The notes under the pieces were generated by a model that saw only the letters and a program-made list of their open reading frames with translations, did not search any database and was not told the DNA's origin. From NCBI RefSeq assembly GCF_947490415.1, contig NZ_CANLGX010000001.1, forward strand, positions 868,001 through 932,000: DNA of 64,000 nt, read 5' to 3'. Position numbers and translations under genes: made by a program. Shown piece by piece: positions 1 through 64,000 of this stretch (position 1 is the stretch's first letter; every line of letters starts with the position of its first letter). The DNA comes from an uncultured Eudoraea sp. Its GTDB lineage: Bacteria > Bacteroidota > Bacteroidia > Flavobacteriales > Flavobacteriaceae.

Positions 1-315
1 TTTTTGAGCAAATTTATTCGCGTTCGCTCGATCTCCGTATACCCCGGCAATAATGTAGTAACCATTTTGTGCAACTGTAAAATCTTTGACTAACCTTGTA
101 GGAATGCCGTATTCTCTGGCCATTCGTCTAAAATCAACATCAGTATTGGGTTTTGGAGCCTCAATATCATTATTGGTAACTTCAATGTTTGTATTATGAT
201 AAGTTATTTCATCTGAAGATGTCAATTCCTTTATTGATTCACTCCAATGCGCACTTACCCCAATTGTTGTTAGAAATAGTATAGTAAGAAAAAGCTGTAT
301 TAATTTTGTATTCAT
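1..315 (-). CDS. Secreted SPOR-domain protein, 3' end cut off by window edge
   Basis: Reading back from the ATG at 313-315 gives 105 codons open to the window edge, so the C-terminus is missing. The first ~22 residues are a hydrophobic signal peptide (MNTKLIQLFLTILFLTTIGV), followed by a polar linker. From about residue 79 the pattern FTVAQNGYYIIAGVYGDRAN is that of a SPOR fold, which in known proteins binds denuded glycan strands of peptidoglycan. It is therefore probably an exported envelope protein. Its upstream region (minus strand, 409-474) carries a tandem repeat and a -7-like box described separately, so it may be part of a specific regulon. The domain call is reasonably sure; the specific role is unknown because the gene is incomplete. 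Confidence 0.75.
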   Translation of the reverse strand, partial: MNTKLIQLFLTILFLTTIGVSAHWSESIKELTSSDEITYHNTNIEVTNNDIEAPKPNTDVDFRRMAREYGIPTRLVKDFTVAQNGYYIIAGVYGDRANANKFAQK

Positions 316-654
316 TAGTTCAATGGCTTGGGAAATATTATTATCGGCCTTAGGTATTATTGTTTTAAATGTTTAGGCAGAGTTTCACCAATATGATTGT
401 TTTAACGACGAAATTAGAGGTATTAATACTCCTTGTTTATTTTTTGTTGTGAAAGAGATGTTTTTTGTCGTGTACGATCAACTTATGTATTTCATCGATA
501 AAAAGGAAGGTGGATTGTCTATTATATTCTGTATGGAAAGTACTACAAAATGGCCTGAAGCGTTATTTCAAATTGTCTGTTAGGCCAATAAAAAAGGGAG
601 TATATAAACAAAACGATAGGTATAATATAAAGATATAATCTTTTCATATCCCAT
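316..654. other. Gene-free stretch between SPOR gene and tatA terminator
   Basis: There is no convincing gene here. It holds the leader and regulatory site of the SPOR gene in its left half. The right half has only a 32-codon ORF (485-583) with no supporting features and a loose 6-bp inverted repeat TGGCCT/AGGCCA around 552-588. Confidence 0.5.
409..474 (-). promoter_or_regulatory. Tandem 10-bp repeat plus -7-like box upstream of the SPOR gene
   Basis: On the minus strand the order is TACACGACAA (474-465), 11 bp, TTCACAACAA (453-444), 27 bp, then TAATTTCG (416-409), one base off the Bacteroidetes -7 consensus TAnnTTTG. A start at about 402 would leave an 87-nt leader before the ATG at 315. 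The two 10-mers are direct repeats in phase (21 bp, two helical turns), as expected for a dimeric activator; LytTR-type regulators bind such repeats. The same layout recurs at 60569-60634. The repeats are seen; the regulator is inferred. Confidence 0.45.
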
Positions 655-684
655 AAAAAAAGGCGCCAGTGATGGCGCCTTTTA
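655..684 (-). terminator. Rho-independent terminator after tatA (probably bidirectional)
   Basis: A perfect GGCGCC/GGCGCC stem (662-667 and 674-679) with a 6-nt loop is flanked by an A-run on the left and a T-run on the right. On the minus strand it follows the tatA stop codon by about 20 nt; the symmetric flanks would also stop transcripts coming from the left. Confidence 0.8.
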
Positions 685-704
685 TCTATTAAGAAATTTC
701 TTAA

Positions 705-890
705 TTATTCTTCTTTCTTCTCCTCTAGTTGATCGTCTTCTTTAGAGGCATCTTTAAATTCTTTAATTCCACTCCCCAAACCTCTCATCAATTCAGGTAT
801 TTTTTTGCCTCCGAATAAAAGTAGCACGAGTACCACAACTACGGCTATTTGCCAGGGACCTATTACTAAAAAGGTAATTAATGATACCAT
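705..890 (-). CDS. tatA: Sec-independent translocase subunit TatA/TatE
   Basis: This 61-residue protein has the layout of TatA: a short N-terminus, one transmembrane helix (about residues 9-26), the hinge FGGKKIPEL, an amphipathic helix with GLGSGIKEFK, and an acidic/basic C-tail. TatA oligomerises in the inner membrane and forms the conduit for folded, twin-arginine proteins together with TatC, which is not in this window. The gene stands alone between its own -7 box (TACCTTTG at 913-920) and a strong hairpin terminator. Length and motifs fit the family well; TatA versus TatE/TatB cannot be separated by sequence alone, but the PE motif and short tail favour TatA. Confidence 0.93.
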   Translation of the reverse strand: MVSLITFLVIGPWQIAVVVVLVLLLFGGKKIPELMRGLGSGIKEFKDASKEDDQLEEKKEE

Positions 891-912
891 AATTTTATAA
901 TTTAATGGATTA

Positions 913-920
913 CAAAGGTA
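913..920 (-). promoter_or_regulatory. -7 box of the tatA promoter
   Basis: The minus strand reads TACCTTTG, an exact TAnnTTTG match, about 22 nt before the tatA ATG (890). No good -33 TTTG is visible. An imperfect inverted repeat (AAGTAC...GTACCTT) overlaps the box. Confidence 0.5.
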
Positions 921-1076
921 CTAAAAAAGTACTTATATTATTGTTAATAGTAACGGGAAGATCTATTTTAAATTGTAAACGTCAAAAAATGGGTCTTATC
1001 CGTAAATTAAAAGTAGGTTAAATTTTTGAATACTATAAATTTAAAAGGTATTTACTGCTTAATTCAAATCGAAGTT

Positions 1077-1084
1077 TATCTTTG
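1077..1084 (+). promoter_or_regulatory. -7 box giving a near-leaderless transcript of the M23 gene
   Basis: TATCTTTG matches TAnnTTTG exactly. Transcription would begin about 7 nt after the G, at or beside the ATG at 1091. The TTG at 1082 that would lengthen the reading frame lies inside the box and so is unlikely to be translated. Confidence 0.55.
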
Positions 1085-1090
1085 TGTTTT

Positions 1091-1960
1091 ATGGCTAAAA
1101 AAGGAAAAAAGAGAAAAGAAATTCGGAGAAAGCTGCTACATAAGTATCGACTGGTGATACTTAACGAAAGTACTTTTGAAGAAAAGATTTCTTTTAAACT
1201 TAGCAGACTCAATGTGTTTGTCACCGGATCCCTTTTTATTATCGGACTTATCGGGCTAACAACATTACTTATTGCTTTTACACCTTTAAGAGAATATATA
1301 CCCGGTTACTCTTCAACTAAGCTTAAAAGACAGGCAACAGAATTAACATATAAGACAGACTCCCTGGTCACGGTCCTAAATTATACCAACAAGTATTTAA
1401 ATAATATTCGAATGGTCCTGCGAGGTGATATTGAAAACAATCAAATTAATAGAGACTCCCTTTTTGAACAATTTAAAATAGACCCCTCAACCGTAGATCT
1501 TTCTCCAATCAGAGAGGACTCCATTCTAAGAGCAGAAGTGGCATTAGAAGATAAGTACAATCTTTTTGAAAATAATAAAGAAGGCGAGGGACTTGTCCTG
1601 TTTTCACCCGTAAGCGGCACAATTTCTCAGGAATATGATGCTCAAATCAAACACTATGCGGTAGATATAGTTGCCCTTAAAGATACTCCGGTAAAAGCAG
1701 TTGCTGCTGGAACCGTAATTTTTTCTGAATGGACTACTGAAACGGGCTATGTCATAATTATGGAGCATAAAAACGGCATACTTTCAGTCTATAAACACAA
1801 CGGTTCATTGAACAAGAACCAGGGAGACTTTGTCAGGGCCGGAGAGGTTATTGCCTCGGTGGGAAACACCGGAGAATTAACTACTGGGCCTCATTTGCAT
1901 TTTGAGTTGTGGAACAATGGTAATCCGGTAAATCCGGCTGATTATATCGACTTTAACTAG
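1091..1960 (+). CDS. Membrane-anchored M23 (LytM) peptidoglycan endopeptidase
   Basis: The protein (289 residues from the ATG at 1091) has a basic cytoplasmic N-terminus, one transmembrane helix (about 41-63), a periplasmic helical linker, and a C-terminal peptidase M23 domain from about residue 170. The zinc ligands are present: H188 and D192 in HYAVDI, and H268 and H270 in HLHFELW. It should therefore be an active metallo-endopeptidase cutting peptide cross-links in the periplasm, unlike the degenerate LytM protein at 42901. It is followed 5 nt later by the GH3-type gene. The start was set by the -7 box at 1077-1084. Tying it to division or elongation would need data not visible here. Confidence 0.88.
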   Translation: MAKKGKKRKEIRRKLLHKYRLVILNESTFEEKISFKLSRLNVFVTGSLFIIGLIGLTTLLIAFTPLREYIPGYSSTKLKRQATELTYKTDSLVTVLNYTNKYLNNIRMVLRGDIENNQINRDSLFEQFKIDPSTVDLSPIREDSILRAEVALEDKYNLFENNKEGEGLVLFSPVSGTISQEYDAQIKHYAVDIVALKDTPVKAVAAGTVIFSEWTTETGYVIIMEHKNGILSVYKHNGSLNKNQGDFVRAGEVIASVGNTGELTTGPHLHFELWNNGNPVNPADYIDFN

Positions 1961-1965
1961 AAAGG

Positions 1966-3462
1966 ATGTCTTTAAAATCTTTAGCAGCCAGAATTTTTGC
2001 AAAAAACATCGCCCGTAAAACCGCTAAGTGGGCCGGTGAACCTTTAAAAAGTCAGGAAAAGGTTTTCAAACATTTAATACGGTATGCTCAAAACACAAAA
2101 TTTGGAATTGATCATAATTTTAAACAAATTAAGAGCCACTCAGAATTTGTAAATGAAGTTCCAATAAGAGATTATGAAGCTTTACGCGAGTATGTGGAGC
2201 AAGCGGTAGCGGGCAAAGAAGATGTACTTTGGCCCGGAAAACCAATCTATTTTGCAAAAACCTCAGGAACGACCTCAGGGGCCAAATATATTCCCATTAC
2301 TTCCGAATCTATTAAAGAACAGGTTCTTGCCTCAAGGAATGCAATTCTGAATTATATCCATGAAACGGGTAATTCCGATTTTGTTGACGGGAAGTGGATT
2401 TTTCTACAGGGAAGTCCGGAGTTACAAGAAAAAAACGGGATTAAACTAGGTAGATTATCGGGCATTTCGGCACATTATGTGCCCAACTACCTTCAAAAAA
2501 ACCGCTTGCCCAGTTGGGAAACAAATTGTATTGAAGACTGGGAAACCAAGGTGGAAAAGATTGTAGAGGAGACAATAAAAGAAGATATGACACTGATTGC
2601 AGGTATACCTTCATGGGTTCAGATGTATTTTGAAAAATTAAAATCCACGAGCGATAAAAATATAGGGATACTATTCAAAAATTTTAAACTATTTATTTAT
2701 GGTGGGGTCAATTATGAGCCCTACAGGGCAAAATTTGAAGAACTTATAGGCCGCAGGGTGGATAGCATAGAATTATTTCCGGCAAGTGAAGGATTTTTCG
2801 CGTATCAGAACTCTCAAAAGGAAGAGGGCATGTTGTTATTGCTCGCCTCAGGTATTTTCTATGAATTCGTTAAGGCAGATGAATTTTTTGAGGATCAACC
2901 CAAACGGCTTACCATTGGAGAAGTAGAACTAAATACAAATTATGTAATGATAATTTCTACCAATGCAGGCCTTTGGGGATACAATCTTGGAGATACCGTT
3001 CGGTTTATTTCAACTAATCCATATAAAATAGTAGTTACAGGGCGGATAAAACATTTTATTTCTGCATTTGGAGAACATGTTATTGCAAAAGAGGTTGAGG
3101 TTGCAATGCAAAAGGCCGTTGAGGCATGTGATGCTTCTATTAATGAGTTTACGGTAGCACCGCAAATTACACCTGAAGAGGATGAACTGCCATACCATGA
3201 GTGGTTTATTGAATTTGAACGAAAACCTTCCGATATGTCTAAGTTTATAGAGATTCTGGATACAACTCTTCAACAACAAAACAGTTATTATTTTGATCTG
3301 ATTGATGGTAAAATACTACAGCGTTTAAAAATTACCTCAATAAAAAAAGGTGGTTTTCATGAGTATATGAAATCTATTGGAAAATTAGGAGGTCAAAATA
3401 AGGTACAACGCCTTTCTAATGACAGGTCAGTTGCGGATAAGTTAGCATTACAGAGAGAATAA
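1966..3462 (+). CDS. GH3 family acyl-acid-amido synthetase-like protein
   Basis: This 498-residue protein matches the bacterial GH3 (JAR1-like) family of the ANL superfamily. Visible landmarks are the nucleotide-binding loop YFAKTSGTTSGAKYIPIT (about residues 98-115), the central IYGGVNYEPYR, the ELFPASEGFF segment and LWGYNLGDTVRF (about 338-349). Plant GH3 enzymes adenylate hormone carboxylates and join them to amino acids; the bacterial homologues, common in Bacteroidetes, have no established substrate. It follows the M23 gene by only 5 nt and probably shares its transcript. The family assignment is firm; the reaction is an inference from the fold. Confidence 0.85.
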   Translation: MSLKSLAARIFAKNIARKTAKWAGEPLKSQEKVFKHLIRYAQNTKFGIDHNFKQIKSHSEFVNEVPIRDYEALREYVEQAVAGKEDVLWPGKPIYFAKTSGTTSGAKYIPITSESIKEQVLASRNAILNYIHETGNSDFVDGKWIFLQGSPELQEKNGIKLGRLSGISAHYVPNYLQKNRLPSWETNCIEDWETKVEKIVEETIKEDMTLIAGIPSWVQMYFEKLKSTSDKNIGILFKNFKLFIYGGVNYEPYRAKFEELIGRRVDSIELFPASEGFFAYQNSQKEEGMLLLLASGIFYEFVKADEFFEDQPKRLTIGEVELNTNYVMIISTNAGLWGYNLGDTVRFISTNPYKIVVTGRIKHFISAFGEHVIAKEVEVAMQKAVEACDASINEFTVAPQITPEEDELPYHEWFIEFERKPSDMSKFIEILDTTLQQQNSYYFDLIDGKILQRLKITSIKKGGFHEYMKSIGKLGGQNKVQRLSNDRSVADKLALQRE

Positions 3463-3551
3463 TAACAGTAATTTTAGTTTTAGGGCGAAGAGTTTTAGCC
3501 ATCAATCAGTCTTAATTTCATAGACCCAACTAAATCATAAATTTTAAAATG

Positions 3552-3559
3552 TAATTTTG
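3552..3559 (+). promoter_or_regulatory. -7 box for the gene at 3569
   Basis: TAATTTTG is an exact TAnnTTTG match. A transcript starting about 7 nt downstream has a leader of only a few bases before the ATG at 3569, and the in-frame TTG at 3557 overlaps the box itself, which argues against it as the start. Confidence 0.55.
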
Positions 3560-3568
3560 CTATTGTCT

Positions 3569-5254
3569 ATGGAGATAGTTAAAGATAATACCAGAGCACA
3601 GGAGTCTACAAATGCGATTGAGCGGATGTATATTACCATGCGTCATTTATTCAACAGAGGCTTTTATAAGCCAACGGGGATTTCCGGGGAAACTTTAAGA
3701 AATGCCCTTTTATCCTTGCATCCCGAAATTTATGGTTCAGTAGCTGAGGATAAGGCCGAACTTAACGGGCTTGTTTATGTATTGGAACGATTACCCTCCG
3801 GAATAGAGCAGTGCAGATATATTAATCTTACCTCAGATGAAGGATATGGAAAATCTCACTTTAAGGCAATTATACCACCCAAGAGGAGAAGAAATTGCTA
3901 TCGAATAGATAGTGAGCAGATGAATATTGAAATCACAAGAGGGCGCTCAGATATTTATGATATACTTACACATCTTACCTTTTTGTATATAGAAGCCGAT
4001 AAAATATGCCAGCGAGTATTAATTGAGGACTCAAATAAGACTATACGTGATTGGAAAAAACTGGAAAAGGCAGCTACTAAAGCCAGGCTTACAAGGGAGG
4101 AAAAGGAAACTGCATTAATCCATACTGCAAACATCCTTGGAAGATCATTTGTTGAGGTGTTAGATGTATATGAAAAACTGGCAACAAAGAAGGAACCTGA
4201 ACGATTTTTGAAGATTCTGTATTGGTTAGGTAAATTATCGCTTGAGGAGGAAACGGGGGGCGAAAAAAGAGTGATTACGTTTAGCAGTATGTTAAGGGAT
4301 CGCCTGGGGCATCATGTTCACGGTGAAATATGGGCCGAAACCATAAAGAAAACACTAAAAACGCACAATTTATTAAAAAGGCCAATTCATATTATTAGTG
4401 CCAATATGCATAGTGTGGTAAATTCCCTATATGCCAGAAAAGCGCTTAGCAAAGAGTTTCCTTCAAACGGATCCCTTGAGATATATGAGGCTTTAAGTTC
4501 CACGGATAATATTGCTTTACGCAATAAAGTGATTGCCACAGCAAAGCGGAACGGCATGATAGCTTTAGAGGACACTTCAGGAACAAATATTGATGTTCAG
4601 ATATTTGATATGGCTAAATTAGGACAGGACGCCTGTTGTTATGAACTTAATATGGCACTTCCTGATGATAAAAAACCTGTTATATTTGTAATGGACTATG
4701 CCTTTGGGGAACAGGCATATGAAACAATAGATGAACTTTTAAAACCCTATGTTCTGGAAAATGGCAAAAATATCTTTTTAGATGTGGCTTCAATTTCAAT
4801 TATGGGAAAAGCGGGTATTCTTGAAGGTGGTAAAGGAGATTTAATGATCCCGTCTGCGCATATTTTTGAAGGCACAGCTGATAATTATCCTTTTAAGAAC
4901 GAACTTTGCGCCAAAGATTTTGAGGGGAATGGTTTAAAAGTTCTTGAGGGTACAATGGTCACTGTTTTGGGCACTTCGCTACAGAATAAGGATATTCTGC
5001 GATTCTTTCACGAATCTACCTGGCGGGCAATTGGGCTGGAAATGGAGGGGGTACATTATCAGAAAGCAATTCAGGCAGCTTCTAAAATCAGGAAAAGCAT
5101 AAGGGAGGAAGTTAAGGTAAGATATGCCTATTATGCGTCAGACAATCCATTAGAATCAGGGAGTACACTAGCTTCGGGAGGCCTGGGAACTACAGGTGTA
5201 AAGCCTACCTACCTGATAACAGATAAAATACTTAAGCAAATTTTTAATTCCTAA
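3569..5254 (+). CDS. Conserved flavobacterial protein of unknown function (possibly DUF6909)
   Basis: A 561-residue soluble protein (from ATG 3569, MEIVKDNTRAQ) with no signal peptide, no transmembrane segment and no motif I can name. It has charged helical stretches near residues 165-200 and a central part with mixed strands (LVMPSAHIFEGTADNYPF-like region near 430) and a glycine-rich end (SGSTLASGGLGTTG, about 535-548). I recall similar proteins of this size across Flavobacteriia, probably the family DUF6909, but I cannot confirm that here. It is followed 2 nt later by the Wzz-like gene, so the two may be co-transcribed. No function is proposed. Confidence 0.7.
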   Translation: MEIVKDNTRAQESTNAIERMYITMRHLFNRGFYKPTGISGETLRNALLSLHPEIYGSVAEDKAELNGLVYVLERLPSGIEQCRYINLTSDEGYGKSHFKAIIPPKRRRNCYRIDSEQMNIEITRGRSDIYDILTHLTFLYIEADKICQRVLIEDSNKTIRDWKKLEKAATKARLTREEKETALIHTANILGRSFVEVLDVYEKLATKKEPERFLKILYWLGKLSLEEETGGEKRVITFSSMLRDRLGHHVHGEIWAETIKKTLKTHNLLKRPIHIISANMHSVVNSLYARKALSKEFPSNGSLEIYEALSSTDNIALRNKVIATAKRNGMIALEDTSGTNIDVQIFDMAKLGQDACCYELNMALPDDKKPVIFVMDYAFGEQAYETIDELLKPYVLENGKNIFLDVASISIMGKAGILEGGKGDLMIPSAHIFEGTADNYPFKNELCAKDFEGNGLKVLEGTMVTVLGTSLQNKDILRFFHESTWRAIGLEMEGVHYQKAIQAASKIRKSIREEVKVRYAYYASDNPLESGSTLASGGLGTTGVKPTYLITDKILKQIFNS

Positions 5255-5256
5255 AC

Positions 5257-6255
5257 ATGGCAGATCAGCAAACATCGAAAGAAACCACATCAAATGATGA
5301 AATAGATTTGGGACAATTATTTAATATGATTGGCAATGGCTTTAATAGGCTATTCAGATGGTTTTTAAGAATTTTCCTTTATTTTAAAAAGAATCTCCTA
5401 ATTCTACTTGCCCTTGCAGTGGTAGGTGCCTTAATTGCCTTGGGTTTAAATCAAATTGTAACCAAAAAACTTAAAATAGAGGTCATTGTAAAACCGAATT
5501 TAGAGAGCAAAGGTTATTTATATGATGTGGTTAATGAGATCGACGCCAATATTAAGGCCAATGACACCACTTTTTTTAGAAAAATTGGTTTAAATATTCC
5601 AAATTTAAAAGGTTATGCGATAACAATAAACCAGGCTTTGGATAAAACTAGTTCCGGAGATGATCTTGAGTATTTAGAGCTGTTGGAGAAATTTCAGGAA
5701 AACGGATTGGTATCAGACATCATTAGAACCGAAATATTGAATAAAAGTTCACTAGATCATAAAATTACGTTTTCGTTTAAAGAAACTGATAGGGGTCAGG
5801 AATTTTCTCGAAAGGTTATGCAATATATTAATTCCAATGACTATTATACGGAATTGACTCAAATCCAAAAGGATAATGCACAGGACCGAATAAAACAAGA
5901 TGAAGTCCTTCTGGGTCAAATAGACCAATTGATTTCAAGATATTCAGATAAAATGGCAAGTACAGAAGGTCAAATTACTGAACAACGGATCATTTTGGAT
6001 AATGAGAAACAATTGGATATTGCTGAACTATTTAATTTAAAAAATAATCTGATTCGGGATATTGAAAGAAAAAAAATGGAACTCCAGGAACAAAAAGAAC
6101 CGATTAGCATTATAAATTTTGGAAGTTCCCAGGAAGTCCAGAAGTCTCTTTTTGGCAAGAATATTGTTCTTATCCCCATGATTCTAATAAGCCTTTTTAT
6201 TTTAATTGATATTATAAAATACCTTAATCAAAAGGCTAAAGAAATGCAACTCTGA
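5257..6255 (+). CDS. Wzz-like polysaccharide chain-length determinant
   Basis: The 332-residue protein has the topology of a polysaccharide co-polymerase: cytoplasmic N-terminus, transmembrane helix at about 44-67, a long periplasmic domain rich in coiled coil (roughly 205-285), and a second transmembrane helix near 302-322 with a short basic tail. Wzz proteins set chain length for the Wzy polymerase in the inner membrane. The proline-rich segment before TM2 is weak and no tyrosine-kinase domain is attached. It is the first gene of the polysaccharide block and overlaps rfbB by one base (TGATG at 6253-6257), indicating coupling. Sequence similarity to Wzz is low, so the call rests on topology and context. 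Confidence 0.7.
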   Translation: MADQQTSKETTSNDEIDLGQLFNMIGNGFNRLFRWFLRIFLYFKKNLLILLALAVVGALIALGLNQIVTKKLKIEVIVKPNLESKGYLYDVVNEIDANIKANDTTFFRKIGLNIPNLKGYAITINQALDKTSSGDDLEYLELLEKFQENGLVSDIIRTEILNKSSLDHKITFSFKETDRGQEFSRKVMQYINSNDYYTELTQIQKDNAQDRIKQDEVLLGQIDQLISRYSDKMASTEGQITEQRIILDNEKQLDIAELFNLKNNLIRDIERKKMELQEQKEPISIINFGSSQEVQKSLFGKNIVLIPMILISLFILIDIIKYLNQKAKEMQL

Positions 6256-7352
6256 TGACTGAGACCGGCAAAGATCGAAATATTTTAATAACCGGAGGCG
6301 CAGGATTTATTGGTTCCCATGTTGTACGCAGATTTTTAAAAGAATATCCGGGCTATCATATATATAACCTTGATGTGCTCACTTATGCGGGGAACTTGGA
6401 AAATCTGAGGGACGTTGAAGAGTATCCTAATTACTCCTTTTTAAAAGGAGATATATTGGATGAACAATTTCTTAAGCAGATCTTTGAAAAACATCAATTC
6501 GATGGGGTCATTCACCTGGCAGCTGAATCCCATGTAGATCGCTCCATAACGGATCCTTTGGCTTTTGTGCGTACCAATATCATAGGAACTGTTAATCTGT
6601 TGAATGCATCAAGAGATCTTTGGAAAGAGAATAAGAACAACAAGCGTTTTTATCATATCAGCACAGATGAAGTTTATGGGACATTAGGTGCGGAGGGTTT
6701 ATTTACCGAAAACACACCATATGATCCGAACTCACCTTATTCTGCCTCAAAGGCCAGTTCAGATCACTTTGTAAGGGCATATGGCGAGACCTATGGGTTA
6801 CCTTATGTGATTACGAATTGCTCTAACAATTACGGCCCCAATCATTTTCCTGAAAAACTCATTCCTCTTTTCATTAATAATATTATTGAAAACAAGCCTT
6901 TACCGGTTTATGGCGATGGAAAATACACCCGTGACTGGTTGTTTGTAAAAGATCACGCCGCTGCCATTGATTTGGTTTTTCATAAGGGGAAAGACTTTGA
7001 GACCTATAATATAGGAGGTTTTAACGAATGGCAGAATATTGATTTAGTAAAACTCCTTTGTAAATTGATGGATCAAAAGTTAAATAGGGAGGAAGGCACC
7101 TCATCGAAGTTGATAACTTATGTAAAGGACCGCCCGGGACATGATTTGAGATATGCCATAGATGCCGGTAAAATAAATAAAGAATTGGGATGGCGACCTT
7201 CCGTCACCTTTGAGGAAGGCCTGGAGCTAACTATTGATTGGTATCTTGAGAATCAGGAATGGTTAGATCATGTTACCTCTGGCAATTATCAGGAATATTA
7301 TGAAAAAATGTATAAGGAAAGAAATGTCTCCCAACAAAGTATAAGCAAATGA
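6255..7352 (+). CDS. rfbB: dTDP-glucose 4,6-dehydratase
   Basis: RfbB/RmlB converts dTDP-D-glucose to dTDP-4-keto-6-deoxy-D-glucose, step 2 of dTDP-rhamnose synthesis. The 365-residue protein is an extended SDR: NAD-binding [14 protein letters not shown] (about 13-26), [16 protein letters not shown] (TDE is the family signature), and the catalytic YSASK. The substrate-site segment NCSNNYGP and RDWLFVKDH also match. Length is normal. It overlaps the Wzz-like gene by one base and rfbA by four (ATGA), so rfbBAC form one translationally coupled unit. The assignment is firm. Confidence 0.95.
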
Positions 7353-8218
7353 AAGGAATAATTTTAGCTGGGGGTTCTGGAACACGATTACATCCGTTGA
7401 CTTTATCGGTAAGTAAACAACTTATGCCTATTTATGATAAACCAATGATTTATTACCCTCTTTCTACGCTTATGTATGCGGGGATTCAAGAAATATTGAT
7501 TATTTCTACACCTAAAGATCTTCCTCTTTTTAAAGAATTATTAGGGGATGGGAAGAAATATGGTTGTAGTTTTTCCTATGCTGTTCAAGACGCTCCAAAT
7601 GGTTTGGCCGAAGCTTTTATTATAGGTGCGGACTTCATAGGAAAAGATAAAGTCGCTTTGATTCTAGGGGACAATATTTTCTATGGTTCTGGCCTGGCAA
7701 AACTCTTGCAGTCGAATAATGACCCGGATGGGGGTGTCATCTATGCATATAGGGTTCATGATCCCGAACGCTATGGGGTTGTAGAGTTTGATAAAGATGG
7801 AAAAGCTATAAGTTTAGAGGAAAAGCCATCTGAACCAAAATCCAATTATGCCGTTCCTGGAATTTATTTTTACGATAATGACGTAGTTGAAATCGCCTCA
7901 AACATCCCGCTCAGTTCCAGAGGAGAGTTGGAGATAACCGATGTTAATAAGGTATATCTGGATAGAAATAAATTAAGTGTAAGTATTTTGGATAGGGGAA
8001 CTGCCTGGTTGGATACTGGAACTTTTCAATCTTTAATGCAGGCTTCACAATTTGTAGAGGTATTAGAAGAACGTCAAGGTCTTAAAATTGGGGCAATTGA
8101 GGTGGCAGCATATGAAATGGGTTATATTGATAAACAACAATTCAAAAATCTCGCAGAACCCTTAATGAAAAGTGGCTATGGCATTAATTTATTAGGAATT
8201 CTTAATGAACCTAAATGA
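7349..8218 (+). CDS. rfbA: Glucose-1-phosphate thymidylyltransferase
   Basis: RfbA/RmlA joins dTTP and glucose-1-phosphate to make dTDP-glucose. The 289-residue protein opens with the nucleotidyltransferase signature [18 protein letters not shown], then [26 protein letters not shown] and the substrate-binding [19 protein letters not shown] and [12 protein letters not shown]. Length and motifs are typical. It overlaps rfbB and rfbC by four bases on either side. Confidence 0.96.
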
Positions 8219-8760
8219 TATTTAAAGAGACTAAACTTAAAGGATGTTTTGTTTTAGAACCAAATGTTTTTGAGGATAAGAGGGGATATTTTTTGGAATC
8301 TTTTAATAAAGAAATGTTTAACCGTGGAATAGGGAATACCGTTAATTTTGTTCAGGACAATCAATCTTTCTCTTATCAAGGTGTAATAAGAGCACTACAT
8401 TATCAAATTGGGGATCATGCACAGGCCAAATTGGTAAGGGTGTTATCAGGAACTGTATTGGATGTGGCTGTAGATTTAAGAAAGGACTCTGTTACTTTTG
8501 GAGAGCATATTGCTGTTGAACTGAGTCATGAAAACAAAAAACAACTTTTTATACCGAGAGGCTTTGCACATGGTTTTGTGGTTTTGAGTGACTCGGCAGA
8601 ATTCTTTTATAAATGTGATAATTATTACAACAAGGCCTCTGAAGGAGGTATTATTTTTAATGATCCAACATTAAAAATTGATTGGAAATTACCAGCAGAT
8701 CAATATAAAGTTTCAGAGAAAGACTTAGTTTTGCCACCTTTAGAAAAGGCCAGATTATGA
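8215..8760 (+). CDS. rfbC: dTDP-4-dehydrorhamnose 3,5-epimerase
   Basis: RfbC/RmlC epimerises dTDP-4-keto-6-deoxyglucose at C3 and C5. The 181-residue cupin has the family run [20 protein letters not shown] with the catalytic histidine in LHYQ, then [21 protein letters not shown] and the barrel strand [22 protein letters not shown]. Length is normal and the gene looks intact. It overlaps rfbA and the decayed rfbD by four bases each, so the ancestral order was rfbB-A-C-D. Confidence 0.95.
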
Positions 8761-9525
8761 AGAGCATATTGGTAACCGGTTCTGAAGGGCAATTGGGAAA
8801 ATGTTTACAGAAAATCGCCTGTAACTATGATTCTTTGGATTTTAAATTCATGGACTCCAAAGGCTTGGATATAACCAATGCAAAAAGTATAAACTCAGTG
8901 TTTGAATCTAAGCATTACGATTACTGTATTAACTGTTAGGTTTTTACCAATGTGTAACAGGCTGAAAAAACACCTGAAATAGCTTTTTTGGTGAAAGCAG
9001 AAGGAGCGAAGAATTTAGCCCTTATCTGCAAAGAAAAACAAGTAAAACTTATTCATATATCTACAGATTACGTTTTGGATAAGGAAAAGGGATATTTAAC
9101 TACAGATTTGCCAAATCCCATCAATCAATATGGAATGTCTAAGTTAGCTGGTGAAAACTATATCAAAGACGTATTAGAGAAATATTTCATCATCAGGACT
9201 TCCTGGTTGTATTCAGAATTCGGTCATAATTTCTATAGGACTATTCTAAATAAAGCTCAGACTGAAAAGGTATTTTATATTACGGATGAACAAACAGGGT
9301 GTCCAACAAATGCCAATAATTTGGCAAAATATATATTAAATTTAATTGCTTCTCAGAACACAGAATACGGTATTTATCATTTTACAGATGGGAAAGCCAT
9401 GTCCTGGTATGATTTTGCAAAAAAAGATTCTTAAAGAAAACAATCTGCATGAGAAGGTAAGAGTTGAAAAAGCAAAGAATTATCGTACTTTTGCCAAAAG
9501 ACCAAAGAACAGTGTTATAATTTAA
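8757..9525 (+). pseudogene. rfbD: Decayed dTDP-4-dehydrorhamnose reductase gene
   Basis: The reading frame starts correctly with ILVTGSEGQLGKCLQKI and has SDR features (ISTDYVLD, then YGMSK with the catalytic Tyr and Lys). It is broken in several places: an in-frame TAG at 8937-8939 and TAA at 8955-8957 inside the conserved INC..YT.V.QAE segment, a one-base slip in a run of seven A (9419-9425) after which the frame IL-KENNLHEKVRVEKAKNY..AKRPKNS continues, and a further TAA at 9523-9525 where the C-terminal helix should continue. At least four lesions make a sequencing error an unlikely single cause. Without another rfbD in the genome the final NADPH-dependent reduction to dTDP-L-rhamnose would be missing. 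Confidence 0.88.
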
Positions 9526-9569
9526 GCGAAAGCTCAAAATCTTCCGACTGTATTTGGAATATACAAGAC

Positions 9570-10898
9570 ATGTTGCCCGTAATGGATTGGATACAAAAAA
9601 AAAAGATTCCCTATTTTTTTTTATACGTACTGTCATTTTATCCTTTGATGAAGGAGGCGTTAGCTTCTATTACCGCAATTCTATTTTTGGTAACAACGCT
9701 TTTTTTTTATTGGGATAACTTTGGAAAGAGATACAAGAAATATGGTATTAAACCTATATTGATTAATTGTGGTTTTTATTTTTTTTTGCTATTCTCTATT
9801 TTTTATTCAGATAATATATTTATTGGATTTAAAAAAGTACAATCAAGCTTGTTGCTCTTGTTCTTCCCGATTGTTATTTTTTATTTTTTTCCTAAAGTTA
9901 AAAAACAAACCATTAAAATATTTTCCTATGGTTTTATTTTGAGCAATTTTGTGCTATTCCTTTATTTTTTCGATATTCTCGCCCAAGGACTCGCAATAGA
10001 CAGGTTTGCCGGCTTAATGGATAAAAATATTTTAGAACAGGCATTGGCTATAAATACCTATCCATATGAGTTTGTGCTTTCTAAAGCCGAAAAGCATTTG
10101 GATGTCCTTTTTGAGCCCCATAAGGTATATCTTTCCTTGCATTTTTTGACTGCAATATTACTTTCCATTAATTTGATTGCAAACTTTAAGATAGACATAT
10201 TTAAAAAAATACTTTTAGGGATATTGTCGTTTCTATTTGTGTTGGCCATCGTTTACAGTCAGGCAATTACCACGGTTTTAACCCTGTTAATAATACTGGT
10301 TCTTACTCCCTTTTTTTATTTCAAGCGGCGTCTGGAGAAAATTATCTTTGGAATAGTAGTTTTTTCTTTTTTAACACTTGGTTGGATGGGGGGCTTGCTT
10401 GACACCTATAAAAACAAGAATACAGACTCAATTGCCATGCTTTTGGATTATGTTATCTCATCTGTACCCATGGAAGAAGGAGTGGATAAGCGGATATATA
10501 TATATGATTGTTCTATTTACCTTCTTAAAAAGGAAATTTTATTTGGCTATGGCGTTGGAAATGTTCAGCAAAAACTAAATGATTGTTATCAAGAAAAAAA
10601 TTATGTTGTGGCTGAGTTTAGGTCGTTGGGTTCAGAAATAAATACTCATAACTATTACTTTCATATGTGGTTGTCAGCCGGATTGTTTGCCCTTCTTTTC
10701 TTGTTGTATATGTTTGGCCATAATTTTTATATTGCTTTAAAGTTAAGGAACTTTACTTTTCTATTTTTCCTGTTGATGTTTTCCCTAAGCTTATTGACCG
10801 AGAATGTTTTGGTGCGAATGTATGGAGTGTTTTTATTTGCGGTCATGAATTCATTGTTTTATTCAAATTGCAAGATAGATGCGGGAAACGGGGAATAA
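9570..10898 (+). CDS. O-antigen ligase/polymerase family membrane protein (Wzy_C type)
   Basis: A 442-residue, very hydrophobic protein with about 10-12 transmembrane helices. The large periplasmic loop near residues 285-360 has the features of the Wzy_C/WaaL family: YGVGNVQQKLNDCY and a following HNYYFHMWLSAG segment (the H-N-x-x-x pattern). Such proteins either ligate undecaprenyl-linked glycan to an acceptor or polymerise repeat units in the inner membrane. A second polymerase-like gene lies at 12316, so one may be the ligase and the other the polymerase. The start could be ATG 9570 or 9582; neither has a ribosome binding site. The gene begins in the tail of the rfbD pseudogene and overlaps the flippase gene by 20 nt. 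Confidence 0.78.
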   Translation: MLPVMDWIQKKKIPYFFLYVLSFYPLMKEALASITAILFLVTTLFFYWDNFGKRYKKYGIKPILINCGFYFFLLFSIFYSDNIFIGFKKVQSSLLLLFFPIVIFYFFPKVKKQTIKIFSYGFILSNFVLFLYFFDILAQGLAIDRFAGLMDKNILEQALAINTYPYEFVLSKAEKHLDVLFEPHKVYLSLHFLTAILLSINLIANFKIDIFKKILLGILSFLFVLAIVYSQAITTVLTLLIILVLTPFFYFKRRLEKIIFGIVVFSFLTLGWMGGLLDTYKNKNTDSIAMLLDYVISSVPMEEGVDKRIYIYDCSIYLLKKEILFGYGVGNVQQKLNDCYQEKNYVVAEFRSLGSEINTHNYYFHMWLSAGLFALLFLLYMFGHNFYIALKLRNFTFLFFLLMFSLSLLTENVLVRMYGVFLFAVMNSLFYSNCKIDAGNGE

Positions 10899-12276
10899 AA
10901 CAAAAAGTCTGGCAAGGGCTTCGGCTATTTATAGCATAGGCAATATAGGTACTTTGGTCATCAATTTCTTTTTGGTGCCATTTTATACCTTTTACCTCTC
11001 TAATGAGGAATTAGGCTATTTTGATTTAGTCGCCTCCGCATCCATTTTACTGGCACCTGTTTTTTTCGGGCATATTGAATTGGCTGTACTTCGCTGGGTA
11101 CTTGCAAATAATGATCCTAAGAATATTACCCGTGTAGTATCGAGTTGTTTGATGGTTTTTCTAATAGGACTATCCATTTTTAGTGTAGTCTTTTCAGTGG
11201 TGTATTTATATACGTCGATAACATTGGCTCCTTATGTTTTTTTATATTTGGTTTCCATTTTTTTCTATGTTATTGCCAAGCAAGTAGTGCGTAGCGTTTA
11301 TTCTTCTTTGCATTACGTTCTTATAGAGTTGTTCTACATCCTTATCGTGCTTTTATTCAGTGTTTTATTTGTAAGTGAATATGGCTTAAAAGCTATTTTT
11401 ACCTCATATGGCATCGCTTCAGCTTCCTTCTTGATTTATTTGCTTGCTTTAAAAATAACCAAGCATATTGACTTAAAGGCAGTTCGTGTGAATGCAACCA
11501 AGGAATTATTGAATTATTCATTTCCTCTCGTACTCAATGCCATGAGTCTATGGATGAACAATCAGTCAAGTAAATATATTATAGCCTCGTTTTTGACGCT
11601 AAGTGCGAACGGTATTTATGCTATTGCCTTTAAAATAGCCTATGTCATTCAAATACTAAATCGAATTTTTTATTATTCCTTTCAAGATAAAATGTTCGTA
11701 ATATATGGTAAGGACGGATTTAAAGACTATTTTGAAAAAACCTTCAATACCTATTCGGGACTACTTTTCTCAATTTTATATCTTCTAATAAGCACGCAAA
11801 AAACACTCTTGCCATTTATTATAGACGCTGATTTTCTTGAAGCTACCAGATATATTCCTATTTTGGCCTTAGGAGTGGTTTTCATGTCGTTAGCATCAAT
11901 ACTTGGCATTATTTATCAATGTGAAAAGAAAAACATGCACGCTTTTAAAACATCTTTGGTCTCAGGTCTTTTGATTGTTGCCACCGGATTTTTATTAATT
12001 CCGAAGTATCAACTTTATGGGGCATCAAGTGTTTTCGCTTTTGGAAATTTCGTTTGGCTGCTGTATCGGTACTTTGATGTTCAGAAATTTGTGGCCATAA
12101 GAGTTTTCTTCTGGAGGTTAATCTTGTATATTGTTATAGCATTCGGCATTTATAGCATTACACAAAACGAACAGTTATGGGCATCTGTTCTAGCAATTTG
12201 CCTGGCAGTTATTATATCACTTTATTTTAGTAGAGATCTTGTTCGAAAATTTTTGACAGTGCTATTAAAAAAATAA
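10879..12276 (+). CDS. Wzx-like oligosaccharide flippase
   Basis: The 465-residue protein has about 12-14 hydrophobic helices and the MOP/PST exporter pattern, starting with KSLARASAIYSIGNIGTLVINFFLVPFYTFYLSNEELG, the usual N-terminus of Wzx flippases. These move undecaprenyl-diphosphate-linked repeat units across the inner membrane. It overlaps the ligase/polymerase gene by 20 nt. The family is clear; substrate specificity cannot be read from sequence. A second member of the superfamily is at 39233, outside the cluster. Confidence 0.85.
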   Translation: MRETGNKTKSLARASAIYSIGNIGTLVINFFLVPFYTFYLSNEELGYFDLVASASILLAPVFFGHIELAVLRWVLANNDPKNITRVVSSCLMVFLIGLSIFSVVFSVVYLYTSITLAPYVFLYLVSIFFYVIAKQVVRSVYSSLHYVLIELFYILIVLLFSVLFVSEYGLKAIFTSYGIASASFLIYLLALKITKHIDLKAVRVNATKELLNYSFPLVLNAMSLWMNNQSSKYIIASFLTLSANGIYAIAFKIAYVIQILNRIFYYSFQDKMFVIYGKDGFKDYFEKTFNTYSGLLFSILYLLISTQKTLLPFIIDADFLEATRYIPILALGVVFMSLASILGIIYQCEKKNMHAFKTSLVSGLLIVATGFLLIPKYQLYGASSVFAFGNFVWLLYRYFDVQKFVAIRVFFWRLILYIVIAFGIYSITQNEQLWASVLAICLAVIISLYFSRDLVRKFLTVLLKK

Positions 12277-12280
12277 AAAC

Positions 12281-12313
12281 ATGAACAATCGATTGAATTT
12301 AATTAGCCTATAA
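12281..12313 (+). other. Ten-codon upstream ORF ending just before the TTG start of the next gene
   Basis: ATG at 12281 opens a ten-residue frame (MNNRLNLISL) that stops at 12311-12313, two bases before the TTG at 12316. It could be a leader that couples translation to the downstream gene, or the true N-terminus separated from it by a single-base insertion. Either reading is an inference. Confidence 0.25.
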
Positions 12314-12315
12314 TA

Positions 12316-13731
12316 TTGAGAATACCAGTAGCCATATTACTTTGCTTCCTTAGCATAATTACTCTTGTTTTAGAGTGGTTTACTCTTGGCTTGTCTTTAT
12401 CTCTTTTGGCCTATGGCATCATTTTATACCACACATTTAAAACAGTTGGCCTTAACTCAGTGCTTTTTCTTTTCATGATATTGTTCGGTTTATATGGCTA
12501 TAGTGTACCTATTTCTGTTTTTTTTGATGCGGATATTGGGTGGCACAGAGTTGCTAAACTTAGAACATGGCAAAAAGTTGATGATACTTTGTTCTCTTTT
12601 TTAATATCTAATCAGTTGGCACTTTTTGCCACAAGTTTCCTTTATCTGGTCTTTGTACGAGAACGAATCATGAGAATTCCGGACAATGCTTCTCAAAAAG
12701 GAAGAGCAAATTACTTTAGATTCGCAATTATAGCAGGTATTTTGTCAAGCTTAAGTGAGGCTCTTAATTTTGTTCGAGCAGGAGGGTTTACCACACTACT
12801 GCAAGGAAAAGCATTTTATCAAGGTGCAATAAACGATTTGGTCTTAAACATACCATATGAAGGATTTTTTTATATATCCATTGCATTATTCGGTCTGTTC
12901 TTTGGTACGATTAAGAATAGTAATGATAAATATTTCACCTATTTACCTCCATTCTTTCTTTCTATTTTTTTTGTGCTCTTTATCAATTTAGTCATTGGAG
13001 AAAGGGGAACGCTGTTGGTTGCGATGGTAGTTTTCTTTCTAGCTTACACCATAAAAAGAAGAATTACAAGGATTAATTTCTCTTACGCTTTGCTGATCTT
13101 CATTCTTTATGTCTGTTTTAATGCACTCACTTTACTGCGGGAAAAAAGTGTGGAGTATAAAGGAATCAGTAATTTTTTAGAAACGTATGAGGATCGGCTA
13201 TATCGGTTGATGAATCCGGCAAATACCGAATTTGGCTCTCCAGCCTTAAATTATAGAATATTTATAGATAAAAAGCCCGATAACTATAACTATAAGCTAG
13301 GTCAGACCTATACCGAAATTAGTACGGCCTTCATTCCACGGTACATATACCCTAATAAACCAATTGGTATTATATATGAATTTAGAAATCAATATTTTCC
13401 TGAACGAAAAGAGATGGGAAGTACTGCCGGCACTGGTTTCTCCTCTTTAATGGAAGCCTATATGAACTTTTGGTATTTCGGGCCATTTTTCATCTATTTG
13501 ATTTTCTTGTTTTTTCTTATTTATATAGAAAGTCGAAAAGGCCGAAATCAGTTATTTATTGATTTGCTGTACCTCGTATTGTTCAATGTTTTTCTTATTT
13601 TTTCAAGATCGGCATCGCAGTATATTTTATACACTCTTTTTCTATACTTGGGTCAAATCATTGTGGTCATATTGGTGTACAAAGTGCTGCCGAAACGGAT
13701 GTTTAAAATTTCAAAAGCTATAGATGCCTAA
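12316..13731 (+). CDS. Oligosaccharide repeat-unit polymerase, Wzy-like
   Basis: A 471-residue membrane protein with about 10-11 helices. After a mid-length periplasmic loop it has YTEISTAFIPRYIYPNKPIG, a segment typical of Wzy/EpsG-like polymerases, followed by SSLMEAYMNFWYFGPFFIYLIF. Polymerases of this type assemble undecaprenyl-linked repeat units on the periplasmic face. Only TTG at 12316 gives a plausible start, just after a short upstream ORF, so the N-terminus is uncertain. The region 9.6-15.8 kb is visibly more AT-rich than rfbBAC, as is common for exchanged polysaccharide genes. Confidence 0.72.
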   Translation: MRIPVAILLCFLSIITLVLEWFTLGLSLSLLAYGIILYHTFKTVGLNSVLFLFMILFGLYGYSVPISVFFDADIGWHRVAKLRTWQKVDDTLFSFLISNQLALFATSFLYLVFVRERIMRIPDNASQKGRANYFRFAIIAGILSSLSEALNFVRAGGFTTLLQGKAFYQGAINDLVLNIPYEGFFYISIALFGLFFGTIKNSNDKYFTYLPPFFLSIFFVLFINLVIGERGTLLVAMVVFFLAYTIKRRITRINFSYALLIFILYVCFNALTLLREKSVEYKGISNFLETYEDRLYRLMNPANTEFGSPALNYRIFIDKKPDNYNYKLGQTYTEISTAFIPRYIYPNKPIGIIYEFRNQYFPERKEMGSTAGTGFSSLMEAYMNFWYFGPFFIYLIFLFFLIYIESRKGRNQLFIDLLYLVLFNVFLIFSRSASQYILYTLFLYLGQIIVVILVYKVLPKRMFKISKAIDA

Positions 13732-14818
13732 AGGTAAAATATGTTTTTTCGTGCCGTTTTATCCTCTTATAAAGGGTGGAGCAGAGTATCAATCTAAGAT
13801 TATAGCTACTGAACTTCAAAAAGAAAGGTATGAAATTGTTTATATTTCTTATGGTCATGAAACTGAAGATTGTATATACGAGAACGATTTTAAAATACAT
13901 CGCTTAAAGGTGAAAGCTAGTGTATCAAGCAAAGTACTAATGTATAAAGGTTTCATGAGCAGGGTTTTTAATATTATAAAAGTCGAAAAACCAGATTACA
14001 TTTACCAGCGAATACTAAATTCCTTTACCTACAGGTTGTCTGGTTTTTCGAAAAAAAACAATATTCCACTAGTCCTCCATATTGCCGATAATTATTCGGT
14101 AGAATTTGAACAGGGCAGCAAAAGTGTATTGAAAAGAAAAGTATTCTCGACTATTCTAAAAAATAAACCAAACATCATTTGTCAAACACGCTATCAACAA
14201 AATAAGGTTTTAGAATTTGGTTATCGGCCTAAAGCCATAATTTCAAATATGCACCCATTGCTTATTGACGAAGTACCCAAAAAGGATTTAAAAAAAATAG
14301 TCTGGATAGGAAATGCTAGGCCGGTTAAACAGTTAGAAATTTTTATAGCCTTGGCAAACTCCTTTCATGATTCAACTTATAATTTTCATATCATCGGAAA
14401 ATTACCAGAGAACAACTATGGCGCAGGACTTTTGAAAGAAATAAATTCCGCAGTAAATATAACCTATCATGGTTCTCAAACCAATGATTTTATCAATTCG
14501 TTTTTGATGCAATCGGCCTTATTGGTCAATACATCAGTTTCAGAAGGGTTCTCTAATACGTTTATTCAAGCGTGGATGTGCGGAACTCCAGTACTGGCAT
14601 TAAATTCAGATCCGGACGGAGTTATGCAATTAAATTACATAGGAATAGATTGCAAGGGCAATGAAACACTATTATCAAGGGGGTTAGAAAAGATTTTAAA
14701 ATCGCCCTCCTACGATGAAACGTGTAAAAATGCGTTAGAAATCGCTAAATCGCTTTATTCCACTGATGAAAATATAGCCAAATTTGATGGATTATTAGAA
14801 GAAATAGCAAGTGAATAA
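13724..14818 (+). CDS. Glycosyltransferase family 4 protein
   Basis: The 364-residue protein has the two-domain GT-B layout. The N-terminal KGKICFFVPFYPLIKGGAEYQSKIIATEL has the glycine-containing acceptor loop, and the C-terminal domain has IVWIGNARPVKQLEIFIALA (start of the Glycos_transf_1 domain) and the donor-site motif VSEGFSNTFIQAWMCGTPVLA with its E-x7-ending pattern. It transfers a nucleotide-sugar residue to a growing lipid-linked oligosaccharide at the cytoplasmic face. It overlaps the polymerase by 8 nt and the next GT4 gene by 8 nt. Donor and linkage cannot be deduced. Confidence 0.88.
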   Translation: MPKGKICFFVPFYPLIKGGAEYQSKIIATELQKERYEIVYISYGHETEDCIYENDFKIHRLKVKASVSSKVLMYKGFMSRVFNIIKVEKPDYIYQRILNSFTYRLSGFSKKNNIPLVLHIADNYSVEFEQGSKSVLKRKVFSTILKNKPNIICQTRYQQNKVLEFGYRPKAIISNMHPLLIDEVPKKDLKKIVWIGNARPVKQLEIFIALANSFHDSTYNFHIIGKLPENNYGAGLLKEINSAVNITYHGSQTNDFINSFLMQSALLVNTSVSEGFSNTFIQAWMCGTPVLALNSDPDGVMQLNYIGIDCKGNETLLSRGLEKILKSPSYDETCKNALEIAKSLYSTDENIAKFDGLLEEIASE

Positions 14819-15773
14819 AAAAGATAAACAGGAACAAAAAAAAATACTTTGGACGCATAATTTTCCAAACAATCCTGGTGCTGGGGGCGTATGGATGTAT
14901 AATCAATATGAGTTTTTAAAAGACCAGGTAGACCTTTATTATTTAGATCGTCTTAGGAATCCATTTCAGTTTATAAAGCATCTGTATACGCTTATTAAAA
15001 TATCTCAAAAATATGACATTGTACATGCCCAATACGGTTCTGCCGTAGGATTCTTAACTAGTTTAATGGGGGGTACTAAGATACTTTCTCTAAAAGGCTC
15101 CGATTGGTATAACGCACCAAACCCTTCAATTTTTCATAAGGTTAGGATATTCCTTGGTGGTCTGCTGACGAGCTTTTCCATAAAGAGATTTCATCATATC
15201 ATTGTCATGTCTGACGCTATGAAACAACAAGTACTTGCCAAATTTCCAAATGCAAGGGTGGAGACGATTGTAGATCCTATAGATCTTAAAAAGTTTAAAG
15301 CGCAAGCTGTACCAAAAAAGGAAGACACAAAAAAAGTGTTGTTTGCATCTGTAGATATCAACAGCCCTATCAAGCAATTTCCCTTGGCAAAGAAAAGTTT
15401 TGAGTTACTCCGGAAACGAATACCGAATACGGAGTTGATTACTATGAGTAACATTCCGCACACTGAAGTATGCGCTTTTATGAACGATATGGATGTTTTA
15501 TTGTTGACCTCTACCCACGAAGGCTGGCCTAATGTAGTAAAGGAAATGTTAGCCCTGGACAAACCTTTTGTAAGTACTAATGTGAGCGATTTGGAAGCTA
15601 TAGCTTCCAAAACCAATTCTTGTTTTGTTTGTAAAGACGACGCTGAAGAACTAAGTAAATCCTTATATAAGTCCCTAAATGCTCCAAAAGAGAATTTAAG
15701 GCATCTGGTTAAAGACTTTAATATGGAAGAGAGTTTGGCAGTAATTGAAAAAATTTACAAAAGGTATCTTTAA
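14811..15773 (+). CDS. Glycosyltransferase family 4 protein
   Basis: A 320-residue GT-B protein starting at GTG 14811 inside the end of the previous gene. The N-terminus KKILWTHNFPNNPGAGGVWMYNQYE has the glycine loop of GT4 enzymes. The C-terminal domain has VLFASVDINSPIKQFPLAKKSF and the donor motif STHEGWPNVVKEMLALDKPFVSTNVSDL. At 320 residues it is shorter than most GT4 enzymes but looks complete. Role: addition of one sugar of the repeat unit; donor unknown. Confidence 0.86.
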   Translation: MNKKDKQEQKKILWTHNFPNNPGAGGVWMYNQYEFLKDQVDLYYLDRLRNPFQFIKHLYTLIKISQKYDIVHAQYGSAVGFLTSLMGGTKILSLKGSDWYNAPNPSIFHKVRIFLGGLLTSFSIKRFHHIIVMSDAMKQQVLAKFPNARVETIVDPIDLKKFKAQAVPKKEDTKKVLFASVDINSPIKQFPLAKKSFELLRKRIPNTELITMSNIPHTEVCAFMNDMDVLLLTSTHEGWPNVVKEMLALDKPFVSTNVSDLEAIASKTNSCFVCKDDAEELSKSLYKSLNAPKENLRHLVKDFNMEESLAVIEKIYKRYL

Positions 15774-16006
15774 AAAAAGAATATTGGAAAGAGAAGATTA
15801 CATTTTAAAAGGAACTTGGCTCAACCAAACCCTATAATTACAAGCACCTGCATTTCAAGAAATTAATTGCGGATACAATAGAATGCGAAAAAATTCAATT
15901 TAACTTTATTATAAACAGCAGTTATTGCCTAATGAAACAATAAAGTAATGTTTTCTGTTTTAATTTTGGTAAAATATGCTTTACAAAAAGCATCTTATTT
16001 TTTTAC

Positions 16007-16014
16007 TATCTTTA
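16007..16014 (+). promoter_or_regulatory. Candidate -7 box for the methyltransferase gene
   Basis: TATCTTTA is one base from TAnnTTTG and lies 22 nt before the ATG at 16037, after a 230-nt gap without genes. This suggests that a new transcript starts here rather than read-through from the GT4 gene. Confidence 0.35.
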
Positions 16015-16036
16015 AATCAAAATTTATGGGAAGACT

Positions 16037-16795
16037 ATGAAAACCATTGAGAAAAGATTGGAAGACGAGCAAAAATTTCATAATGAGATTTTTGAAACAA
16101 ACAAAAGAACCAAAGAAGTAGGAAGGTTTTATAGTATTAATGATGCCATTGTTAAAGCCTATGATGATTTTATTTTTGAAAACCCAAAAGGTAAGGTTTT
16201 TTTGGAATACGGCTGCGGGATGGCCAAAGGCGGTCGTTCTATCAGGCTGGCAAAGCTGGGCGCCAAGGTGCATGGTATCGACATCTCCAATTATGCCATT
16301 GATTTCTTGAATAAGGAGGCTGATGAGGAAGGCCTTGATATCGACTACCAGGTTATGAATGCGGAGGAAATGTCCTTTGAAGACAATTATTTTGATATTA
16401 TATACGGAACAGGAATACTTCATCACCTCGACCTAAAAAAGGCATTTGAAAGTATTGCCAAAAAACTTAAAAAACAGGGGTCGGCTATTTTTATAGAACC
16501 TTTGGGACATAATCTTTTGATAAACGGCTTCCGCAATAAGACTCCAGATATACGTACCGAAGACGAGCACCCACTGCTCATGCCTGATTTTAAACTTGCC
16601 AAAGATTATTTTAAAAAGGTGGATGTCCAATATTTTTATTTGACCACCTTAGGGGTGCCTTTTCTTTTTAAAAAGAACCAACCTAAACTTCTTATTAATT
16701 TTTGTAATGGTGTAGATCGGGTAATTTTTACTCTTTTACCCTTTTTACGTAGGCATGCTTGGCAGGTGGTGGTAAAATTCTCAGATCCTGTTTAA
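16037..16795 (+). CDS. Class I SAM-dependent methyltransferase
   Basis: The 252-residue protein carries methyltransferase motif I, LEYGCGMAKGGRSIRLAKLGAKVHGIDIS (about residues 56-84), followed by YQVMNAEEMSFEDNYFDIIYGTGILHHLDLKKAFESIAKKLKKQG, the typical methyltransferase_11 continuation with the LHH triad. In a polysaccharide cluster it could methylate a sugar hydroxyl, or a lipid-linked intermediate. The codons here are visibly richer in G and C than the AT-rich genes on the left, so it may have a different history. Substrate is not predictable. Confidence 0.85.
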   Translation: MKTIEKRLEDEQKFHNEIFETNKRTKEVGRFYSINDAIVKAYDDFIFENPKGKVFLEYGCGMAKGGRSIRLAKLGAKVHGIDISNYAIDFLNKEADEEGLDIDYQVMNAEEMSFEDNYFDIIYGTGILHHLDLKKAFESIAKKLKKQGSAIFIEPLGHNLLINGFRNKTPDIRTEDEHPLLMPDFKLAKDYFKKVDVQYFYLTTLGVPFLFKKNQPKLLINFCNGVDRVIFTLLPFLRRHAWQVVVKFSDPV

Positions 16796-16872
16796 TTTAA
16801 AATATGTGGTTATTTTTGCCACTAACTTAAAGGAGGGATACGAAAATTCTTTGTGGTTACGAAGAAAGGAGG

Positions 16873-17327
16873 AAGATTTGCGATCTTAGTTCAGTTCATC
16901 GACCTTATGATTTCTGGATACTTTTAGAGGAGTGTAATTCATTAAACAGAAATGGCTATGAGGTTAACCTCCATGCAGCGGAGGGTAATGGCAATGAAGA
17001 AAAGGATGGAGTAAATATTTACGATCTTGGTTTGCCAAAAAAAAGATTTAAAAGGATAAGCTTCTATTTAGGTAACCTTATTAAAAAAGCTATCTTATTT
17101 GAGGTGGCTATTTACCATTCACAGACAGGAAAATACGGACTACAAAAAAGGCATTTTTCTTTGCCAAACTATGTAGTACCGTCCGAGAATAAACGGGATG
17201 GGTTGAGTTAGTAGAAAACGGGGTAAATATTCTTTTAGGGTCGAATAAAAAACGAATCCTCACTATTTACAAAGAGAACAAAAAGGGTTCAATAAATTTT
17301 GACATTGACCAATACTGTTTTGGCTGA
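16873..17327 (+). pseudogene. Remnant of a GT4 glycosyltransferase gene
   Basis: No intact gene lies between 16796 and 17399, but an open frame from 16873 reads KICDLSSVHRPYD.WI..EECNSL..NGYEVNL.AA.G....EKDGVNIYDLGLPKKR.KR and later EVAIYHS. This follows closely the N-terminus of GT4 enzymes that begin KICHLTSVH.P.DTRIF.KEC.SL. The frame stops at TAG TAG (17209-17214). In another frame ELVENGVNILLGSNKKR.IL follows, matching the C-terminal donor-site region, up to TGA 17325-17327. About 200 residues of the middle are missing and the original start is lost. AAAGGAGG occurs directly before the homologous part (16865-16872) and also at 16829-16836. Confidence 0.7.
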
Positions 17328-17399
17328 TTCCGGGCATAGAATCGTAAATGCATGAGCGGTATATATTAAATAATATAAGATTTTTTTATAAACTATAAA

Positions 17400-18146
17400 A
17401 TGACCAAGCTCGTATCTATAATTACCCCGGTACACAACTCAGAAAAGTTTCTTAGTCAATGTATGGATTCGGTATTAGCCCAAACATATTCGAATTGGGA
17501 GCATATTCTTATCGATGATTGTTCATTCGATGGGAGTGAGGCCTTGATAAGAAAATTTCAAGAAAAAGACCCTAGGATAAAATACCATCGCTTACAAAAA
17601 AATAGCGGTGCCGGTATGGCCAGAAATAAGGGGATTGAATTTGCAAAAGGAAAATACATCGCATTTTTGGATAGTGATGATGTCTGGTATCCTGAAAAAT
17701 TGGAAAAGCAATTGCATTTCATGGAACTCAACAATTATCATTTTACCTTTACTTCCTATGACACTGTGAATGAAGATGGGAATAAACTTTCGAAAATAAT
17801 TAAAGCAAAAAAAAAGGTTACTTATAAATCGGCATTGTACAAAAACCCTATTGGATGCCTAACGGTTATGTACGACGTTGATTTTTTTGGAAAGCAGTAT
17901 ATGTCTTCTATCAGAAAGCGCCAGGATTACGCCCTCTGGTTGAAACTTTTAAAAAAAACCAATGGGTATGGTTTAAACGAATGTTTGGCTAGTTATCGAG
18001 TCGGTATTGAATCTATTTCGGCCAATAAATTAGATTTACTAAAATATGAATGGAAAATTTATAGAGATGAAGAAAACCTGCCTTTCTTGAAATCCACATT
18101 TTATCTTATATCAGCTATAGTTTTAAAAATGAAAAGTTATTTTTGA
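17400..18146 (+). CDS. Glycosyltransferase family 2 protein
   Basis: The 248-residue protein is a single GT-A domain: KLVSIITPVHNSEKFLSQCMDSVLAQTYSNWEHILIDDCSFDGSEAL at the N-terminus, GAGMARNKGIEFAKGKYIAFLDSDDVW with the metal-binding DSD motif near residue 96, and RKRQDYALWLKLLKK with the catalytic-base region (QDYALW). It resembles EpsJ/WcaA-like enzymes adding one sugar to the lipid-linked chain. It lies downstream of the decayed GT4 gene and 21 nt before the initiating transferase gene. Confidence 0.9.
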   Translation: MTKLVSIITPVHNSEKFLSQCMDSVLAQTYSNWEHILIDDCSFDGSEALIRKFQEKDPRIKYHRLQKNSGAGMARNKGIEFAKGKYIAFLDSDDVWYPEKLEKQLHFMELNNYHFTFTSYDTVNEDGNKLSKIIKAKKKVTYKSALYKNPIGCLTVMYDVDFFGKQYMSSIRKRQDYALWLKLLKKTNGYGLNECLASYRVGIESISANKLDLLKYEWKIYRDEENLPFLKSTFYLISAIVLKMKSYF

Positions 18147-18167
18147 AGCAGACAAACTAAATGGTAA

Positions 18168-19535
18168 ATGCCAAGGCTATCAATTTTAAACACTTTAGAA
18201 CGAAAATTCATACTGCTTGTAGGGGACTTTATTATTGTATTATCATCACTCAATGTTTTTGTAAACCATGCGATAGATAAGGAATTTATATCTTTTCAAC
18301 TAAAAATAGGCGTATTTACAATAGGAGTAATCGCTTATATGTCATTATCTTATATTCTAGATTTTTATAACTTAGAAAAGGTTAACAAGAGGAAATATAT
18401 TTTATCTCAATCTCTTTATATCACTGCGCTTTTTGTCTTTGTTGTTTTTATAGTAACGGTACTAGTCTATGACGTTAGTTTCTGGAGAATTCCCTTGCTA
18501 TGTTTTTTATTGCTGACGCCCATTTCCATTGGGCTCTGGCGCTTTTTTTTTAGTAATGTTTTCAGAATAATCCCAGTCACAAAAAATGTTTTATATATCT
18601 ATGATGAAAAAGCGGATGAAAATTTTAGAGAAGATGTAAGTACAATTAATGGCAATGAAATGGAGACATTTTATAAAGTTAAACTCACGTATTCAATTGA
18701 TAAGAATACTCTTTTAAATAAAAACTTCTTTTTATCGGCCGCTGAAAAAATAGATACATTGATTATTAATACGAAAAGTTACGATAGTTTACCTGAAGAT
18801 CTGGAGCAAATGATTTTGAGCTCAATAATAAAAGGGAAAGAGGTTATATCCTTCACATCGTTTTATGAGAACACTTATGAAGCTATGCCCATCAGATCAC
18901 ATAACGACAGCTTTTTTGAAATTCTTCAAATTAGGAATAAAAAAATTAGATACTTGCAGCAAATTTTCAGCTTTGGCATTAATTTTTCACTTTCACTTTT
19001 TATCGGACTAATTTTTTTACTTTGTGTTCCAATTGTCTTTGTTGGCAACCTATTTTTTAACAGAGGGCCTTTATTTTATAAACAGTATAGAGTTGGCCAA
19101 CATGGAGAAGAGTTTAAGGTATATAAATTTAGATCAATGATAGTGGATGCTGAAAAAGAAGGCGCTATAATGGCAACAAAAAATGATAAAAGAATTACGC
19201 CATTTGGAAGAATATTAAGACTTTTTCGAATTGACGAACTTCCTCAAATAATATCTGTTATTAACGGGCATATGCAGTTTATTGGCCCAAGGCCTGAAAG
19301 AAAAATATTTGTAGACCAATTGAACAATATTCTGCCTTTTTACAATGTGAGACATTTAATAAAACCTGGAATTACAGGGTGGGCCCAAGTAAAATATAAA
19401 TATGGAGAAAATTTGGAGGATTCTGTAAAAAAGTTGGAGTATGATTTATATTATATCAAAAACAGGTCTATAACACTGGATATGAGGATTATTTTTAAAA
19501 CAGTTACAACTGTTCTTTTCTCCAGAGGAATTTAA
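18168..19535 (+). CDS. Polyprenyl-phosphate glycosyl-1-phosphate transferase (initiating enzyme)
   Basis: The 455-residue protein is of the WbaP/WcaJ type. It has about four N-terminal transmembrane helices, a central soluble region, a fifth hydrophobic segment (about 270-295) and the C-terminal bacterial sugar transferase domain with NRGPLFYKQYRVGQHGEEFKVYKFRSM, RIDELPQI and GPRPER (about residues 310-385), then KPGITGWAQV. It transfers a hexose-1-phosphate from a nucleotide sugar to undecaprenyl phosphate and so starts each repeat unit. Motifs are all intact. The sugar specificity is not visible. Confidence 0.92.
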   Translation: MPRLSILNTLERKFILLVGDFIIVLSSLNVFVNHAIDKEFISFQLKIGVFTIGVIAYMSLSYILDFYNLEKVNKRKYILSQSLYITALFVFVVFIVTVLVYDVSFWRIPLLCFLLLTPISIGLWRFFFSNVFRIIPVTKNVLYIYDEKADENFREDVSTINGNEMETFYKVKLTYSIDKNTLLNKNFFLSAAEKIDTLIINTKSYDSLPEDLEQMILSSIIKGKEVISFTSFYENTYEAMPIRSHNDSFFEILQIRNKKIRYLQQIFSFGINFSLSLFIGLIFLLCVPIVFVGNLFFNRGPLFYKQYRVGQHGEEFKVYKFRSMIVDAEKEGAIMATKNDKRITPFGRILRLFRIDELPQIISVINGHMQFIGPRPERKIFVDQLNNILPFYNVRHLIKPGITGWAQVKYKYGENLEDSVKKLEYDLYYIKNRSITLDMRIIFKTVTTVLFSRGI

Positions 19536-19553
19536 AACAACATAACAATTATA

Positions 19554-20534
19554 ATGAAAAAAGTACTCATTACAGGTGCTGCAGGATTTTTAGGATCACA
19601 TTTATGTGATCGTTTTATCAAAGAAGGATTCCATGTAATAGGCATGGATAATCTTATTACCGGGGACCTAAAAAATATTGAGCATTTGTTTCCTCTCGAA
19701 CAATTTGAGTTTTACCATCATGATGTCACGACCTTTGTTCATCTTCCAGGAAAGCTGGATTATATTTTACACTTTGCTTCACCCGCCAGCCCAATAGACT
19801 ACCTCAAAATACCCATAGAAACATTAAAGGTAGGATCATTAGGAACACTTAATCTTCTGGGATTGGCCAAAGAAAAGAATGCAACTATTCTAGTCGCCTC
19901 TACCTCTGAAGTATATGGCGATCCATTGGTACATCCACAAAATGAGGATTATTATGGCAATGTTAGTCCCGTTGGTCCCAGAGGTGTTTATGATGAAGCA
20001 AAACGGTTTATGGAATCCATCACTATGGCCTACCATCGCTTTCACGGCGTTGATACCAGGATTGTTAGGATATTTAACACCTATGGTTCAAGAATGCGAT
20101 TAAACGACGGTCGCGTGGTCCCTGCCTTTATGGGACAGGCACTACGGGGTGAGGATCTTACCGTTTTTGGAGACGGCAAACAAACCCGCTCTTTTTGCTA
20201 CATTGATGATCAAGTCGAGGGAATATATCGCTTGCTAATGAGTGATTATACAGATCCGATGAACATTGGCAACCCCCATGAAACCACTATCTTAGAGTTT
20301 GCCGAGGAAATAATAAAATTAACAGGCACCAATCAAAAAATAATATTTAAACCATTACCTCAAGATGATCCCATGCAGCGACAACCAGATATAACACGGG
20401 CCAGGGAAATTTTAAACTGGGAACCTAAAGTGGATAGATCAGAAGGCCTAAAAAAAGTGTTTGAATATTTTAAATCGTTGACTCCAGAAGAATTGCTAGA
20501 TAAAGAGCATAGGGATTTTTCCGGGATTACATAG
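19554..20534 (+). CDS. NAD-dependent epimerase, UDP-glucuronate decarboxylase-like
   Basis: An extended SDR of 326 residues with the NAD loop [15 protein letters not shown] (about 7-21), the segment [42 protein letters not shown], and the catalytic [29 protein letters not shown] and [18 protein letters not shown] are characteristic of UDP-glucuronic acid decarboxylase, which forms UDP-xylose. The close match over these blocks makes this likelier than a generic 4-epimerase. It is the last gene of the polysaccharide block and would supply a pentose donor. Confidence 0.85.
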
Positions 20535-20553
20535 ATTATTATTGCTCAAAACG

Positions 20554-20561
20554 TATTTTTG
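20554..20561 (+). promoter_or_regulatory. -7 box upstream of purD
   Basis: TATTTTTG fits TAnnTTTG and lies 15 nt before the purD ATG, giving a leader of about 9 nt. It separates purD from the polysaccharide block. Confidence 0.5.
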
Positions 20562-20576
20562 CGCAAACTTTAAATT

Positions 20577-21851
20577 ATGAATATCCTTATTCTTGGGTCA
20601 GGAGGCCGCGAACATGCAATTGCATGGAAACTCAATCAAAGCCCTAAATTGTCTAAACTTTTTATTGCGCCAGGAAACGCTGGTACAGCTAAAATTGGTA
20701 AGAATATACCAATAGGTGTAAATGATTTTGAAAGTGTAAAGAAATCAGTGCTTTCGGAAAGTATTGATATGCTGATTGTAGGCCCTGAAGATCCATTAGT
20801 AAATGGAATTCACGACTTTTTCCTTAATGATCCTGAACTCAAAAATATTGCTGTTATTGGACCCCAAAAAGCCGCTGCAACATTGGAAGGCAGTAAAGAA
20901 TTTGCCAAGGAATTCTTATTCAGACACAATATCCCAACCGCTGCTTATCAAAGTTTCACTTCTGATAATTTAATAGAAGGATATGCGTTTCTAGAAACAT
21001 TGAAGCCGCCTTATGTTTTAAAGGCAGATGGATTGGCGGCTGGTAAAGGGGTTCTTATTTTGAATGATTTGCAAGAGGCCAAAGATGAACTGAAAACGAT
21101 GCTGATCGATGCCAAATTTGGCAGTGCAAGTGCCACTGTGGTTATCGAGGAGTTCTTGGCAGGGATTGAGTTAAGTGTTTTTGTATTGACCGATGGTCAA
21201 GGATATAAAGTGTTGCCTACAGCCAAAGATTATAAAAGAATTGGAGAAGGAGATACAGGATTGAATACAGGGGGTATGGGAGCCATTTCACCGGTCCCTT
21301 TCGTTAACGAAGAATTCTTAGAAAAAGTCCATAAGCGTATTATCAAACCAACCATTGAAGGCTTAAATAAGGATCAACTGCCTTATAAAGGATTTATTTT
21401 TATTGGTTTAATAAAAGTAGGGGACGATCCTTTTGTAATTGAGTATAATGTGCGTCTTGGGGATCCTGAGACTGAAGTGGTAATTCCAAGAATTAAAAAC
21501 GATCTCGTTGAATTATTTACTGCAGTGGCCGCTGGTAAACTGAATTCGATTGAACTGGAAATTGATGAAAGGACAGCAACAACTGTGATGTTGGTTTCCG
21601 GAGGTTACCCACAGGCTTATAATAAGGGGATAGAAATTAAAGGTATAGACCAGGTAGATGAGGAGTCCATTGTTTTCCATGCGGGAACCCAACTGAAGGA
21701 GCAAAAAATCCTGACTAATGGTGGCCGGGTTATGGCTATTACTTCCTTTGGGAAAAATTTTAGGGAGGGACTTAACAAATCTTATCAAAATATTGATAAA
21801 ATTCACTTTGATAATATGTACTACAGAAAAGATCTGGGTTTTGATCTATAG
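20577..21851 (+). CDS. purD: Phosphoribosylamine-glycine ligase
   Basis: PurD joins glycine to 5-phosphoribosylamine using ATP, the second step of purine synthesis. The 424-residue protein begins MNILILGSGGREHAIAWKL, the PurD N-domain signature, and contains the ATP-grasp segment YVLKADGLAAGKGVLI, the family pattern DFKRIGEGDTGLNTGGMGAISP-like block (about 222-243), and YNVRLGDPETEVV. Length is normal. It has its own promoter-like box. It converges with the small membrane protein gene at 21914. Confidence 0.97.
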   Translation: MNILILGSGGREHAIAWKLNQSPKLSKLFIAPGNAGTAKIGKNIPIGVNDFESVKKSVLSESIDMLIVGPEDPLVNGIHDFFLNDPELKNIAVIGPQKAAATLEGSKEFAKEFLFRHNIPTAAYQSFTSDNLIEGYAFLETLKPPYVLKADGLAAGKGVLILNDLQEAKDELKTMLIDAKFGSASATVVIEEFLAGIELSVFVLTDGQGYKVLPTAKDYKRIGEGDTGLNTGGMGAISPVPFVNEEFLEKVHKRIIKPTIEGLNKDQLPYKGFIFIGLIKVGDDPFVIEYNVRLGDPETEVVIPRIKNDLVELFTAVAAGKLNSIELEIDERTATTVMLVSGGYPQAYNKGIEIKGIDQVDEESIVFHAGTQLKEQKILTNGGRVMAITSFGKNFREGLNKSYQNIDKIHFDNMYYRKDLGFDL

Positions 21852-21913
21852 TTACTAATTCTTAAGGTTGACGATTCCTATTAAGCTGTATTAAGAAAGC
21901 GAAACATCAAATT

Positions 21914-22135
21914 TTATAAGTACGAATGGGAAGTAATGCTCTTATCTTCTTCTCCGCTATCGTCAAACTTTTTAAGTTGCATCAGCCAGTAAATCATCGC
22001 AGTAGCTCCTAGTAATACAAAGATCCAGTTTACAGCATTGGAAGTCCACCAGTTAGACATAAATCGAAAAAAATCATAAGGCCAGAAAAGTCCGTTTACG
22101 AATAAATCTTCTATGCCCTCAAAAAATGCTCTCAT
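21914..22135 (-). CDS. Small flavobacterial membrane protein (DUF6341-like)
   Basis: This 73-residue protein has a conserved-looking N-terminus (MRAFFEGIEDLFVNGLFWPYDFFRF), one transmembrane helix (about 34-53), and an acidic tail ending SITSHSYL. Similar proteins are common in Flavobacteriia beside purD and are, I believe, the family DUF6341; some have been mislabelled as uracil phosphoribosyltransferase, for which there is no sequence support. A -7 box (TATTTTTG on the minus strand, 22162-22155) sits 20 nt before the ATG. Function unknown. Confidence 0.75.
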   Translation of the reverse strand: MRAFFEGIEDLFVNGLFWPYDFFRFMSNWWTSNAVNWIFVLLGATAMIYWLMQLKKFDDSGEEDKSITSHSYL

Positions 22136-22154
22136 CTTGGTTATATTTACATTA

Positions 22155-22162
22155 CAAAAATA
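22155..22162 (-). promoter_or_regulatory. -7 box for the small membrane protein gene
   Basis: The minus strand reads TATTTTTG, an exact TAnnTTTG match, about 20 nt upstream of the ATG at 22135 in a 39-nt divergent spacer. Confidence 0.45.
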
Positions 22163-22174
22163 TAAAAACCCGGG

Positions 22175-23107
22175 ATGATTTCAGGCATTTTTGGAAAAAC
22201 AAAACCAATAAACTTCATTATTCTACTTGGTTTTTTGTTTGTATTCTATTGGTTTGTCCATTTTGTGCTCTATCAGAACCACTATGAACCGGAACAATTT
22301 GTAATTAAATTTGTTGTTCTTGGCATTCTATTGTTTAGTGTCTTCATAGTTGATTTTATTGTAAAACGAAATCAAATCACTGCTACAAATTCATATGCCA
22401 TTCTTTATTTTACTTTGTTAATAATTATTTTCCCTGAAGTTTTACTGGATGATAATGCTGTATTCTGCAGTTTTTTTCTCTTATTGGCAATACGAAGGCT
22501 TATTAGCCTGAAATCCTTGAAGAATATTAAACTCAAGGTATTTGATGCTACAATCTGGACCTTAGCTGCAAGCCTTTTCTATGATTGGGCGATTTTATAT
22601 CTCATTTTGGTCTGTATTGCTATTTATTTCTACGAGCCCAAGAATATTAAAAACTGGTTGGTTCCTCTAACTGGCATTTTGACTATAGGAATTATCGTGT
22701 TATGTTTTTTGTTAATAACTGATAATCTCGACTTTTTGAAGAATCATTATCAATTTTCTTTCAAGGGCGACATAATAGCCTATTGGATAAATAGCACCAA
22801 ACTGGCCATTTATGCTATAATAACTATTATTACCGCGGCTTTGGCATTTATTAAAATGGGCAAATTGGGTATGGGTAAAATAATCACTATGCGTCTTATC
22901 GCCATCTCGCTTGCACTAGGTTTGTTAGTCACCTTCTTAAAAACCACAAACGACACCTTTCCTGTATTAATTACTTTTTTTTCGGGAGCTATTTTTCTGG
23001 CTAAATATGTAGAATTAATTAAAAGAGCCACCCTTAAGGAAATAGTTCTTATGGTTTCCATAGTAGCTCCTTTTCTAATAGTAATGACAGAAATGATTCT
23101 GAAATAA
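22175..23107 (+). CDS. Polytopic membrane protein (DUF6427-like)
   Basis: A 310-residue protein with about nine hydrophobic helices throughout its length and short loops. It starts MISGIFGKTKPINFIILLGFLF. I recall this family (probably DUF6427) as a flavobacterial membrane protein found next to the DUF6341-like gene and purD. There are no catalytic motifs and no transporter signatures that I recognise. It is followed after 30 nt by the DUF4254 gene, which has its own -7 box. Function unknown. Confidence 0.72.
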   Translation: MISGIFGKTKPINFIILLGFLFVFYWFVHFVLYQNHYEPEQFVIKFVVLGILLFSVFIVDFIVKRNQITATNSYAILYFTLLIIIFPEVLLDDNAVFCSFFLLLAIRRLISLKSLKNIKLKVFDATIWTLAASLFYDWAILYLILVCIAIYFYEPKNIKNWLVPLTGILTIGIIVLCFLLITDNLDFLKNHYQFSFKGDIIAYWINSTKLAIYAIITIITAALAFIKMGKLGMGKIITMRLIAISLALGLLVTFLKTTNDTFPVLITFFSGAIFLAKYVELIKRATLKEIVLMVSIVAPFLIVMTEMILK

Positions 23108-23111
23108 TGGG

Positions 23112-23119
23112 TATATTTG
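23112..23119 (+). promoter_or_regulatory. -7 box upstream of the DUF4254 gene
   Basis: TATATTTG is an exact TAnnTTTG match, 18 nt before the ATG at 23138 and overlapping the end of the preceding gene's downstream spacer. Confidence 0.5.
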
Positions 23120-23137
23120 CATCAAATTTAAACCACT

Positions 23138-23740
23138 ATGTTCAGTAATTCAGCCTTTAGGATATTTGAAGAAAGTATTAATAATTATCACATAAAGGAT
23201 GATGTTAATCAACCATTTACTAACCCATATCCGGAAGCAGATATTGATCATCTCCTATATAGAAAAAATTGGATTGATACGGTTCAATGGCATTATGAGG
23301 ATATTATAAGAGATCCCGAAATAGATCCTGTAAAAGCATTGGAATTAAAACGAAAAATAGACGCCAGCAATCAGGATAGAACAGATTTAGTGGAATATAT
23401 TGATAGCTATTTTTTAAATAAATACCAGTCGGTACAAACTAAGGCTGATGCCAGAATCAATACTGAAAGCCCTGCCTGGGCTATTGATCGCCTTTCAATT
23501 TTAGCATTAAAAATCTATCATATGAAGGAAGAGGTGGCGCGAACTGATGCATCTGACGAACACCTTAAAAAATGTAGTCAAAAATTAAAAATACTTTTGG
23601 AGCAAAAGGAAGATTTATCTTCAGCAATTGATCAATTGCTGACTGATATTGAACAAGGTGCTATTTTTATGAAGACCTACAGGCAAATGAAAATGTACAA
23701 TGATGAGGAGTTAAATCCGGTTTTGCGTGGGCAAAAATAA
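23138..23740 (+). CDS. DUF4254 domain protein
   Basis: A 200-residue, all-helical, soluble protein (MFSNSAFRIFEESINNYHIKDD) with the conserved-looking blocks DHLLYRKNWIDTVQWHYEDIIRDPEIDP and NTESPAWAIDRLSILALKIYHM. This is the pattern I associate with DUF4254, usually found directly upstream of a GT9 heptosyltransferase-like gene, exactly as here. The GT9 gene overlaps it by 14 nt. A role in the same lipopolysaccharide-related step is likely from context only. Confidence 0.8.
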   Translation: MFSNSAFRIFEESINNYHIKDDVNQPFTNPYPEADIDHLLYRKNWIDTVQWHYEDIIRDPEIDPVKALELKRKIDASNQDRTDLVEYIDSYFLNKYQSVQTKADARINTESPAWAIDRLSILALKIYHMKEEVARTDASDEHLKKCSQKLKILLEQKEDLSSAIDQLLTDIEQGAIFMKTYRQMKMYNDEELNPVLRGQK

Positions 23741-24776
23741 ATACAATCACCTTTTAGTTATTCGTTTGTCGGCCATGGGCGATGTGGCAATGACTGTTCC
23801 GGTTCTAAGTGCACTTACTGCACAATACCCCGATTTAAAAATTACAGTTCTTACAAGAGCCTTTTTTAGGCCTATGTTTATTACATTGTCAAATGTCCAT
23901 GTCTATGAAGCGCAGGTTGATGGTAAACATAGAGGTATTCCTGGCTTATGGAAATTATTTAAAGAATTAAAAAAACTTGAAATAGATGCTGTAGCGGATC
24001 TTCATAATGTGCTTAGAAGTTCTGTATTAAAAGGGTTTTTTGTGTCGGCTAAAATAAAAGTAGTACAGATAGATAAGGGTAGAAGAGAAAAAAGAGCATT
24101 GACTGCATATAAAAATAAGGCTTTTAAGCCTTTAAAAACCACGTTTCAACGCTATGCGGATGTTTTTTATAAACTTGGATTCTCAATAAACCTTGAAAGC
24201 TCAAGAGCCCTGTCAAAACGGACATTACCCGAAAGAGTACTTGAATTGGTCGGTCCTGATAACCTGAAGTGGTTAGGAATTGCCCCTTTTGCTACTTATC
24301 CCGGAAAAACATACCCCTTTGACCTCATGCAAAAAGTTATTTTAGCACTAAATGATACCAATAAGTATAAAATTATTCTTTTTGGAGGCGGGAAGCTTGA
24401 AAAGAAACAGCTGCAACAATGGTCTGATTCGTGTCAAAATTGCATAAATACTATTGGCGCACTTTCTTTTGAGGACGAATTGGCCCTAATCTCCAATTTA
24501 GACCTTATGGTGTCAATGGATAGCGGCAATGGCCATTTGGCTGCAATATTTAATGTGCCTATCGTAACCTTGTGGGGCGTTACCCATCCTTATGCCGGTT
24601 TTTCTCCTTTTCGTCAGCCACCTGAAAACAGTCTTCTATCAGACAGAACAATATATCCTTTAATTCCAACTTCCATATATGGAAACACTATGCCTGAGGG
24701 CTATGATACCGTTATGTCTACAATTGCACCTGAGACCATTATTAACCGTATTACCGCCCTGCTTGAGGCTAAGTAG
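23727..24776 (+). CDS. Glycosyltransferase family 9 (heptosyltransferase-like)
   Basis: The 349-residue protein starts at GTG 23727 inside the previous gene. It has the GT9 N-terminus LVIRLSAMGDVAMTVPVLSAL, the central VADLHNVLRSS, and the C-terminal donor-site block LVSMDSGNGHLAAIFNVPIVTLWGVTHPYAGF. GT9 enzymes such as WaaC/WaaF add heptose or related sugars to the lipopolysaccharide core at the inner face of the membrane. It converges with tetR, with 7 nt between the stops. The donor in Bacteroidetes is not known to me. Confidence 0.88.
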   Translation: MGKNKYNHLLVIRLSAMGDVAMTVPVLSALTAQYPDLKITVLTRAFFRPMFITLSNVHVYEAQVDGKHRGIPGLWKLFKELKKLEIDAVADLHNVLRSSVLKGFFVSAKIKVVQIDKGRREKRALTAYKNKAFKPLKTTFQRYADVFYKLGFSINLESSRALSKRTLPERVLELVGPDNLKWLGIAPFATYPGKTYPFDLMQKVILALNDTNKYKIILFGGGKLEKKQLQQWSDSCQNCINTIGALSFEDELALISNLDLMVSMDSGNGHLAAIFNVPIVTLWGVTHPYAGFSPFRQPPENSLLSDRTIYPLIPTSIYGNTMPEGYDTVMSTIAPETIINRITALLEAK

Positions 24777-24783
24777 TTTTTTA

Positions 24784-25398
24784 TTATACAGCTTCCTTTT
24801 GAGTTAATGAATTAAAATATTGCCTCAATTGTTGCATGTATTTGTATCGCAAATTTCTGCAATTACCCTGCACCATTAATGTTCTTACACCCATGTATGA
24901 GGAAATTAAATATGTTGCAACACCTTCACTGTCCACATGTCTATCTACATAACCATCGGACTTTCCTTTTTGAAGGATTGAGATTAAATTAACTTCCCAA
25001 ACCTTATAGATATCCATTAAATAATTAGATATGACAGTATTTCTTCTGTTGAATTCTGAAATAAAGTTACTTAGGATGAAACCATAATCCATTTCATTAT
25101 GTTCAGCTGTTTCTAATGCATTTTCAAAACATTTTTCAATAACAAGGAAGGGGTTTTCCTTACCTTCTATTGGTTCAATAAGCATGCTATATACTTTACG
25201 AACAATTAAGTTTTGTACAATACTTACGAAAAAATCTTCCTTAGATTGAAAATGATAGTAAAAGGCCCCTTTAGAAAGAGAAAGGGATTTTAAGATATCA
25301 TCAATACTGGTATTATAATAGCCATTCTTATAAAATAACTCTAATCCAGTAACTTGCATCCGGTGCATGGTAGCCATGCGTTTTAAATTCTTATCCAT
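24784..25398 (-). CDS. TetR/AcrR family transcriptional regulator
   Basis: The 204-residue protein has a TetR N-terminal helix-turn-helix (about residues 10-55): YYNTSIDDILKSLSLSKGAFYYHFQSKEDFF is the signature. The C-terminal domain is helical and variable, as usual for ligand-binding dimerisation domains. Two palindromes of the form GAC-N6-GTC lie upstream, at 25423-25436 (25 bp before the ATG) and at 25547-25570, so autorepression is likely. A long gene-poor gap follows the second operator and the only neighbour on the same strand is the reductase at 26064. In some Bacteroidetes such regulators sit in phenylacetate or fatty-acid loci; no such genes are in this window. Confidence 0.9.
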   Translation of the reverse strand: MDKNLKRMATMHRMQVTGLELFYKNGYYNTSIDDILKSLSLSKGAFYYHFQSKEDFFVSIVQNLIVRKVYSMLIEPIEGKENPFLVIEKCFENALETAEHNEMDYGFILSNFISEFNRRNTVISNYLMDIYKVWEVNLISILQKGKSDGYVDRHVDSEGVATYLISSYMGVRTLMVQGNCRNLRYKYMQQLRQYFNSLTQKEAV

Positions 25399-25422
25399 TA
25401 GATTTGGGTTTTGGGGTTAAAC

Positions 25423-25436
25423 AGACCGTTAAGTCT
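25423..25436. promoter_or_regulatory. Proximal TetR-type palindrome
   Basis: AGAC-CGTTAA-GTCT has the same GAC-N6-GTC core as the distal operator but a shorter 4-bp match at each arm. It lies 25 bp upstream of the tetR ATG, close to where transcription of tetR should start, consistent with autoregulation. Confidence 0.5.
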
Positions 25437-25546
25437 ATAAACAAAGAACCCCTGAAACCTCAGGAAGGTGAATATTAAAGGATGTATGACTTTAAAAATT
25501 CGTTAAAATGTTGAATTCCCGATAAACTGCACTACCTGCCTTGATT

Positions 25547-25570
25547 TTTACCGACCACTTAGTCGGTAAA
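25547..25570. promoter_or_regulatory. Distal TetR-type operator, perfect 9-bp palindrome
   Basis: TTTACCGAC and GTCGGTAAA are exact inverted repeats separated by six bases (CACTTA). Size and symmetry are those of a TetR-family operator. It lies about 150 bp upstream of tetR and would suit a divergent target gene, but none is found on that side. Confidence 0.75.
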
Positions 25571-26063
25571 TAATATCGACAAACGGTATTTTATTGGTTT
25601 TTCCAGGTTGTTTAGACCTTTTCGTTGCCTTAAAAAACTAAAAACAGGACCACCAACAATCATTTATTTACTTTTTTCGCAATGTTTTTTTAAGGAGCTA
25701 TTCCCGAATAAAGTGTTTTTCGGAGTTAAATTCCTCTTTAGAATTACTTTAGATTACCTGCAGCATAATATGAATAGAACAGACTGTTTAGTTTAAAATA
25801 GTCAAAGGATTATAGAGTTGATAATTTATAAAGTTGGATTTGTGGTCTGATCCCGGGGATAAAATGCCATTCTTTTCAATAGTTAATTAAAAACAGCAAC
25901 AATTACAAACTACATAGTTTCTAAAAAACTAGTTTGTCTAATATCATTTGTAATAAAATAAGAGCCCTTATTGCAGTTGTCAATTATAATATTGAACATT
26001 CCCGACACACAATTTCAATAGACCAGCCTATGATTTAATAAAAAGTATGATCGACTGCAATTA

Positions 26064-27113
26064 TTATACATCGTCATAATCTACCTTCAGGGTAGCTGTT
26101 ACCGGATGAGCCTGGCAGGTAAGAATTAATCCTTCGGCAATTTCGCTATCCGTAAGAATCTGGTTTTTATCCATTTTAGCTTCACCTTCGGTAATTCTTG
26201 CAATACATGTACTGCAAACACCTCCCTGACAAGAATAAGGGGCATCTATATCTTCATCAAGGACCGCATCTAAGATTGAAGATTTTTTATCCATACTAAA
26301 TGAGTATACTTCATCATCTAATAAAACTTCTATCATTGTTTTACCTTCATGAGTATTGGTTTCGGAACCTTCGTTTTCGGTTGTTGTAAAGAGTTCAAAA
26401 TAAATAGAATCCTCAGGTACTCCATTTGCTTTTAATGTATCGGAGGCAGCATTTATCATAGCCTCAGGACCACATAGGTAGAATGTATTAAAATTGATTT
26501 CTTTAAATTTATTTTTAAGAATGAAATTTACAACGGATGTATCAATTCTTCCAAACAGTGAATCCTCTTCACGGGCCCTACTATAAACAAACTGAACCGT
26601 AAACCTGTTTTTGTACTCATTTACAAGTTCTAAAATCTCCTGATGGAACATCGTTTCGGATTTATTTTGATTTCCATAAACCAATACAAAGGTGTTTTCA
26701 GGATGACTTTCCAATACAGTTCTGGCAATACTCATTATAGGCGTAATTCCACTGCCAGAGGCAAAAGCACATATATTTTCCTGTTTATTAGAAGTTTTAT
26801 ATACGAAGCGCCCCTCAGGAGGCATTATCAGTAATTGGTCTCCTTCTTTGAGCGAAGAATTGGCAAACGCTGAAAAGCGCCCTTCCGGTACTTTTTTGAC
26901 TCCTATGGTGATATGCTTGTCTTTTGGACTTGAGGAAATTGAATAGGCCCGCCTGATCTCCTCTCCACCTACGTTGTGCTTAACTGTTATATATTGACCC
27001 GCCTCAAAGGAAAATTCATTTTCCAGTTCTTTAGGTATAATGAAACTTACAGCAACCGAATTTGGGGTTAATCGGGATATCTTGTCTATAGTCAAGGAAT
27101 AAAAATCACTCAT
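26064..27113 (-). CDS. Flavin/2Fe-2S ferredoxin-type reductase (PaaE-like)
   Basis: The 349-residue protein combines three domains. An FAD-binding domain has RRAYSISSSP (about 55-64). An NAD(P)-binding domain has FASGSGITPIMSIAR and YLCGPEAMI. A C-terminal plant-type 2Fe-2S ferredoxin has CQGGVCSTC and LTCQAHP, giving the four cysteine ligands. This is the layout of PaaE and of oxygenase reductases, passing electrons from NADPH to a partner. No oxygenase is nearby, so the partner is unknown. The start is ATG 27111-27113; a TTG codon lies just before it. The -7 box at 27131-27138 fits this. Confidence 0.87.
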   Translation of the reverse strand: MSDFYSLTIDKISRLTPNSVAVSFIIPKELENEFSFEAGQYITVKHNVGGEEIRRAYSISSSPKDKHITIGVKKVPEGRFSAFANSSLKEGDQLLIMPPEGRFVYKTSNKQENICAFASGSGITPIMSIARTVLESHPENTFVLVYGNQNKSETMFHQEILELVNEYKNRFTVQFVYSRAREEDSLFGRIDTSVVNFILKNKFKEINFNTFYLCGPEAMINAASDTLKANGVPEDSIYFELFTTTENEGSETNTHEGKTMIEVLLDDEVYSFSMDKKSSILDAVLDEDIDAPYSCQGGVCSTCIARITEGEAKMDKNQILTDSEIAEGLILTCQAHPVTATLKVDYDDV

Positions 27114-27130
27114 CAATAAAAAAATTTGTG

Positions 27131-27138
27131 CAAAATTA
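27131..27138 (-). promoter_or_regulatory. -7 box of the reductase gene
   Basis: The minus strand reads TAATTTTG, matching TAnnTTTG, 18 nt before the ATG at 27113. Confidence 0.45.
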
Positions 27139-27190
27139 AGGAATGCTTTGGATTAATTATGGGAAATTAGCTTCTCTTTGTAACAAAAGA

Positions 27191-27198
27191 TACATTTG
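27191..27198 (+). promoter_or_regulatory. -7 box of the ABC transporter pair
   Basis: TACATTTG matches TAnnTTTG, giving a leader of about 30 nt before the ATG at 27235. No well-spaced -33 element is seen. Confidence 0.45.
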
Positions 27199-27234
27199 AT
27201 CTACTAATTTTCTGAACAAAAATTACCTGCCTTC

Positions 27235-28707
27235 ATGTTCAAACACTTTTTTAAGCTGCAATGGAAATCATTTTTCAGAGCAGCTTCTTTTAAAACAAAC
27301 CTGGTATTTAAGATCTTAATGCTTTTTGGGGCCTTGTACTTCATCGCCATATTTTTGGCACTGGGGGTTGGGTCCTATTTTATTATTGAAAAATATGGGT
27401 TGGGAGATCCGCTGAAGTTTGTGAATAAATATATCATTTATTACCTCGTAATGGACATCTATATTCGCTATATGCTGCAAAAGATGCCTATTTTGAACAT
27501 AAAACCTTTGCTTTATCTACCTTTTAAGAAAAGCCAAGTGGTTTCATATTCCCTTGGAAAGACTATTTTTTCCTTTTTTAATTGGGCTCATGCTTTTTTC
27601 TTTGTGCCATTTTCCATTGTTCTTATTATTGAAGGATATAACCCTGCAGGGGTCATAGGTTGGCATTTGGGAATCATGGCCTTATTCTATTGTAACAATT
27701 TCATCAACATCATGATGAATAATAAGGACAGTATTTTTTATCCCTTGATCGCAATTTTGGCTATTTTGGGTATTTGTCAGTATTATGAATGGTTTGATAT
27801 AACGGTTTACACTTCACCTATTTTCAATTTGTTTTATGATATTCCTTGGACTTCCTTAATTTCCTGGGTTGCATTAATCAGCCTGTATTTTGCGGCCTTT
27901 ACATATTTTAAAAGGAATATGTATCTGGATGCCGGTTTGGCGACCAAACACGATATTGCAAAATCTGAAGATTATACCTGGCTAAATCGTTTTGGAAACT
28001 TAGGAACTTTCCTTAAAAACGACATCAAACTAATAAAAAGGAATAAACGCTCTAAAACCACTGTAATAATGAGTTTTATATTCCTTTTTTACGGGCTGTT
28101 GTTTTTTACCAATAGTATTGAGGTTTATGACAACCCTGTTTGGAAGATTTTTGCAGGCATCTTTGTTTCCGGAGGTTTCCTCTTTAGTTTTGGACAATTC
28201 GTACCAAGCTGGGATAGTTCTTATTATCCCCTTATGATGAGTCAAAATATTCAATACAAGGAATATCTTTCTTCCAAATGGTATCTTATCATAATAGCGA
28301 CTATAATTAGTACAATCCTATCTGTCTTCTATCTTTATTTTGGCTGGGATGCGTATTTGGCGATTATAGTTGGTGCCATATACAATATAGGGGTTAATTC
28401 TTATCTTGTATTATGGGGTGGGGCCTATATTAAAACTCCGATTGATTTGACTTCTAACAGGAAAGCCTTTGGAGATAAACAAGCCTTTAATGCAAAAACA
28501 CTTCTTCTGACATTACCAAAATTAATATTGCCCTTAGCTATTTATGGGTTAGGCCATTACCTGATTAATCCAACGGCCGGTTACATATTTGTGGCCCTTA
28601 CTGGAATATTGGGTTTTGCCTTTAAAAATGTGGTATTCAGAAAGATTGAAAACATTTACAAAAAAGAAAAATATAAAACCCTTTTGGCTTATAAACAGAA
28701 AGCCTGA
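27235..28707 (+). CDS. ABC transporter permease-like membrane protein (DUF5687)
   Basis: A 490-residue membrane protein with about 11-12 hydrophobic segments. It begins MFKHFFKLQWKSFFRAASFKTNLVFKIL, a pattern I associate with DUF5687, which is normally encoded directly before an ABC ATPase as here (17 nt). The pair would form an ABC-2-like exporter. The protein is longer than usual ABC-2 permeases (about 250-400) because it seems to hold two sets of helices. Substrate unknown. Confidence 0.78.
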   Translation: MFKHFFKLQWKSFFRAASFKTNLVFKILMLFGALYFIAIFLALGVGSYFIIEKYGLGDPLKFVNKYIIYYLVMDIYIRYMLQKMPILNIKPLLYLPFKKSQVVSYSLGKTIFSFFNWAHAFFFVPFSIVLIIEGYNPAGVIGWHLGIMALFYCNNFINIMMNNKDSIFYPLIAILAILGICQYYEWFDITVYTSPIFNLFYDIPWTSLISWVALISLYFAAFTYFKRNMYLDAGLATKHDIAKSEDYTWLNRFGNLGTFLKNDIKLIKRNKRSKTTVIMSFIFLFYGLLFFTNSIEVYDNPVWKIFAGIFVSGGFLFSFGQFVPSWDSSYYPLMMSQNIQYKEYLSSKWYLIIIATIISTILSVFYLYFGWDAYLAIIVGAIYNIGVNSYLVLWGGAYIKTPIDLTSNRKAFGDKQAFNAKTLLLTLPKLILPLAIYGLGHYLINPTAGYIFVALTGILGFAFKNVVFRKIENIYKKEKYKTLLAYKQKA

Positions 28708-28723
28708 TAAATTATAAATTCAA

Positions 28724-29419
28724 ATGATTTACTCGCAAAACCTTACCAAAATCTATGGAGATCAGACGGTATTAAATATTGAAAGCCTGGATGTACCCAA
28801 AGGCCAAAGTTTCGGCCTGGTTGGTAATAATGGTGCAGGAAAAACCACTTTTTTCAGTTTGCTTTTAGACCTAATTCAGCCCACAACCGGTAAAGTAATG
28901 AACAATGATATACAGGTCAATAAAAGTGAAGCATGGAAACCATTTACCTCGGCTTTTATAGATGAAACATTTCTGATTGGATACCTTACTCCTGAGGAGT
29001 ATTTCTATTTCATCGGAGAGTTAAGAGGCCAGTCTAAAACAGATGTTAATGAACTTTTAGCCAACTTTGAGGACTTCTTTCATGGGGAGATTTTGGGCCA
29101 GAAAAAGTATTTGCGAGATTTGTCAAAAGGGAATCAAAAAAAGGTGGGGATAGTTGCTACTTTTATTGGAGAACCCCAGGTTATCATATTGGATGAGCCT
29201 TTTGCTAATTTAGATCCCACTACGCAAATAAGACTCAAAGCAATTATCAAGAAACTGGGCCAGGATAGGGAAGTTACTGTATTAGTTTCCAGTCATGACC
29301 TAATTCATGTAACAGAAGTTTGTGAACGCATTGTAGTATTAAATAAGGGGGAAATTGTTAAAGATATTCAGACCTCAACAGAAACTTTAAACGAACTTGA
29401 GTTGTTTTTTGGAGGCTAA
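28724..29419 (+). CDS. ABC transporter ATP-binding protein
   Basis: The 231-residue ATPase has Walker A GNNGAGKTT (about 34-42), the signature region LRDLSKGNQKKVGIVATFIGEPQVIILDEPFANLDP (signature loop, Walker B and D-loop) and the switch histidine in SSHDLIH. The signature reads LSKGNQKK rather than LSGGQ, a variation often seen in ABC-2 exporters. It forms an exporter with the membrane protein encoded upstream. Confidence 0.93.
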   Translation: MIYSQNLTKIYGDQTVLNIESLDVPKGQSFGLVGNNGAGKTTFFSLLLDLIQPTTGKVMNNDIQVNKSEAWKPFTSAFIDETFLIGYLTPEEYFYFIGELRGQSKTDVNELLANFEDFFHGEILGQKKYLRDLSKGNQKKVGIVATFIGEPQVIILDEPFANLDPTTQIRLKAIIKKLGQDREVTVLVSSHDLIHVTEVCERIVVLNKGEIVKDIQTSTETLNELELFFGG

Positions 29420-29593
29420 GTCTATCACATCTTTTATGATGATTATTTCTTTTCTTTCTGAGATCTTTTTTAATAAAATAGAAATCCGTTGTAACATTTT
29501 AGACCAGGATCCAAATTAATCGTGCCTTTTCATGTCGCAAGGCATAATAATATTAGTGTTTTTAAGTTTAGATTACATAGAATACCAACAATT

Positions 29594-32155
29594 TTGAAGC
29601 TTCGTATAAAATTTATTCTGGCTGGTGTTCTTGGGGGCATACTTTTTAACGCTTGTTCTACCAAGAAAGACACTTTTGTAAACCGCAATTGGCATGCGAT
29701 GAATACCAAGTACAATGTCTTGTACAATGGTAATATTGCATTTGAGGAAGGGCGGGAGGCTCTCAATATTTCATATCTGGATAATTACTGGGAAATTTTA
29801 CCTGTGGAGCGACTGCAAGTAAAGGATGAAATAAGGCTCGATTCTGAAAACAACAATCCAAATTTTATAATTGCTGAGGAAAAAGCCACGAAGGCTATTC
29901 AAAAGCACAGTATGGACATAAAAGATGAAGAGCGCAATCCACAAACAGATGAGGCCTTTCTGCTTTTGGGTAAAGCCAGATACTTTGACCAGCGTTATAT
30001 ACCGGCAATTGAAGCATTTAACTATGTATTAAGGAAATATATAGAAAGTGATAAGTTAAACGAAGCTACAATTTGGAGAGAAAAAACGAATATTAGGCTC
30101 AATAACGAAGAACTTGCTTTGAAAAATTTAAAGCGCCTTTTGAAGTTTGAACAACTTAAGGATCAGGAATATGCAGACGCTCATGCAATGATGGCGCAGG
30201 CATATATAAACCTGAAAGCTCCGGATACTGCTATCCAAGAACTTAAAATAGCTTCGGCATATACAAAAAAGCTACCTGAGAAAGGCAGGTATTATTTTAT
30301 AATTGGGCAATTATTTAACCAATTGGGATATCGAGATAGTGCAAATTACGCATTTAGCAAGATCATTGAACTAAACAGGAAATCCCCCAGGGTGTACATG
30401 ATTAATGCGCATTTGCATCAAATTCAAAATACTGAATTAACCGAGGAGAATAAAGAGGAGTTACTGGAGGAATTGGTTGATCTTGAAGAGAATAGAGAAA
30501 ATAGACCATTTTTGGATAAGATATACAATCAGAAAGCTGAATATTATATGGCTATTGGGTCAGACAGTCTGGGAATTGTATATTATAATAAGTCTTTAAG
30601 AGCAACACAAAATTCCCCACAGTTGAACGCCCTTAATTATGAAAATCTTGCAGAATACAATTTCGATGGAAATGACTATAAAATTGCCGGAAATTATTAT
30701 GATAGTGTTCTTGCTAACTTACCTGAGAATACCAAAAAATTCAGAACTATAAAGAAAAAGTTGGATAATCTGGAAGATGTTATTAAGTATGAAGATGTTG
30801 TTCAATATGCAGATAGCGTAATAACGCTTTATAATCTTCCAAAACTGGAACAAGTAACATTTTTCGAAAATCATATTGCCAAATTGAAGTTGGCTGAGGA
30901 AGAAGCGGCATTAAAAAAGGTAAACCAGGCCAATGCAGGTTTTGCGGCATTTGCCGAAACAAAGGGAGGAAAACAAAACAAAGGCAAATTTTACTTTTAC
31001 AATATTGCAAGCCTGGGATATGGCAAAAACGACTTTAAAACCAAATGGGGAGACCGGGTATTGGAGGATGACTGGCGTTGGAGTAACAAAAACACAACAA
31101 AGCTTGTAGAGGGTGCAAGGGATCCTCTCGTTGCTGACGGGGGTCTTGGCGCTGAAGCAGAAATATCGGAAGAACAGAAATATTCAGTGGAATATTATTT
31201 GGATCAGATACCCACCGATATTGCTGTTATTGATAGTCTTAAATTAGAAAGAAATTTTGCGAACTACCAGTTGGGAATAATTTATAAGGAGAAATTTAAG
31301 GAAAACCTTTTGGCAGCAGGCAAATTGGAGAACGTTTTGAATTCAGAGCCAGAGGAACGCCTGATACTTCCATCCATGTATAACTTGTACAAGATATATG
31401 AGGAATCTGGCAGTCCGCTTGCCGAAAATATGAAACAAACTATTATCCAGAGCTATCCTGATTCACGGTATGCGGAAATTTTAGTAAACCCAAAAGCAGT
31501 TTTGGCAGGCTCAGCAGACAGTCCTGATGCCAAATACGCCCAACTTTATAAACTATATCAAAATCAGGATTTCTTGACGGTTATAACGGGTGCCGAGGCC
31601 AACATAAATTTGTATACCGGAGATCCTATCGTACCCAAATTTGAGATGCTAAAGGCCAATGCCATAGGCAGACTTCAGGGATATGAAGACTTTAAGGAAG
31701 CTCTCAATTATGTTGCACTGAATTATCCGAACAATCCAGAAGGTAAAAAGGCACAACAAATGATTGCCGAACAGTTACCAAAATTGGAGCCAAAGGAATT
31801 CTCATTAGAAATTGACTCAAAAGGCACGGCTAATTGGAAAGTTATATTTCCATTTAAAAGACAGTATGACGAAAAAGCATTAGAACTTAAAAAAATATTG
31901 GAGAAATCTATTATCGATTTAAATTATAGAAACCTCGTTTCAAAAGATATTTATAACCTGGAGATGGAATTTATAGTAGTTCATGGATTTAAATCAAAAG
32001 ACTACGCTAAAGGCTATGTGGAATTGCTAAATAAAAACAAGGATTATCGAATTGCAAATGAGAATTTCGTAATTTTATCTTCCAACTATAAAATCATTCA
32101 AGTACATAAAAACTTACAAGAATATAAAAATCAAGTTTTAACCCCAAAACCATAA
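29594..32155 (+). CDS. porW: TPR lipoprotein, type IX secretion system PorW/SprE-like
   Basis: From TTG 29594 the product starts with KLRIKFILAGVLGGILFNAC, a lipoprotein signal peptide with its cysteine at residue 21; an earlier GTG at 29522 would place about 24 odd residues before it. Then come STKKDTFVNRNWHAMNTKYNVLYNGN and many tetratricopeptide-like helical repeats (about residues 100-430 and 600-720). This is the pattern of PorW/SprE, a periplasmic T9SS component needed for secretion and gliding. The C-terminal part (about 750-854) is globular. Position directly before a bactofilin and the atp operon is usual in flavobacteria. Total 854 residues. Confidence 0.85.
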   Translation: MKLRIKFILAGVLGGILFNACSTKKDTFVNRNWHAMNTKYNVLYNGNIAFEEGREALNISYLDNYWEILPVERLQVKDEIRLDSENNNPNFIIAEEKATKAIQKHSMDIKDEERNPQTDEAFLLLGKARYFDQRYIPAIEAFNYVLRKYIESDKLNEATIWREKTNIRLNNEELALKNLKRLLKFEQLKDQEYADAHAMMAQAYINLKAPDTAIQELKIASAYTKKLPEKGRYYFIIGQLFNQLGYRDSANYAFSKIIELNRKSPRVYMINAHLHQIQNTELTEENKEELLEELVDLEENRENRPFLDKIYNQKAEYYMAIGSDSLGIVYYNKSLRATQNSPQLNALNYENLAEYNFDGNDYKIAGNYYDSVLANLPENTKKFRTIKKKLDNLEDVIKYEDVVQYADSVITLYNLPKLEQVTFFENHIAKLKLAEEEAALKKVNQANAGFAAFAETKGGKQNKGKFYFYNIASLGYGKNDFKTKWGDRVLEDDWRWSNKNTTKLVEGARDPLVADGGLGAEAEISEEQKYSVEYYLDQIPTDIAVIDSLKLERNFANYQLGIIYKEKFKENLLAAGKLENVLNSEPEERLILPSMYNLYKIYEESGSPLAENMKQTIIQSYPDSRYAEILVNPKAVLAGSADSPDAKYAQLYKLYQNQDFLTVITGAEANINLYTGDPIVPKFEMLKANAIGRLQGYEDFKEALNYVALNYPNNPEGKKAQQMIAEQLPKLEPKEFSLEIDSKGTANWKVIFPFKRQYDEKALELKKILEKSIIDLNYRNLVSKDIYNLEMEFIVVHGFKSKDYAKGYVELLNKNKDYRIANENFVILSSNYKIIQVHKNLQEYKNQVLTPKP

Positions 32156-32160
32156 ACAAG

Positions 32161-32652
32161 ATGTTTTCTGATAACAAAAAACCTAGAACTATGAATGAAA
32201 TAGGAGGACAACCCAACAGAATTGAAAAGAACACCAAAATCAAAGGTGACATAATATCCGAAGCAGACTTTAGGATAGATGGAAAGCTAGATGGCAATGT
32301 AAAAACCTCCGGAAAGGTTGTAATTGGCAAAGATGGCTACATTCACGGCAAGGTAGAATGTGTTAATGCTGATATTGAAGGAAGTTTTAACGGAGAACTG
32401 CAAGTATCCAATTTATTAGCACTAAAGGCATCTGCTGTTATTGAAGGTACCGTAACTGTTGCTAAACTGGCAGTTGAACCTGGCGCTACATTTAATGCGT
32501 CATGTACAATGAAGGGTAAAGGAGGCATAAGTTCGAATGATACAATTAAGACTGCAACGGGAAGCAACTCGCTGAATTCGGATTCAGGGAGCTATAAATC
32601 TGGCGCTGTTAGTGGATCTGGTAGTAAAAATGAACCCGCTAAGGTTTCCTGA
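32161..32652 (+). CDS. Bactofilin (polymer-forming cytoskeletal protein)
   Basis: The 163-residue protein holds a bactofilin (DUF583) beta-helix core between about residues 20 and 110, with repeating short strands such as GDIISEADFRIDGKLDGNVKTSGKVVIGKDGYIHGKVE. The C-terminal tail is Ser/Gly-rich and disordered. Bactofilins self-assemble into filaments under the membrane and organise envelope synthesis. It starts 5 nt after the PorW-like gene and is followed by the atp block. Confidence 0.92.
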   Translation: MFSDNKKPRTMNEIGGQPNRIEKNTKIKGDIISEADFRIDGKLDGNVKTSGKVVIGKDGYIHGKVECVNADIEGSFNGELQVSNLLALKASAVIEGTVTVAKLAVEPGATFNASCTMKGKGGISSNDTIKTATGSNSLNSDSGSYKSGAVSGSGSKNEPAKVS

Positions 32653-32780
32653 TCGTACCATTTTTTGTATTTCTTTTGAGTACAGTCTAAGCATATTATT
32701 TTTAATGGAGTTCACTCATACTACCAGAAAAGCTTAAGTCTCTTGCATTTGTATGAGTCTTAATAGATAACTCAATCAAA

Positions 32781-32996
32781 ATGGCGAAAGGGAATAAGGA
32801 AATTAAGTACTGGCTAAGTCTTACCGGAATAGCCGTTCAAATGGGAGTCATTATCTATTTAGGAGCCAGGTTAGGTCAATGGCTCGATTTAGAGTATCAG
32901 AACGAAAAAAACACCTATACCATAATCCTTACTTTATTTGCAGTTGCCATTTCGATGTATTTGGTCATACAGCAAACAAAAAAATTGAACTCCTAA
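32781..32996 (+). CDS. AtpZ/AtpI family small membrane protein
   Basis: A 71-residue protein with two transmembrane helices (about 13-32 and 43-64) and the pattern GVIIYLGARLGQWLD, typical of AtpZ/AtpI proteins encoded ahead of F-type ATP synthase genes. They assist c-ring assembly or magnesium/calcium uptake. It is followed one base later by another small membrane protein gene. Confidence 0.85.
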   Translation: MAKGNKEIKYWLSLTGIAVQMGVIIYLGARLGQWLDLEYQNEKNTYTIILTLFAVAISMYLVIQQTKKLNS

Positions 32997-32997
32997 T

Positions 32998-33390
32998 TTG
33001 AATAAAAGAATCATTATTTTCACTGGCCTGCTGCTTGGCACGCTTTTGATAGTTGGCTTACTTCACACTGGATTTTTATTTGCCCGCAACCCGGATTTGG
33101 ATTATCGTATTTTACTCCTGGGCTATTTGATAAACTTTGCAATGGCTTTGGGGATATACTCCGTCCTGCTCTATTTTTCTGAAAAGCAAAATAAGCATCT
33201 CGGATTTATGTTTATGTTCGGAAGTACTTTAAAATTCGTTATCTACTTCCTGATTTTTGATCCAATTTTTATGCTGGATGGTAAACTCGTAAAAGTTGAA
33301 TTTTTCATTTTTTTTGTACCATATTTTAGCTGTCTGCTTATAGAGACTTTTGCGCTAATAAAACTTATGCGGGAAATCGATCAGCAATAG
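32998..33390 (+). CDS. Small membrane protein in the atp operon (DUF6168-like)
   Basis: A 130-residue protein with four hydrophobic helices (about 7-26, 37-58, 70-89 and 100-122), starting at TTG 32998, one base after the atpZ stop. Topology and position resemble AtpI but sequence similarity is not clear to me; Bacteroidetes carry a family (possibly DUF6168) here. A role in ATP synthase assembly is inferred from position only. Confidence 0.7.
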   Translation: MNKRIIIFTGLLLGTLLIVGLLHTGFLFARNPDLDYRILLLGYLINFAMALGIYSVLLYFSEKQNKHLGFMFMFGSTLKFVIYFLIFDPIFMLDGKLVKVEFFIFFVPYFSCLLIETFALIKLMREIDQQ

Positions 33391-33459
33391 AATCGCTATC
33401 ACCTATTTTCAGGGGAAAAATAAAATTCTAAATGCTTTTTTCTTTTTAAGAGAATAGCT

Positions 33460-33467
33460 TACATTTG
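33460..33467 (+). promoter_or_regulatory. -7 box before atpB
   Basis: TACATTTG matches TAnnTTTG and lies 35 nt before the atpB ATG (33502), after a T-rich stretch. It suggests that the main atp operon has its own promoter in addition to possible read-through from atpZ. Confidence 0.5.
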
Positions 33468-33501
33468 CACGGATTTTTAGAGACCCATTTTTATAAGTGA
33501 T

Positions 33502-34614
33502 ATGCGAAATCCTCTTTTGGTAAAATTCTTTCTGGTTTCCACAATATTCTTCAGTGTGACAATATTCGCAAAGGAAGCGGAGATAAGTAGCGAAGAAACC
33601 AAAACCGATCTAAAAACAGAAATAGACGAGTATATACAACACCACCTTAAGGATTCTCATGATTTCTCTTTATTTTCCTATAAGGACAGTGAGGGAGCAG
33701 AACATCATGTAGGCTTTCCACTGCCGGTTATTCTTTGGGATAATGGTCTGGTGGTTTTTTCATCTTCCAGGTTCCATCATGGTGAAGAGGTTGCCACCTC
33801 AGGGGATAGTCATTACAAATTATATCACGGTAAAATTTATAAAACAGACGCTGACGGAACCATAAATTACGATGCCGAACACCATGCTTCCAATATAAAG
33901 CCTTTGGATTTTTCAATAACCAAAAGTGTCATGATGATAGTAATTACGGGCTTTTTAATGCTTCTTCTATTTGGAGGATTAGCCAAGTCGTATTCTAAAA
34001 ATGGAGGCATTGCCAAAGGGGCGGGAAGGTTTTTTGAACCGGTAATTTTATATATACGCGACGATATTGCAATTGCCACAATAGGAGAAAAAAGGTATCA
34101 GAAATATATGCCTTTTCTACTTACTATTTTCTTCTTTATTTGGTTTCTAAATATGTTTGGCCTAACACCCTTAGGAGTTAATGTGACGGGTAATATTGCA
34201 ATAACTACTGCTTTGGCAATTCTAACTTTTTTGATTACCAATTTTACTGGCACAAAAACCTACTGGAAACATTTATTTGATCCACTAGGGGATTCTATGC
34301 CATGGTACGCTAAAATTCCCTTATATATTATATTAATTCCAATTGAAGTTTTAGGAATATTTATAAAACCATTTTCACTATTGATTCGTCTGTATGCCAA
34401 CATGCAGGCAGGACATATTGTTATTATGAGTTTGATTGGACTTATGTTCATTTTCAAAAATTGGATTGGCAGTTCTTTGTCCTTTGGACTTGCATTTGCC
34501 ATTTCATTAATTGAAATATTGGTAGCCGTATTACAGGCGTATATATTTACAATGCTGTCTGCATTGTATTTTGGTTTTGCTTCTGAAGAACACGAACATG
34601 CAGAAGCACATTAA
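33502..34614 (+). CDS. atpB: F-type ATP synthase subunit a
   Basis: Subunit a forms the proton half-channels against the c-ring. The 370-residue protein has an N-terminal signal-like segment and a long periplasmic, His-rich extension (to about residue 145) that is common in Bacteroidetes but absent in E. coli. The channel helices follow, and FSLLIRLYANMQAGHIVIM holds the essential arginine (in LIRLYANM). It is the first gene of atpBEFHAG. Confidence 0.95.
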   Translation: MRNPLLVKFFLVSTIFFSVTIFAKEAEISSEETKTDLKTEIDEYIQHHLKDSHDFSLFSYKDSEGAEHHVGFPLPVILWDNGLVVFSSSRFHHGEEVATSGDSHYKLYHGKIYKTDADGTINYDAEHHASNIKPLDFSITKSVMMIVITGFLMLLLFGGLAKSYSKNGGIAKGAGRFFEPVILYIRDDIAIATIGEKRYQKYMPFLLTIFFFIWFLNMFGLTPLGVNVTGNIAITTALAILTFLITNFTGTKTYWKHLFDPLGDSMPWYAKIPLYIILIPIEVLGIFIKPFSLLIRLYANMQAGHIVIMSLIGLMFIFKNWIGSSLSFGLAFAISLIEILVAVLQAYIFTMLSALYFGFASEEHEHAEAH

Positions 34615-34645
34615 TTTGAATGTTTAATTTTTAATTATATATACT

Positions 34646-34846
34646 ATGACAATTCCAAGAATTGTAGGAGCAGGATTAATTGTAATCGGTGTAGGAGTGG
34701 GTATCGGAAGAATCGGTGGCCAGGCTATGGAAGCGATTGCGCGTCAACCTGAAGCTTACGGAAAAATTCAAACAGCGATGCTAATTGTTGCAGCGCTTAT
34801 TGAAGGTATTGGTTTTGCTGCACTTTTTGCAACTGCAGAAAACTAG
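34646..34846 (+). CDS. atpE: F-type ATP synthase subunit c
   Basis: A 66-residue, two-helix hairpin with the polar loop ARQPEAYGKIQ and the ion-binding glutamate in helix 2 (LIVAALIEGIGF, residue 54). It lacks the clear sodium-binding residue set of Na+-type rings, so proton coupling is likelier. A strong hairpin follows the stop codon and probably limits expression of the next genes relative to atpE. Confidence 0.95.
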   Translation: MTIPRIVGAGLIVIGVGVGIGRIGGQAMEAIARQPEAYGKIQTAMLIVAALIEGIGFAALFATAEN

Positions 34847-34852
34847 AAAAAT

Positions 34853-34889
34853 AACTAATGGTAGTAACGGTTGGTTGCTACCATTAGTT
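34853..34889 (+). terminator. Stable intercistronic hairpin between atpE and atpF
   Basis: Twelve perfect base pairs (34853-34864 with 34878-34889) extend by four more (one G-U) to a five-base loop, GGTTG. It follows the atpE stop codon by a few bases and has only a short T-run. It is likely an RNA processing or partial termination element that raises atpE mRNA over the downstream genes, as c is needed in about ten copies per complex. Confidence 0.65.
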
Positions 34890-34924
34890 TAATGTAAAAA
34901 TTGAACAATTAAGATTTAATAGGT

Positions 34925-35425
34925 ATGGAGAAATTAATAGAAGATTTTTCGTTAGGCTTGTTCTTTTGGCAAACTTTGCTGTTTCTGGCGTTGGTGTTTT
35001 TATTGTGGAAATATGCATGGAAACCAATCCTCAATGCAATAAATGATCGGGAAGAAGGAATTAAAGATGCATTGGCTGCTGCGGAAGAAGCCAAAAAGGA
35101 AATGCAAAATGTAACTGCCGACAATGAGAAATTATTAAAGGAAGCAAGGGCAGAACGCGAAATCCTCTTAAAAGAAGCAAGGGAAATAAAAGACAAAATT
35201 GTCACTGATGCTAAGGAACTGGCCCAAGTGGAAGGGGATAAATTAATAAAACAGGCAAAGGCCACTATTGAAAGTGAGAAAAAGGCTGCTATAGCAGAAA
35301 TAAAAAACCAGGTTGCCGAACTCTCTATTGAAATTGCCGAAAAAGTCATCAAAGAACAACTATCCAATAAAGAGAAACAGTTGAAACTGGTTGATGACAT
35401 GCTGGGTGATATTAAATTGAATTAA
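34925..35425 (+). CDS. atpF: F-type ATP synthase subunit b
   Basis: The 166-residue protein has one N-terminal transmembrane helix (about 12-31), then WKPILNAINDREEGIKDALAAAEEAKKE and a long charged coiled coil. It forms the peripheral stalk linking F0 to F1. The start ATG at 34925 follows the stem-loop by about 35 nt. Confidence 0.95.
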   Translation: MEKLIEDFSLGLFFWQTLLFLALVFLLWKYAWKPILNAINDREEGIKDALAAAEEAKKEMQNVTADNEKLLKEARAEREILLKEAREIKDKIVTDAKELAQVEGDKLIKQAKATIESEKKAAIAEIKNQVAELSIEIAEKVIKEQLSNKEKQLKLVDDMLGDIKLN

Positions 35426-35431
35426 GTTAGA

Positions 35432-35971
35432 ATGAACGAATCAAGAGCAGCCCTACGTTACGCAAAAGCTACTTTGAATCTTGCGATTGAGCAAAAAGCT
35501 ACAGACGCAATTGATGGGGATATGCGCGATATAGTGCAAACCATTTCCGATAGCGATGAGCTAAAAGATATGTTGCAAAGCCCAATTCTTGAAGGCTCAT
35601 CAAAAAATAAAGTCTTAAAAGTGATTTTTAAGAATATCAATGATGTAACCAAGGAACTCTTTACATTACTTGTCTCTAAAAAACGAATAACCTTATTAAA
35701 TGAAGTAGCCACTAAATATATTTCCCTTAACGATAATTTAAAGGGAGAAAATGTGGCCATGGTTACTACCGCAGTTCCTTTAACCCCATCTTTGGAAAAA
35801 AAGATTCTTGCACAAGTTGAGAAAATCACGAGTAATAAAATAACGCTGGAAAATCAAATTGATGAAAGCATCATAGGAGGTTTTATATTGCGTATTGGAG
35901 ATCTGCAATACAACGCCAGTATTTCCAATAAATTGAATCATTTAAAAAGAGAGTTTACAAATAGTATTTAA
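35432..35971 (+). CDS. atpH: F-type ATP synthase subunit delta
   Basis: The 179-residue protein has the delta/OSCP pattern: helical N-domain starting SRAALRYAKATLNLAIEQ, and the C-terminal VTTAVPLTPSLEKKILAQVEKIT...IIGGFILRIGDLQYNASISNKL. It anchors the peripheral stalk to the top of F1. It starts 6 nt after atpF. Confidence 0.95.
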   Translation: MNESRAALRYAKATLNLAIEQKATDAIDGDMRDIVQTISDSDELKDMLQSPILEGSSKNKVLKVIFKNINDVTKELFTLLVSKKRITLLNEVATKYISLNDNLKGENVAMVTTAVPLTPSLEKKILAQVEKITSNKITLENQIDESIIGGFILRIGDLQYNASISNKLNHLKREFTNSI

Positions 35972-36031
35972 ATAGAAATTACGAATGTAAAGGGAGTTAA
36001 TTCCTTTTTAACATCTTAGATCTGAAATAAA

Positions 36032-37612
36032 ATGGCAGGAGTAAAAGCCGCAGAAGTATCTGCAATCTTAAAAAAACAATTATCTGGATTTGAAGCCAAG
36101 GCTTCATTAGATGAAATAGGTACCGTATTACAAGTGGGTGATGGGATAGCCAGGGTATATGGCTTATCTAATGCTGAATATGGTGAATTAGTTGAATTTG
36201 AAGGTGGTTTGGAAGGTATTGTTCTGAATCTAGAAGAAGATAATGTTGGCGTAGTACTATTGGCACCCTCAAGAGAAATTAAGGAGGGCGCTATAGTAAA
36301 ACGTACCCAGCGTATTGCTTCAATAAAAGTGGGAGAAGGAATTGTAGGTCGTGTAGTAAACACTCTCGGTAGCCCCATAGATGGAAAAGGAGCCATTTCT
36401 GGAGAACTTTATGAAATGCCATTGGAACGAAAAGCTCCTGGAGTAATTTTCCGCCAACCTGTTTATGAACCATTACAAACTGGTATTAAGGCGGTAGATG
36501 CTATGATACCTGTAGGAAGAGGTCAGCGGGAATTGGTTATTGGTGACCGTCAAACGGGTAAAACAACCGTTTGTATTGATACTATAATAAATCAAAAGGA
36601 GTTTTATGACGCGGGAGAACCTGTCTATTGCATATATGTAGCAATTGGCCAAAAGGCTTCAACTGTTGCAGCTATAGCAAAAACGCTCGAAGATAAAGGC
36701 GCTTTAGCTTATACAACTATTGTTGCAGCTAATGCTTCTGAACCGGCTCCAATGCAGGTTTACGCACCTTTTGCAGGGGCAGCTATTGGCGAATATTTTA
36801 GAGATACAGGTCGCCCGGCCTTAATTATTTATGATGATCTTTCTAAACAAGCAGTCGCATATCGTGAAGTATCTCTTTTGTTAAGAAGACCGCCGGGGCG
36901 TGAAGCTTATCCTGGTGATGTTTTCTATTTACATTCAAGATTATTAGAGCGTGCTGCGAAAGTTATAGATGTTGATTCTATAGCGCAGAATATGAATGAT
37001 TTGCCTGAGGTTTTAAAGCCTATGGTGAAAGGTGGGGGCTCTTTAACAGCCTTACCAATTATTGAAACTCAGGCAGGTGATGTATCTGCATATATTCCTA
37101 CCAATGTTATTTCTATAACAGACGGGCAAATATTTCTGGAGCAGGATTTGTTTAATCAAGGGGTGCGCCCGGCGATTAATGTGGGGATCTCTGTATCCCG
37201 GGTTGGGGGGAATGCTCAGATTAAGTCCATGAAAAAAGTAGCAGGGACATTAAAACTGGATCAGGCACAGTTTCGGGAATTGGAAGCATTTTCAAAATTT
37301 GGATCTGACCTGGACGCGGCTACTTTGAATGTAATTGAAAAGGGCAGGCGTAATGTGGAAATTTTAAAGCAGGCTCAAGCCGACCCGTTTACGGTTGAAG
37401 ATCAGGTTGCTATAATTTATGCTGGTTCTAAAAACTTATTAAGAAATGTTCCGGTTAACAAAGTGAAGGAGTTTGAAAAAGACTATTTAGAATTTCTCAA
37501 TGCTAAGCACAGAGACGTATTGGATACTTTGAAAGCTGGTAAATTATCCGATGAGGTAATTGATATCTTAACCTCTGTATGTAAAGATCTGGCTGCTAAA
37601 TATCAAAGCTAA
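36032..37612 (+). CDS. atpA: F-type ATP synthase subunit alpha
   Basis: The 526-residue protein has the alpha-subunit features: P-loop GDRQTGKT (about 170-177), [55 protein letters not shown] and the C-terminal helical domain. Alpha alternates with beta in F1 and carries the non-catalytic nucleotide sites. The beta and epsilon genes (atpD, atpC) do not follow atpG and must be elsewhere, as is usual in Bacteroidetes. Confidence 0.98.
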
Positions 37613-37635
37613 TCTCTGAATTCACATTTTAAGAA

Positions 37636-38499
37636 ATGGCAAATTTAAAGGAAATACGAAATAGAATAGTATCGGTATCCTCTACCATGCAGATAACCAG
37701 CGCCATGAAAATGGTGTCTGCTGCTAAGCTAAAAAAAGCTCAGGATGCCATTACCGCGATGCGTCCTTATGCCGATAAACTTGGGGAATTGCTGCAAAAT
37801 TTCAGTGGAAGTATAGATGGTGAAACGGGGAGTAAATATACAGCCAAGAGAGAAGTTAAGAACGTTCTGATTGTAGCAATTACATCCAACAGAGGACTGT
37901 GTGGGGCATTTAATTCAAATATAATTAAACACTGTCTGTCAATGCAGAAAGACCAATACGCGGGTCAGAAAGTGGATTTTATAACAATAGGAAAGAAGGC
38001 GAATGACCTTATTGGAAAAAGACATACTGTTGTTGCTGACCATAGCAAAATCTATGATGAACTTTCTTTTGATAATGCGGCAGAAATTGCAGAAAAATTA
38101 ATGCAATTATATACTGATGAGTCCTATGACAAAATTGAAGTAGTATATAATAAATTCAAAAATGCGGCTACACAAATAGTTACCACAGAGCAATTCTTGC
38201 CAATTGTGCCGATGGAGCAGGATTCAAACACCTCTGCTGCTGACTATATTTTTGAACCTGCAAAAGCAGCTATAGTAGAACAGCTTATTCCTAAGTCGTT
38301 AAAAACACAATTATACAAGTCTATAAGAGATTCATTTGCAAGTGAACATGGGGCCAGGATGACTGCAATGCACAAGGCCACCGATAATGCCACTGAATTA
38401 AGGGATCAGTTAAAACTGACATATAATCAGGCTCGTCAGGCGGCAATTACCAATGAAATCCTTGAAATAGTTGGTGGAGCTGAGGCATTGAAAAATTAA
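37636..38499 (+). CDS. atpG: F-type ATP synthase subunit gamma
   Basis: The 287-residue protein begins MANLKEIRNRIVSVSSTMQITSAMKMVSAAKLKKAQ and ends LRDQLKLTYNQARQAAITNEILEIVGGAEAL, the two coiled-coil termini that form the rotor shaft. Middle Rossmann-like part: VLIVAITSNRGLCGAFNSNI. It is the last gene of the operon and is followed by a strong terminator. Confidence 0.97.
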   Translation: MANLKEIRNRIVSVSSTMQITSAMKMVSAAKLKKAQDAITAMRPYADKLGELLQNFSGSIDGETGSKYTAKREVKNVLIVAITSNRGLCGAFNSNIIKHCLSMQKDQYAGQKVDFITIGKKANDLIGKRHTVVADHSKIYDELSFDNAAEIAEKLMQLYTDESYDKIEVVYNKFKNAATQIVTTEQFLPIVPMEQDSNTSAADYIFEPAKAAIVEQLIPKSLKTQLYKSIRDSFASEHGARMTAMHKATDNATELRDQLKLTYNQARQAAITNEILEIVGGAEALKN

Positions 38500-38535
38500 C
38501 AATTTTCATTTAGTATTAGTTGAATAAAGAATTTT

Positions 38536-38561
38536 AATCCCGCCCATCGCGGGATTTTTTT
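38536..38561 (+). terminator. Rho-independent terminator of the atp operon
   Basis: AATCCCGC and GCGGGATT form an eight-base-pair stem with a short CCATC loop followed by a run of seven T. It lies about 40 nt after the atpG stop. Confidence 0.88.
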
Positions 38562-38597
38562 ATTAGCAAGATTTTTATAGTTGCTTGCCTAACTTTT

Positions 38598-38626
38598 TTG
38601 GCACCAAATTTGGTTTTATATCTTTA
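38598..38626 (+). promoter_or_regulatory. Promoter of the lipoprotein gene at 38651
   Basis: TTG (38598-38600) at the end of a T-run, an 18-bp spacer, then TATCTTTA (38619-38626), one base off TAnnTTTG. Both Bacteroidetes elements are present at close to the usual spacing. Confidence 0.6.
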
Positions 38627-38650
38627 CGAAAGCATTACTAAAAGAGAATT

Positions 38651-39166
38651 ATGAAAAATACATCAATTATAATACTTACTGTTTTTAGCTTGTATGGATG
38701 CTCCTCCCAAAAGAAGTTAACCACTGCGCCACCTTTCAGCATAAATAACCCTTCCTATCAGCAATATGCCGGTGGCAGGGAAGAAAGTGGCACAGGTTTT
38801 ATTCTGCAATTACCGGTTGATGTTGAGGCTGGTAATGAAATAGATTTTTTAGAAGTGTTTTTTAAGGGACATGTTTTAGAAGCAGAGATAAAAGAAGATG
38901 GGGAAAACCTGCGGATTGTCTGTAATTATAAAGACACAAGTGAGGACAAAAAACCGGATATTATAATGCATTCAGATCCTAAAGAGGAAGTAGGAAATCA
39001 ACCCCCTGCTTCTATAAATAGGAAAAATGCAGATTTTCCATTTGATTTGGACAAAGATGAAGCGGTTATTAGTTATAAAATTATCACAGGTGATCCCCAA
39101 AATAATAAAGTAAGCTATTTCAAAATCATAGGAATAAAGAAAAAGCCTTCGCTTATATATCAGTGA
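38651..39166 (+). CDS. Putative lipoprotein of unknown function
   Basis: The 171-residue protein starts with a short hydrophobic segment and the lipobox LYGCSS, so the mature lipoprotein would begin at cysteine 17. The rest is polar with predicted strands and has no motif I recognise. It sits between its own promoter and the flippase gene 67 nt downstream. Function unknown. Confidence 0.7.
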   Translation: MKNTSIIILTVFSLYGCSSQKKLTTAPPFSINNPSYQQYAGGREESGTGFILQLPVDVEAGNEIDFLEVFFKGHVLEAEIKEDGENLRIVCNYKDTSEDKKPDIIMHSDPKEEVGNQPPASINRKNADFPFDLDKDEAVISYKIITGDPQNNKVSYFKIIGIKKKPSLIYQ

Positions 39167-39232
39167 ACACCATACAACAGACTTTGTTGCATGGGTTTAA
39201 ATACCTAATTTTAAGCCCAAATCTAAAAGCCT

Positions 39233-40717
39233 TTGAGTTTATTTAAAAAACTTTTTAAGCAAACATTCATTTATGGTTTGGCTACTGTGTTGCCTCGCAT
39301 GCTTTCTTTTATTTTGGTCCCAATTTATACCAAAGTTATGCCACCGGGATCATATGGAGAGGTGACATTGATTTTTTCCTGGTTTGCAATCTTTAATGTG
39401 ATCTTGGCTTACGGCATGGAAACCGGCTTTTTCAGATTCTTCAATGGAGAAGATGATAAAAATAAAGTAGTTGCTACCTCATTAATTTCTTTAACGGTTA
39501 GCACTGTCTTATTTACAATCCTTGCATTGCTGTTTCAATTTCAGATGGCTGAATTACTGAATATTGAACAGCGTTATATAAAGTATGTTATTTTTATTCT
39601 CGCCTTAGATGCTCTTGCGATAATCCCTTTCGCATGGCTCCGTGCAAATGAAAGACCCATGCGCTACGCGATGGTGAAAACAGTGAATGTTGCTGTGAAT
39701 TTGGGGTTGAATATTTTTTTCCTCCTTTTACTGCCCGGTCTCGCGGATCTGAATCCCGAAAGTTTGTTGAACACCATATATATTGCTGACTTTGAAATAT
39801 CATATATTTTTATATCAAATCTAATCGCAAGTGGCATTACCTTGTTAATGATGGGTGGTCTTTATCTTAAAAGCACTTATACTTTTGATAAGGCCTTATG
39901 GCTTAAGATGATAAAATATGGTATGCCGGTAATGATTGCCGGAATAGCTTTTACTATAAATGAAGTTTTTGACAGAATTTTACTTGTTGATCTATTACCA
40001 CAAGATATTGCCAAAAGCGAAATGGGCAAGTATTCTGCTTGTTATAAACTAGCACTTTTCATGACTCTTTTTGCCACTGCCTTTCGCCTTGGGATAGAGC
40101 CTTTTTTCTTTAGCCACTCCTCTTCTGATCATCCTCAGCGTGCTTATGCCCAGATTACAAATTATTTTGTTGTCCTTGGAAGTGTAATATTATTAACGGT
40201 TGTGGTATTTGCAGATATATTAAAGGTCATTTTTATTCAGGACCAGGCATATTGGGAGGCCATGCCAATAGTACCTGTGATAGTACTGGCGAGCTTTTGC
40301 CTGGGGATTTACCATAATCTTTCAGTTTGGTATAAGGTTACAGACAGAACACAATTTGGAGCTTATATTTCTATTGTAGGGGCATTAATTACAATTGGCA
40401 TTAATTATTTATTTATTCCAGACTGGGGGTACTATGCTTCTGCATTTGCTACTTTGGCAGCCTATGGCAGTATGATGGTAATCTCTTATCTCTTCGGCAG
40501 AAAGTACTATCCTATTCCTTATAACTTTAGAAAAATAACTTTTTATTTAGGATTATCAATCCTGTTTGCCACGCTTTCTTTTTATGTATTTAACAGAAAT
40601 TTGATAGTAGGTAGTGCCTTGCTTTTAGTATTTTTAATCCTACTCTACAAAATGGAAAATGAAACGCTTAAAAGAATATTTTTAGCAGGGATAATTGGAA
40701 AAAAAAACAGCACATAA
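39233..40717 (+). CDS. Wzx/MurJ-like polysaccharide flippase (second copy)
   Basis: A 494-residue MOP-superfamily membrane protein with about 14 helices, starting at TTG 39233: [41 protein letters not shown]. This N-terminus is that of polysaccharide biosynthesis proteins widespread in Bacteroidetes and located next to dut, as here. It is distinct from the cluster flippase at 10879. It may flip a conserved lipid-linked sugar; substrate unknown. Confidence 0.87.
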
Positions 40718-40718
40718 A

Positions 40719-41153
40719 ATGAAAGTTAAAATTATTAATAAATCAGATCACGCGATCCCCGAATATGAAACACCTGCTTCAGCCGGGATGGATCTACGGG
40801 CCAATATATCTGAATCAATTACGTTACAACCACTAGAAAGGGCTGTCGTTAAAACCGGATTATTTTTGGAAATTCCTGTCGGATATGAAGCACAAGTAAG
40901 ACCGCGAAGCGGATTGGCAGCTAAGAAAGGAATAACGGTACTTAATGCACCAGGGACGGTAGATGCGGATTACAGAGGAGAAATTGGCGTGATTCTTGTG
41001 AATTTGTCCAAAGACGAATTTACTATTGTCAACGGGGAGCGCATAGCACAACTAGTGATCTCATCACATGAACGGGCTGAATGGGTAGAAACAGAGATTT
41101 TAACTGAAACCACGAGGGGAGAAGGTGGGTTCGGAAGTACTGGAATAAAGTAA
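40719..41153 (+). CDS. dut: dUTP diphosphatase
   Basis: Dut hydrolyses dUTP to dUMP. From the ATG at 40719 the product has 144 residues and all five trimeric dUTPase motifs in order: [47 protein letters not shown] and [10 protein letters not shown]. An upstream in-frame ATG at 40695 would add eight residues inside the end of the flippase gene and is less likely. Start one base after the flippase stop codon suggests coupling. Confidence 0.97.
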
Positions 41154-41191
41154 AAATTCTTTAATAGTGAGGATTTATGTAGTCTGATTAT

Positions 41192-42109
41192 ATGAACTTT
41201 AGGCTTAAATGGGTTATTTATATTTTAGGGATATTTATTTTCTCTCAGCTAAGCTATGCTCAGGAAGAAGAAAGCGCTGAGGTATTTTTGGAAGATTATA
41301 CAGACGAATTTCAAGAGACATTTTTTGAAGCATTAAAGCAAAAAGGGATTGAGAACTATGATAAGGCTATAAACCTTTTCCTCAAATGTAAAAAATTGGA
41401 TAGCACAAACAATGTGGTAGACTTTGAACTAGCTAAATCCTATTTGGCGAATAAGCAATATATACTAGCTGAACAATACGGGATAGACGCATTAAAGTCG
41501 GAACCCGAGAACTTTTGGTATTTAAATGCTGTAGCAGATATCATGCAAAAGCAGGGTAGGCCTATAGAGATGATTAAAGAGCAAATTTCTTTTGATAATA
41601 ATAAACTCAAAGAAAATCTAGCGCTTATTTACTACCAACAAAAGAATTATCAGGAGTCTTCAAATATTCTTAAGGAGTTGAAGGACTCTTCGTTTAAAGA
41701 AGCACTTGCACTTAAGATCAAAGATTCTTTGGATCGCCCTAAGAGTGATGATGAAATAAAATCAGTTCCTACGGTCCAAAACACTAATTTGAACCCACTT
41801 TTGAAGTATAAGGAAGAAATTGGTGAATTAATCCTCAATAAGAATTATTCTTCCTTAATTATCAAAGCAGATGAAGCTTTGGAGGAATTTCCGTCTCAAC
41901 CCTATTTTTATTTTGCCAAGGGGATGGGCCTGAATAGAAGTGGAAAACAAAAAGAAGCAACAGAGGTATTAGAAACTGCTTTGGATTTTCTTATTGATGA
42001 CATTGAACTTGGTAATAACATATACAGAGAGTTAGCCAATGTGTATACATTTTTGGGAAACTCATCAAAGGCAAATATGTATCTTAGTAAAATCAAATCT
42101 GGCTCCTGA
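41192..42109 (+). CDS. Periplasmic TPR protein
   Basis: The 305-residue protein has a cleavable signal peptide (MNFRLKWVIYILGIFIFSQLSYAQ) and tetratricopeptide-like repeats in two blocks (about 45-165 and 215-300). It leads a four-gene run (TPR, DUF4292, EnvC-like, overlapping or 1-4 nt apart) found widely in Bacteroidetes. A role in envelope assembly is inferred from this context. Confidence 0.8.
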   Translation: MNFRLKWVIYILGIFIFSQLSYAQEEESAEVFLEDYTDEFQETFFEALKQKGIENYDKAINLFLKCKKLDSTNNVVDFELAKSYLANKQYILAEQYGIDALKSEPENFWYLNAVADIMQKQGRPIEMIKEQISFDNNKLKENLALIYYQQKNYQESSNILKELKDSSFKEALALKIKDSLDRPKSDDEIKSVPTVQNTNLNPLLKYKEEIGELILNKNYSSLIIKADEALEEFPSQPYFYFAKGMGLNRSGKQKEATEVLETALDFLIDDIELGNNIYRELANVYTFLGNSSKANMYLSKIKSGS

Positions 42110-42113
42110 TCGA

Positions 42114-42899
42114 ATGAAAAGTAATACCTATAGTTGGAATAGATGGATCATAATTACCATTCTGGCAATGCTTTCTTTCTCTTGCAAATCAAGTAAAGTA
42201 GTTTCTGCGGGCAAAGTTGATGAAAGGCTTACCACCAAGGCAATAATCAAAAATCATTATAAAAACCAATTAGCATTCAAGACCATAAGTGGTAAGATGA
42301 AAGTGGAGTATAATGATGGTGGAGCTGTTCAAAGCTTTAATGTTAGCCTAAGAATTGAAAAGGGGAAAGCCATTTGGATGAGTGCTCCTTTGGGTGTTGT
42401 AAAGGCGTTAATCACCCCTAAAAGAGTAACATTCTACAATAAACTTCAAAATGAGTATTTTGATGGAGACTTCACTTATTTAAGCGAGTTATTGGGAACG
42501 GAATTAGATTTCAACAAAGTACAGAATCTACTATTAGGAGAGGCACTATTTGATTTACGTACAGAGAAATATATTTCCCTTGTTACGGAAGAATACTACG
42601 AACTTAAGCCTAAAAATATAGGTGATCTGTTCAAAACACTATTCTTAATTGAACCAAAGAATTTTAAAATAGCAACACAGCAATTATCTCAGCCATGGAA
42701 TAAGAGGCTTCTGGAGATTTATTACAAGTCATATCAGGAAAAGAATAGCCAAATTTTACCTGAAGAAATTCTGATTACAGCAATTGATATTGACCAAATC
42801 ACCAATATTGCCATTCAATTTAAGAACATTGAGTTGAATAGAATATTGAATTTCCCCTATAAAATACCAAAAGGATTTGAAGAAATAGTTTTGAAATAA
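42114..42899 (+). CDS. DUF4292 lipoprotein
   Basis: From ATG 42114 the 261-residue product has a lipoprotein signal (TILAMLSFSCKSSK, lipid-attached Cys 22) and the block TISGKMKVEYNDGGAVQSFNVSLRIEKGKAIWMSAPLGVVKALITPKRVTFYNKLQNEYFDG, which I recognise as DUF4292, with a LolB/LolA-like fold suggested by the strand pattern. The longer frame from 42039 overlaps the TPR gene and lacks a signal peptide at its start. It likely sits in the outer membrane; function not known. Confidence 0.85.
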   Translation: MKSNTYSWNRWIIITILAMLSFSCKSSKVVSAGKVDERLTTKAIIKNHYKNQLAFKTISGKMKVEYNDGGAVQSFNVSLRIEKGKAIWMSAPLGVVKALITPKRVTFYNKLQNEYFDGDFTYLSELLGTELDFNKVQNLLLGEALFDLRTEKYISLVTEEYYELKPKNIGDLFKTLFLIEPKNFKIATQQLSQPWNKRLLEIYYKSYQEKNSQILPEEILITAIDIDQITNIAIQFKNIELNRILNFPYKIPKGFEEIVLK

Positions 42900-42900
42900 A

Positions 42901-44130
42901 ATGAGAATTGCAAAGCAATATTCTGCATATATACTTTTTATTATTTTCGTGCTTCTGGGTTCCAATGTACATGGGCAAACCAATGAGCAAAAAGCCTTGG
43001 AAACCAGACGAGAACAGCTGCAAAAGGAAATTGAAGACATAAACAGACTGTTATTTGCAGAAAAAAAACAAAAAGGTACCGTTCTGGATCAAATGGAGGT
43101 GCTGGATCAGAAGATTAATGTTAGACAGCAATTGATACGTGTTACTAATCAGCAAGCTAACCTTCTTAACAGGCAAATAAATGCTAATATTCGAAATATT
43201 TCCAAGCTTCGGGAAGATTTGGACGCCTTGAAGGAAGAGTACGCCACAATGATCCAAAAATCATATCAGAATAGATCTCAACAAAGCAGGCTAATGTTTC
43301 TCTTGTCTTCTGAAAATTTTTTTCAGGCCTTCAAAAGATTACAATATATGAAACAATATACTCAGTTTAGAAAAGAGCAGGGAGAGGATATTGTCAAGAA
43401 AACGGAAGAACTTATCCAGCTAAACAATGATTTAACGAACCAAAGAAAGGAAAAGGAGGTTTTACTGGCCCAGAATTTAAAGGCCAAAGGTCTATTGCTG
43501 AATGAGATAAAGGCTCAAAAAGACTTATTAAAGTCAATTCGACAAAATGAGAGTAATTATGCCTCAGCTATTAAAAAGAAAAAGCAGGAAGCACGAAAAA
43601 TTGATCAACAAATAGAACGACTAATCAGGAGTGCTATAGCCGCTTCGAATAAGAAAGCCGGGAAAAGTGTAACTTCAAATAAGTTTGTTTTAACCCCGGA
43701 AGCGACTCTGGTGGCAAATAACTTTTCTGCTAACAAAGGAAAGCTTATCTGGCCGGTAGAAAAGGGGATTAAACAGCAAGGTTTTGGTATTTATAAAGAT
43801 GCCGTATATCCTGGGATTAAACACCAAAGTAATGGAGTAATTATTGCAACAGATGAAGGCGCTACGGCCCGTGCTGTTTTTGAAGGGGAAGTAATAGCAA
43901 TTTTGGCTGTGCCAGGAGGAAATAAAGGCGTTCAGATCAAACACGGAAACTTTATAAGCACCTATTACAACCTTTCTAATTTGTATGTAAAAAAGGGTGA
44001 TAAAGTAAGCTTGAAAGAAGAGTTAGGAGAAATATATACCAATCGGTACAATGGTTTAACACAACTAAAATTTTACCTCTACGAGGACGCTACAAGATTG
44101 AATCCGGAGGAATGGATTTACCGACTTTAA
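42901..44130 (+). CDS. EnvC-like protein with degenerate LytM domain
   Basis: The 409-residue protein has a signal peptide (to about residue 25), a long coiled coil (about 26-250) and a C-terminal M23/LytM domain (about 285-405). Key metal ligands are missing: the first motif reads HQSNGVIIAT rather than HxxxD, and the last reads LKFYLYE instead of HLHFE. The same architecture in E. coli EnvC activates the amidases AmiA and AmiB without hydrolase activity of its own. It is therefore probably an amidase activator in cell separation. It starts one base after the DUF4292 gene stop. Confidence 0.9.
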   Translation: MRIAKQYSAYILFIIFVLLGSNVHGQTNEQKALETRREQLQKEIEDINRLLFAEKKQKGTVLDQMEVLDQKINVRQQLIRVTNQQANLLNRQINANIRNISKLREDLDALKEEYATMIQKSYQNRSQQSRLMFLLSSENFFQAFKRLQYMKQYTQFRKEQGEDIVKKTEELIQLNNDLTNQRKEKEVLLAQNLKAKGLLLNEIKAQKDLLKSIRQNESNYASAIKKKKQEARKIDQQIERLIRSAIAASNKKAGKSVTSNKFVLTPEATLVANNFSANKGKLIWPVEKGIKQQGFGIYKDAVYPGIKHQSNGVIIATDEGATARAVFEGEVIAILAVPGGNKGVQIKHGNFISTYYNLSNLYVKKGDKVSLKEELGEIYTNRYNGLTQLKFYLYEDATRLNPEEWIYRL

Positions 44131-44143
44131 TGATAAGTAGAAT

Positions 44144-44995
44144 ATGGAATCAATAACTGATATTAAAGGAACTTTTACCTTAAACAATGGGGTTAAAATG
44201 CCGTATTTCGGTTTGGGGGTTTATCTTTCTGAAGATGGAAAAGAGGTAATAAACGCGGTTAAGTGGGCATTAGAGGAAGGATATAGACATATAGATACTG
44301 CATCTGTCTATAATAATGAAGAAGGAGTAGGCACCGGAATAAAAGAGAGCAATGTTCCAAGGGAAGATATTTTTGTTGTGAGTAAAGTTTGGAATTCAGA
44401 TCAGGGCTATGACAATACGCTAAAAGCTTTTGACAAAAGCCTTAATAGACTAGGGCTGGAATATTTAGATCTTTATTTGGCGCATTGGCCGGTTGCAGGA
44501 AAATATAAGGACACCTGGAAAGCTATGGAATATCTTTATGAGCAGAAAAGAATCAGAGCTATTGGAGTAAGTAACTTCATGCAACATCATCTGGAAGATT
44601 TATTGGGTACGGCAAAAATAGTTCCAATGGTAAATCAGATGGAATTTCACCCGTATTTGGTACAACAAAGCCTTTTGGATTTTTGTTTGGATAAAAATAT
44701 TCAATACGAAGCCTGGTCTCCAATGATGCAGGGCAAAATATTTGGAATAGAAGCCTTTAAAGAACTCGCAAATAAATACAATAAAACGATTGCTCAAATA
44801 GTCTTGCGCTGGGATTTGCAAAAAGGAGTTATTACCATTCCTAAATCATCCAAGCGGAAAAGAATTTTAGCAAATGCGGATATTTTCGATTTTGAATTAA
44901 CCCCGGATGATATGGCTAATTTGGATAGTCTGGATAGAGGGCAGCGTTTTGGGCCGGATCCTGACAATTTCGATTTTGAATTTTTAAATATCTAA
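44144..44995 (+). CDS. Aldo/keto reductase
   Basis: A 283-residue TIM-barrel enzyme with the catalytic tetrad in place: the aspartate in GYRHIDTASVYNNEE, the following Tyr, the lysine in VVSKVWN and the histidine in YLAHWPV. The C-terminal IPKSSKRKRILANADIFDFEL binds NADPH. It reduces an aldehyde or ketone; the family is too broad to name the substrate. Its stop is 6 nt from the convergent thioesterase stop. Confidence 0.93.
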   Translation: MESITDIKGTFTLNNGVKMPYFGLGVYLSEDGKEVINAVKWALEEGYRHIDTASVYNNEEGVGTGIKESNVPREDIFVVSKVWNSDQGYDNTLKAFDKSLNRLGLEYLDLYLAHWPVAGKYKDTWKAMEYLYEQKRIRAIGVSNFMQHHLEDLLGTAKIVPMVNQMEFHPYLVQQSLLDFCLDKNIQYEAWSPMMQGKIFGIEAFKELANKYNKTIAQIVLRWDLQKGVITIPKSSKRKRILANADIFDFELTPDDMANLDSLDRGQRFGPDPDNFDFEFLNI

Positions 44996-45001
44996 ATGAA
45001 T

Positions 45002-45517
45002 TTATTCTTTCATGAATAATGCACGGAGTTCCGTAGCCTCATTTGGTTTCATTTTACCCGCGAGAACCAGACTAAGTTGTTTTCTCCTCAGTGCGCCCTC
45101 AAAACGTTCAGTTTCCAGTGCTGTTTCCGGGATTATTGGCGGGACTTCAGTTGGCTTTCCAGTTTCATCTACTGCAACAAAAGTATAAATGGCTTCATTG
45201 GCTTTGGTACTTTCCCCGCTAAATCTATCTTCCATCCAAACATCAATATAAACTTCCATCGAAGTTCTAAAGGTTCGGGATATTTTGGCCTCAACGGTAA
45301 CCACACTGCCCAAAGGAACAGAACGGTTAAAAGCAACGTGATTAACAGATGCTGTAACTGTAATACACCGGCTGTGTCGCCGTGCAGCTATACTGGCAGC
45401 CCTGTCCATGCGCGCCAATAGTTCACCACCAAAAAGATTGTTCAATGGATTAGTTTCGCTTGGCAAAACCATATCCGTCATTATGGTTCTTGAATCACTG
45501 GGTGTTTTGGCCTGCAT
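45002..45517 (-). CDS. Acyl-CoA thioesterase (hotdog fold, YciA-like)
   Basis: The start was placed at ATG 45517 (MQAKTPSDSRTIM), because the -7 box at 45532-45539 sits before it and inside any longer frame. The 171-residue hotdog protein has the block LPSETNPLNNLFGGELLARMDRAASIAARRHS, then TASVNHVAFNRSVPLGSVVTVEAKISRTFRTSMEV. This is the YciA/ACOT family, hydrolysing acyl-CoA. Confidence 0.9.
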   Translation of the reverse strand: MQAKTPSDSRTIMTDMVLPSETNPLNNLFGGELLARMDRAASIAARRHSRCITVTASVNHVAFNRSVPLGSVVTVEAKISRTFRTSMEVYIDVWMEDRFSGESTKANEAIYTFVAVDETGKPTEVPPIIPETALETERFEGALRRKQLSLVLAGKMKPNEATELRALFMKE

Positions 45518-45531
45518 ATGAAAAGTTTTTT

Positions 45532-45539
45532 CAAAGATA
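45532..45539 (-). promoter_or_regulatory. -7 box of the thioesterase gene
   Basis: The minus strand reads TATCTTTG, an exact TAnnTTTG match, 15 nt before the ATG at 45517. It decides between the two possible starts. Confidence 0.55.
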
Positions 45540-45571
45540 CGCAGCAAATGCATTGAAGAAAAAGAAAGAAA

Positions 45572-46516
45572 CTATTTTGTAGACAACATCCAGGCGTCTT
45601 GTGATTCTGAACGCTTTACTTTCTTTAGAAAGATTAGAGCTTCTTCCGGGTTTTCAAAGCTACCGTAGGTAACCTGGTGTAAGCCATAACTATTAACCCC
45701 TAGATAAGTTGCGTCATAACCTTTGTTGCGCAATTGTGTTACTTTCTTATCAGCATTTTCCTGAATCCTAAATGCTCCTGCAATTATGTGGTGATTACCC
45801 TTACTTTTCTTTGTTACATTTAGCTCAAGTTCAGGTAATTCAAGTGGCTTTGAGTTAAAGAATGTAGCTTCCTGAATATTTTTAGACACAAGGGTTTGTG
45901 CTTCCTCCAGAACGAGTTGTTTTTTGAGAAGAGTTTCGCCATAAAATCGGTAAGCTGTCATTCCCGTCGATAGGGCTAATAATAGTATAGCAGCATATTT
46001 CAAATAGGGCCTGAATGAAGTTCTTTCTCGTTGTTCGGGAGTTATAATAAAGGGAATCTTTTCTTCTAATTCGACTACTTGTTCTTTAAGCTTTTCACGG
46101 GTAACCCCCGGAGACACAAAGGACGAGAGACCATAAGAAGATGTAAGATAATTTACCTCATTTGAAGGTTGAAATTGTAATTTTCCTTCCCTGTTTAACC
46201 ATAATTCACCTATAGATGATATTTTTAACCTTTCTCCTGAATGTAATTGTTTTCTCCATGCTTTTGCAACATCAAGGGTTTGTTTCAACATTTCCTCATA
46301 TGACTTGTTTTCGGCATTGGCCATGTATGAAACCAGTAAACCATCATTTGAGGATAATTGTTCATTAAATGATATTCTTTTTGAAGGAGGGTAAAAGGTA
46401 TTGGTTGACTTTAGAAGTACGGCAGATTTCATTTGCGTAAGAAAGGCACCAAAATCAGGAACCACAACACAGTTGTAACGATATAAAAGTTGTTGAATGT
46501 AGTGCTCAATTCCCAT
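45572..46516 (-). CDS. HU (CCDC81-like) - TM - SPOR protein
   Basis: The 314-residue protein has three parts: an N-terminal HU-like domain (MGIEHYIQQLLYRYNCVVVPDFGAFLT) covering about residues 1-125, a transmembrane helix near 170-190 and a C-terminal SPOR domain (HHIIAGAFRIQENADKKVTQLRNKGYDATYL, about 237-312). The HU-like part would be cytoplasmic and the SPOR part periplasmic, so the protein could connect a nucleoid- or protein-binding domain to peptidoglycan at division sites. The family is common in Bacteroidetes; its role is not settled. It has a near-perfect promoter. Confidence 0.88.
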   Translation of the reverse strand: MGIEHYIQQLLYRYNCVVVPDFGAFLTQMKSAVLLKSTNTFYPPSKRISFNEQLSSNDGLLVSYMANAENKSYEEMLKQTLDVAKAWRKQLHSGERLKISSIGELWLNREGKLQFQPSNEVNYLTSSYGLSSFVSPGVTREKLKEQVVELEEKIPFIITPEQRERTSFRPYLKYAAILLLALSTGMTAYRFYGETLLKKQLVLEEAQTLVSKNIQEATFFNSKPLELPELELNVTKKSKGNHHIIAGAFRIQENADKKVTQLRNKGYDATYLGVNSYGLHQVTYGSFENPEEALIFLKKVKRSESQDAWMLSTK

Positions 46517-46521
46517 AAATA

Positions 46522-46552
46522 CAAAGATGAAGAAAAATTTGAGGGCTTCAAA
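46522..46552 (-). promoter_or_regulatory. Promoter of the HU-SPOR gene
   Basis: The minus strand reads TTTG (46552-46549), exactly 19 bp, then CATCTTTG (46529-46522), one base off TAnnTTTG. The ATG at 46516 follows after 5 nt, so the mRNA is close to leaderless. Confidence 0.65.
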
Positions 46553-46621
46553 CTAGAGAAGAGAACTTTTTATTAACATAATATTTTGTGTAATTTGTGA
46601 ATAACTAAATATATTTTATAA

Positions 46622-47725
46622 ATGACTAAGGATGAGTTAATTGCAGTTCTTAGGTTGCAAAATATCCCTCACATTGGTGATATAACAGCTAAAAAGCTGA
46701 TAGCTCACTGTGGCGGTCCAATGGCAGTTTTTACGGATAAAAGGAAGCATTTAGAAAAAATTGGTGGAATTGGATCTGCGGTCATAAGCGGCCTGCAAAA
46801 CAGAAAACACCTTCTTGCTGCTGAAGCAGAATATGAATTTATTCTTAAAAATGGAATATCCTATTCATACTTTATGGATCCTAATTATCCTGCTTATCTG
46901 AAACATTGTTTAGATGGCCCTATTTTACTTTTTAAAAAGGGCAACATTAAACTTGAGGATAAAAAAGTGATCAGTATAGTGGGTACCCGCAATAGCACTG
47001 GTTATGGCAGGGCTTTCTGTGAAAAATTCATTGAAGATATTGCGCCTTTAGATCCTGTTATAATAAGTGGCTTTGCATATGGGATTGATATTTGTGCACA
47101 AAAGGCAGCTTTAAAAATGGGTCTTCAGACCGTAGCTTGTGTGGCGCATGGATTAAATCAAATATATCCAAAAGCACACCTTAAATATGTTGATGAAATT
47201 GATAAAAACGGAGGCTTTTTAACTGAATTCTGGAGTACAAGTAACCCCGATCGGGAAAATTTTCTAAAAAGGAATAGAATAATTGCAGGGATAAGTGAAG
47301 CGACAATTGTAATAGAATCTGCAGAAAAGGGAGGTAGTCTGGTAACGGCAGATATGGCTAATAGCTATAATAGGGATGTGTTTGCCGTACCTGGGCGGGT
47401 AAAAGATAAATATAGTTTAGGCTGTAATAATCTAATTAAGAGCCAAAAGGCTCATATGATTACCTCTGCTGCAGATCTGATCTATTTAATGGATTGGCAA
47501 TTGGAAGAACATAAAACTGTCGCCGTACAAAAACAACTTTTTGTTGAATTGGATGAGAATGAGAAAACAATCTACACTTTTCTGCAGAAAACAGGGAGAC
47601 AATTGGTGGACCAAATTGCTTTGGAATGCCAATTACCTGTATTTAAAACGGTGTCCAGTCTTTTGACCATGGAAATGAAAGGAATGATACGTCCTTTACC
47701 TGGGAAACAGTATGAAGCTATATAG
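46622..47725 (+). CDS. dprA: DNA-processing protein DprA
   Basis: DprA protects incoming single-stranded DNA and loads RecA during natural transformation. The 367-residue protein has an N-terminal helix-hairpin-helix region (about 1-65), a Rossmann-like core with ISIVGTRNSTGYGRAFCEKF, IISGFAYGIDICAQKAAL, FPLGLNQIYP-like VAHGLNQIYPKAH, FLKRNRIIAGISEATIVIESAEKGGSLVTADMAN, and a C-terminal winged-helix part (about 300-365). The family assignment is firm. Confidence 0.96.
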   Translation: MTKDELIAVLRLQNIPHIGDITAKKLIAHCGGPMAVFTDKRKHLEKIGGIGSAVISGLQNRKHLLAAEAEYEFILKNGISYSYFMDPNYPAYLKHCLDGPILLFKKGNIKLEDKKVISIVGTRNSTGYGRAFCEKFIEDIAPLDPVIISGFAYGIDICAQKAALKMGLQTVACVAHGLNQIYPKAHLKYVDEIDKNGGFLTEFWSTSNPDRENFLKRNRIIAGISEATIVIESAEKGGSLVTADMANSYNRDVFAVPGRVKDKYSLGCNNLIKSQKAHMITSAADLIYLMDWQLEEHKTVAVQKQLFVELDENEKTIYTFLQKTGRQLVDQIALECQLPVFKTVSSLLTMEMKGMIRPLPGKQYEAI

Positions 47726-47885
47726 TTTAAATCAGACCAGGTAGTTTGTTTGTTTTTAATTTAAGATGATAAAACAATCTATTTAGGGTGTTCATCGATA
47801 AAATACACTAATAAAACTGCAGACTAACTTTTGATCTTTTCAGTAAAAAGTTTAATTACAAACCGGGTAGTTGGTTAACAAAAAT

Positions 47886-48854
47886 CTAGTACCCTACTTT
47901 ATTCCTAACTCTTTCGAGCACTGAATCGGCCACTTTTTTAGCTTTTTCTGCACCAATTGATAGTGCATCGTCAACCTCATTTAGATGATTCATATAATAA
48001 TTGAATTTATCTCGTGGGGATTTAAACTTTTCAAGGATTAATTCATACAAAGCTTGTTTGGCATGCCCATAGCCATAATTTCCATTTAAGTAATTTGACC
48101 GCATTTCAGCAATCTGAGAATCAGAAGCTAAAATTCGGTATAATGAAAAAGTGGTATCCGCCTCGGGGTCTTTGGGATCTTCAAGAGATTTACTGTCCGT
48201 AACGATACTCATCACCTGTTTACGCAGTTTTTTATCCGGCTGAAAAATATCTATAAGATTGCCCTTACTTTTGCTCATTTTCGCCCCATCTGTGCCAGGA
48301 ATGTACATGGTATCTTTTTGGACCTGCGCTTCAGGCATTACAAAAGTTTCACCCATTTGTGACTGGAAACGGGATGCAACATCTCGTGTCATTTCGATAT
48401 GTTGCAACTGATCTTTACCAACCGGAACAATATTAGCATCATATAACAATATATCTGCAGCCATTAGCATGGGATATGTGAATAGCCCCGCATTAACATC
48501 TTCTAACCTGTCTGCTTTGTCTTTGAATGAATGGGCCAGGGTTAGTCGTTGATAAGGATAAAAACAGCTTAAATACCACGCCAGTTGCGTTACTTGCGGA
48601 ACATCGCTCTGTCTGTAAAACACCGTGCTTTCTATATCAAGCCCGAAAGCTAACCAAGTGGCAGCAGTTGCATAGGTGTTATGTCTCAGCTCTTCACCAT
48701 TTTTTATTTGGGTAAGGGAATGCATATCGGCAATAAACAGGAAAGAATCATTTTCACGATCTTTTGCCATATTGATTGCAGGTATGATCGCTCCCAGGAT
48801 ATTTCCGAGGTGTGGGGTTCCTGTACTTTGTATGCCGGTTAATATTCTTGCCAT
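47886..48854 (-). CDS. trpS: Tryptophanyl-tRNA synthetase
   Basis: The 322-residue class I synthetase starts MARILTGIQSTGTPHLGNILGAI with the HIGH-like motif PHLGN, and contains the KMSKS motif in DGAKMSKSKGNLIDIF. LFIADMHSLT and DILLYDANIVPVGKDQLQHIEMTRD are typical. No T-box or attenuator was found upstream. The -7 box at 48874-48881 is on the minus strand. Confidence 0.97.
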   Translation of the reverse strand: MARILTGIQSTGTPHLGNILGAIIPAINMAKDRENDSFLFIADMHSLTQIKNGEELRHNTYATAATWLAFGLDIESTVFYRQSDVPQVTQLAWYLSCFYPYQRLTLAHSFKDKADRLEDVNAGLFTYPMLMAADILLYDANIVPVGKDQLQHIEMTRDVASRFQSQMGETFVMPEAQVQKDTMYIPGTDGAKMSKSKGNLIDIFQPDKKLRKQVMSIVTDSKSLEDPKDPEADTTFSLYRILASDSQIAEMRSNYLNGNYGYGHAKQALYELILEKFKSPRDKFNYYMNHLNEVDDALSIGAEKAKKVADSVLERVRNKVGY

Positions 48855-48873
48855 TTATTTTATATTTCAGAGG

Positions 48874-48881
48874 CAAAAGTA
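48874..48881 (-). promoter_or_regulatory. -7 box of trpS
   Basis: The minus strand reads TACTTTTG, an exact TAnnTTTG match, 20 nt before the trpS ATG at 48854. Confidence 0.5.
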
Positions 48882-48911
48882 AAAGAAATACGATTACCCT
48901 GCTAAAATTGT

Positions 48912-48919
48912 TATTTTTG
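48912..48919 (+). promoter_or_regulatory. -7 box of the acyltransferase gene
   Basis: TATTTTTG ends 4 nt before the ATG at 48924, so transcription is expected within a base or two of the start codon: a leaderless mRNA. Confidence 0.5.
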
Positions 48920-48923
48920 ATTT

Positions 48924-49676
48924 ATGCGCTTACCTCTGGAAAAATTAGGTCACGTTCTCTATCGTATTTGGTTTTATATCCTTGTGAGTCTTCCTATTTT
49001 TATTTTTTTCCCCTTTCTTCTCTTAACAACCCTTTCAGACAGGACTTATCGGCAATTTTTTTGGCTGGCACGAAATTTATGGGCAAATATTATTATTTAC
49101 GGGATGTTTTGTTTTCCAAAAATATCTTACGAGCAAAAGTTGGTGAAGGGTCAAAGCTATATGTTGGTTGCAAATCATACCAGTATGCTTGATATTATGA
49201 TGATGTTAAAAACAAGTAAGAACCCCTTTGTCTTTGTAGGTAAGAAAGAGTTGGTTAATATTCCTGTTTTTGGATTTTTTTATAAACGTGTCTGCATTCT
49301 TGTCGACAGAGAAGACAGTCGAAGCAGGACGGCTGTATATAGAAGAGCACAGAAAAGATTAAATCAGGGCCTTAGTATTTGTATTTTTCCGGAAGGTGGC
49401 GTACCCGAGGAGGACGTAATACTTGATGAATTTAAGGATGGGGCCTTTAAAATGGCAATAGCACATAATATTCCTGTAGTTCCAATTACCTTTTATGACA
49501 ACAAAAGCCGTTTTCCGTTTACATTATTCAGCGGAAGCCCGGGTATTGCAAGAGTAAAGGTTCATTCCTTTTTCAAAACAAAAGAACTAATGGAAAATGA
49601 AAAATCGGAATTACGTGAACAAGTAAGAACCATTATTTTAAAAGAGCTTCAAAATAGGCCTCTTAATCGGAATTAA
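48924..49676 (+). CDS. plsC: 1-acyl-sn-glycerol-3-phosphate acyltransferase
   Basis: PlsC acylates lysophosphatidate to phosphatidate at the inner membrane. The 250-residue protein has an N-terminal hydrophobic segment (about 13-37), the HX4D motif in VANHTSMLDIMMM (about 85-97), and IFPEGGVPEEDV for substrate binding. It is divergent from trpS, with 69 nt between starts. Some bacteria have several PlsC paralogues, so the exact acyl acceptor is not certain. Confidence 0.92.
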   Translation: MRLPLEKLGHVLYRIWFYILVSLPIFIFFPFLLLTTLSDRTYRQFFWLARNLWANIIIYGMFCFPKISYEQKLVKGQSYMLVANHTSMLDIMMMLKTSKNPFVFVGKKELVNIPVFGFFYKRVCILVDREDSRSRTAVYRRAQKRLNQGLSICIFPEGGVPEEDVILDEFKDGAFKMAIAHNIPVVPITFYDNKSRFPFTLFSGSPGIARVKVHSFFKTKELMENEKSELREQVRTIILKELQNRPLNRN

Positions 49677-49684
49677 AGGATCAC

Positions 49685-49723
49685 TAATATAATATACTAA
49701 ATGGTATAAAATATATTATATAA
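49685..49723. repeat. AT-only inverted repeat between convergent genes
   Basis: TATAATATA-type arms (about 49687-49696 and 49712-49721) can pair over roughly ten A-T pairs with a loop of about 15 nt. It lies between the convergent ends of plsC and the beta-barrel gene and may be a weak bidirectional terminator. Confidence 0.3.
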
Positions 49724-49793
49724 TTATGCCTGCTATTGAAGTAATAATGCCATTTTAATCAGGGCATAATAAAACATTAAATTTTCAGAGACA

Positions 49794-51344
49794 CTAAAAT
49801 TTAAAATTTAAACCGGTATAGACTCCTATTGAGTAAGGTTGAAAATTACCAGATGTTTCGCTAAATGTGTTTAATTGGTATTTGAACATAGGTTCCAGGT
49901 TAAATTGCAGGGTTGGAGAAAACTTATAATTTAGACCAAAACCAATATTTGTACTTAAATTCACATCATTAATATTATTGGCCTCCCCCATCTCTACAGT
50001 GTTTCCATTTGCCTCAAGAACGACTGAATTATCTACCAGAAAAAGCGAGCTCAATCCGCCTATAACGTTTATTCCAAATTTTCGGTCAAGCAGGGCATAA
50101 TTTATTTCTAAGGGTAATTCCAAATAACCAAAATCTTGAATCATTCTGCCGTCACGGGCAGGGCTTTGAGCCGTAAATTCCATACTGCTTGCCTGTTCTG
50201 AAAGTTTACTGTCTTCCATATTCCTGACAACTAAATTTTTTGAAGTAGGCACATAATTTATATTATCAATTTGATCACTAGTGGATGCGGTAAGTGAAGC
50301 TGAAAAAGATATTTCATTTGTATCATAACCATAATCTACTTTGTGGAGCCCTGAGCGGATACTCAATTTTTTACTAATATCATACGAAACCATCAATCCG
50401 AAACTTAGATTAACGTTACCACTTTTCGAATTCGACACAAAATTTGAATGTATTGGCGAGCCATTCCCAAAAGAATTAAAATAAACCGGTGCAATACTGG
50501 GCCCTACAGACCATTTATTACTATTACTTTGGGCCACTTCAGTTTCCTGCGATTTCTCAATTTCTTCAAAAATAGACCTCTTACCCATACCAGACTTCTG
50601 ATCTTCCTCCTCTTTTTCCTCACTCAAATTACTTACTCCATTGGCGATGGCGGTTTCTTTTAGAGGAGTATCTTTTTGGAGATTATTCTTAGAAATATTA
50701 TTCTCGCTATCTATAACCCCAGGGTCTTTGACAGTAGTATTGATATTGGCGGCAATTTCAGTATTCCGCTCTTCCTTCATTATTTTGGCATCTACATCTT
50801 TCCTAATCTCACTGGGGGTATATTCTGAACGAACAGAGGTAATAGCGGTTTCAGGGTCTGGAGTTGTAGAATTATTGGTATTTTGTTCTGTTTTTGAATT
50901 GGTTTTCTCAGATGACGTAACAATGGTGGTCTCAATATCTTGTAATTCATTTGCTGGACGATTAACATCACTGACAGGAATTGGATTTGCCGTATCTTTT
51001 TTTGCATCGGAAGAGTTTACCACACTATTCCCATCTTCCTTGTTGTCTGCCGGCAAAATATTTTCAACATCATTTATCCTTGAATTATCCAAAGAAGGGG
51101 CACTTTCAACATCTGTAATTATTTGATTCGTATTTTGATCGCTTTCAAAAGGAATAAAAATGGATAACAATATGGCTAAAATTGCCGCTACCCCCCCTAA
51201 TTTCCACCAAATAGGAATAATTGGGCGAGACTTTTTCTTTTTATCCAGGGAGGTCGAAATTGCCTTCCAAACCCTTTCGTCCGGAACCTCGTTGAAGTTT
51301 TTCAACTTCTCCTGGTATAATTTATCAATATTTTCTTTTTTCAT
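49794..51344 (-). CDS. Membrane-anchored outer-membrane beta-barrel protein
   Basis: This 516-residue protein has a short cytoplasmic N-terminus (MKKENIDKLYQEKLKNFNEVPDERVWKAI), a single transmembrane segment (about 48-66), a long Ser/Thr/Asn-rich disordered region (about 70-270) and a C-terminal outer-membrane-barrel-like domain (about 280-516) with alternating aromatic residues ending KFSPTLQFNLEPMFKYQL...GLNFKF. The N-terminus resembles an anti-sigma factor and it lies 11 nt after the ECF sigma gene. The mixture of inner-membrane anchor and barrel in one chain is common in Bacteroidetes but unexplained. Function in sensing is an inference. Confidence 0.75.
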   Translation of the reverse strand: MKKENIDKLYQEKLKNFNEVPDERVWKAISTSLDKKKKSRPIIPIWWKLGGVAAILAILLSIFIPFESDQNTNQIITDVESAPSLDNSRINDVENILPADNKEDGNSVVNSSDAKKDTANPIPVSDVNRPANELQDIETTIVTSSEKTNSKTEQNTNNSTTPDPETAITSVRSEYTPSEIRKDVDAKIMKEERNTEIAANINTTVKDPGVIDSENNISKNNLQKDTPLKETAIANGVSNLSEEKEEEDQKSGMGKRSIFEEIEKSQETEVAQSNSNKWSVGPSIAPVYFNSFGNGSPIHSNFVSNSKSGNVNLSFGLMVSYDISKKLSIRSGLHKVDYGYDTNEISFSASLTASTSDQIDNINYVPTSKNLVVRNMEDSKLSEQASSMEFTAQSPARDGRMIQDFGYLELPLEINYALLDRKFGINVIGGLSSLFLVDNSVVLEANGNTVEMGEANNINDVNLSTNIGFGLNYKFSPTLQFNLEPMFKYQLNTFSETSGNFQPYSIGVYTGLNFKF

Positions 51345-51355
51345 GGCTTAGGTAA

Positions 51356-51886
51356 TTAAGCAATATTTATGTTTTCTTTCTTTATTCGTTCTTTTAAAAT
51401 CATTCTGGCCCTGGCTAGATTTGATTTTGATGTGCCTTCTGATGTACCTAATTGTTCGCTTATCTCTTTATGTGTAAACCCATCAAGAACGTACATATTA
51501 AAGGTGAGTCTGTATTTATTAGGAAGTTCCTGTATATAACTCAAGAGGGTGGGGAGTTCAATATCCAAATATTCTGAATGAATCTCGGGTTCTTCAGTTA
51601 CATTATCTGTTACTACTTTCAGATATTCTTCTTTTCTATATTTCTGAAGTACCGTATTAACGGTAATCCGTTTAATCCAACCTTCAAAAGAGCCTTTAAA
51701 CTTATATTGACCAATCTTATCATATATGGTCATAAAGCTATCGTGAAGATTATCTTCGGCCTCCGTTTTATTGCGCGAATATTTTAAGCAGATACCGAAC
51801 AATATTTTTGCATAATTTCTATACAATTGTTCCTGCGCTTTTCTATCTCCTCTTTTACAATTATGTATGAGTTCTTCCAGACTCAA
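51356..51886 (-). CDS. ECF-type RNA polymerase sigma factor
   Basis: The 176-residue protein has sigma region 2 (EQLYRNYAKILFGICLKYSRNKTEAEDNLHDSFMTIYDKIGQYKF) and region 4 (ELPNKYRLTFNMYVLDGFTHKEISEQLGTSEGTSKSNLARARMIL). The likely start codon is TTG at 51886, since no ATG is close. It directs transcription of a small set of genes and is probably held by a membrane partner, the product of the gene that follows at 49794. Confidence 0.92.
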   Translation of the reverse strand: MSLEELIHNCKRGDRKAQEQLYRNYAKILFGICLKYSRNKTEAEDNLHDSFMTIYDKIGQYKFKGSFEGWIKRITVNTVLQKYRKEEYLKVVTDNVTEEPEIHSEYLDIELPTLLSYIQELPNKYRLTFNMYVLDGFTHKEISEQLGTSEGTSKSNLARARMILKERIKKENINIA

Positions 51887-51921
51887 AATATTGGTTAGAT
51901 TAACAGACCTAAAATAGTGGA

Positions 51922-52344
51922 TTATTGGTTTACAGGAACTTCAATTTCCAAATATTCCTGCTCGCCGTTTTCATCTTCTCCTGTCCAGAACCTAAAGAGG
52001 TAGGTATCTGTATAAAGACAGATAAAGTTAAATGAACCTTCTACTTCGGCCATTCCATCTACACATTCGGGATCATCAAACTGTGATCCTATAGGAACTA
52101 CATTTCTTGTTGTTTCTGCAATGGGACTTACGTCAAAACCTTCAAAAGAGACACATCCATTAGGCAACAGATAAGTTACATTAATTTGATAGGTCTCATG
52201 CAAACTGAATGATTCTGGTAATTCAGCACTTACAACTTGTAGTGGAACAAAATAATAATTCGGTTGATCATCGCTCAAACTACAAGAAGATAAAACAAAT
52301 GCGAATAATACGAAAAATAGGGAAACTACTCTTTTCATAATCAT
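51922..52344 (-). CDS. Small lipoprotein of unknown function
   Basis: A 140-residue protein with a lipoprotein signal (VVSLFFVLFAFVLSSCSLSDD); the mature part starts at the Cys near residue 20. The rest looks like an Ig-like strand-rich domain with two pairs of cysteines. The start may be ATG 52344 or ATG 52338. It lies between the sigma factor and recA on the same strand. No function is recognised. Confidence 0.7.
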   Translation of the reverse strand: MIMKRVVSLFFVLFAFVLSSCSLSDDQPNYYFVPLQVVSAELPESFSLHETYQINVTYLLPNGCVSFEGFDVSPIAETTRNVVPIGSQFDDPECVDGMAEVEGSFNFICLYTDTYLFRFWTGEDENGEQEYLEIEVPVNQ

Positions 52345-52435
52345 CTATTAAAATCTTTAGTATAAGATGATAAGATCAGGTAATGGTTGCTTAAAAAACC
52401 TGGGAATAGAGAAAATGAGCTATTTTAAATTAAGC

Positions 52436-53437
52436 TTATACGGCACTTATTGCTTCTTTTATTTTGCCTTCTAATTCTTCCAGTAGTTCAGGATTATCTT
52501 GCAAAAGCGATTTTACTGCATCTCTTCCCTGCCCGAGCTTTGTGTCTCCGTAACTAAACCAGGATCCACTTTTTTTGATAATTTCATATTGTACTCCGAG
52601 ATCGAGAATTTCACCCACTTTGGATATTCCTTCACCGTACATTATATCAAATTCTGCAGTTTTAAAAGGGGAAGCTACCTTATTTTTGACAACTTTCACC
52701 CTCGTTTTATTACCCAGGACAGCACCTTCAGTATCTTTTATTTGTGTAGATCTGCGAATATCCAACCTAACGGAAGCATAAAACTTCAGCGCGTTACCAC
52801 CCGTAGTGGTTTCAGGATTTCCAAACATAACACCTATTTTCTCCCTTAACTGATTAATAAAGATTACAGTACAGTGTGTTTTACTTATAGAACCGGTTAA
52901 TTTTCGAAGTGCCTGTGACATTAATCTGGCATGTAAACCCATTTTAGAGTCTCCCATCTCACCTTCAATTTCACTTTTTGGAGTTAATGCCGCCACCGAA
53001 TCTATAATCACTATATCTATTGCGCCCGACCGAATTAGGTTATCTGTAATTTCTAATGCCTGTTCCCCATGATCAGGTTGTGATATAATTAGGTTGTCAA
53101 TATCGACTCCTAAATTTTTTGCGTAAAACCTGTCAAATGCATGCTCTGCATCAATAAACGCAGCTATACCACCATTTTTTTGAGCCTCGGCTATGGCATG
53201 TAAAGTGAGCGTGGTTTTTCCGGAAGATTCCGGGCCGTATATTTCAATAACTCTTCCGCGAGGATAACCACCTACACCCAAGGCAATATCCAAGCCAAGA
53301 GAACCTGAAGGGATAACTTCTACATCCTCAACAACATAGTCCCCCATTTTCATGACGGCACCCTTACCATAGGTTTTGTCCAATTTATCCAGTGTTAGTT
53401 TTAATGCCTTAAGTTTCGCCTCTTTATCGTTAGCCAT
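52436..53437 (-). CDS. recA: Recombinase RecA
   Basis: The 333-residue protein has the Walker A motif [10 protein letters not shown], the segment [21 protein letters not shown], the DNA-binding loop 2 [36 protein letters not shown], and the C-terminal domain. RecA catalyses strand exchange and activates SOS proteins. No recognisable SOS box precedes it. It is normal in length. Confidence 0.98.
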
Positions 53438-53494
53438 GTGTATTTTTCTATAAAATTAGGAACGCTAAATTACCATTTCTTTTTTCATATAACA

Positions 53495-53662
53495 ATGTCA
53501 AAAGCAACCTTTTTAGTATTCCTGCATCTCCCTGATAAGTGTTCGTATTTAAACACAAAATATTCCAAGTGTCCGAGGAAATTTGGACAACGGAGACCAC
53601 ATCCTTTCAGGTTGATCTATGAAAAAGAAAATTACCAGGGAGTGGTCCTTAAAGGGTCTTGA
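53495..53662 (+). CDS. Possible small protein of 55 residues (uncertain)
   Basis: ATG 53495 opens a 55-codon frame with three cysteines and many basic residues (KCPRKFGQRRPHPFRLIYEKEN). Its stop codon TGA lies within the stem of a strong terminator, and no Bacteroidetes-type promoter or ribosome binding site is clear. It may be a real small protein, or chance coding in a small RNA. Nothing recognisable. Confidence 0.3.
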   Translation: MSKATFLVFLHLPDKCSYLNTKYSKCPRKFGQRRPHPFRLIYEKENYQGVVLKGS

Positions 53663-53683
53663 ACTATCAAGACTCTTTTTTTT
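53652..53683 (+). terminator. Rho-independent terminator between recA and trhO
   Basis: AAGGGTCTTGA (53652-53662) pairs with TCAAGACTCTT (53667-53677), eleven pairs with one G-U, loop ACTA, followed by a T-run. Its orientation ends a plus-strand transcript, although no established gene lies upstream on that strand. Confidence 0.75.
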
Positions 53684-53728
53684 GTAATGGGCAAAAGGAG
53701 GATACTAGATGGGATTATAAGTTTTCTC

Positions 53729-53758
53729 TTGTGCTATTACGGAATATGTTTAATTTTG
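53729..53758 (+). promoter_or_regulatory. Promoter of trhO
   Basis: TTG (53729-53731), exactly 19 bp, then TAATTTTG (53751-53758): full agreement with the Bacteroidetes consensus. Transcription would begin near 53765, giving a leader of about 30 nt. Confidence 0.7.
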
Positions 53759-53796
53759 TAATCTATTGAATTCTTAAACTTAATAATTAGTATAGT

Positions 53797-54828
53797 ATGC
53801 AACTGTACAATACATTAAGTGCTAAAGAAAGAGAAACTCTTATTGAGAAAGCTGGACAGGAGCGTCTGACTATTTCTTTTTACAAGTACGCACATATTGG
53901 TAATCCAAAACTATTTAGGAACCATTTATTCATTCACTGGAATGAACTGGATGTTCTGGGAAGAATCTATGTAGCTCCTGAAGGCATTAATGCCCAATTG
54001 TCTGTTCCGGCGGATAATTTTTTAAAATTCAAATCGCATATAGACAGTATTTCATTTCTTGAAAATGTTCGATTGAATATTGCAATAGAGCAGGACAACA
54101 AATCGTTTTTAAAACTGAAGATTAAGGTGCGGAGGAAAATTGTCGCAGATGGTTTGAATGATGCTACTTTCGATGTAACCAACAAAGGGATACATGTTGA
54201 TGCCATGCATTTTAATGAATTGATTGACGACCCCAATACACTTTTGGTTGACATGCGAAATCACTATGAAAGTGAAATTGGACATTTTAAAAATGCAATC
54301 ACACCGGATGTTGATACGTTTAGAGACTCATTGGATATAATAGAAAAGGATTTATCAAACTACAAGGAGAATAGGAACCTTGTAATGTATTGCACGGGAG
54401 GTATCCGATGTGAAAAGGCCAGTGCGTACTATAAGCATAAAGGATTTAAAAATGTTTTTCAGCTTGAAGGAGGGATTATAGAATACACGCGTCAGGTTAG
54501 ACAAAAGAATCTTGAAAATAAATTTCTTGGCAAGAATTTTGTATTTGATCACAGACGAGGTGAGCGTATAACCGAAGATATCATAGCCCAGTGTCATCAA
54601 TGTGGTGAATCATGTGACACGCATGTTAACTGTGCCAATGAAGCTTGCCATCTGCTTTTCATTCAATGTGAGGCATGTGCAGATAAAATGAACAATTGTT
54701 GTTCAAACCATTGCAAAGAAATCCATGAACTTCCTTTTGAGGAGCAGAAAAGACTTAGAAAAGGGAAAGTGGTTAGTAATAAGATTTTTAAAAAAGGAAG
54801 ATCAGAGGTCTTGAAATTTAAAAAATAA
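53797..54828 (+). CDS. trhO: tRNA uridine(34) hydroxylase, rhodanese family
   Basis: TrhO hydroxylates uridine 34 of certain tRNAs. The 343-residue protein has an N-terminal acylphosphatase-like domain, the rhodanese domain (about 145-245) with the active loop MYCTGGIRCEKAS, and a C-terminal cysteine-rich Zn-binding end (CHQCGESCDTHVNCANEACHLLFIQCEAC). Length and motifs agree with the YceA/TrhO family. Confidence 0.93.
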   Translation: MQLYNTLSAKERETLIEKAGQERLTISFYKYAHIGNPKLFRNHLFIHWNELDVLGRIYVAPEGINAQLSVPADNFLKFKSHIDSISFLENVRLNIAIEQDNKSFLKLKIKVRRKIVADGLNDATFDVTNKGIHVDAMHFNELIDDPNTLLVDMRNHYESEIGHFKNAITPDVDTFRDSLDIIEKDLSNYKENRNLVMYCTGGIRCEKASAYYKHKGFKNVFQLEGGIIEYTRQVRQKNLENKFLGKNFVFDHRRGERITEDIIAQCHQCGESCDTHVNCANEACHLLFIQCEACADKMNNCCSNHCKEIHELPFEEQKRLRKGKVVSNKIFKKGRSEVLKFKK

Positions 54829-55034
54829 ACCTGCCCATATCTTACAGGAATTTATTTTAGGGCTCATTTTCATGAACTTATTACATCACCGTAAGATGTG
54901 AAGATCGATTATTTTTCTACAATAATTGTCACTTTCCATGACAGTAAAAAAGTACTATCTTTACCTTCAATAATTATTTATGAACCTCTTTTAGCAAAAC
55001 CAAAAGTTGGATTTGCTAAACCAAGATATAAAAT

Positions 55035-56198
55035 ATGGGTTGTAACAGTTGTTCAACCGGCAAGGATGGGCAGCCGCGTGGATGCAAAAACAATGGAACT
55101 TGCGGCACAGATAGCTGCAATAAATTGACAGTGTTTGACTGGCTTTCTAATATGTCTCTGCCAAGTGGTTCTCAGCCATTTGATTGTGTTGAAATTCGAT
55201 TTAAAAATAGCAGGAAAGAGTTTTTCAGGAACACAGAAAATCTGCCATTATCCATTGGCGATATTGTGGCTACACAGGCTAAATCTGGCCATGACATTGG
55301 CCTTGTTACTTTAACCGGAGAATTGGTTAAGGTGCAGATGAAGCGAAAAAAAGTTCCAGATTCTGAAGAGGAAATTCCCAAAATATATCGCAAAGCAACT
55401 CAAAAGGACATAGACAAATGGCAGAAATGTCGCGATAAGGAAGAAGAGATAAAAAAGCGAGCCCGCGAAATGGCTATTTTGTTGAAATTGCAGATGAAGA
55501 TCTCTGATGTGGAATTTCAGGGGGATGGTTCTAAGGCTACGTTCTACTATACGGCGGAAGAGCGTATAGATTTCAGGCAATTGATTAAGGATATGGCTAA
55601 GGCCTTTGGCATTCGTATAGAAATGAGGCAAATTGGTTATAGACAGGAAGCACAACGTTTAGGAGGAATTGGTTCTTGCGGTAGGGAATTGTGTTGCTCT
55701 ACCTGGCTGTCGGATTTTCGTTCAGTAAGCACTTCCGCAGCACGCTATCAACAACTTTCACTTAATCCGCAAAAATTGGCAGGCCAATGTGGTAAACTAA
55801 AGTGCTGTTTAAACTATGAGCTGGATCTGTATTTAGAGGCATTAGAGGACTTCCCTTCTCAGGACAGTAAATTATTCACTGAAAAAGGAGTAGCTTTTTG
55901 TCAAAAAACAGACATTTTTAAAGGGATGCTTTGGTTCTCCTATAAAGAAGACGCCTCTAACTGGCATGCACTCACCAAAGAACAAGTTCAGGAGATACTG
56001 GATAAGAATAAAGCAAAAAAACCGGTAGCCAGCCTTGAGGAGTATGCTGCTGAAAATATTGAAGAAGAAAAGCTGATTTTTGAAAATGTTGTGGGACAGG
56101 ATAGTCTTACAAGGTTTGACCGCCCGAAACGAAGAAATAAGGGGAACAATAATAAAAAAAGAAGGAATAACAGAAAAAGACCTGCCAAAAATGTCTAA
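55035..56198 (+). CDS. RicT-like PSP1 domain protein
   Basis: The 387-residue protein has a Cys-rich N-terminus (MGCNSCSTGKDGQPRGCKNNGTCG), a PSP1 core with VEFQGDGSKATFYYTAEERIDFRQLIKDMAKAFGIRIEMRQIGYRQEAQRLGGIGSCGRELCCS (about 155-220), and CGKLKCCLNYE near 254-264. This is the RicT/YaaT family. In Bacillus the Ric complex binds two iron-sulfur clusters and acts in RNA processing and development. The C-tail is very basic (KRRNKGNNNKKRRNNRKRP). It overlaps gldH by 8 nt, as in other flavobacteria. Confidence 0.9.
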   Translation: MGCNSCSTGKDGQPRGCKNNGTCGTDSCNKLTVFDWLSNMSLPSGSQPFDCVEIRFKNSRKEFFRNTENLPLSIGDIVATQAKSGHDIGLVTLTGELVKVQMKRKKVPDSEEEIPKIYRKATQKDIDKWQKCRDKEEEIKKRAREMAILLKLQMKISDVEFQGDGSKATFYYTAEERIDFRQLIKDMAKAFGIRIEMRQIGYRQEAQRLGGIGSCGRELCCSTWLSDFRSVSTSAARYQQLSLNPQKLAGQCGKLKCCLNYELDLYLEALEDFPSQDSKLFTEKGVAFCQKTDIFKGMLWFSYKEDASNWHALTKEQVQEILDKNKAKKPVASLEEYAAENIEEEKLIFENVVGQDSLTRFDRPKRRNKGNNNKKRRNNRKRPAKNV

Positions 56199-56673
56199 TA
56201 GGATTTTCTATTCAATTTTAGTTTTGTTGATTCTGGCATGTAACGATAAGCTGACACATTCGGAATTTCAGGCAAATCCTGGCGGCATATGGGGCAAAGG
56301 TGACGCAAAAGAATTTAGCTTCACAGAAAATGACACGATTAGCGCGAATGATATATTTATTTCCATAAGAAATGATGAATCTTTTCCCTACAGCAATTTA
56401 TTTTTAATAGCAGATTTAAAATATCCTAATGGCGATATCCAAAGGGATACCCTGGAGTATGAAATGGCTATGCCGGATGGCAAATGGCTGGGAAAAGGAT
56501 ATGGCAGTATTAAAGAAAATAAACTTTGGTATAAGGAAAACATCATTTTTCCCGTTAAGGGCGTATATACTTTACAAATTTCCCATGCTATGCGTAAAAA
56601 TGGCAACGCAGACGGGATCATGGAACTAGAAGGCATCACTGATGTTGGTTTCTTAATTGAAAAGCGTAAATAA
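56191..56673 (+). CDS. gldH: Gliding motility lipoprotein GldH
   Basis: From ATG 56191 (MSNRIFYSILVLLILACND) the 160-residue protein has a lipoprotein signal with its cysteine at residue 17, and the GldH pattern LIADLKYPNGDIQRDTLEYEMAMPDGKWLGKGYGSIKENKLWYKENIIFPVKGVYTLQISHAMR. GldH is an outer-membrane-associated lipoprotein needed for gliding in Flavobacterium. It overlaps the RicT-like gene and is followed 3 nt later by the PBP gene, a conserved flavobacterial order. Confidence 0.92.
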   Translation: MSNRIFYSILVLLILACNDKLTHSEFQANPGGIWGKGDAKEFSFTENDTISANDIFISIRNDESFPYSNLFLIADLKYPNGDIQRDTLEYEMAMPDGKWLGKGYGSIKENKLWYKENIIFPVKGVYTLQISHAMRKNGNADGIMELEGITDVGFLIEKRK

Positions 56674-56676
56674 GTT

Positions 56677-59019
56677 ATGGCAAAAGCCCGGAAAAAGAAG
56701 GTTTCTTCCAACTTTTCTAAGTTTATTAAATGGTTTTGGATTCTGTTTGCATCAGGTCTTTTTTTGATATTTTTAATATTTCTTTTAGCTTCCTGGGGAT
56801 TTTTGGGAGAAATGCCAACATTTGAACGGTTGGAGAATCCACAGACAAATTTAGCGACTGAGATCATCTCTTCAGATGGTCAAACCCTTGGAAAATTTTA
56901 TTTAGATGACAACAGAACCCCTGTGTCCTATAATGAATTGCCGGAGAATTTGGTTAATGCCCTGGTTGCTACAGAAGATGCAAGATATTTTGATCATTCC
57001 GGGATAGATGCCAGAGGTACTTTGAGAGCAATGGTATTTCTTGGTAAGCGAGGGGGCGCCAGTACAATTTCTCAACAATTATCTAAATTACTATTCACCA
57101 AAAGAATATCCGGCGGAGCTGCAGGCAGGATTATACAAAAAGTAAAGGAATGGGTAATAGCGATACGTCTGGAAAGGCAATATACCAAGGAAGAGATAAT
57201 TGCCTGGTATCTGAACACCTATGATTTTATAAATAATGCAGACGGAATACGCTCCGCATCAAGAATTTATTTTGGAAAAGAACCCATTGAGTTAAAGGCG
57301 GAAGAATCTGCTGTACTGGTTGGAATGTTAAAAAATTCTTCACTCTATAACCCCATCAGAAGAGAAGAATTAGTATTGAATCGACGTAACACTGTATTGG
57401 GTCAAATGGCTAAATATGACTTTATTACTGAAAAGGAAAAGGATTCACTACAGGCGTTAAAAATGGACATAAATTTTACACCGGAATCTCATAGGGATGG
57501 TCTTGCTACCTATTTCAGAATGTATTTACAAGGGTTTCTAAATGATTGGATTGAAAAAAACCCCAGACCTGCAGAAGAAGGTGAAAGAGATCGGTGGAAT
57601 ATTTATTTGGACGGACTTAAAGTTTATACCACCGTTGATTACCGGATGCAGAAAAATGCTGAGGATGCCGTAAAGCAACATATGAAACGACTTCAAAAAG
57701 AGTTTTTTCATCAAAATACGCCGGATAGAAATGCAACGGCCCCATTTTTGGATCTGAATACTGAAGAGACAAACCGAATCATGGAGCGTGCTATGAGAAC
57801 TTCAGAACGCTGGCGAATCATGAAATCCAATGGTGCCTCTGAGAAAGAGATCAGGAGCTCATTTACGGAAAAAACCGAAATGACAGTATTTGATTGGAAT
57901 AGTGACACCCAGGAGAAGGATACCGTTATGACTCCATTAGATTCCATTAGGTATTATAAAACGTTTTTAAGGACTGCAATGATGTCAATGGAACCCCAAA
58001 CAGGCCATGTGAAGGCTTGGGTAGGGGGCCTTAACTATAAACATTTTCAATACGACAATGTAATACAGGGAGCAAGACAGGCCGGCTCGACTTTTAAACC
58101 ATTCGTTTATGCTGCTGCCATTGATCAACTGAGATTATCTCCCTGTGATTCACTTCCGGATAGTCAGTATTGTATTGAGGCAGGTAAACATGGTAACCCG
58201 GAACCATGGTGCCCTAAAAATGCTGATGGCAAGTTTTCCGGAAAGATGTATACTTTGAAACGTGCTCTTGCCAACTCTGTAAATTCAGTTACTGCTCAAT
58301 TGATAGACAGAGTAGGCCCTAAACCTGTTGTAGCCATTGTTAAAGATCTTGGATTAACGGGAGAGATTCTTGAAGTGCCTTCAATTGCCCTGGGAACCCC
58401 TGATTTGAATGTTTATGAAATGGTAGGGGCATATGGTACCTTCGTAAATCAAGGTGTTTATGTAAAACCGGTCATGGTTACCCGAATTGAAGATAAAAAT
58501 GGGGCTGTGCTCTTTGAGTACGTTCCTGAAACAAAAGACGTTCTGAGTAAGGAGGTAGCTTATGCAATGGTTAATTTAATGGAAGGGGTTACAGAAGGCG
58601 GATCAGGAACCAGACTACGGCATTCTTCCAATAAAGACCAAACGGTATATAAGGAGATAATCACCGGTTATCCTTATGAATTTACAAATCCGATTGCCGG
58701 AAAAACCGGAACAACACAGAACCAAAGTGACGGTTGGTTTATGGGAATGGTGCCCAATCTGGTGACAGGTGTATGGGTTGGAGGCGAAGATAGGGCTACA
58801 CATTTTAAGACTATTACATATGGTCAGGGAGCTTCGATGGCTTTACCGATATGGGCTTTATATATGAAAAGTAATTATGAGAATGAGGATTTAGGAATTT
58901 CTATGGATGAATTTCCAATACCGGAAGAGCTTACTATCAATGTTGATTGTTCAAAAGAAAATGAAGAAACCCCATTAAAAGATAATCTTGAAGACGACCT
59001 TGATGAGCTGGATTTTTAG
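56677..59019 (+). CDS. Class A penicillin-binding protein (PBP1A-like)
   Basis: The 780-residue bifunctional enzyme has a transmembrane helix (about 18-40), a glycosyltransferase domain with the catalytic Glu in ATEDARYFDHSGID and ASTISQQLSKLL (about 85-130), and a transpeptidase domain with the SxxK motif in AGSTFKPF (about 469-476), SVN and KTGTT (about 671-675). It polymerises and cross-links peptidoglycan at the periplasmic face. It ends the ricT-gldH-PBP unit, with a terminator after it. Confidence 0.95.
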   Translation: MAKARKKKVSSNFSKFIKWFWILFASGLFLIFLIFLLASWGFLGEMPTFERLENPQTNLATEIISSDGQTLGKFYLDDNRTPVSYNELPENLVNALVATEDARYFDHSGIDARGTLRAMVFLGKRGGASTISQQLSKLLFTKRISGGAAGRIIQKVKEWVIAIRLERQYTKEEIIAWYLNTYDFINNADGIRSASRIYFGKEPIELKAEESAVLVGMLKNSSLYNPIRREELVLNRRNTVLGQMAKYDFITEKEKDSLQALKMDINFTPESHRDGLATYFRMYLQGFLNDWIEKNPRPAEEGERDRWNIYLDGLKVYTTVDYRMQKNAEDAVKQHMKRLQKEFFHQNTPDRNATAPFLDLNTEETNRIMERAMRTSERWRIMKSNGASEKEIRSSFTEKTEMTVFDWNSDTQEKDTVMTPLDSIRYYKTFLRTAMMSMEPQTGHVKAWVGGLNYKHFQYDNVIQGARQAGSTFKPFVYAAAIDQLRLSPCDSLPDSQYCIEAGKHGNPEPWCPKNADGKFSGKMYTLKRALANSVNSVTAQLIDRVGPKPVVAIVKDLGLTGEILEVPSIALGTPDLNVYEMVGAYGTFVNQGVYVKPVMVTRIEDKNGAVLFEYVPETKDVLSKEVAYAMVNLMEGVTEGGSGTRLRHSSNKDQTVYKEIITGYPYEFTNPIAGKTGTTQNQSDGWFMGMVPNLVTGVWVGGEDRATHFKTITYGQGASMALPIWALYMKSNYENEDLGISMDEFPIPEELTINVDCSKENEETPLKDNLEDDLDELDF

Positions 59020-59057
59020 AAAATTTCAATAATATTCAAAATTTAACGAATTAAACT

Positions 59058-59084
59058 AATCTCGCCAAATGGCGGGATTTTTTA
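59058..59084 (+). terminator. Rho-independent terminator of the gldH-PBP unit
   Basis: AATCTCGCC (59058-59066) and GGCGGGATT (59071-59079) form nine pairs with one G-U and a four-base loop, followed by a T-run. Confidence 0.88.
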
Positions 59085-59145
59085 TTTAAAAATGTACTTT
59101 AGTAGTAATAAGAAATAGCATTTTTAACCAGCTTATTTATTACTT

Positions 59146-59847
59146 ATGATACGTAAAACAGTGGCCAATGTACAGGAGGCATTAAAAGGAGTAGAAGACG
59201 GAATGACCTTTATGCTAGGGGGTTTTGGGCTTTGCGGCATACCTGAAAATGCAATTTCAGAACTCGTTCGTTTGGGAATAAAAGATATTACCTGTATTAG
59301 TAATAATGCGGGAGTTGATGATTTTGGTCTGGGCTTATTACTTCAGAAACATCAGATTAAAAAAATGATCTCTTCATATGTTGGTGAAAATGACGAATTT
59401 GAACGACAAATGCTAAGTGGGGAATTAGATGTAGAATTAACGCCTCAGGGAACCCTTGCGGAAAAATGTAGAGCGGCTCAAGCCGGATTCCCGGCCTTCT
59501 ATACCCCCGCGGGGTATGGAACCGAGGTAGCAGAGGGTAAGGAAACACGAGATTTTAAGGGTAAAATGTATGTTCTTGAGCACGCCTTTGAAGCTAATTT
59601 TTCATTTGTTAAGGCCTGGAAGGGTGATGAAGCCGGGAATTTGATTTTCAAAGGGACTGCACGTAATTTTAATCCTTGCATGTGCGGTGCCGCTAAGATA
59701 ACAGTAGCAGAAGTAGAAGAATTAGTGCCCGCTGGTGGTCTTGATCCAAATGAAATACATATCCCCGGTATATTTGTTCAACGAATCTTCCAGGGAGAAC
59801 ACTATGAAAAGAGAATAGAACAACGTACTGTAAGATCGCGGAACTAA
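59146..59847 (+). CDS. scoA: 3-oxoacid CoA-transferase, subunit A
   Basis: The 233-residue protein has the CoA-transferase family I alpha features: [42 protein letters not shown] and [30 protein letters not shown]. With the beta subunit it moves CoA between succinate and acetoacetate (SCOT activity). It is 21 nt from the beta gene. Confidence 0.95.
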
Positions 59848-59868
59848 ATACTAATTAAAGATCATATT

Positions 59869-60522
59869 ATGCTGGATAAAATTGGTATAGCAAAAAGAAT
59901 TGCAAGGGAAGTGAAAGATGGGTTTTATGTCAATCTTGGAATTGGCATTCCAACCCTTGTGGCAAATTATGTCAGAGATGATATTAGCGTTGAATTTCAA
60001 AGTGAAAATGGTGTTTTGGGCATGGGCCCATTCCCTTATGAAGGTGAAGAAGATGCCGATATCATTAATGCCGGCAAACAGACCATTACAACCTTACCAG
60101 GGGCTTCCTTTTTTGACTCTGCAACTAGTTTTGGAATGATTCGCGGAAAACACGTTGACCTTACCATTCTCGGAGCTATGGAAGTATCACAAAATGGAGA
60201 TATTGCCAATTGGAAAATACCCGGAAAAATGGTAAAAGGAATGGGTGGAGCAATGGATCTTGTTGCATCGGCAGAGAATATTATTGTGGCAATGATGCAT
60301 ACAAATAAGAAAGGAGAATCAAAGCTGTTAAAAAAATGTTTCCTGCCTCTTACTGGTGTTGGTTGTGTAAAAAAAGTGGTGACCAATCTTGGGGTTCTGG
60401 AGGTTACTTCAAAGGGATTCCGATTGCTTGAAAGAGCTCCGGGTGTCAGTGTTGATACTATAAAACAGGCAACGGAGGGAACATTAATTGTTGAAGGAGA
60501 TATTCCGGAGATGACCGTTTAA
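59869..60522 (+). CDS. scoB: 3-oxoacid CoA-transferase, subunit B
   Basis: The 217-residue protein has KDGFYVNLGIGIPTLVANYV and the catalytic glutamate in VEFQSENGVLGMGPF, then GGAMDLVASAENIIVAMMHTNKKGESKLLKKCFLPLTGVGCV. These mark the beta half of family I CoA-transferases. It completes the scoAB pair. Confidence 0.95.
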   Translation: MLDKIGIAKRIAREVKDGFYVNLGIGIPTLVANYVRDDISVEFQSENGVLGMGPFPYEGEEDADIINAGKQTITTLPGASFFDSATSFGMIRGKHVDLTILGAMEVSQNGDIANWKIPGKMVKGMGGAMDLVASAENIIVAMMHTNKKGESKLLKKCFLPLTGVGCVKKVVTNLGVLEVTSKGFRLLERAPGVSVDTIKQATEGTLIVEGDIPEMTV

Positions 60523-60568
60523 CGATCAAAATAAACGCTTTATCGATAAATTTAAATGAGTTACTTTT

Positions 60569-60634
60569 TTCACAACAATTTGGAGATACTTCACAACAAA
60601 TTTTTAGATGCTTGAATCGCACACATTATCTTTA
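60569..60634 (+). promoter_or_regulatory. Tandem 10-bp repeat plus -7 box of a small transcription unit
   Basis: TTCACAACAA (60569-60578), 11 bp, TTCACAACAA (60590-60599), 27 bp, then TATCTTTA (60627-60634), one base off TAnnTTTG. Period and spacing are identical to the minus-strand site at 409-474. Transcription would start near 60641. Direct repeats with a 21-bp period suit LytTR-type or similar dimeric activators bound just upstream of the polymerase; the regulator itself is not known. Confidence 0.55.
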
Positions 60635-60684
60635 TAGCATATTTATTAAACCCCAAATCTTATTTTATTAAAATTCCAAAATCT

Positions 60685-60792
60685 ATGGACGCACAAATTA
60701 ACCACAGACCTATTGAAGAAGAAATTCAGGTATACCGAAACGAATTTTTTAGCGGTATAGTAATGTTGACCAGAAAACTGTTTATGTTTTAG
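60685..60792 (+). CDS. Possible 35-residue peptide in an isolated small transcription unit
   Basis: ATG 60685 opens a 35-codon frame ending at TAG 60790-60792, with an acidic first half (RPIEEEIQVYRNEFF) and a hydrophobic/basic second half (SGIVMLTRKLFMF). It has a promoter-like element with a tandem repeat upstream and a strong terminator 20 nt downstream, so the unit is complete even though very short. The transcript could equally be a regulatory RNA. The peptide resembles no protein known to me. Confidence 0.4.
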   Translation: MDAQINHRPIEEEIQVYRNEFFSGIVMLTRKLFMF

Positions 60793-60810
60793 TACGTAAT
60801 CACAAAATAT

Positions 60811-60847
60811 TTAAAGGAGTAAAGCAATATGTTTTACTCCTTTTTTT
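60811..60847 (+). terminator. Rho-independent terminator of the small transcription unit
   Basis: AAAGGAGTAAA (60813-60823) pairs with TTTACTCCTTT (60833-60843), extended by two further pairs to a five-base loop AATAT, followed by a run of T. One of the strongest hairpins in the window. Confidence 0.88.
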
Positions 60848-60872
60848 ATTTTAGGGGATATTTCATAACAGT

Positions 60873-61403
60873 ATGAAACTTCATTTATCAAAATGTACTA
60901 CTTCTGATTTAGATAAACTTATTTCAATTTCCAGAAAGACATTTATTGATGCATTTAAATTGGAAAATAACCCGGATGATTTTAATGCCTATATGAAAAA
61001 GGCTTTTTCTGAAGAACAACTTTTAATGGAACTGGCAGACCCTCGGATGTCATTTTATTTGGTTTTTTCAGAAAATGAGGTTTTAGGATATTTTAAATTA
61101 AATGAAGATGAAGCACAAGGAGACATAAAGGATAAAAATGCCATTGAATTAGAAAGAATTTATGTAAAAAATACATTTCAGGGAAACAAAATAGGGCATT
61201 GGATGCTAAATCAAATTAAATATATTGCGGCCAACAAAAAAAAGAGCTACTTATGGCTTGGCGTATGGGAGAAGAATACCAATGCCATCAGATTTTATGA
61301 AAAGAATGGATTTATAAAATTTGGAAGGCATCCTTATTATATTGGCAGCGATAAACAAATGGATTGGCTAATGAAACTGAATTTGGTTAACTTGGAAAAA
61401 TAA
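60873..61403 (+). CDS. GNAT family N-acetyltransferase
   Basis: The 176-residue protein has the acetyl-CoA-binding core ELERIYVKNTFQGNKIGHWMLNQIKYIAANKKKSYLWLGVWEKNTNAIRFYEKNGFIKFGRHPYYIGSD, with the QGNKIG pyrophosphate loop. It transfers acetyl to an amine; the substrate is not predictable. The tail is close to RimI/PaiA-like members. It is followed 11 nt later by the serine hydrolase gene. Confidence 0.9.
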   Translation: MKLHLSKCTTSDLDKLISISRKTFIDAFKLENNPDDFNAYMKKAFSEEQLLMELADPRMSFYLVFSENEVLGYFKLNEDEAQGDIKDKNAIELERIYVKNTFQGNKIGHWMLNQIKYIAANKKKSYLWLGVWEKNTNAIRFYEKNGFIKFGRHPYYIGSDKQMDWLMKLNLVNLEK

Positions 61404-61414
61404 TACTATAAAGA

Positions 61415-62578
61415 ATGTATATAAAAACCCTTGTCCTCGCTATTTTATTATTTGCGATAAATACTGCTATTGGTCAGCAGGCTTATTATTTTCCTGAAAG
61501 AAATGCTGAATGGCAGGAAAGGCCCCCAGCCTCTTTTAATCTCAATGAAACGAAGCTGAATGAAGCTGTCAATTTTGCCAAAGGGAACGAGTATTCGGGG
61601 TCAAGAGATTTACGGATTGCAGTTTTAAAGGGGTTTGAGCGAGAACCATTTCATCAAATTTTAGGACCTACTAAAAAACGGGGAGGGCCGGCAGGTATAA
61701 TCTTGAAAAACGGTTACATTGTTCAAAAATGGGGAGATATTAAACGTGTTGACATGACTTTTAGCGTAACTAAAAGTTTTTTGTCTACCGTTGCAGGCCT
61801 TGCTGTAGATAATCATCTAATTGAAAGTACAGAGGACAAAGTTTCCTCTTATATCTGGGATGGCACATTTGCAGGAGAACACAATAGCAAAATTAGCTGG
61901 AAGCATTTACTACAACAAAATTCAGATTGGTCAGGAGAGTTATGGGGTGGCAAGGATTGGGCAGACAGACCTCCAAAAGATGGAGAATTGGATGATTGGA
62001 AATTCAGAGAACTCAAGGAACCCGGCACCGTAATGGAATATAATGATGTCCGTGTAAATGTACTGGCTTATGCATTGACACACGTTTGGCGAAAGCCCGT
62101 TCCTGTTGTACTCAAGGAGCATATAATGGATAAAATTGGAGCTTCAACTACATGGCGCTGGTATGGCTACGAAAATGCCTGGACTGTAATTGACGGAATA
62201 AAAATGAAATCTGTTACTGGCGGTGGTCATTCAGGAGCAGGAATTTTTATAAGTACAGAAGATATGGCCCGTTTTGGCTTGCTATTTCTTAATAGTGGAA
62301 AATGGAACTCAGAACAGCTTCTCAGCGAGGCCTGGATACAGGAAGCAACAACCCCTTCAGTACCAAACCCTAATTATGGCTATATGTGGTGGCTTAACAA
62401 TAAAGGGGATCGGCATTGGAAGGGGCTTTCAGAAGACATCTACTATGCGTCCGGTTTTGGAGGGAATTTTATTGTAATTGATAAGGCTAATAATCTGGTA
62501 GTGATCACAAGATGGCTGGAACCCTCTAAGATTGGAGATTTGATGGTTCTAATTAATGGCGCAATAGAAGGGAATTAG
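61415..62578 (+). CDS. Secreted serine hydrolase (beta-lactamase class C-like)
   Basis: The 387-residue protein has a signal peptide (to about residue 20). The SxxK motif is in MTFSVTKSFLSTVAG (Ser-Val-Thr-Lys, near residue 113), and the tyrosine motif is in MEYNDVRVN (YND, near residue 208). A C-terminal glycine-rich YASGFGGN region stands for the KTG-like strand. The family contains esterases, D-aminopeptidases and class C beta-lactamases, and this one cannot be assigned further; beta-lactam resistance should not be inferred. Confidence 0.85.
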   Translation: MYIKTLVLAILLFAINTAIGQQAYYFPERNAEWQERPPASFNLNETKLNEAVNFAKGNEYSGSRDLRIAVLKGFEREPFHQILGPTKKRGGPAGIILKNGYIVQKWGDIKRVDMTFSVTKSFLSTVAGLAVDNHLIESTEDKVSSYIWDGTFAGEHNSKISWKHLLQQNSDWSGELWGGKDWADRPPKDGELDDWKFRELKEPGTVMEYNDVRVNVLAYALTHVWRKPVPVVLKEHIMDKIGASTTWRWYGYENAWTVIDGIKMKSVTGGGHSGAGIFISTEDMARFGLLFLNSGKWNSEQLLSEAWIQEATTPSVPNPNYGYMWWLNNKGDRHWKGLSEDIYYASGFGGNFIVIDKANNLVVITRWLEPSKIGDLMVLINGAIEGN

Positions 62579-62642
62579 CATATTTTGTAATTGATAAAAC
62601 CAAAAATAGCATTAAGTCATCGACTATCTGACTGGGGGAAAG

Positions 62643-63800
62643 TTATATTGAAGTAATGATTTCAGCCGCCTTTAAGAGGGTCTCAGTGGTCTTTGCAAAA
62701 CAAATCCGTATCTGATTATTATCTACAAGATCTTTATTAAAAACTGAAATTGGGATACAGGCAATACCGAATTCTTTAACGAGTCTTTCTGCAAAATCAA
62801 GATCACTTTCGTCAGTGATTTCTGCAAAATCCAATAGCTGAAAATAAGTTCCCCGAGTAGGTGTAAACTTGAATCTGGAATTTTTGATTGCTGTTAAAAA
62901 CAAATCCCGTTTTTGCTGATAAAAAGGCCCTAGATCTAAGTAGTGTGCAGGGTTCTTAAGGTATTCTGCCAATGCTCTCTGAAAGGGGTGGTTAACGCAA
63001 AACACATTGAATTCATGAATTTTCTGAAATTCTTTCATTAGCTCTGCCGGCGCCACACAATAACCCATTTTCCACCCGGTTGCATGAAAAGTTTTACCAA
63101 AAGAGGCACAAACAAGGCTTCGCGAGGCTAAATCGGGGTATTTAGAAGCACTCTCGTGGATGTTATTATCAAATACAATATGTTCATACACTTCATCGCT
63201 CAATAAAATGATATTCGTGTCTTTTAGACAACTTTGGAGCATTAACATGTCGGAATTTGAAAATACCATCCCACTTGGATTATGTGGTGTATTAATGATG
63301 ACCATCCTGGTTTTGTCACTAAGATGTGATTTAAATACATCCCAATCTATAGCATAGTCCTTTCCTGTTAATTGAATTAACACAGGAATACCACCATTGG
63401 CTATTATAGCCGGTTCATAACAATCATAGGCCGGTTTAAGAACAATTACTTCGTCATTTGGCCAAACAAGTGCTGAAATAGCAGTAAAAATTGCTTGGGT
63501 AGCTCCTACTGTAATGGTTATTTCAGACTGCGGGTCGTATTTAGTTCCATATAAAAAGGCGATCTTTTCAGCAATAACCTCCTTAAGAGGATAAATACCA
63601 CCTAAAGGAGCATATTGATTATAACCCTCTTTCATTGCCTTGGTAACTAATTCTATAAGAGCGGGATCTGGTTCAAAATTGGGAAAACCCTGAGATATGT
63701 TAATGGCATTGTACTCTTTTGCGAGACCACTCATTGTGCTGAATATAGAATCAGGCAACTTTGGCAATTTGGAAGTAAGATGGTGTGCAGACGACTTCAT
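62643..63800 (-). CDS. PLP-dependent aminotransferase (methionine/kynurenine type)
   Basis: The 385-residue fold-type I aminotransferase has INISQGFPNFEPDP (about 34-47), the pattern NTPHNPSGMVF, LLSDEVYEHIVFD, the PLP lysine in CASFGKTFHATGWKMGYCVAP (near residue 233), and the C-terminal arginine in QIRICFAKT. It resembles YbdL and kynurenine-oxoglutarate aminotransferases; it transfers an amino group from methionine or aromatic amino acids. It is read in the same direction as sdhB. Confidence 0.9.
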   Translation of the reverse strand: MKSSAHHLTSKLPKLPDSIFSTMSGLAKEYNAINISQGFPNFEPDPALIELVTKAMKEGYNQYAPLGGIYPLKEVIAEKIAFLYGTKYDPQSEITITVGATQAIFTAISALVWPNDEVIVLKPAYDCYEPAIIANGGIPVLIQLTGKDYAIDWDVFKSHLSDKTRMVIINTPHNPSGMVFSNSDMLMLQSCLKDTNIILLSDEVYEHIVFDNNIHESASKYPDLASRSLVCASFGKTFHATGWKMGYCVAPAELMKEFQKIHEFNVFCVNHPFQRALAEYLKNPAHYLDLGPFYQQKRDLFLTAIKNSRFKFTPTRGTYFQLLDFAEITDESDLDFAERLVKEFGIACIPISVFNKDLVDNNQIRICFAKTTETLLKAAEIITSI

Positions 63801-63852
63801 AGCAGATTAGTTATGGTAAAAATAGCAAAAAAGATACGGGATATTCCAAATA

Positions 63853-63882
63853 AAAATCCCGGATAGAATTATCCGGGATTTT
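63853..63882 (-). terminator. Terminator hairpin between sdhB and the aminotransferase gene
   Basis: AAAATCCCGGATA (63853-63865) and TATCCGGGATTTT (63870-63882) form 13 pairs around loop GAAT. It lies about 22 nt after the sdhB stop codon on the minus strand and probably terminates the sdh operon. Confidence 0.85.
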
Positions 63883-63903
63883 AGAAATATATACACTTTT
63901 CTT

Positions 63904-64000
63904 CTAGCCTTTTATTGAGGCGCCTAAATACTCTCTATTCATTCTGGCAATATTATCCAAAGAAATGCCTTTTGGGCATTCTATCTCACATGCACCCGTA
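63904..64000 (-). CDS. sdhB: Succinate dehydrogenase iron-sulfur subunit, C-terminal end
   Basis: The last 32 codons lie in the window; the rest is off the right edge. The residues TGACEIECPKGISLDNIARMNREYLGASIKG match the C-terminal end of the Bacteroidetes SdhB, with the cysteines of the 3Fe-4S/4Fe-4S binding region (ACEIECPKGI). SdhB carries electrons from the flavoprotein SdhA to quinone. Confidence 0.85.
   Translation of the reverse strand, partial: TGACEIECPKGISLDNIARMNREYLGASIKG

Follow-up and report, generated by a model that had tools for sequence, protein, structure and literature searches.

What does the short intergenic stretch between scoB and a GNAT gene in an uncultured Eudoraea sp. 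produce, and what controls it? We analyzed this locus within a stretch of 64,000 nt, hereafter the window. The original prediction described an isolated unit running from promoter to terminator and proposed a regulatory RNA or a micropeptide as its product. Re-reading the sequence placed the repeats, the -7 box, the ORF and the terminator hairpin at their described positions, the hairpin having the limits, pair count and T-rich tail listed in Table 1. The 10-mer TTCACAACAA occurs at 60569-60578 and again at 60590-60599, with a period of 21, and TATCTTTA begins 27 bp past the second copy. Taken alone, this pattern proves little, because simple scans came out at chance level and the 64-kb window contains four exact 10-mer pairs (at least 3 letters) at a distance of 11-30 bp, the TTCACAACAA pair included. 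Within the 6-kb region 58000-64000, we counted five terminator-like sites versus 4.8 expected from shuffles, and 19 sigma-70-type promoter-like sites versus 19.2 expected; these consensus scans were thus left out of the evidence. It is conservation across genomes that lifts the predicted promoter and terminator features of the unit above chance.

Table 1. Features of the unit between scoB and the GNAT gene (positions in the window)
Feature	Position	Strand	Basis
Distal half-site TTCACAACA, presumed LytTR operator	60569..60577	+	Sequence; exact 12-bp spacer in 36/36 scored pairs
Proximal half-site TTCACAACA, presumed LytTR operator	60590..60598	+	Sequence; orthologous leaders
-7 box TATCTTTA	60627..60634	+	Flavobacterial consensus TAnnTTTG (passages of PMC9723704); final base here is A
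CCCAAATC leader element, close to predicted transcript 5' end	60652..60659	+	Core conserved among leaders
35-aa micropeptide ORF MDAQINHRPIEEEIQVYRNEFFSGIVMLTRKLFMF, 35 codons plus stop	60685..60792	+	Translation, orthologues, selection
Intrinsic terminator-like hairpin, then T-rich tail	60813..60843	+	14 pairs counted; orthologue hairpins

With a DNA query spanning scoB to the GNAT gene, 32 of 40 genomes gave a match (among them the window's own), many via scoB alone, and the intergenic unit could be aligned in 12 of the 40, again with the window's genome among them. Scanning the GTDB species collection by pattern and tblastn yielded 48 loci which, together with the window, represent 49 orthologues. 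The 48 loci derive from records titled Eudoraea, Maribacter, Zobellia, Arenibacter, Cellulophaga, Pricia and other Flavobacteriaceae or relatives, with Eudoraea records providing the closest orthologues. The encoded peptides measure 33-35 aa and comprise 42 distinct sequences. Across the 49 orthologues, the median dN/dS was 0.104 (203 non-independent pairs, 0.1<dS<1.5), the start codon is conserved and the stop codon aligned in 49/49. The codon-substitution analysis proposed as a check of the unit thus finds the ORF under purifying selection, and judged by its codons, the 35-codon ORF is a gene. Between the two products initially suggested, codon-level selection strongly supports the micropeptide, with the leader containing an element that is common to predicted non-coding RNAs. 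A terminator-like hairpin follows within 130 nt of the stop codon in 44 of the 49 orthologues. The end of the scoB gene lies directly upstream in 44/48 loci, a position that contradicts the description of the unit as isolated, and a GNAT relative is present on 38/48. In an order-wide sample, peptide matches were restricted to the same family (6/246 genomes). The window peptide had no match in Pfam, NCBIfam or PDB sequences, and a search of Rfam 15 at the gathering score returned none for the window and eight regulon stretches; the statement that no known family is recognizable therefore holds for the libraries searched.

We next consider the promoter. A half-site with at most one mismatch is present in 46/49 orthologous leaders and absent from three (L106-L108); the Cellulophaga leader has one half-site only. 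Where two half-sites occur (at most one mismatch each), the spacer is exactly 12 in 36 of 36 leaders. Of the 46 half-site leaders, 41 contain a TAnnTTTN box, in every case 28-29 nt past the last half-site. The window's TATCTTTA matches five of the six fixed bases of TAnnTTTG, at a position conserved among leaders, and a conventional -33 element was not evident by eye. Inspected in the same way, TTCACAACA may partially resemble the LytTR consensus on the reverse strand. The window's genome encodes a LytTR response regulator (G000:C3:562063-562812) beside a kinase having TPR repeats and a HisKA_2 domain (Pfam: LytTR 2.4e-17, Response_reg 1.9e-20, HisKA_2 3.6e-27). The arrangement of two direct repeats of 9-10 bp, 11-12 bp apart and upstream of a promoter, is that of LytTR operators, for which the passages of PMC2766830 drawn on here give 9-bp repeats with a 12-bp spacer and, for SilA, 10 bp with 11 bp. 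By geometry and by association with the regulator, we predict that the promoter contains a LytTR-type operator. Further upstream of the first repeat, at 60539-60553, the window carries TTTATCGATAAATTT; 31/49 leaders have a loosely similar, CGA-containing element in their upstream part, and such an element is visible in genomes without the regulator too.

The tandem pattern is not confined to the peptide gene. With up to three mismatches, it occurs 32 times in the window's genome as compared to ten times for the reversed control. Twelve of the 32 have at most two mismatches, a number at odds with an isolated unit. We examined 16 of the 32 sites by script. Own-genome sites precede the peptide gene, a pair of predicted twin RNAs (sRNA-A), two predicted short terminator-ended RNAs and the kinase gene at the regulator locus, a sorting-domain gene and further targets. 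We thus predict that the unit belongs to a regulon whose other members would include surface proteins, a bare T9SS sorting-domain protein and additional micropeptides as well as predicted non-coding RNAs. In the window's genome, the sRNA-A twins are without a long ORF, end in terminators and lie behind tandem sites. Of note, the twins (L111, G000:C1:953500-956500, minus strand) lie ~400 bp apart; each contains two CCCAAATC copies, and both combine perfect tandem sites with GC-rich terminators. Related rows from elsewhere are 117-181 nt long with no common ORF visible; among the sRNA-A rows, 32 conformed to a simple terminator rule and seven failed it. One fetched cluster comprises four tandem sites, three of which precede sRNA-A-like sequence, and clusters of up to four tandem sites were likewise seen in other genera. 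A short predicted RNA behind the LytTR gene (L110:4300-4460, minus strand) contains a near-invariant stretch, TCATTTTCATATAGTGTTCTCGTAAA, before its terminator, and this stretch recurs across genera (L161, L162, L163, L168).

The protein-coding targets are equally diverse. One site precedes the gene of a 109-aa protein with a signal-peptide-like start and a T9SS type A sorting domain (TIGR04183, 3.1e-14). Sorting-domain proteins of 106-109 aa recur in loci L118/L164, L172-L174, L180, L183, L184 and L197, the own-genome copy being the one tested against the profile, and their genes display a single TTCACAACA, with a degenerate ACCTAC-containing sequence taking the place of the first repeat. The next gene presumably encodes an acyl-protein-synthetase-like product. 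Two consecutive, related ORFs of 32 and 33 codons lie behind a presumed operator of the kind found at the peptide gene, in other genera as well (G000:C3:232342 in L042; L176; L193), and the own-genome pair had no match in Pfam or NCBIfam. Further site-preceded targets are a pair of DUF6747 proteins, a collagen-like surface protein (assigned by eye) and a SPOR/PD40/OmpA protein of 968 aa. The gene for the latter runs off the left end of the window and starts ~130 bp downstream of a second tandem site in the window (445-474, minus strand), which reads TACACGACA N12 TTCACAACA with two mismatches. Sites of the TTCACGACA type were also observed in genomes G129 and G248.

Homologues of the peptide extend beyond the regulator. 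For a family-wide comparison, we used the 299 family genomes that the searches for regulator, site and peptide had all sampled. A broader peptide model (A5) matched 127 of the 299 at E<=0.01, 78 of which are regulator-free, though the weakest matches may be false. Divergent peptides of 40-41 aa with LTKK(L/I)FM(L/F) tails had been found near a scoB match in three genomes without a regulator orthologue, and divergent homologues in regulator-free genomes span 40-43 aa altogether and mostly lie beside scoB. They gave no family match (two compared to Pfam, one to NCBIfam). We fetched 20 of the 78 regulator-free genomes, chosen from among the stronger matches, and found 16 of these hits within 500 nt of scoB. 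CACAACA / TTCACAACA was found in 0/20 leaders of these divergent homologues. Because such homologues occur without the regulator, LytTR control is not the only mode of the peptide. The peptide and its leader element thus reach across the family, LytTR control having presumably been added in one lineage or lost elsewhere. In many regulator-free leaders (L013, L017, L022, L295-L314), a different recurring stretch, approximately TGTTTTTAAACTGATTT, is seen by eye in place of the TTCACAACA repeats; it is perhaps the site of another regulator.

The leader element raises the question whether the RNA outweighs the peptide. If so, CCCAAATC would be a recognition element for an RNA-binding protein or a small RNA, and the regulon RNAs, mostly with one or two copies each, would act as decoys titrating this factor off mRNAs. 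Several observations point in this direction. A CCCAA/CCCGAA/CCCAG core is present in 47/49 leaders, 37 of which contain CCCAARTY, and CACAACA followed by CCCAARTC after 44-74 nt was detected in 51/58 regulator-positive genomes (163 matches, overlaps counted, versus 11 for the reversed control). Leaders of mRNAs and predicted non-coding RNAs share the element, often in a loop. Elements in peptide leaders, sRNAs and other targets were gathered by pattern from every fetched locus, probably with a few chance matches inside genes among them; for the 77 non-redundant ones, the stem score was 8.91 compared to 6.18 for re-dealt flanks. Re-dealt right flanks reached the observed score in 0/1000 cases for all 77, in 0/1000 for first copies and in 13/1000 for the 20 second copies, in shuffles that ignore relatedness. 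In alignment A4, consisting of 18 of the 49 leaders picked for the core and an apparent hairpin, so that its pair counts lean towards structure, two pairs vary on both sides (UA 9, CG 9; and AU 10, GC 4, CG 2, UA 1, one unpaired). Even without the regulator and its site, the 20 leaders of divergent homologues, which are interrelated, contain exact CCCAAATC in 15 and CCCAARTY in 16 cases, the chance expectation for exact CCCAAATC being ~0.003 per leader.

Other results argue against this titration reading. When leaders were taken unselected, shuffles reached the stem score in 23/1000 cases for 25 non-redundant rows, as compared to 0/1000 for 43 unique rows, and the window's own leader forms a stem of only three pairs. 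Folding alignment A3 of sRNA-A to a consensus returned no pairs (30 rows, made up of two L111 rows that start 19 nt earlier and 28 of the 32 conforming to the terminator rule); an outer stem of sRNA-A pairs in 90.5% of cells without changing on both sides, and we claim no covariation for it. Moreover, TTTAC-N2-32-CCCAAATC shows no enrichment across 22 regulator-free genomes (157 matches versus 144 controls), whereas CCCAAATC behind TTTAC occurs 48 times versus 19 controls in three regulator-positive genomes. In sum, we regard an RNA function overriding the peptide as unlikely, though its probability is appreciable. As for the element itself, a covarying hairpin appears often to surround CCCAAATC in peptide leaders, though not in the window's genus. 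Because the leader effect weakens in non-redundant rows and the window's stem has only three pairs, CCCAAATC is best described, on these comparisons, as a conserved sequence for which a hairpin context is frequent but not universal. Its sharing between mRNAs and RNAs hints at post-transcriptional control.

We then asked how tightly the tandem motif is tied to the LytTR regulator, given that LytTR binding to the repeats is a prediction and that another factor might bind them, with the LytTR protein merely co-occurring. AraC-type regulators, for instance, are able to use direct repeats spaced 21 bp, which would fit the period seen here. The distribution of the motif argues for the LytTR protein. 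Among the 299 family genomes, 58 have the regulator (E<=1e-80), 68 a tandem site (at most one mismatch) and 49 the peptide (model A2). A tandem site occurs in 58/58 regulator-positive genomes but in just 10/241 others; site counts were 296 versus 5 reversed-pattern controls in the former and 11 versus 9 in the latter. The regulator is present in 48 of the 49 genomes with an A2 peptide match. The motif thus tracks the regulator and not the peptide, as ten regulator-positive genomes without an A2 match each retain between one and ten tandem sites. The genomes that combine regulator, motif and close peptide are related to one another, and the co-occurrence thus partly reflects shared ancestry.

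Consistent with this association, sites lie within the LytTR locus itself. The 750 bp between the regulator and the TPR-HisKA_2 kinase contain three sites in the window's genome, the third with three mismatches. Among the 40 genomes, 12 possess a close regulator orthologue (89-100% identity, next best 41%), and these are the same 12 in which the peptide unit aligned; their regulator-kinase interval has at least one site in 12/12 and three sites in 9/12. More broadly, we compared 24 regulator loci: the 12 with close orthologues, seven of the ten regulator-positive genomes without an A2 match, and five fetched because sites had already been seen there, one of which (L155) is an eighth of the ten. 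Sites with at most two mismatches lie between regulator and kinase in 20/24 of these loci, or 15/19 without the five site-selected ones (10 of the 19 coming from the window's own genus), and the stretch examined has none in 4/24. For other LytTR genes, an adjacent site was found in 1/18. Considering also that 9+12 is the geometry of LytTR sites, it is improbable that a different factor is the one reading the repeats.

What kind of peptide does the unit encode? AlphaFold2 predicts a single helix for residues 3-34 (mean pLDDT 76.4), the net charge is -1, and conservation is far stronger in the C-terminal half than in the N-terminal one. These properties bear on a dual-function, RNAIII-like reading, in which a regulatory RNA would also encode an exported peptide that either signals to the TPR kinase or is surface-active. 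LytTR-family regulators do drive small RNAs in Gram-positive bacteria, RNAIII and FasX among them, according to passages of PMC3673130, and the TPR part of the kinase is preceded by an N-terminus that looks signal-peptide-like by eye. The micropeptide, on the other hand, has no signal peptide or GG leader by eye, and a delta-haemolysin-like amphipathic peptide was rejected as its helical moment is not above that of shuffles. Together with the charge and the uneven conservation, this makes an exported product very improbable. Finally, that the unit is a chance or decayed intergenic ORF with promoter- and terminator-like noise, as the chance-level scans might suggest, is refuted by codon selection (dN/dS 0.10) and the conserved half-site/-7 box spacing in a unit retained in 49 records, and is almost certainly wrong.

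The best explanation, which we hold to be likely, is a LytTR-activated, monocistronic micropeptide gene within a regulon. It builds on the computed conservation of peptide, promoter and neighbourhood, the motif-regulator association, the operator geometry and the site set, from which we infer regulator binding, activation as the direction of regulation, expression and translation. In this scheme, the kinase would sense a signal and the LytTR response regulator would become phosphorylated, bind the two TTCACAACA repeats as a dimer and recruit RNA polymerase to TATCTTTA at a promoter that should depend on activation. The product would be a ~200-nt monocistronic transcript with the CCCAAATC leader, encoding a 35-residue, mostly helical and presumably intracellular micropeptide. 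Because the CCCAAATC element is common to the predicted non-coding RNAs of the regulon, translation is probably tuned post-transcriptionally via the leader as well. Most likely, the peptide would act via a protein partner located at the inner membrane or close to it, and serve the response either as an effector or as a feedback element; what it does is speculative, and this assignment is more doubtful than not. By analogy to PorA of P. gingivalis, the bare sorting-domain protein could feed back on the kinase. We also entertain, as quite unlikely, a two-layer control system in Flavobacteriaceae. Here, the LytTR/TPR-kinase pair would activate the micropeptide mRNA, other micropeptides and several decoy RNA copies, all of them connected by one loop motif, CCCAAAUC, that an RNA-binding factor would read. 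Micropeptide and leader motif would predate LytTR control, pointing to a post-transcriptional regulator that is found across the family and has no known counterpart.

The LytTR-activated gene would represent a conserved micropeptide family outside the searched profile libraries, with a likely regulator, operator and co-regulated small RNAs. The whole regulon thereby becomes testable in marine isolates that have been named: peptide genes of Zobellia and Maribacter, for example, are preceded by the tandem motif, and Zobellia uliginosa has the unit. In the open-licence PMC literature, nothing related was among the matches listed for the motif letters. Open-licence searches on LytTR in flavobacteria or gliding, flavobacterial transcriptomes, dual-function sRNAs and LytTR-driven Gram-positive RNAs did not return the system among the matches listed, and there were none on DUF6747 or on conserved small proteins. 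Among the matches listed from the open-licence literature, the peptide family, operator, sRNA set and shared leader element were thus not encountered.

Several known systems nevertheless invite comparison. In Csr/Rsm, a two-component system drives several decoy RNAs, and their loop motif is also found in mRNA leaders; the resemblance to this titration is analogy only, the motif here being CCCAAATC instead of GGA. PorX is not known to be a LytTR protein. PorXY-SigP/PorA, which regulates the T9SS, is nonetheless similar in being a Bacteroidota two-component system with a small CTD-containing T9SS protein tied in, as the relevant passages of PMC7712824 describe. There, the small CTD protein PorA of P. 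gingivalis is an input placed upstream of the PorXY kinase, whereas the 106-109-aa bare sorting-domain protein is a likely output here, and PorXY acts through an ECF sigma factor, with no micropeptide or small RNAs in those passages (PMC7712824). Rfp18 and other flavobacterial small RNAs are likewise independent small transcripts in Flavobacteriaceae; compared by description only, in passages of PMC9723704, they show no link to a micropeptide or to a LytTR operator. The closest parallels are AgrA/RNAIII, FasA/FasX, VirSR/VR-RNA and SilAB, which, in the source passages drawn on, share with our system a regulator of the LytTR type, direct repeats in tandem (9+12 or 10+11 bp), and small RNAs or small peptides among the outputs. 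In contrast to them, the system described here belongs to Bacteroidota, has a TPR-HisKA_2 kinase and the motif TTCACAACA, comprises several predicted non-coding RNAs sharing CCCAAATC with mRNA leaders, and has no recognized secreted peptide pheromone. LytTR control over small RNAs and peptides is best known from Gram-positive bacteria, and the present system would add Bacteroidota to its range.
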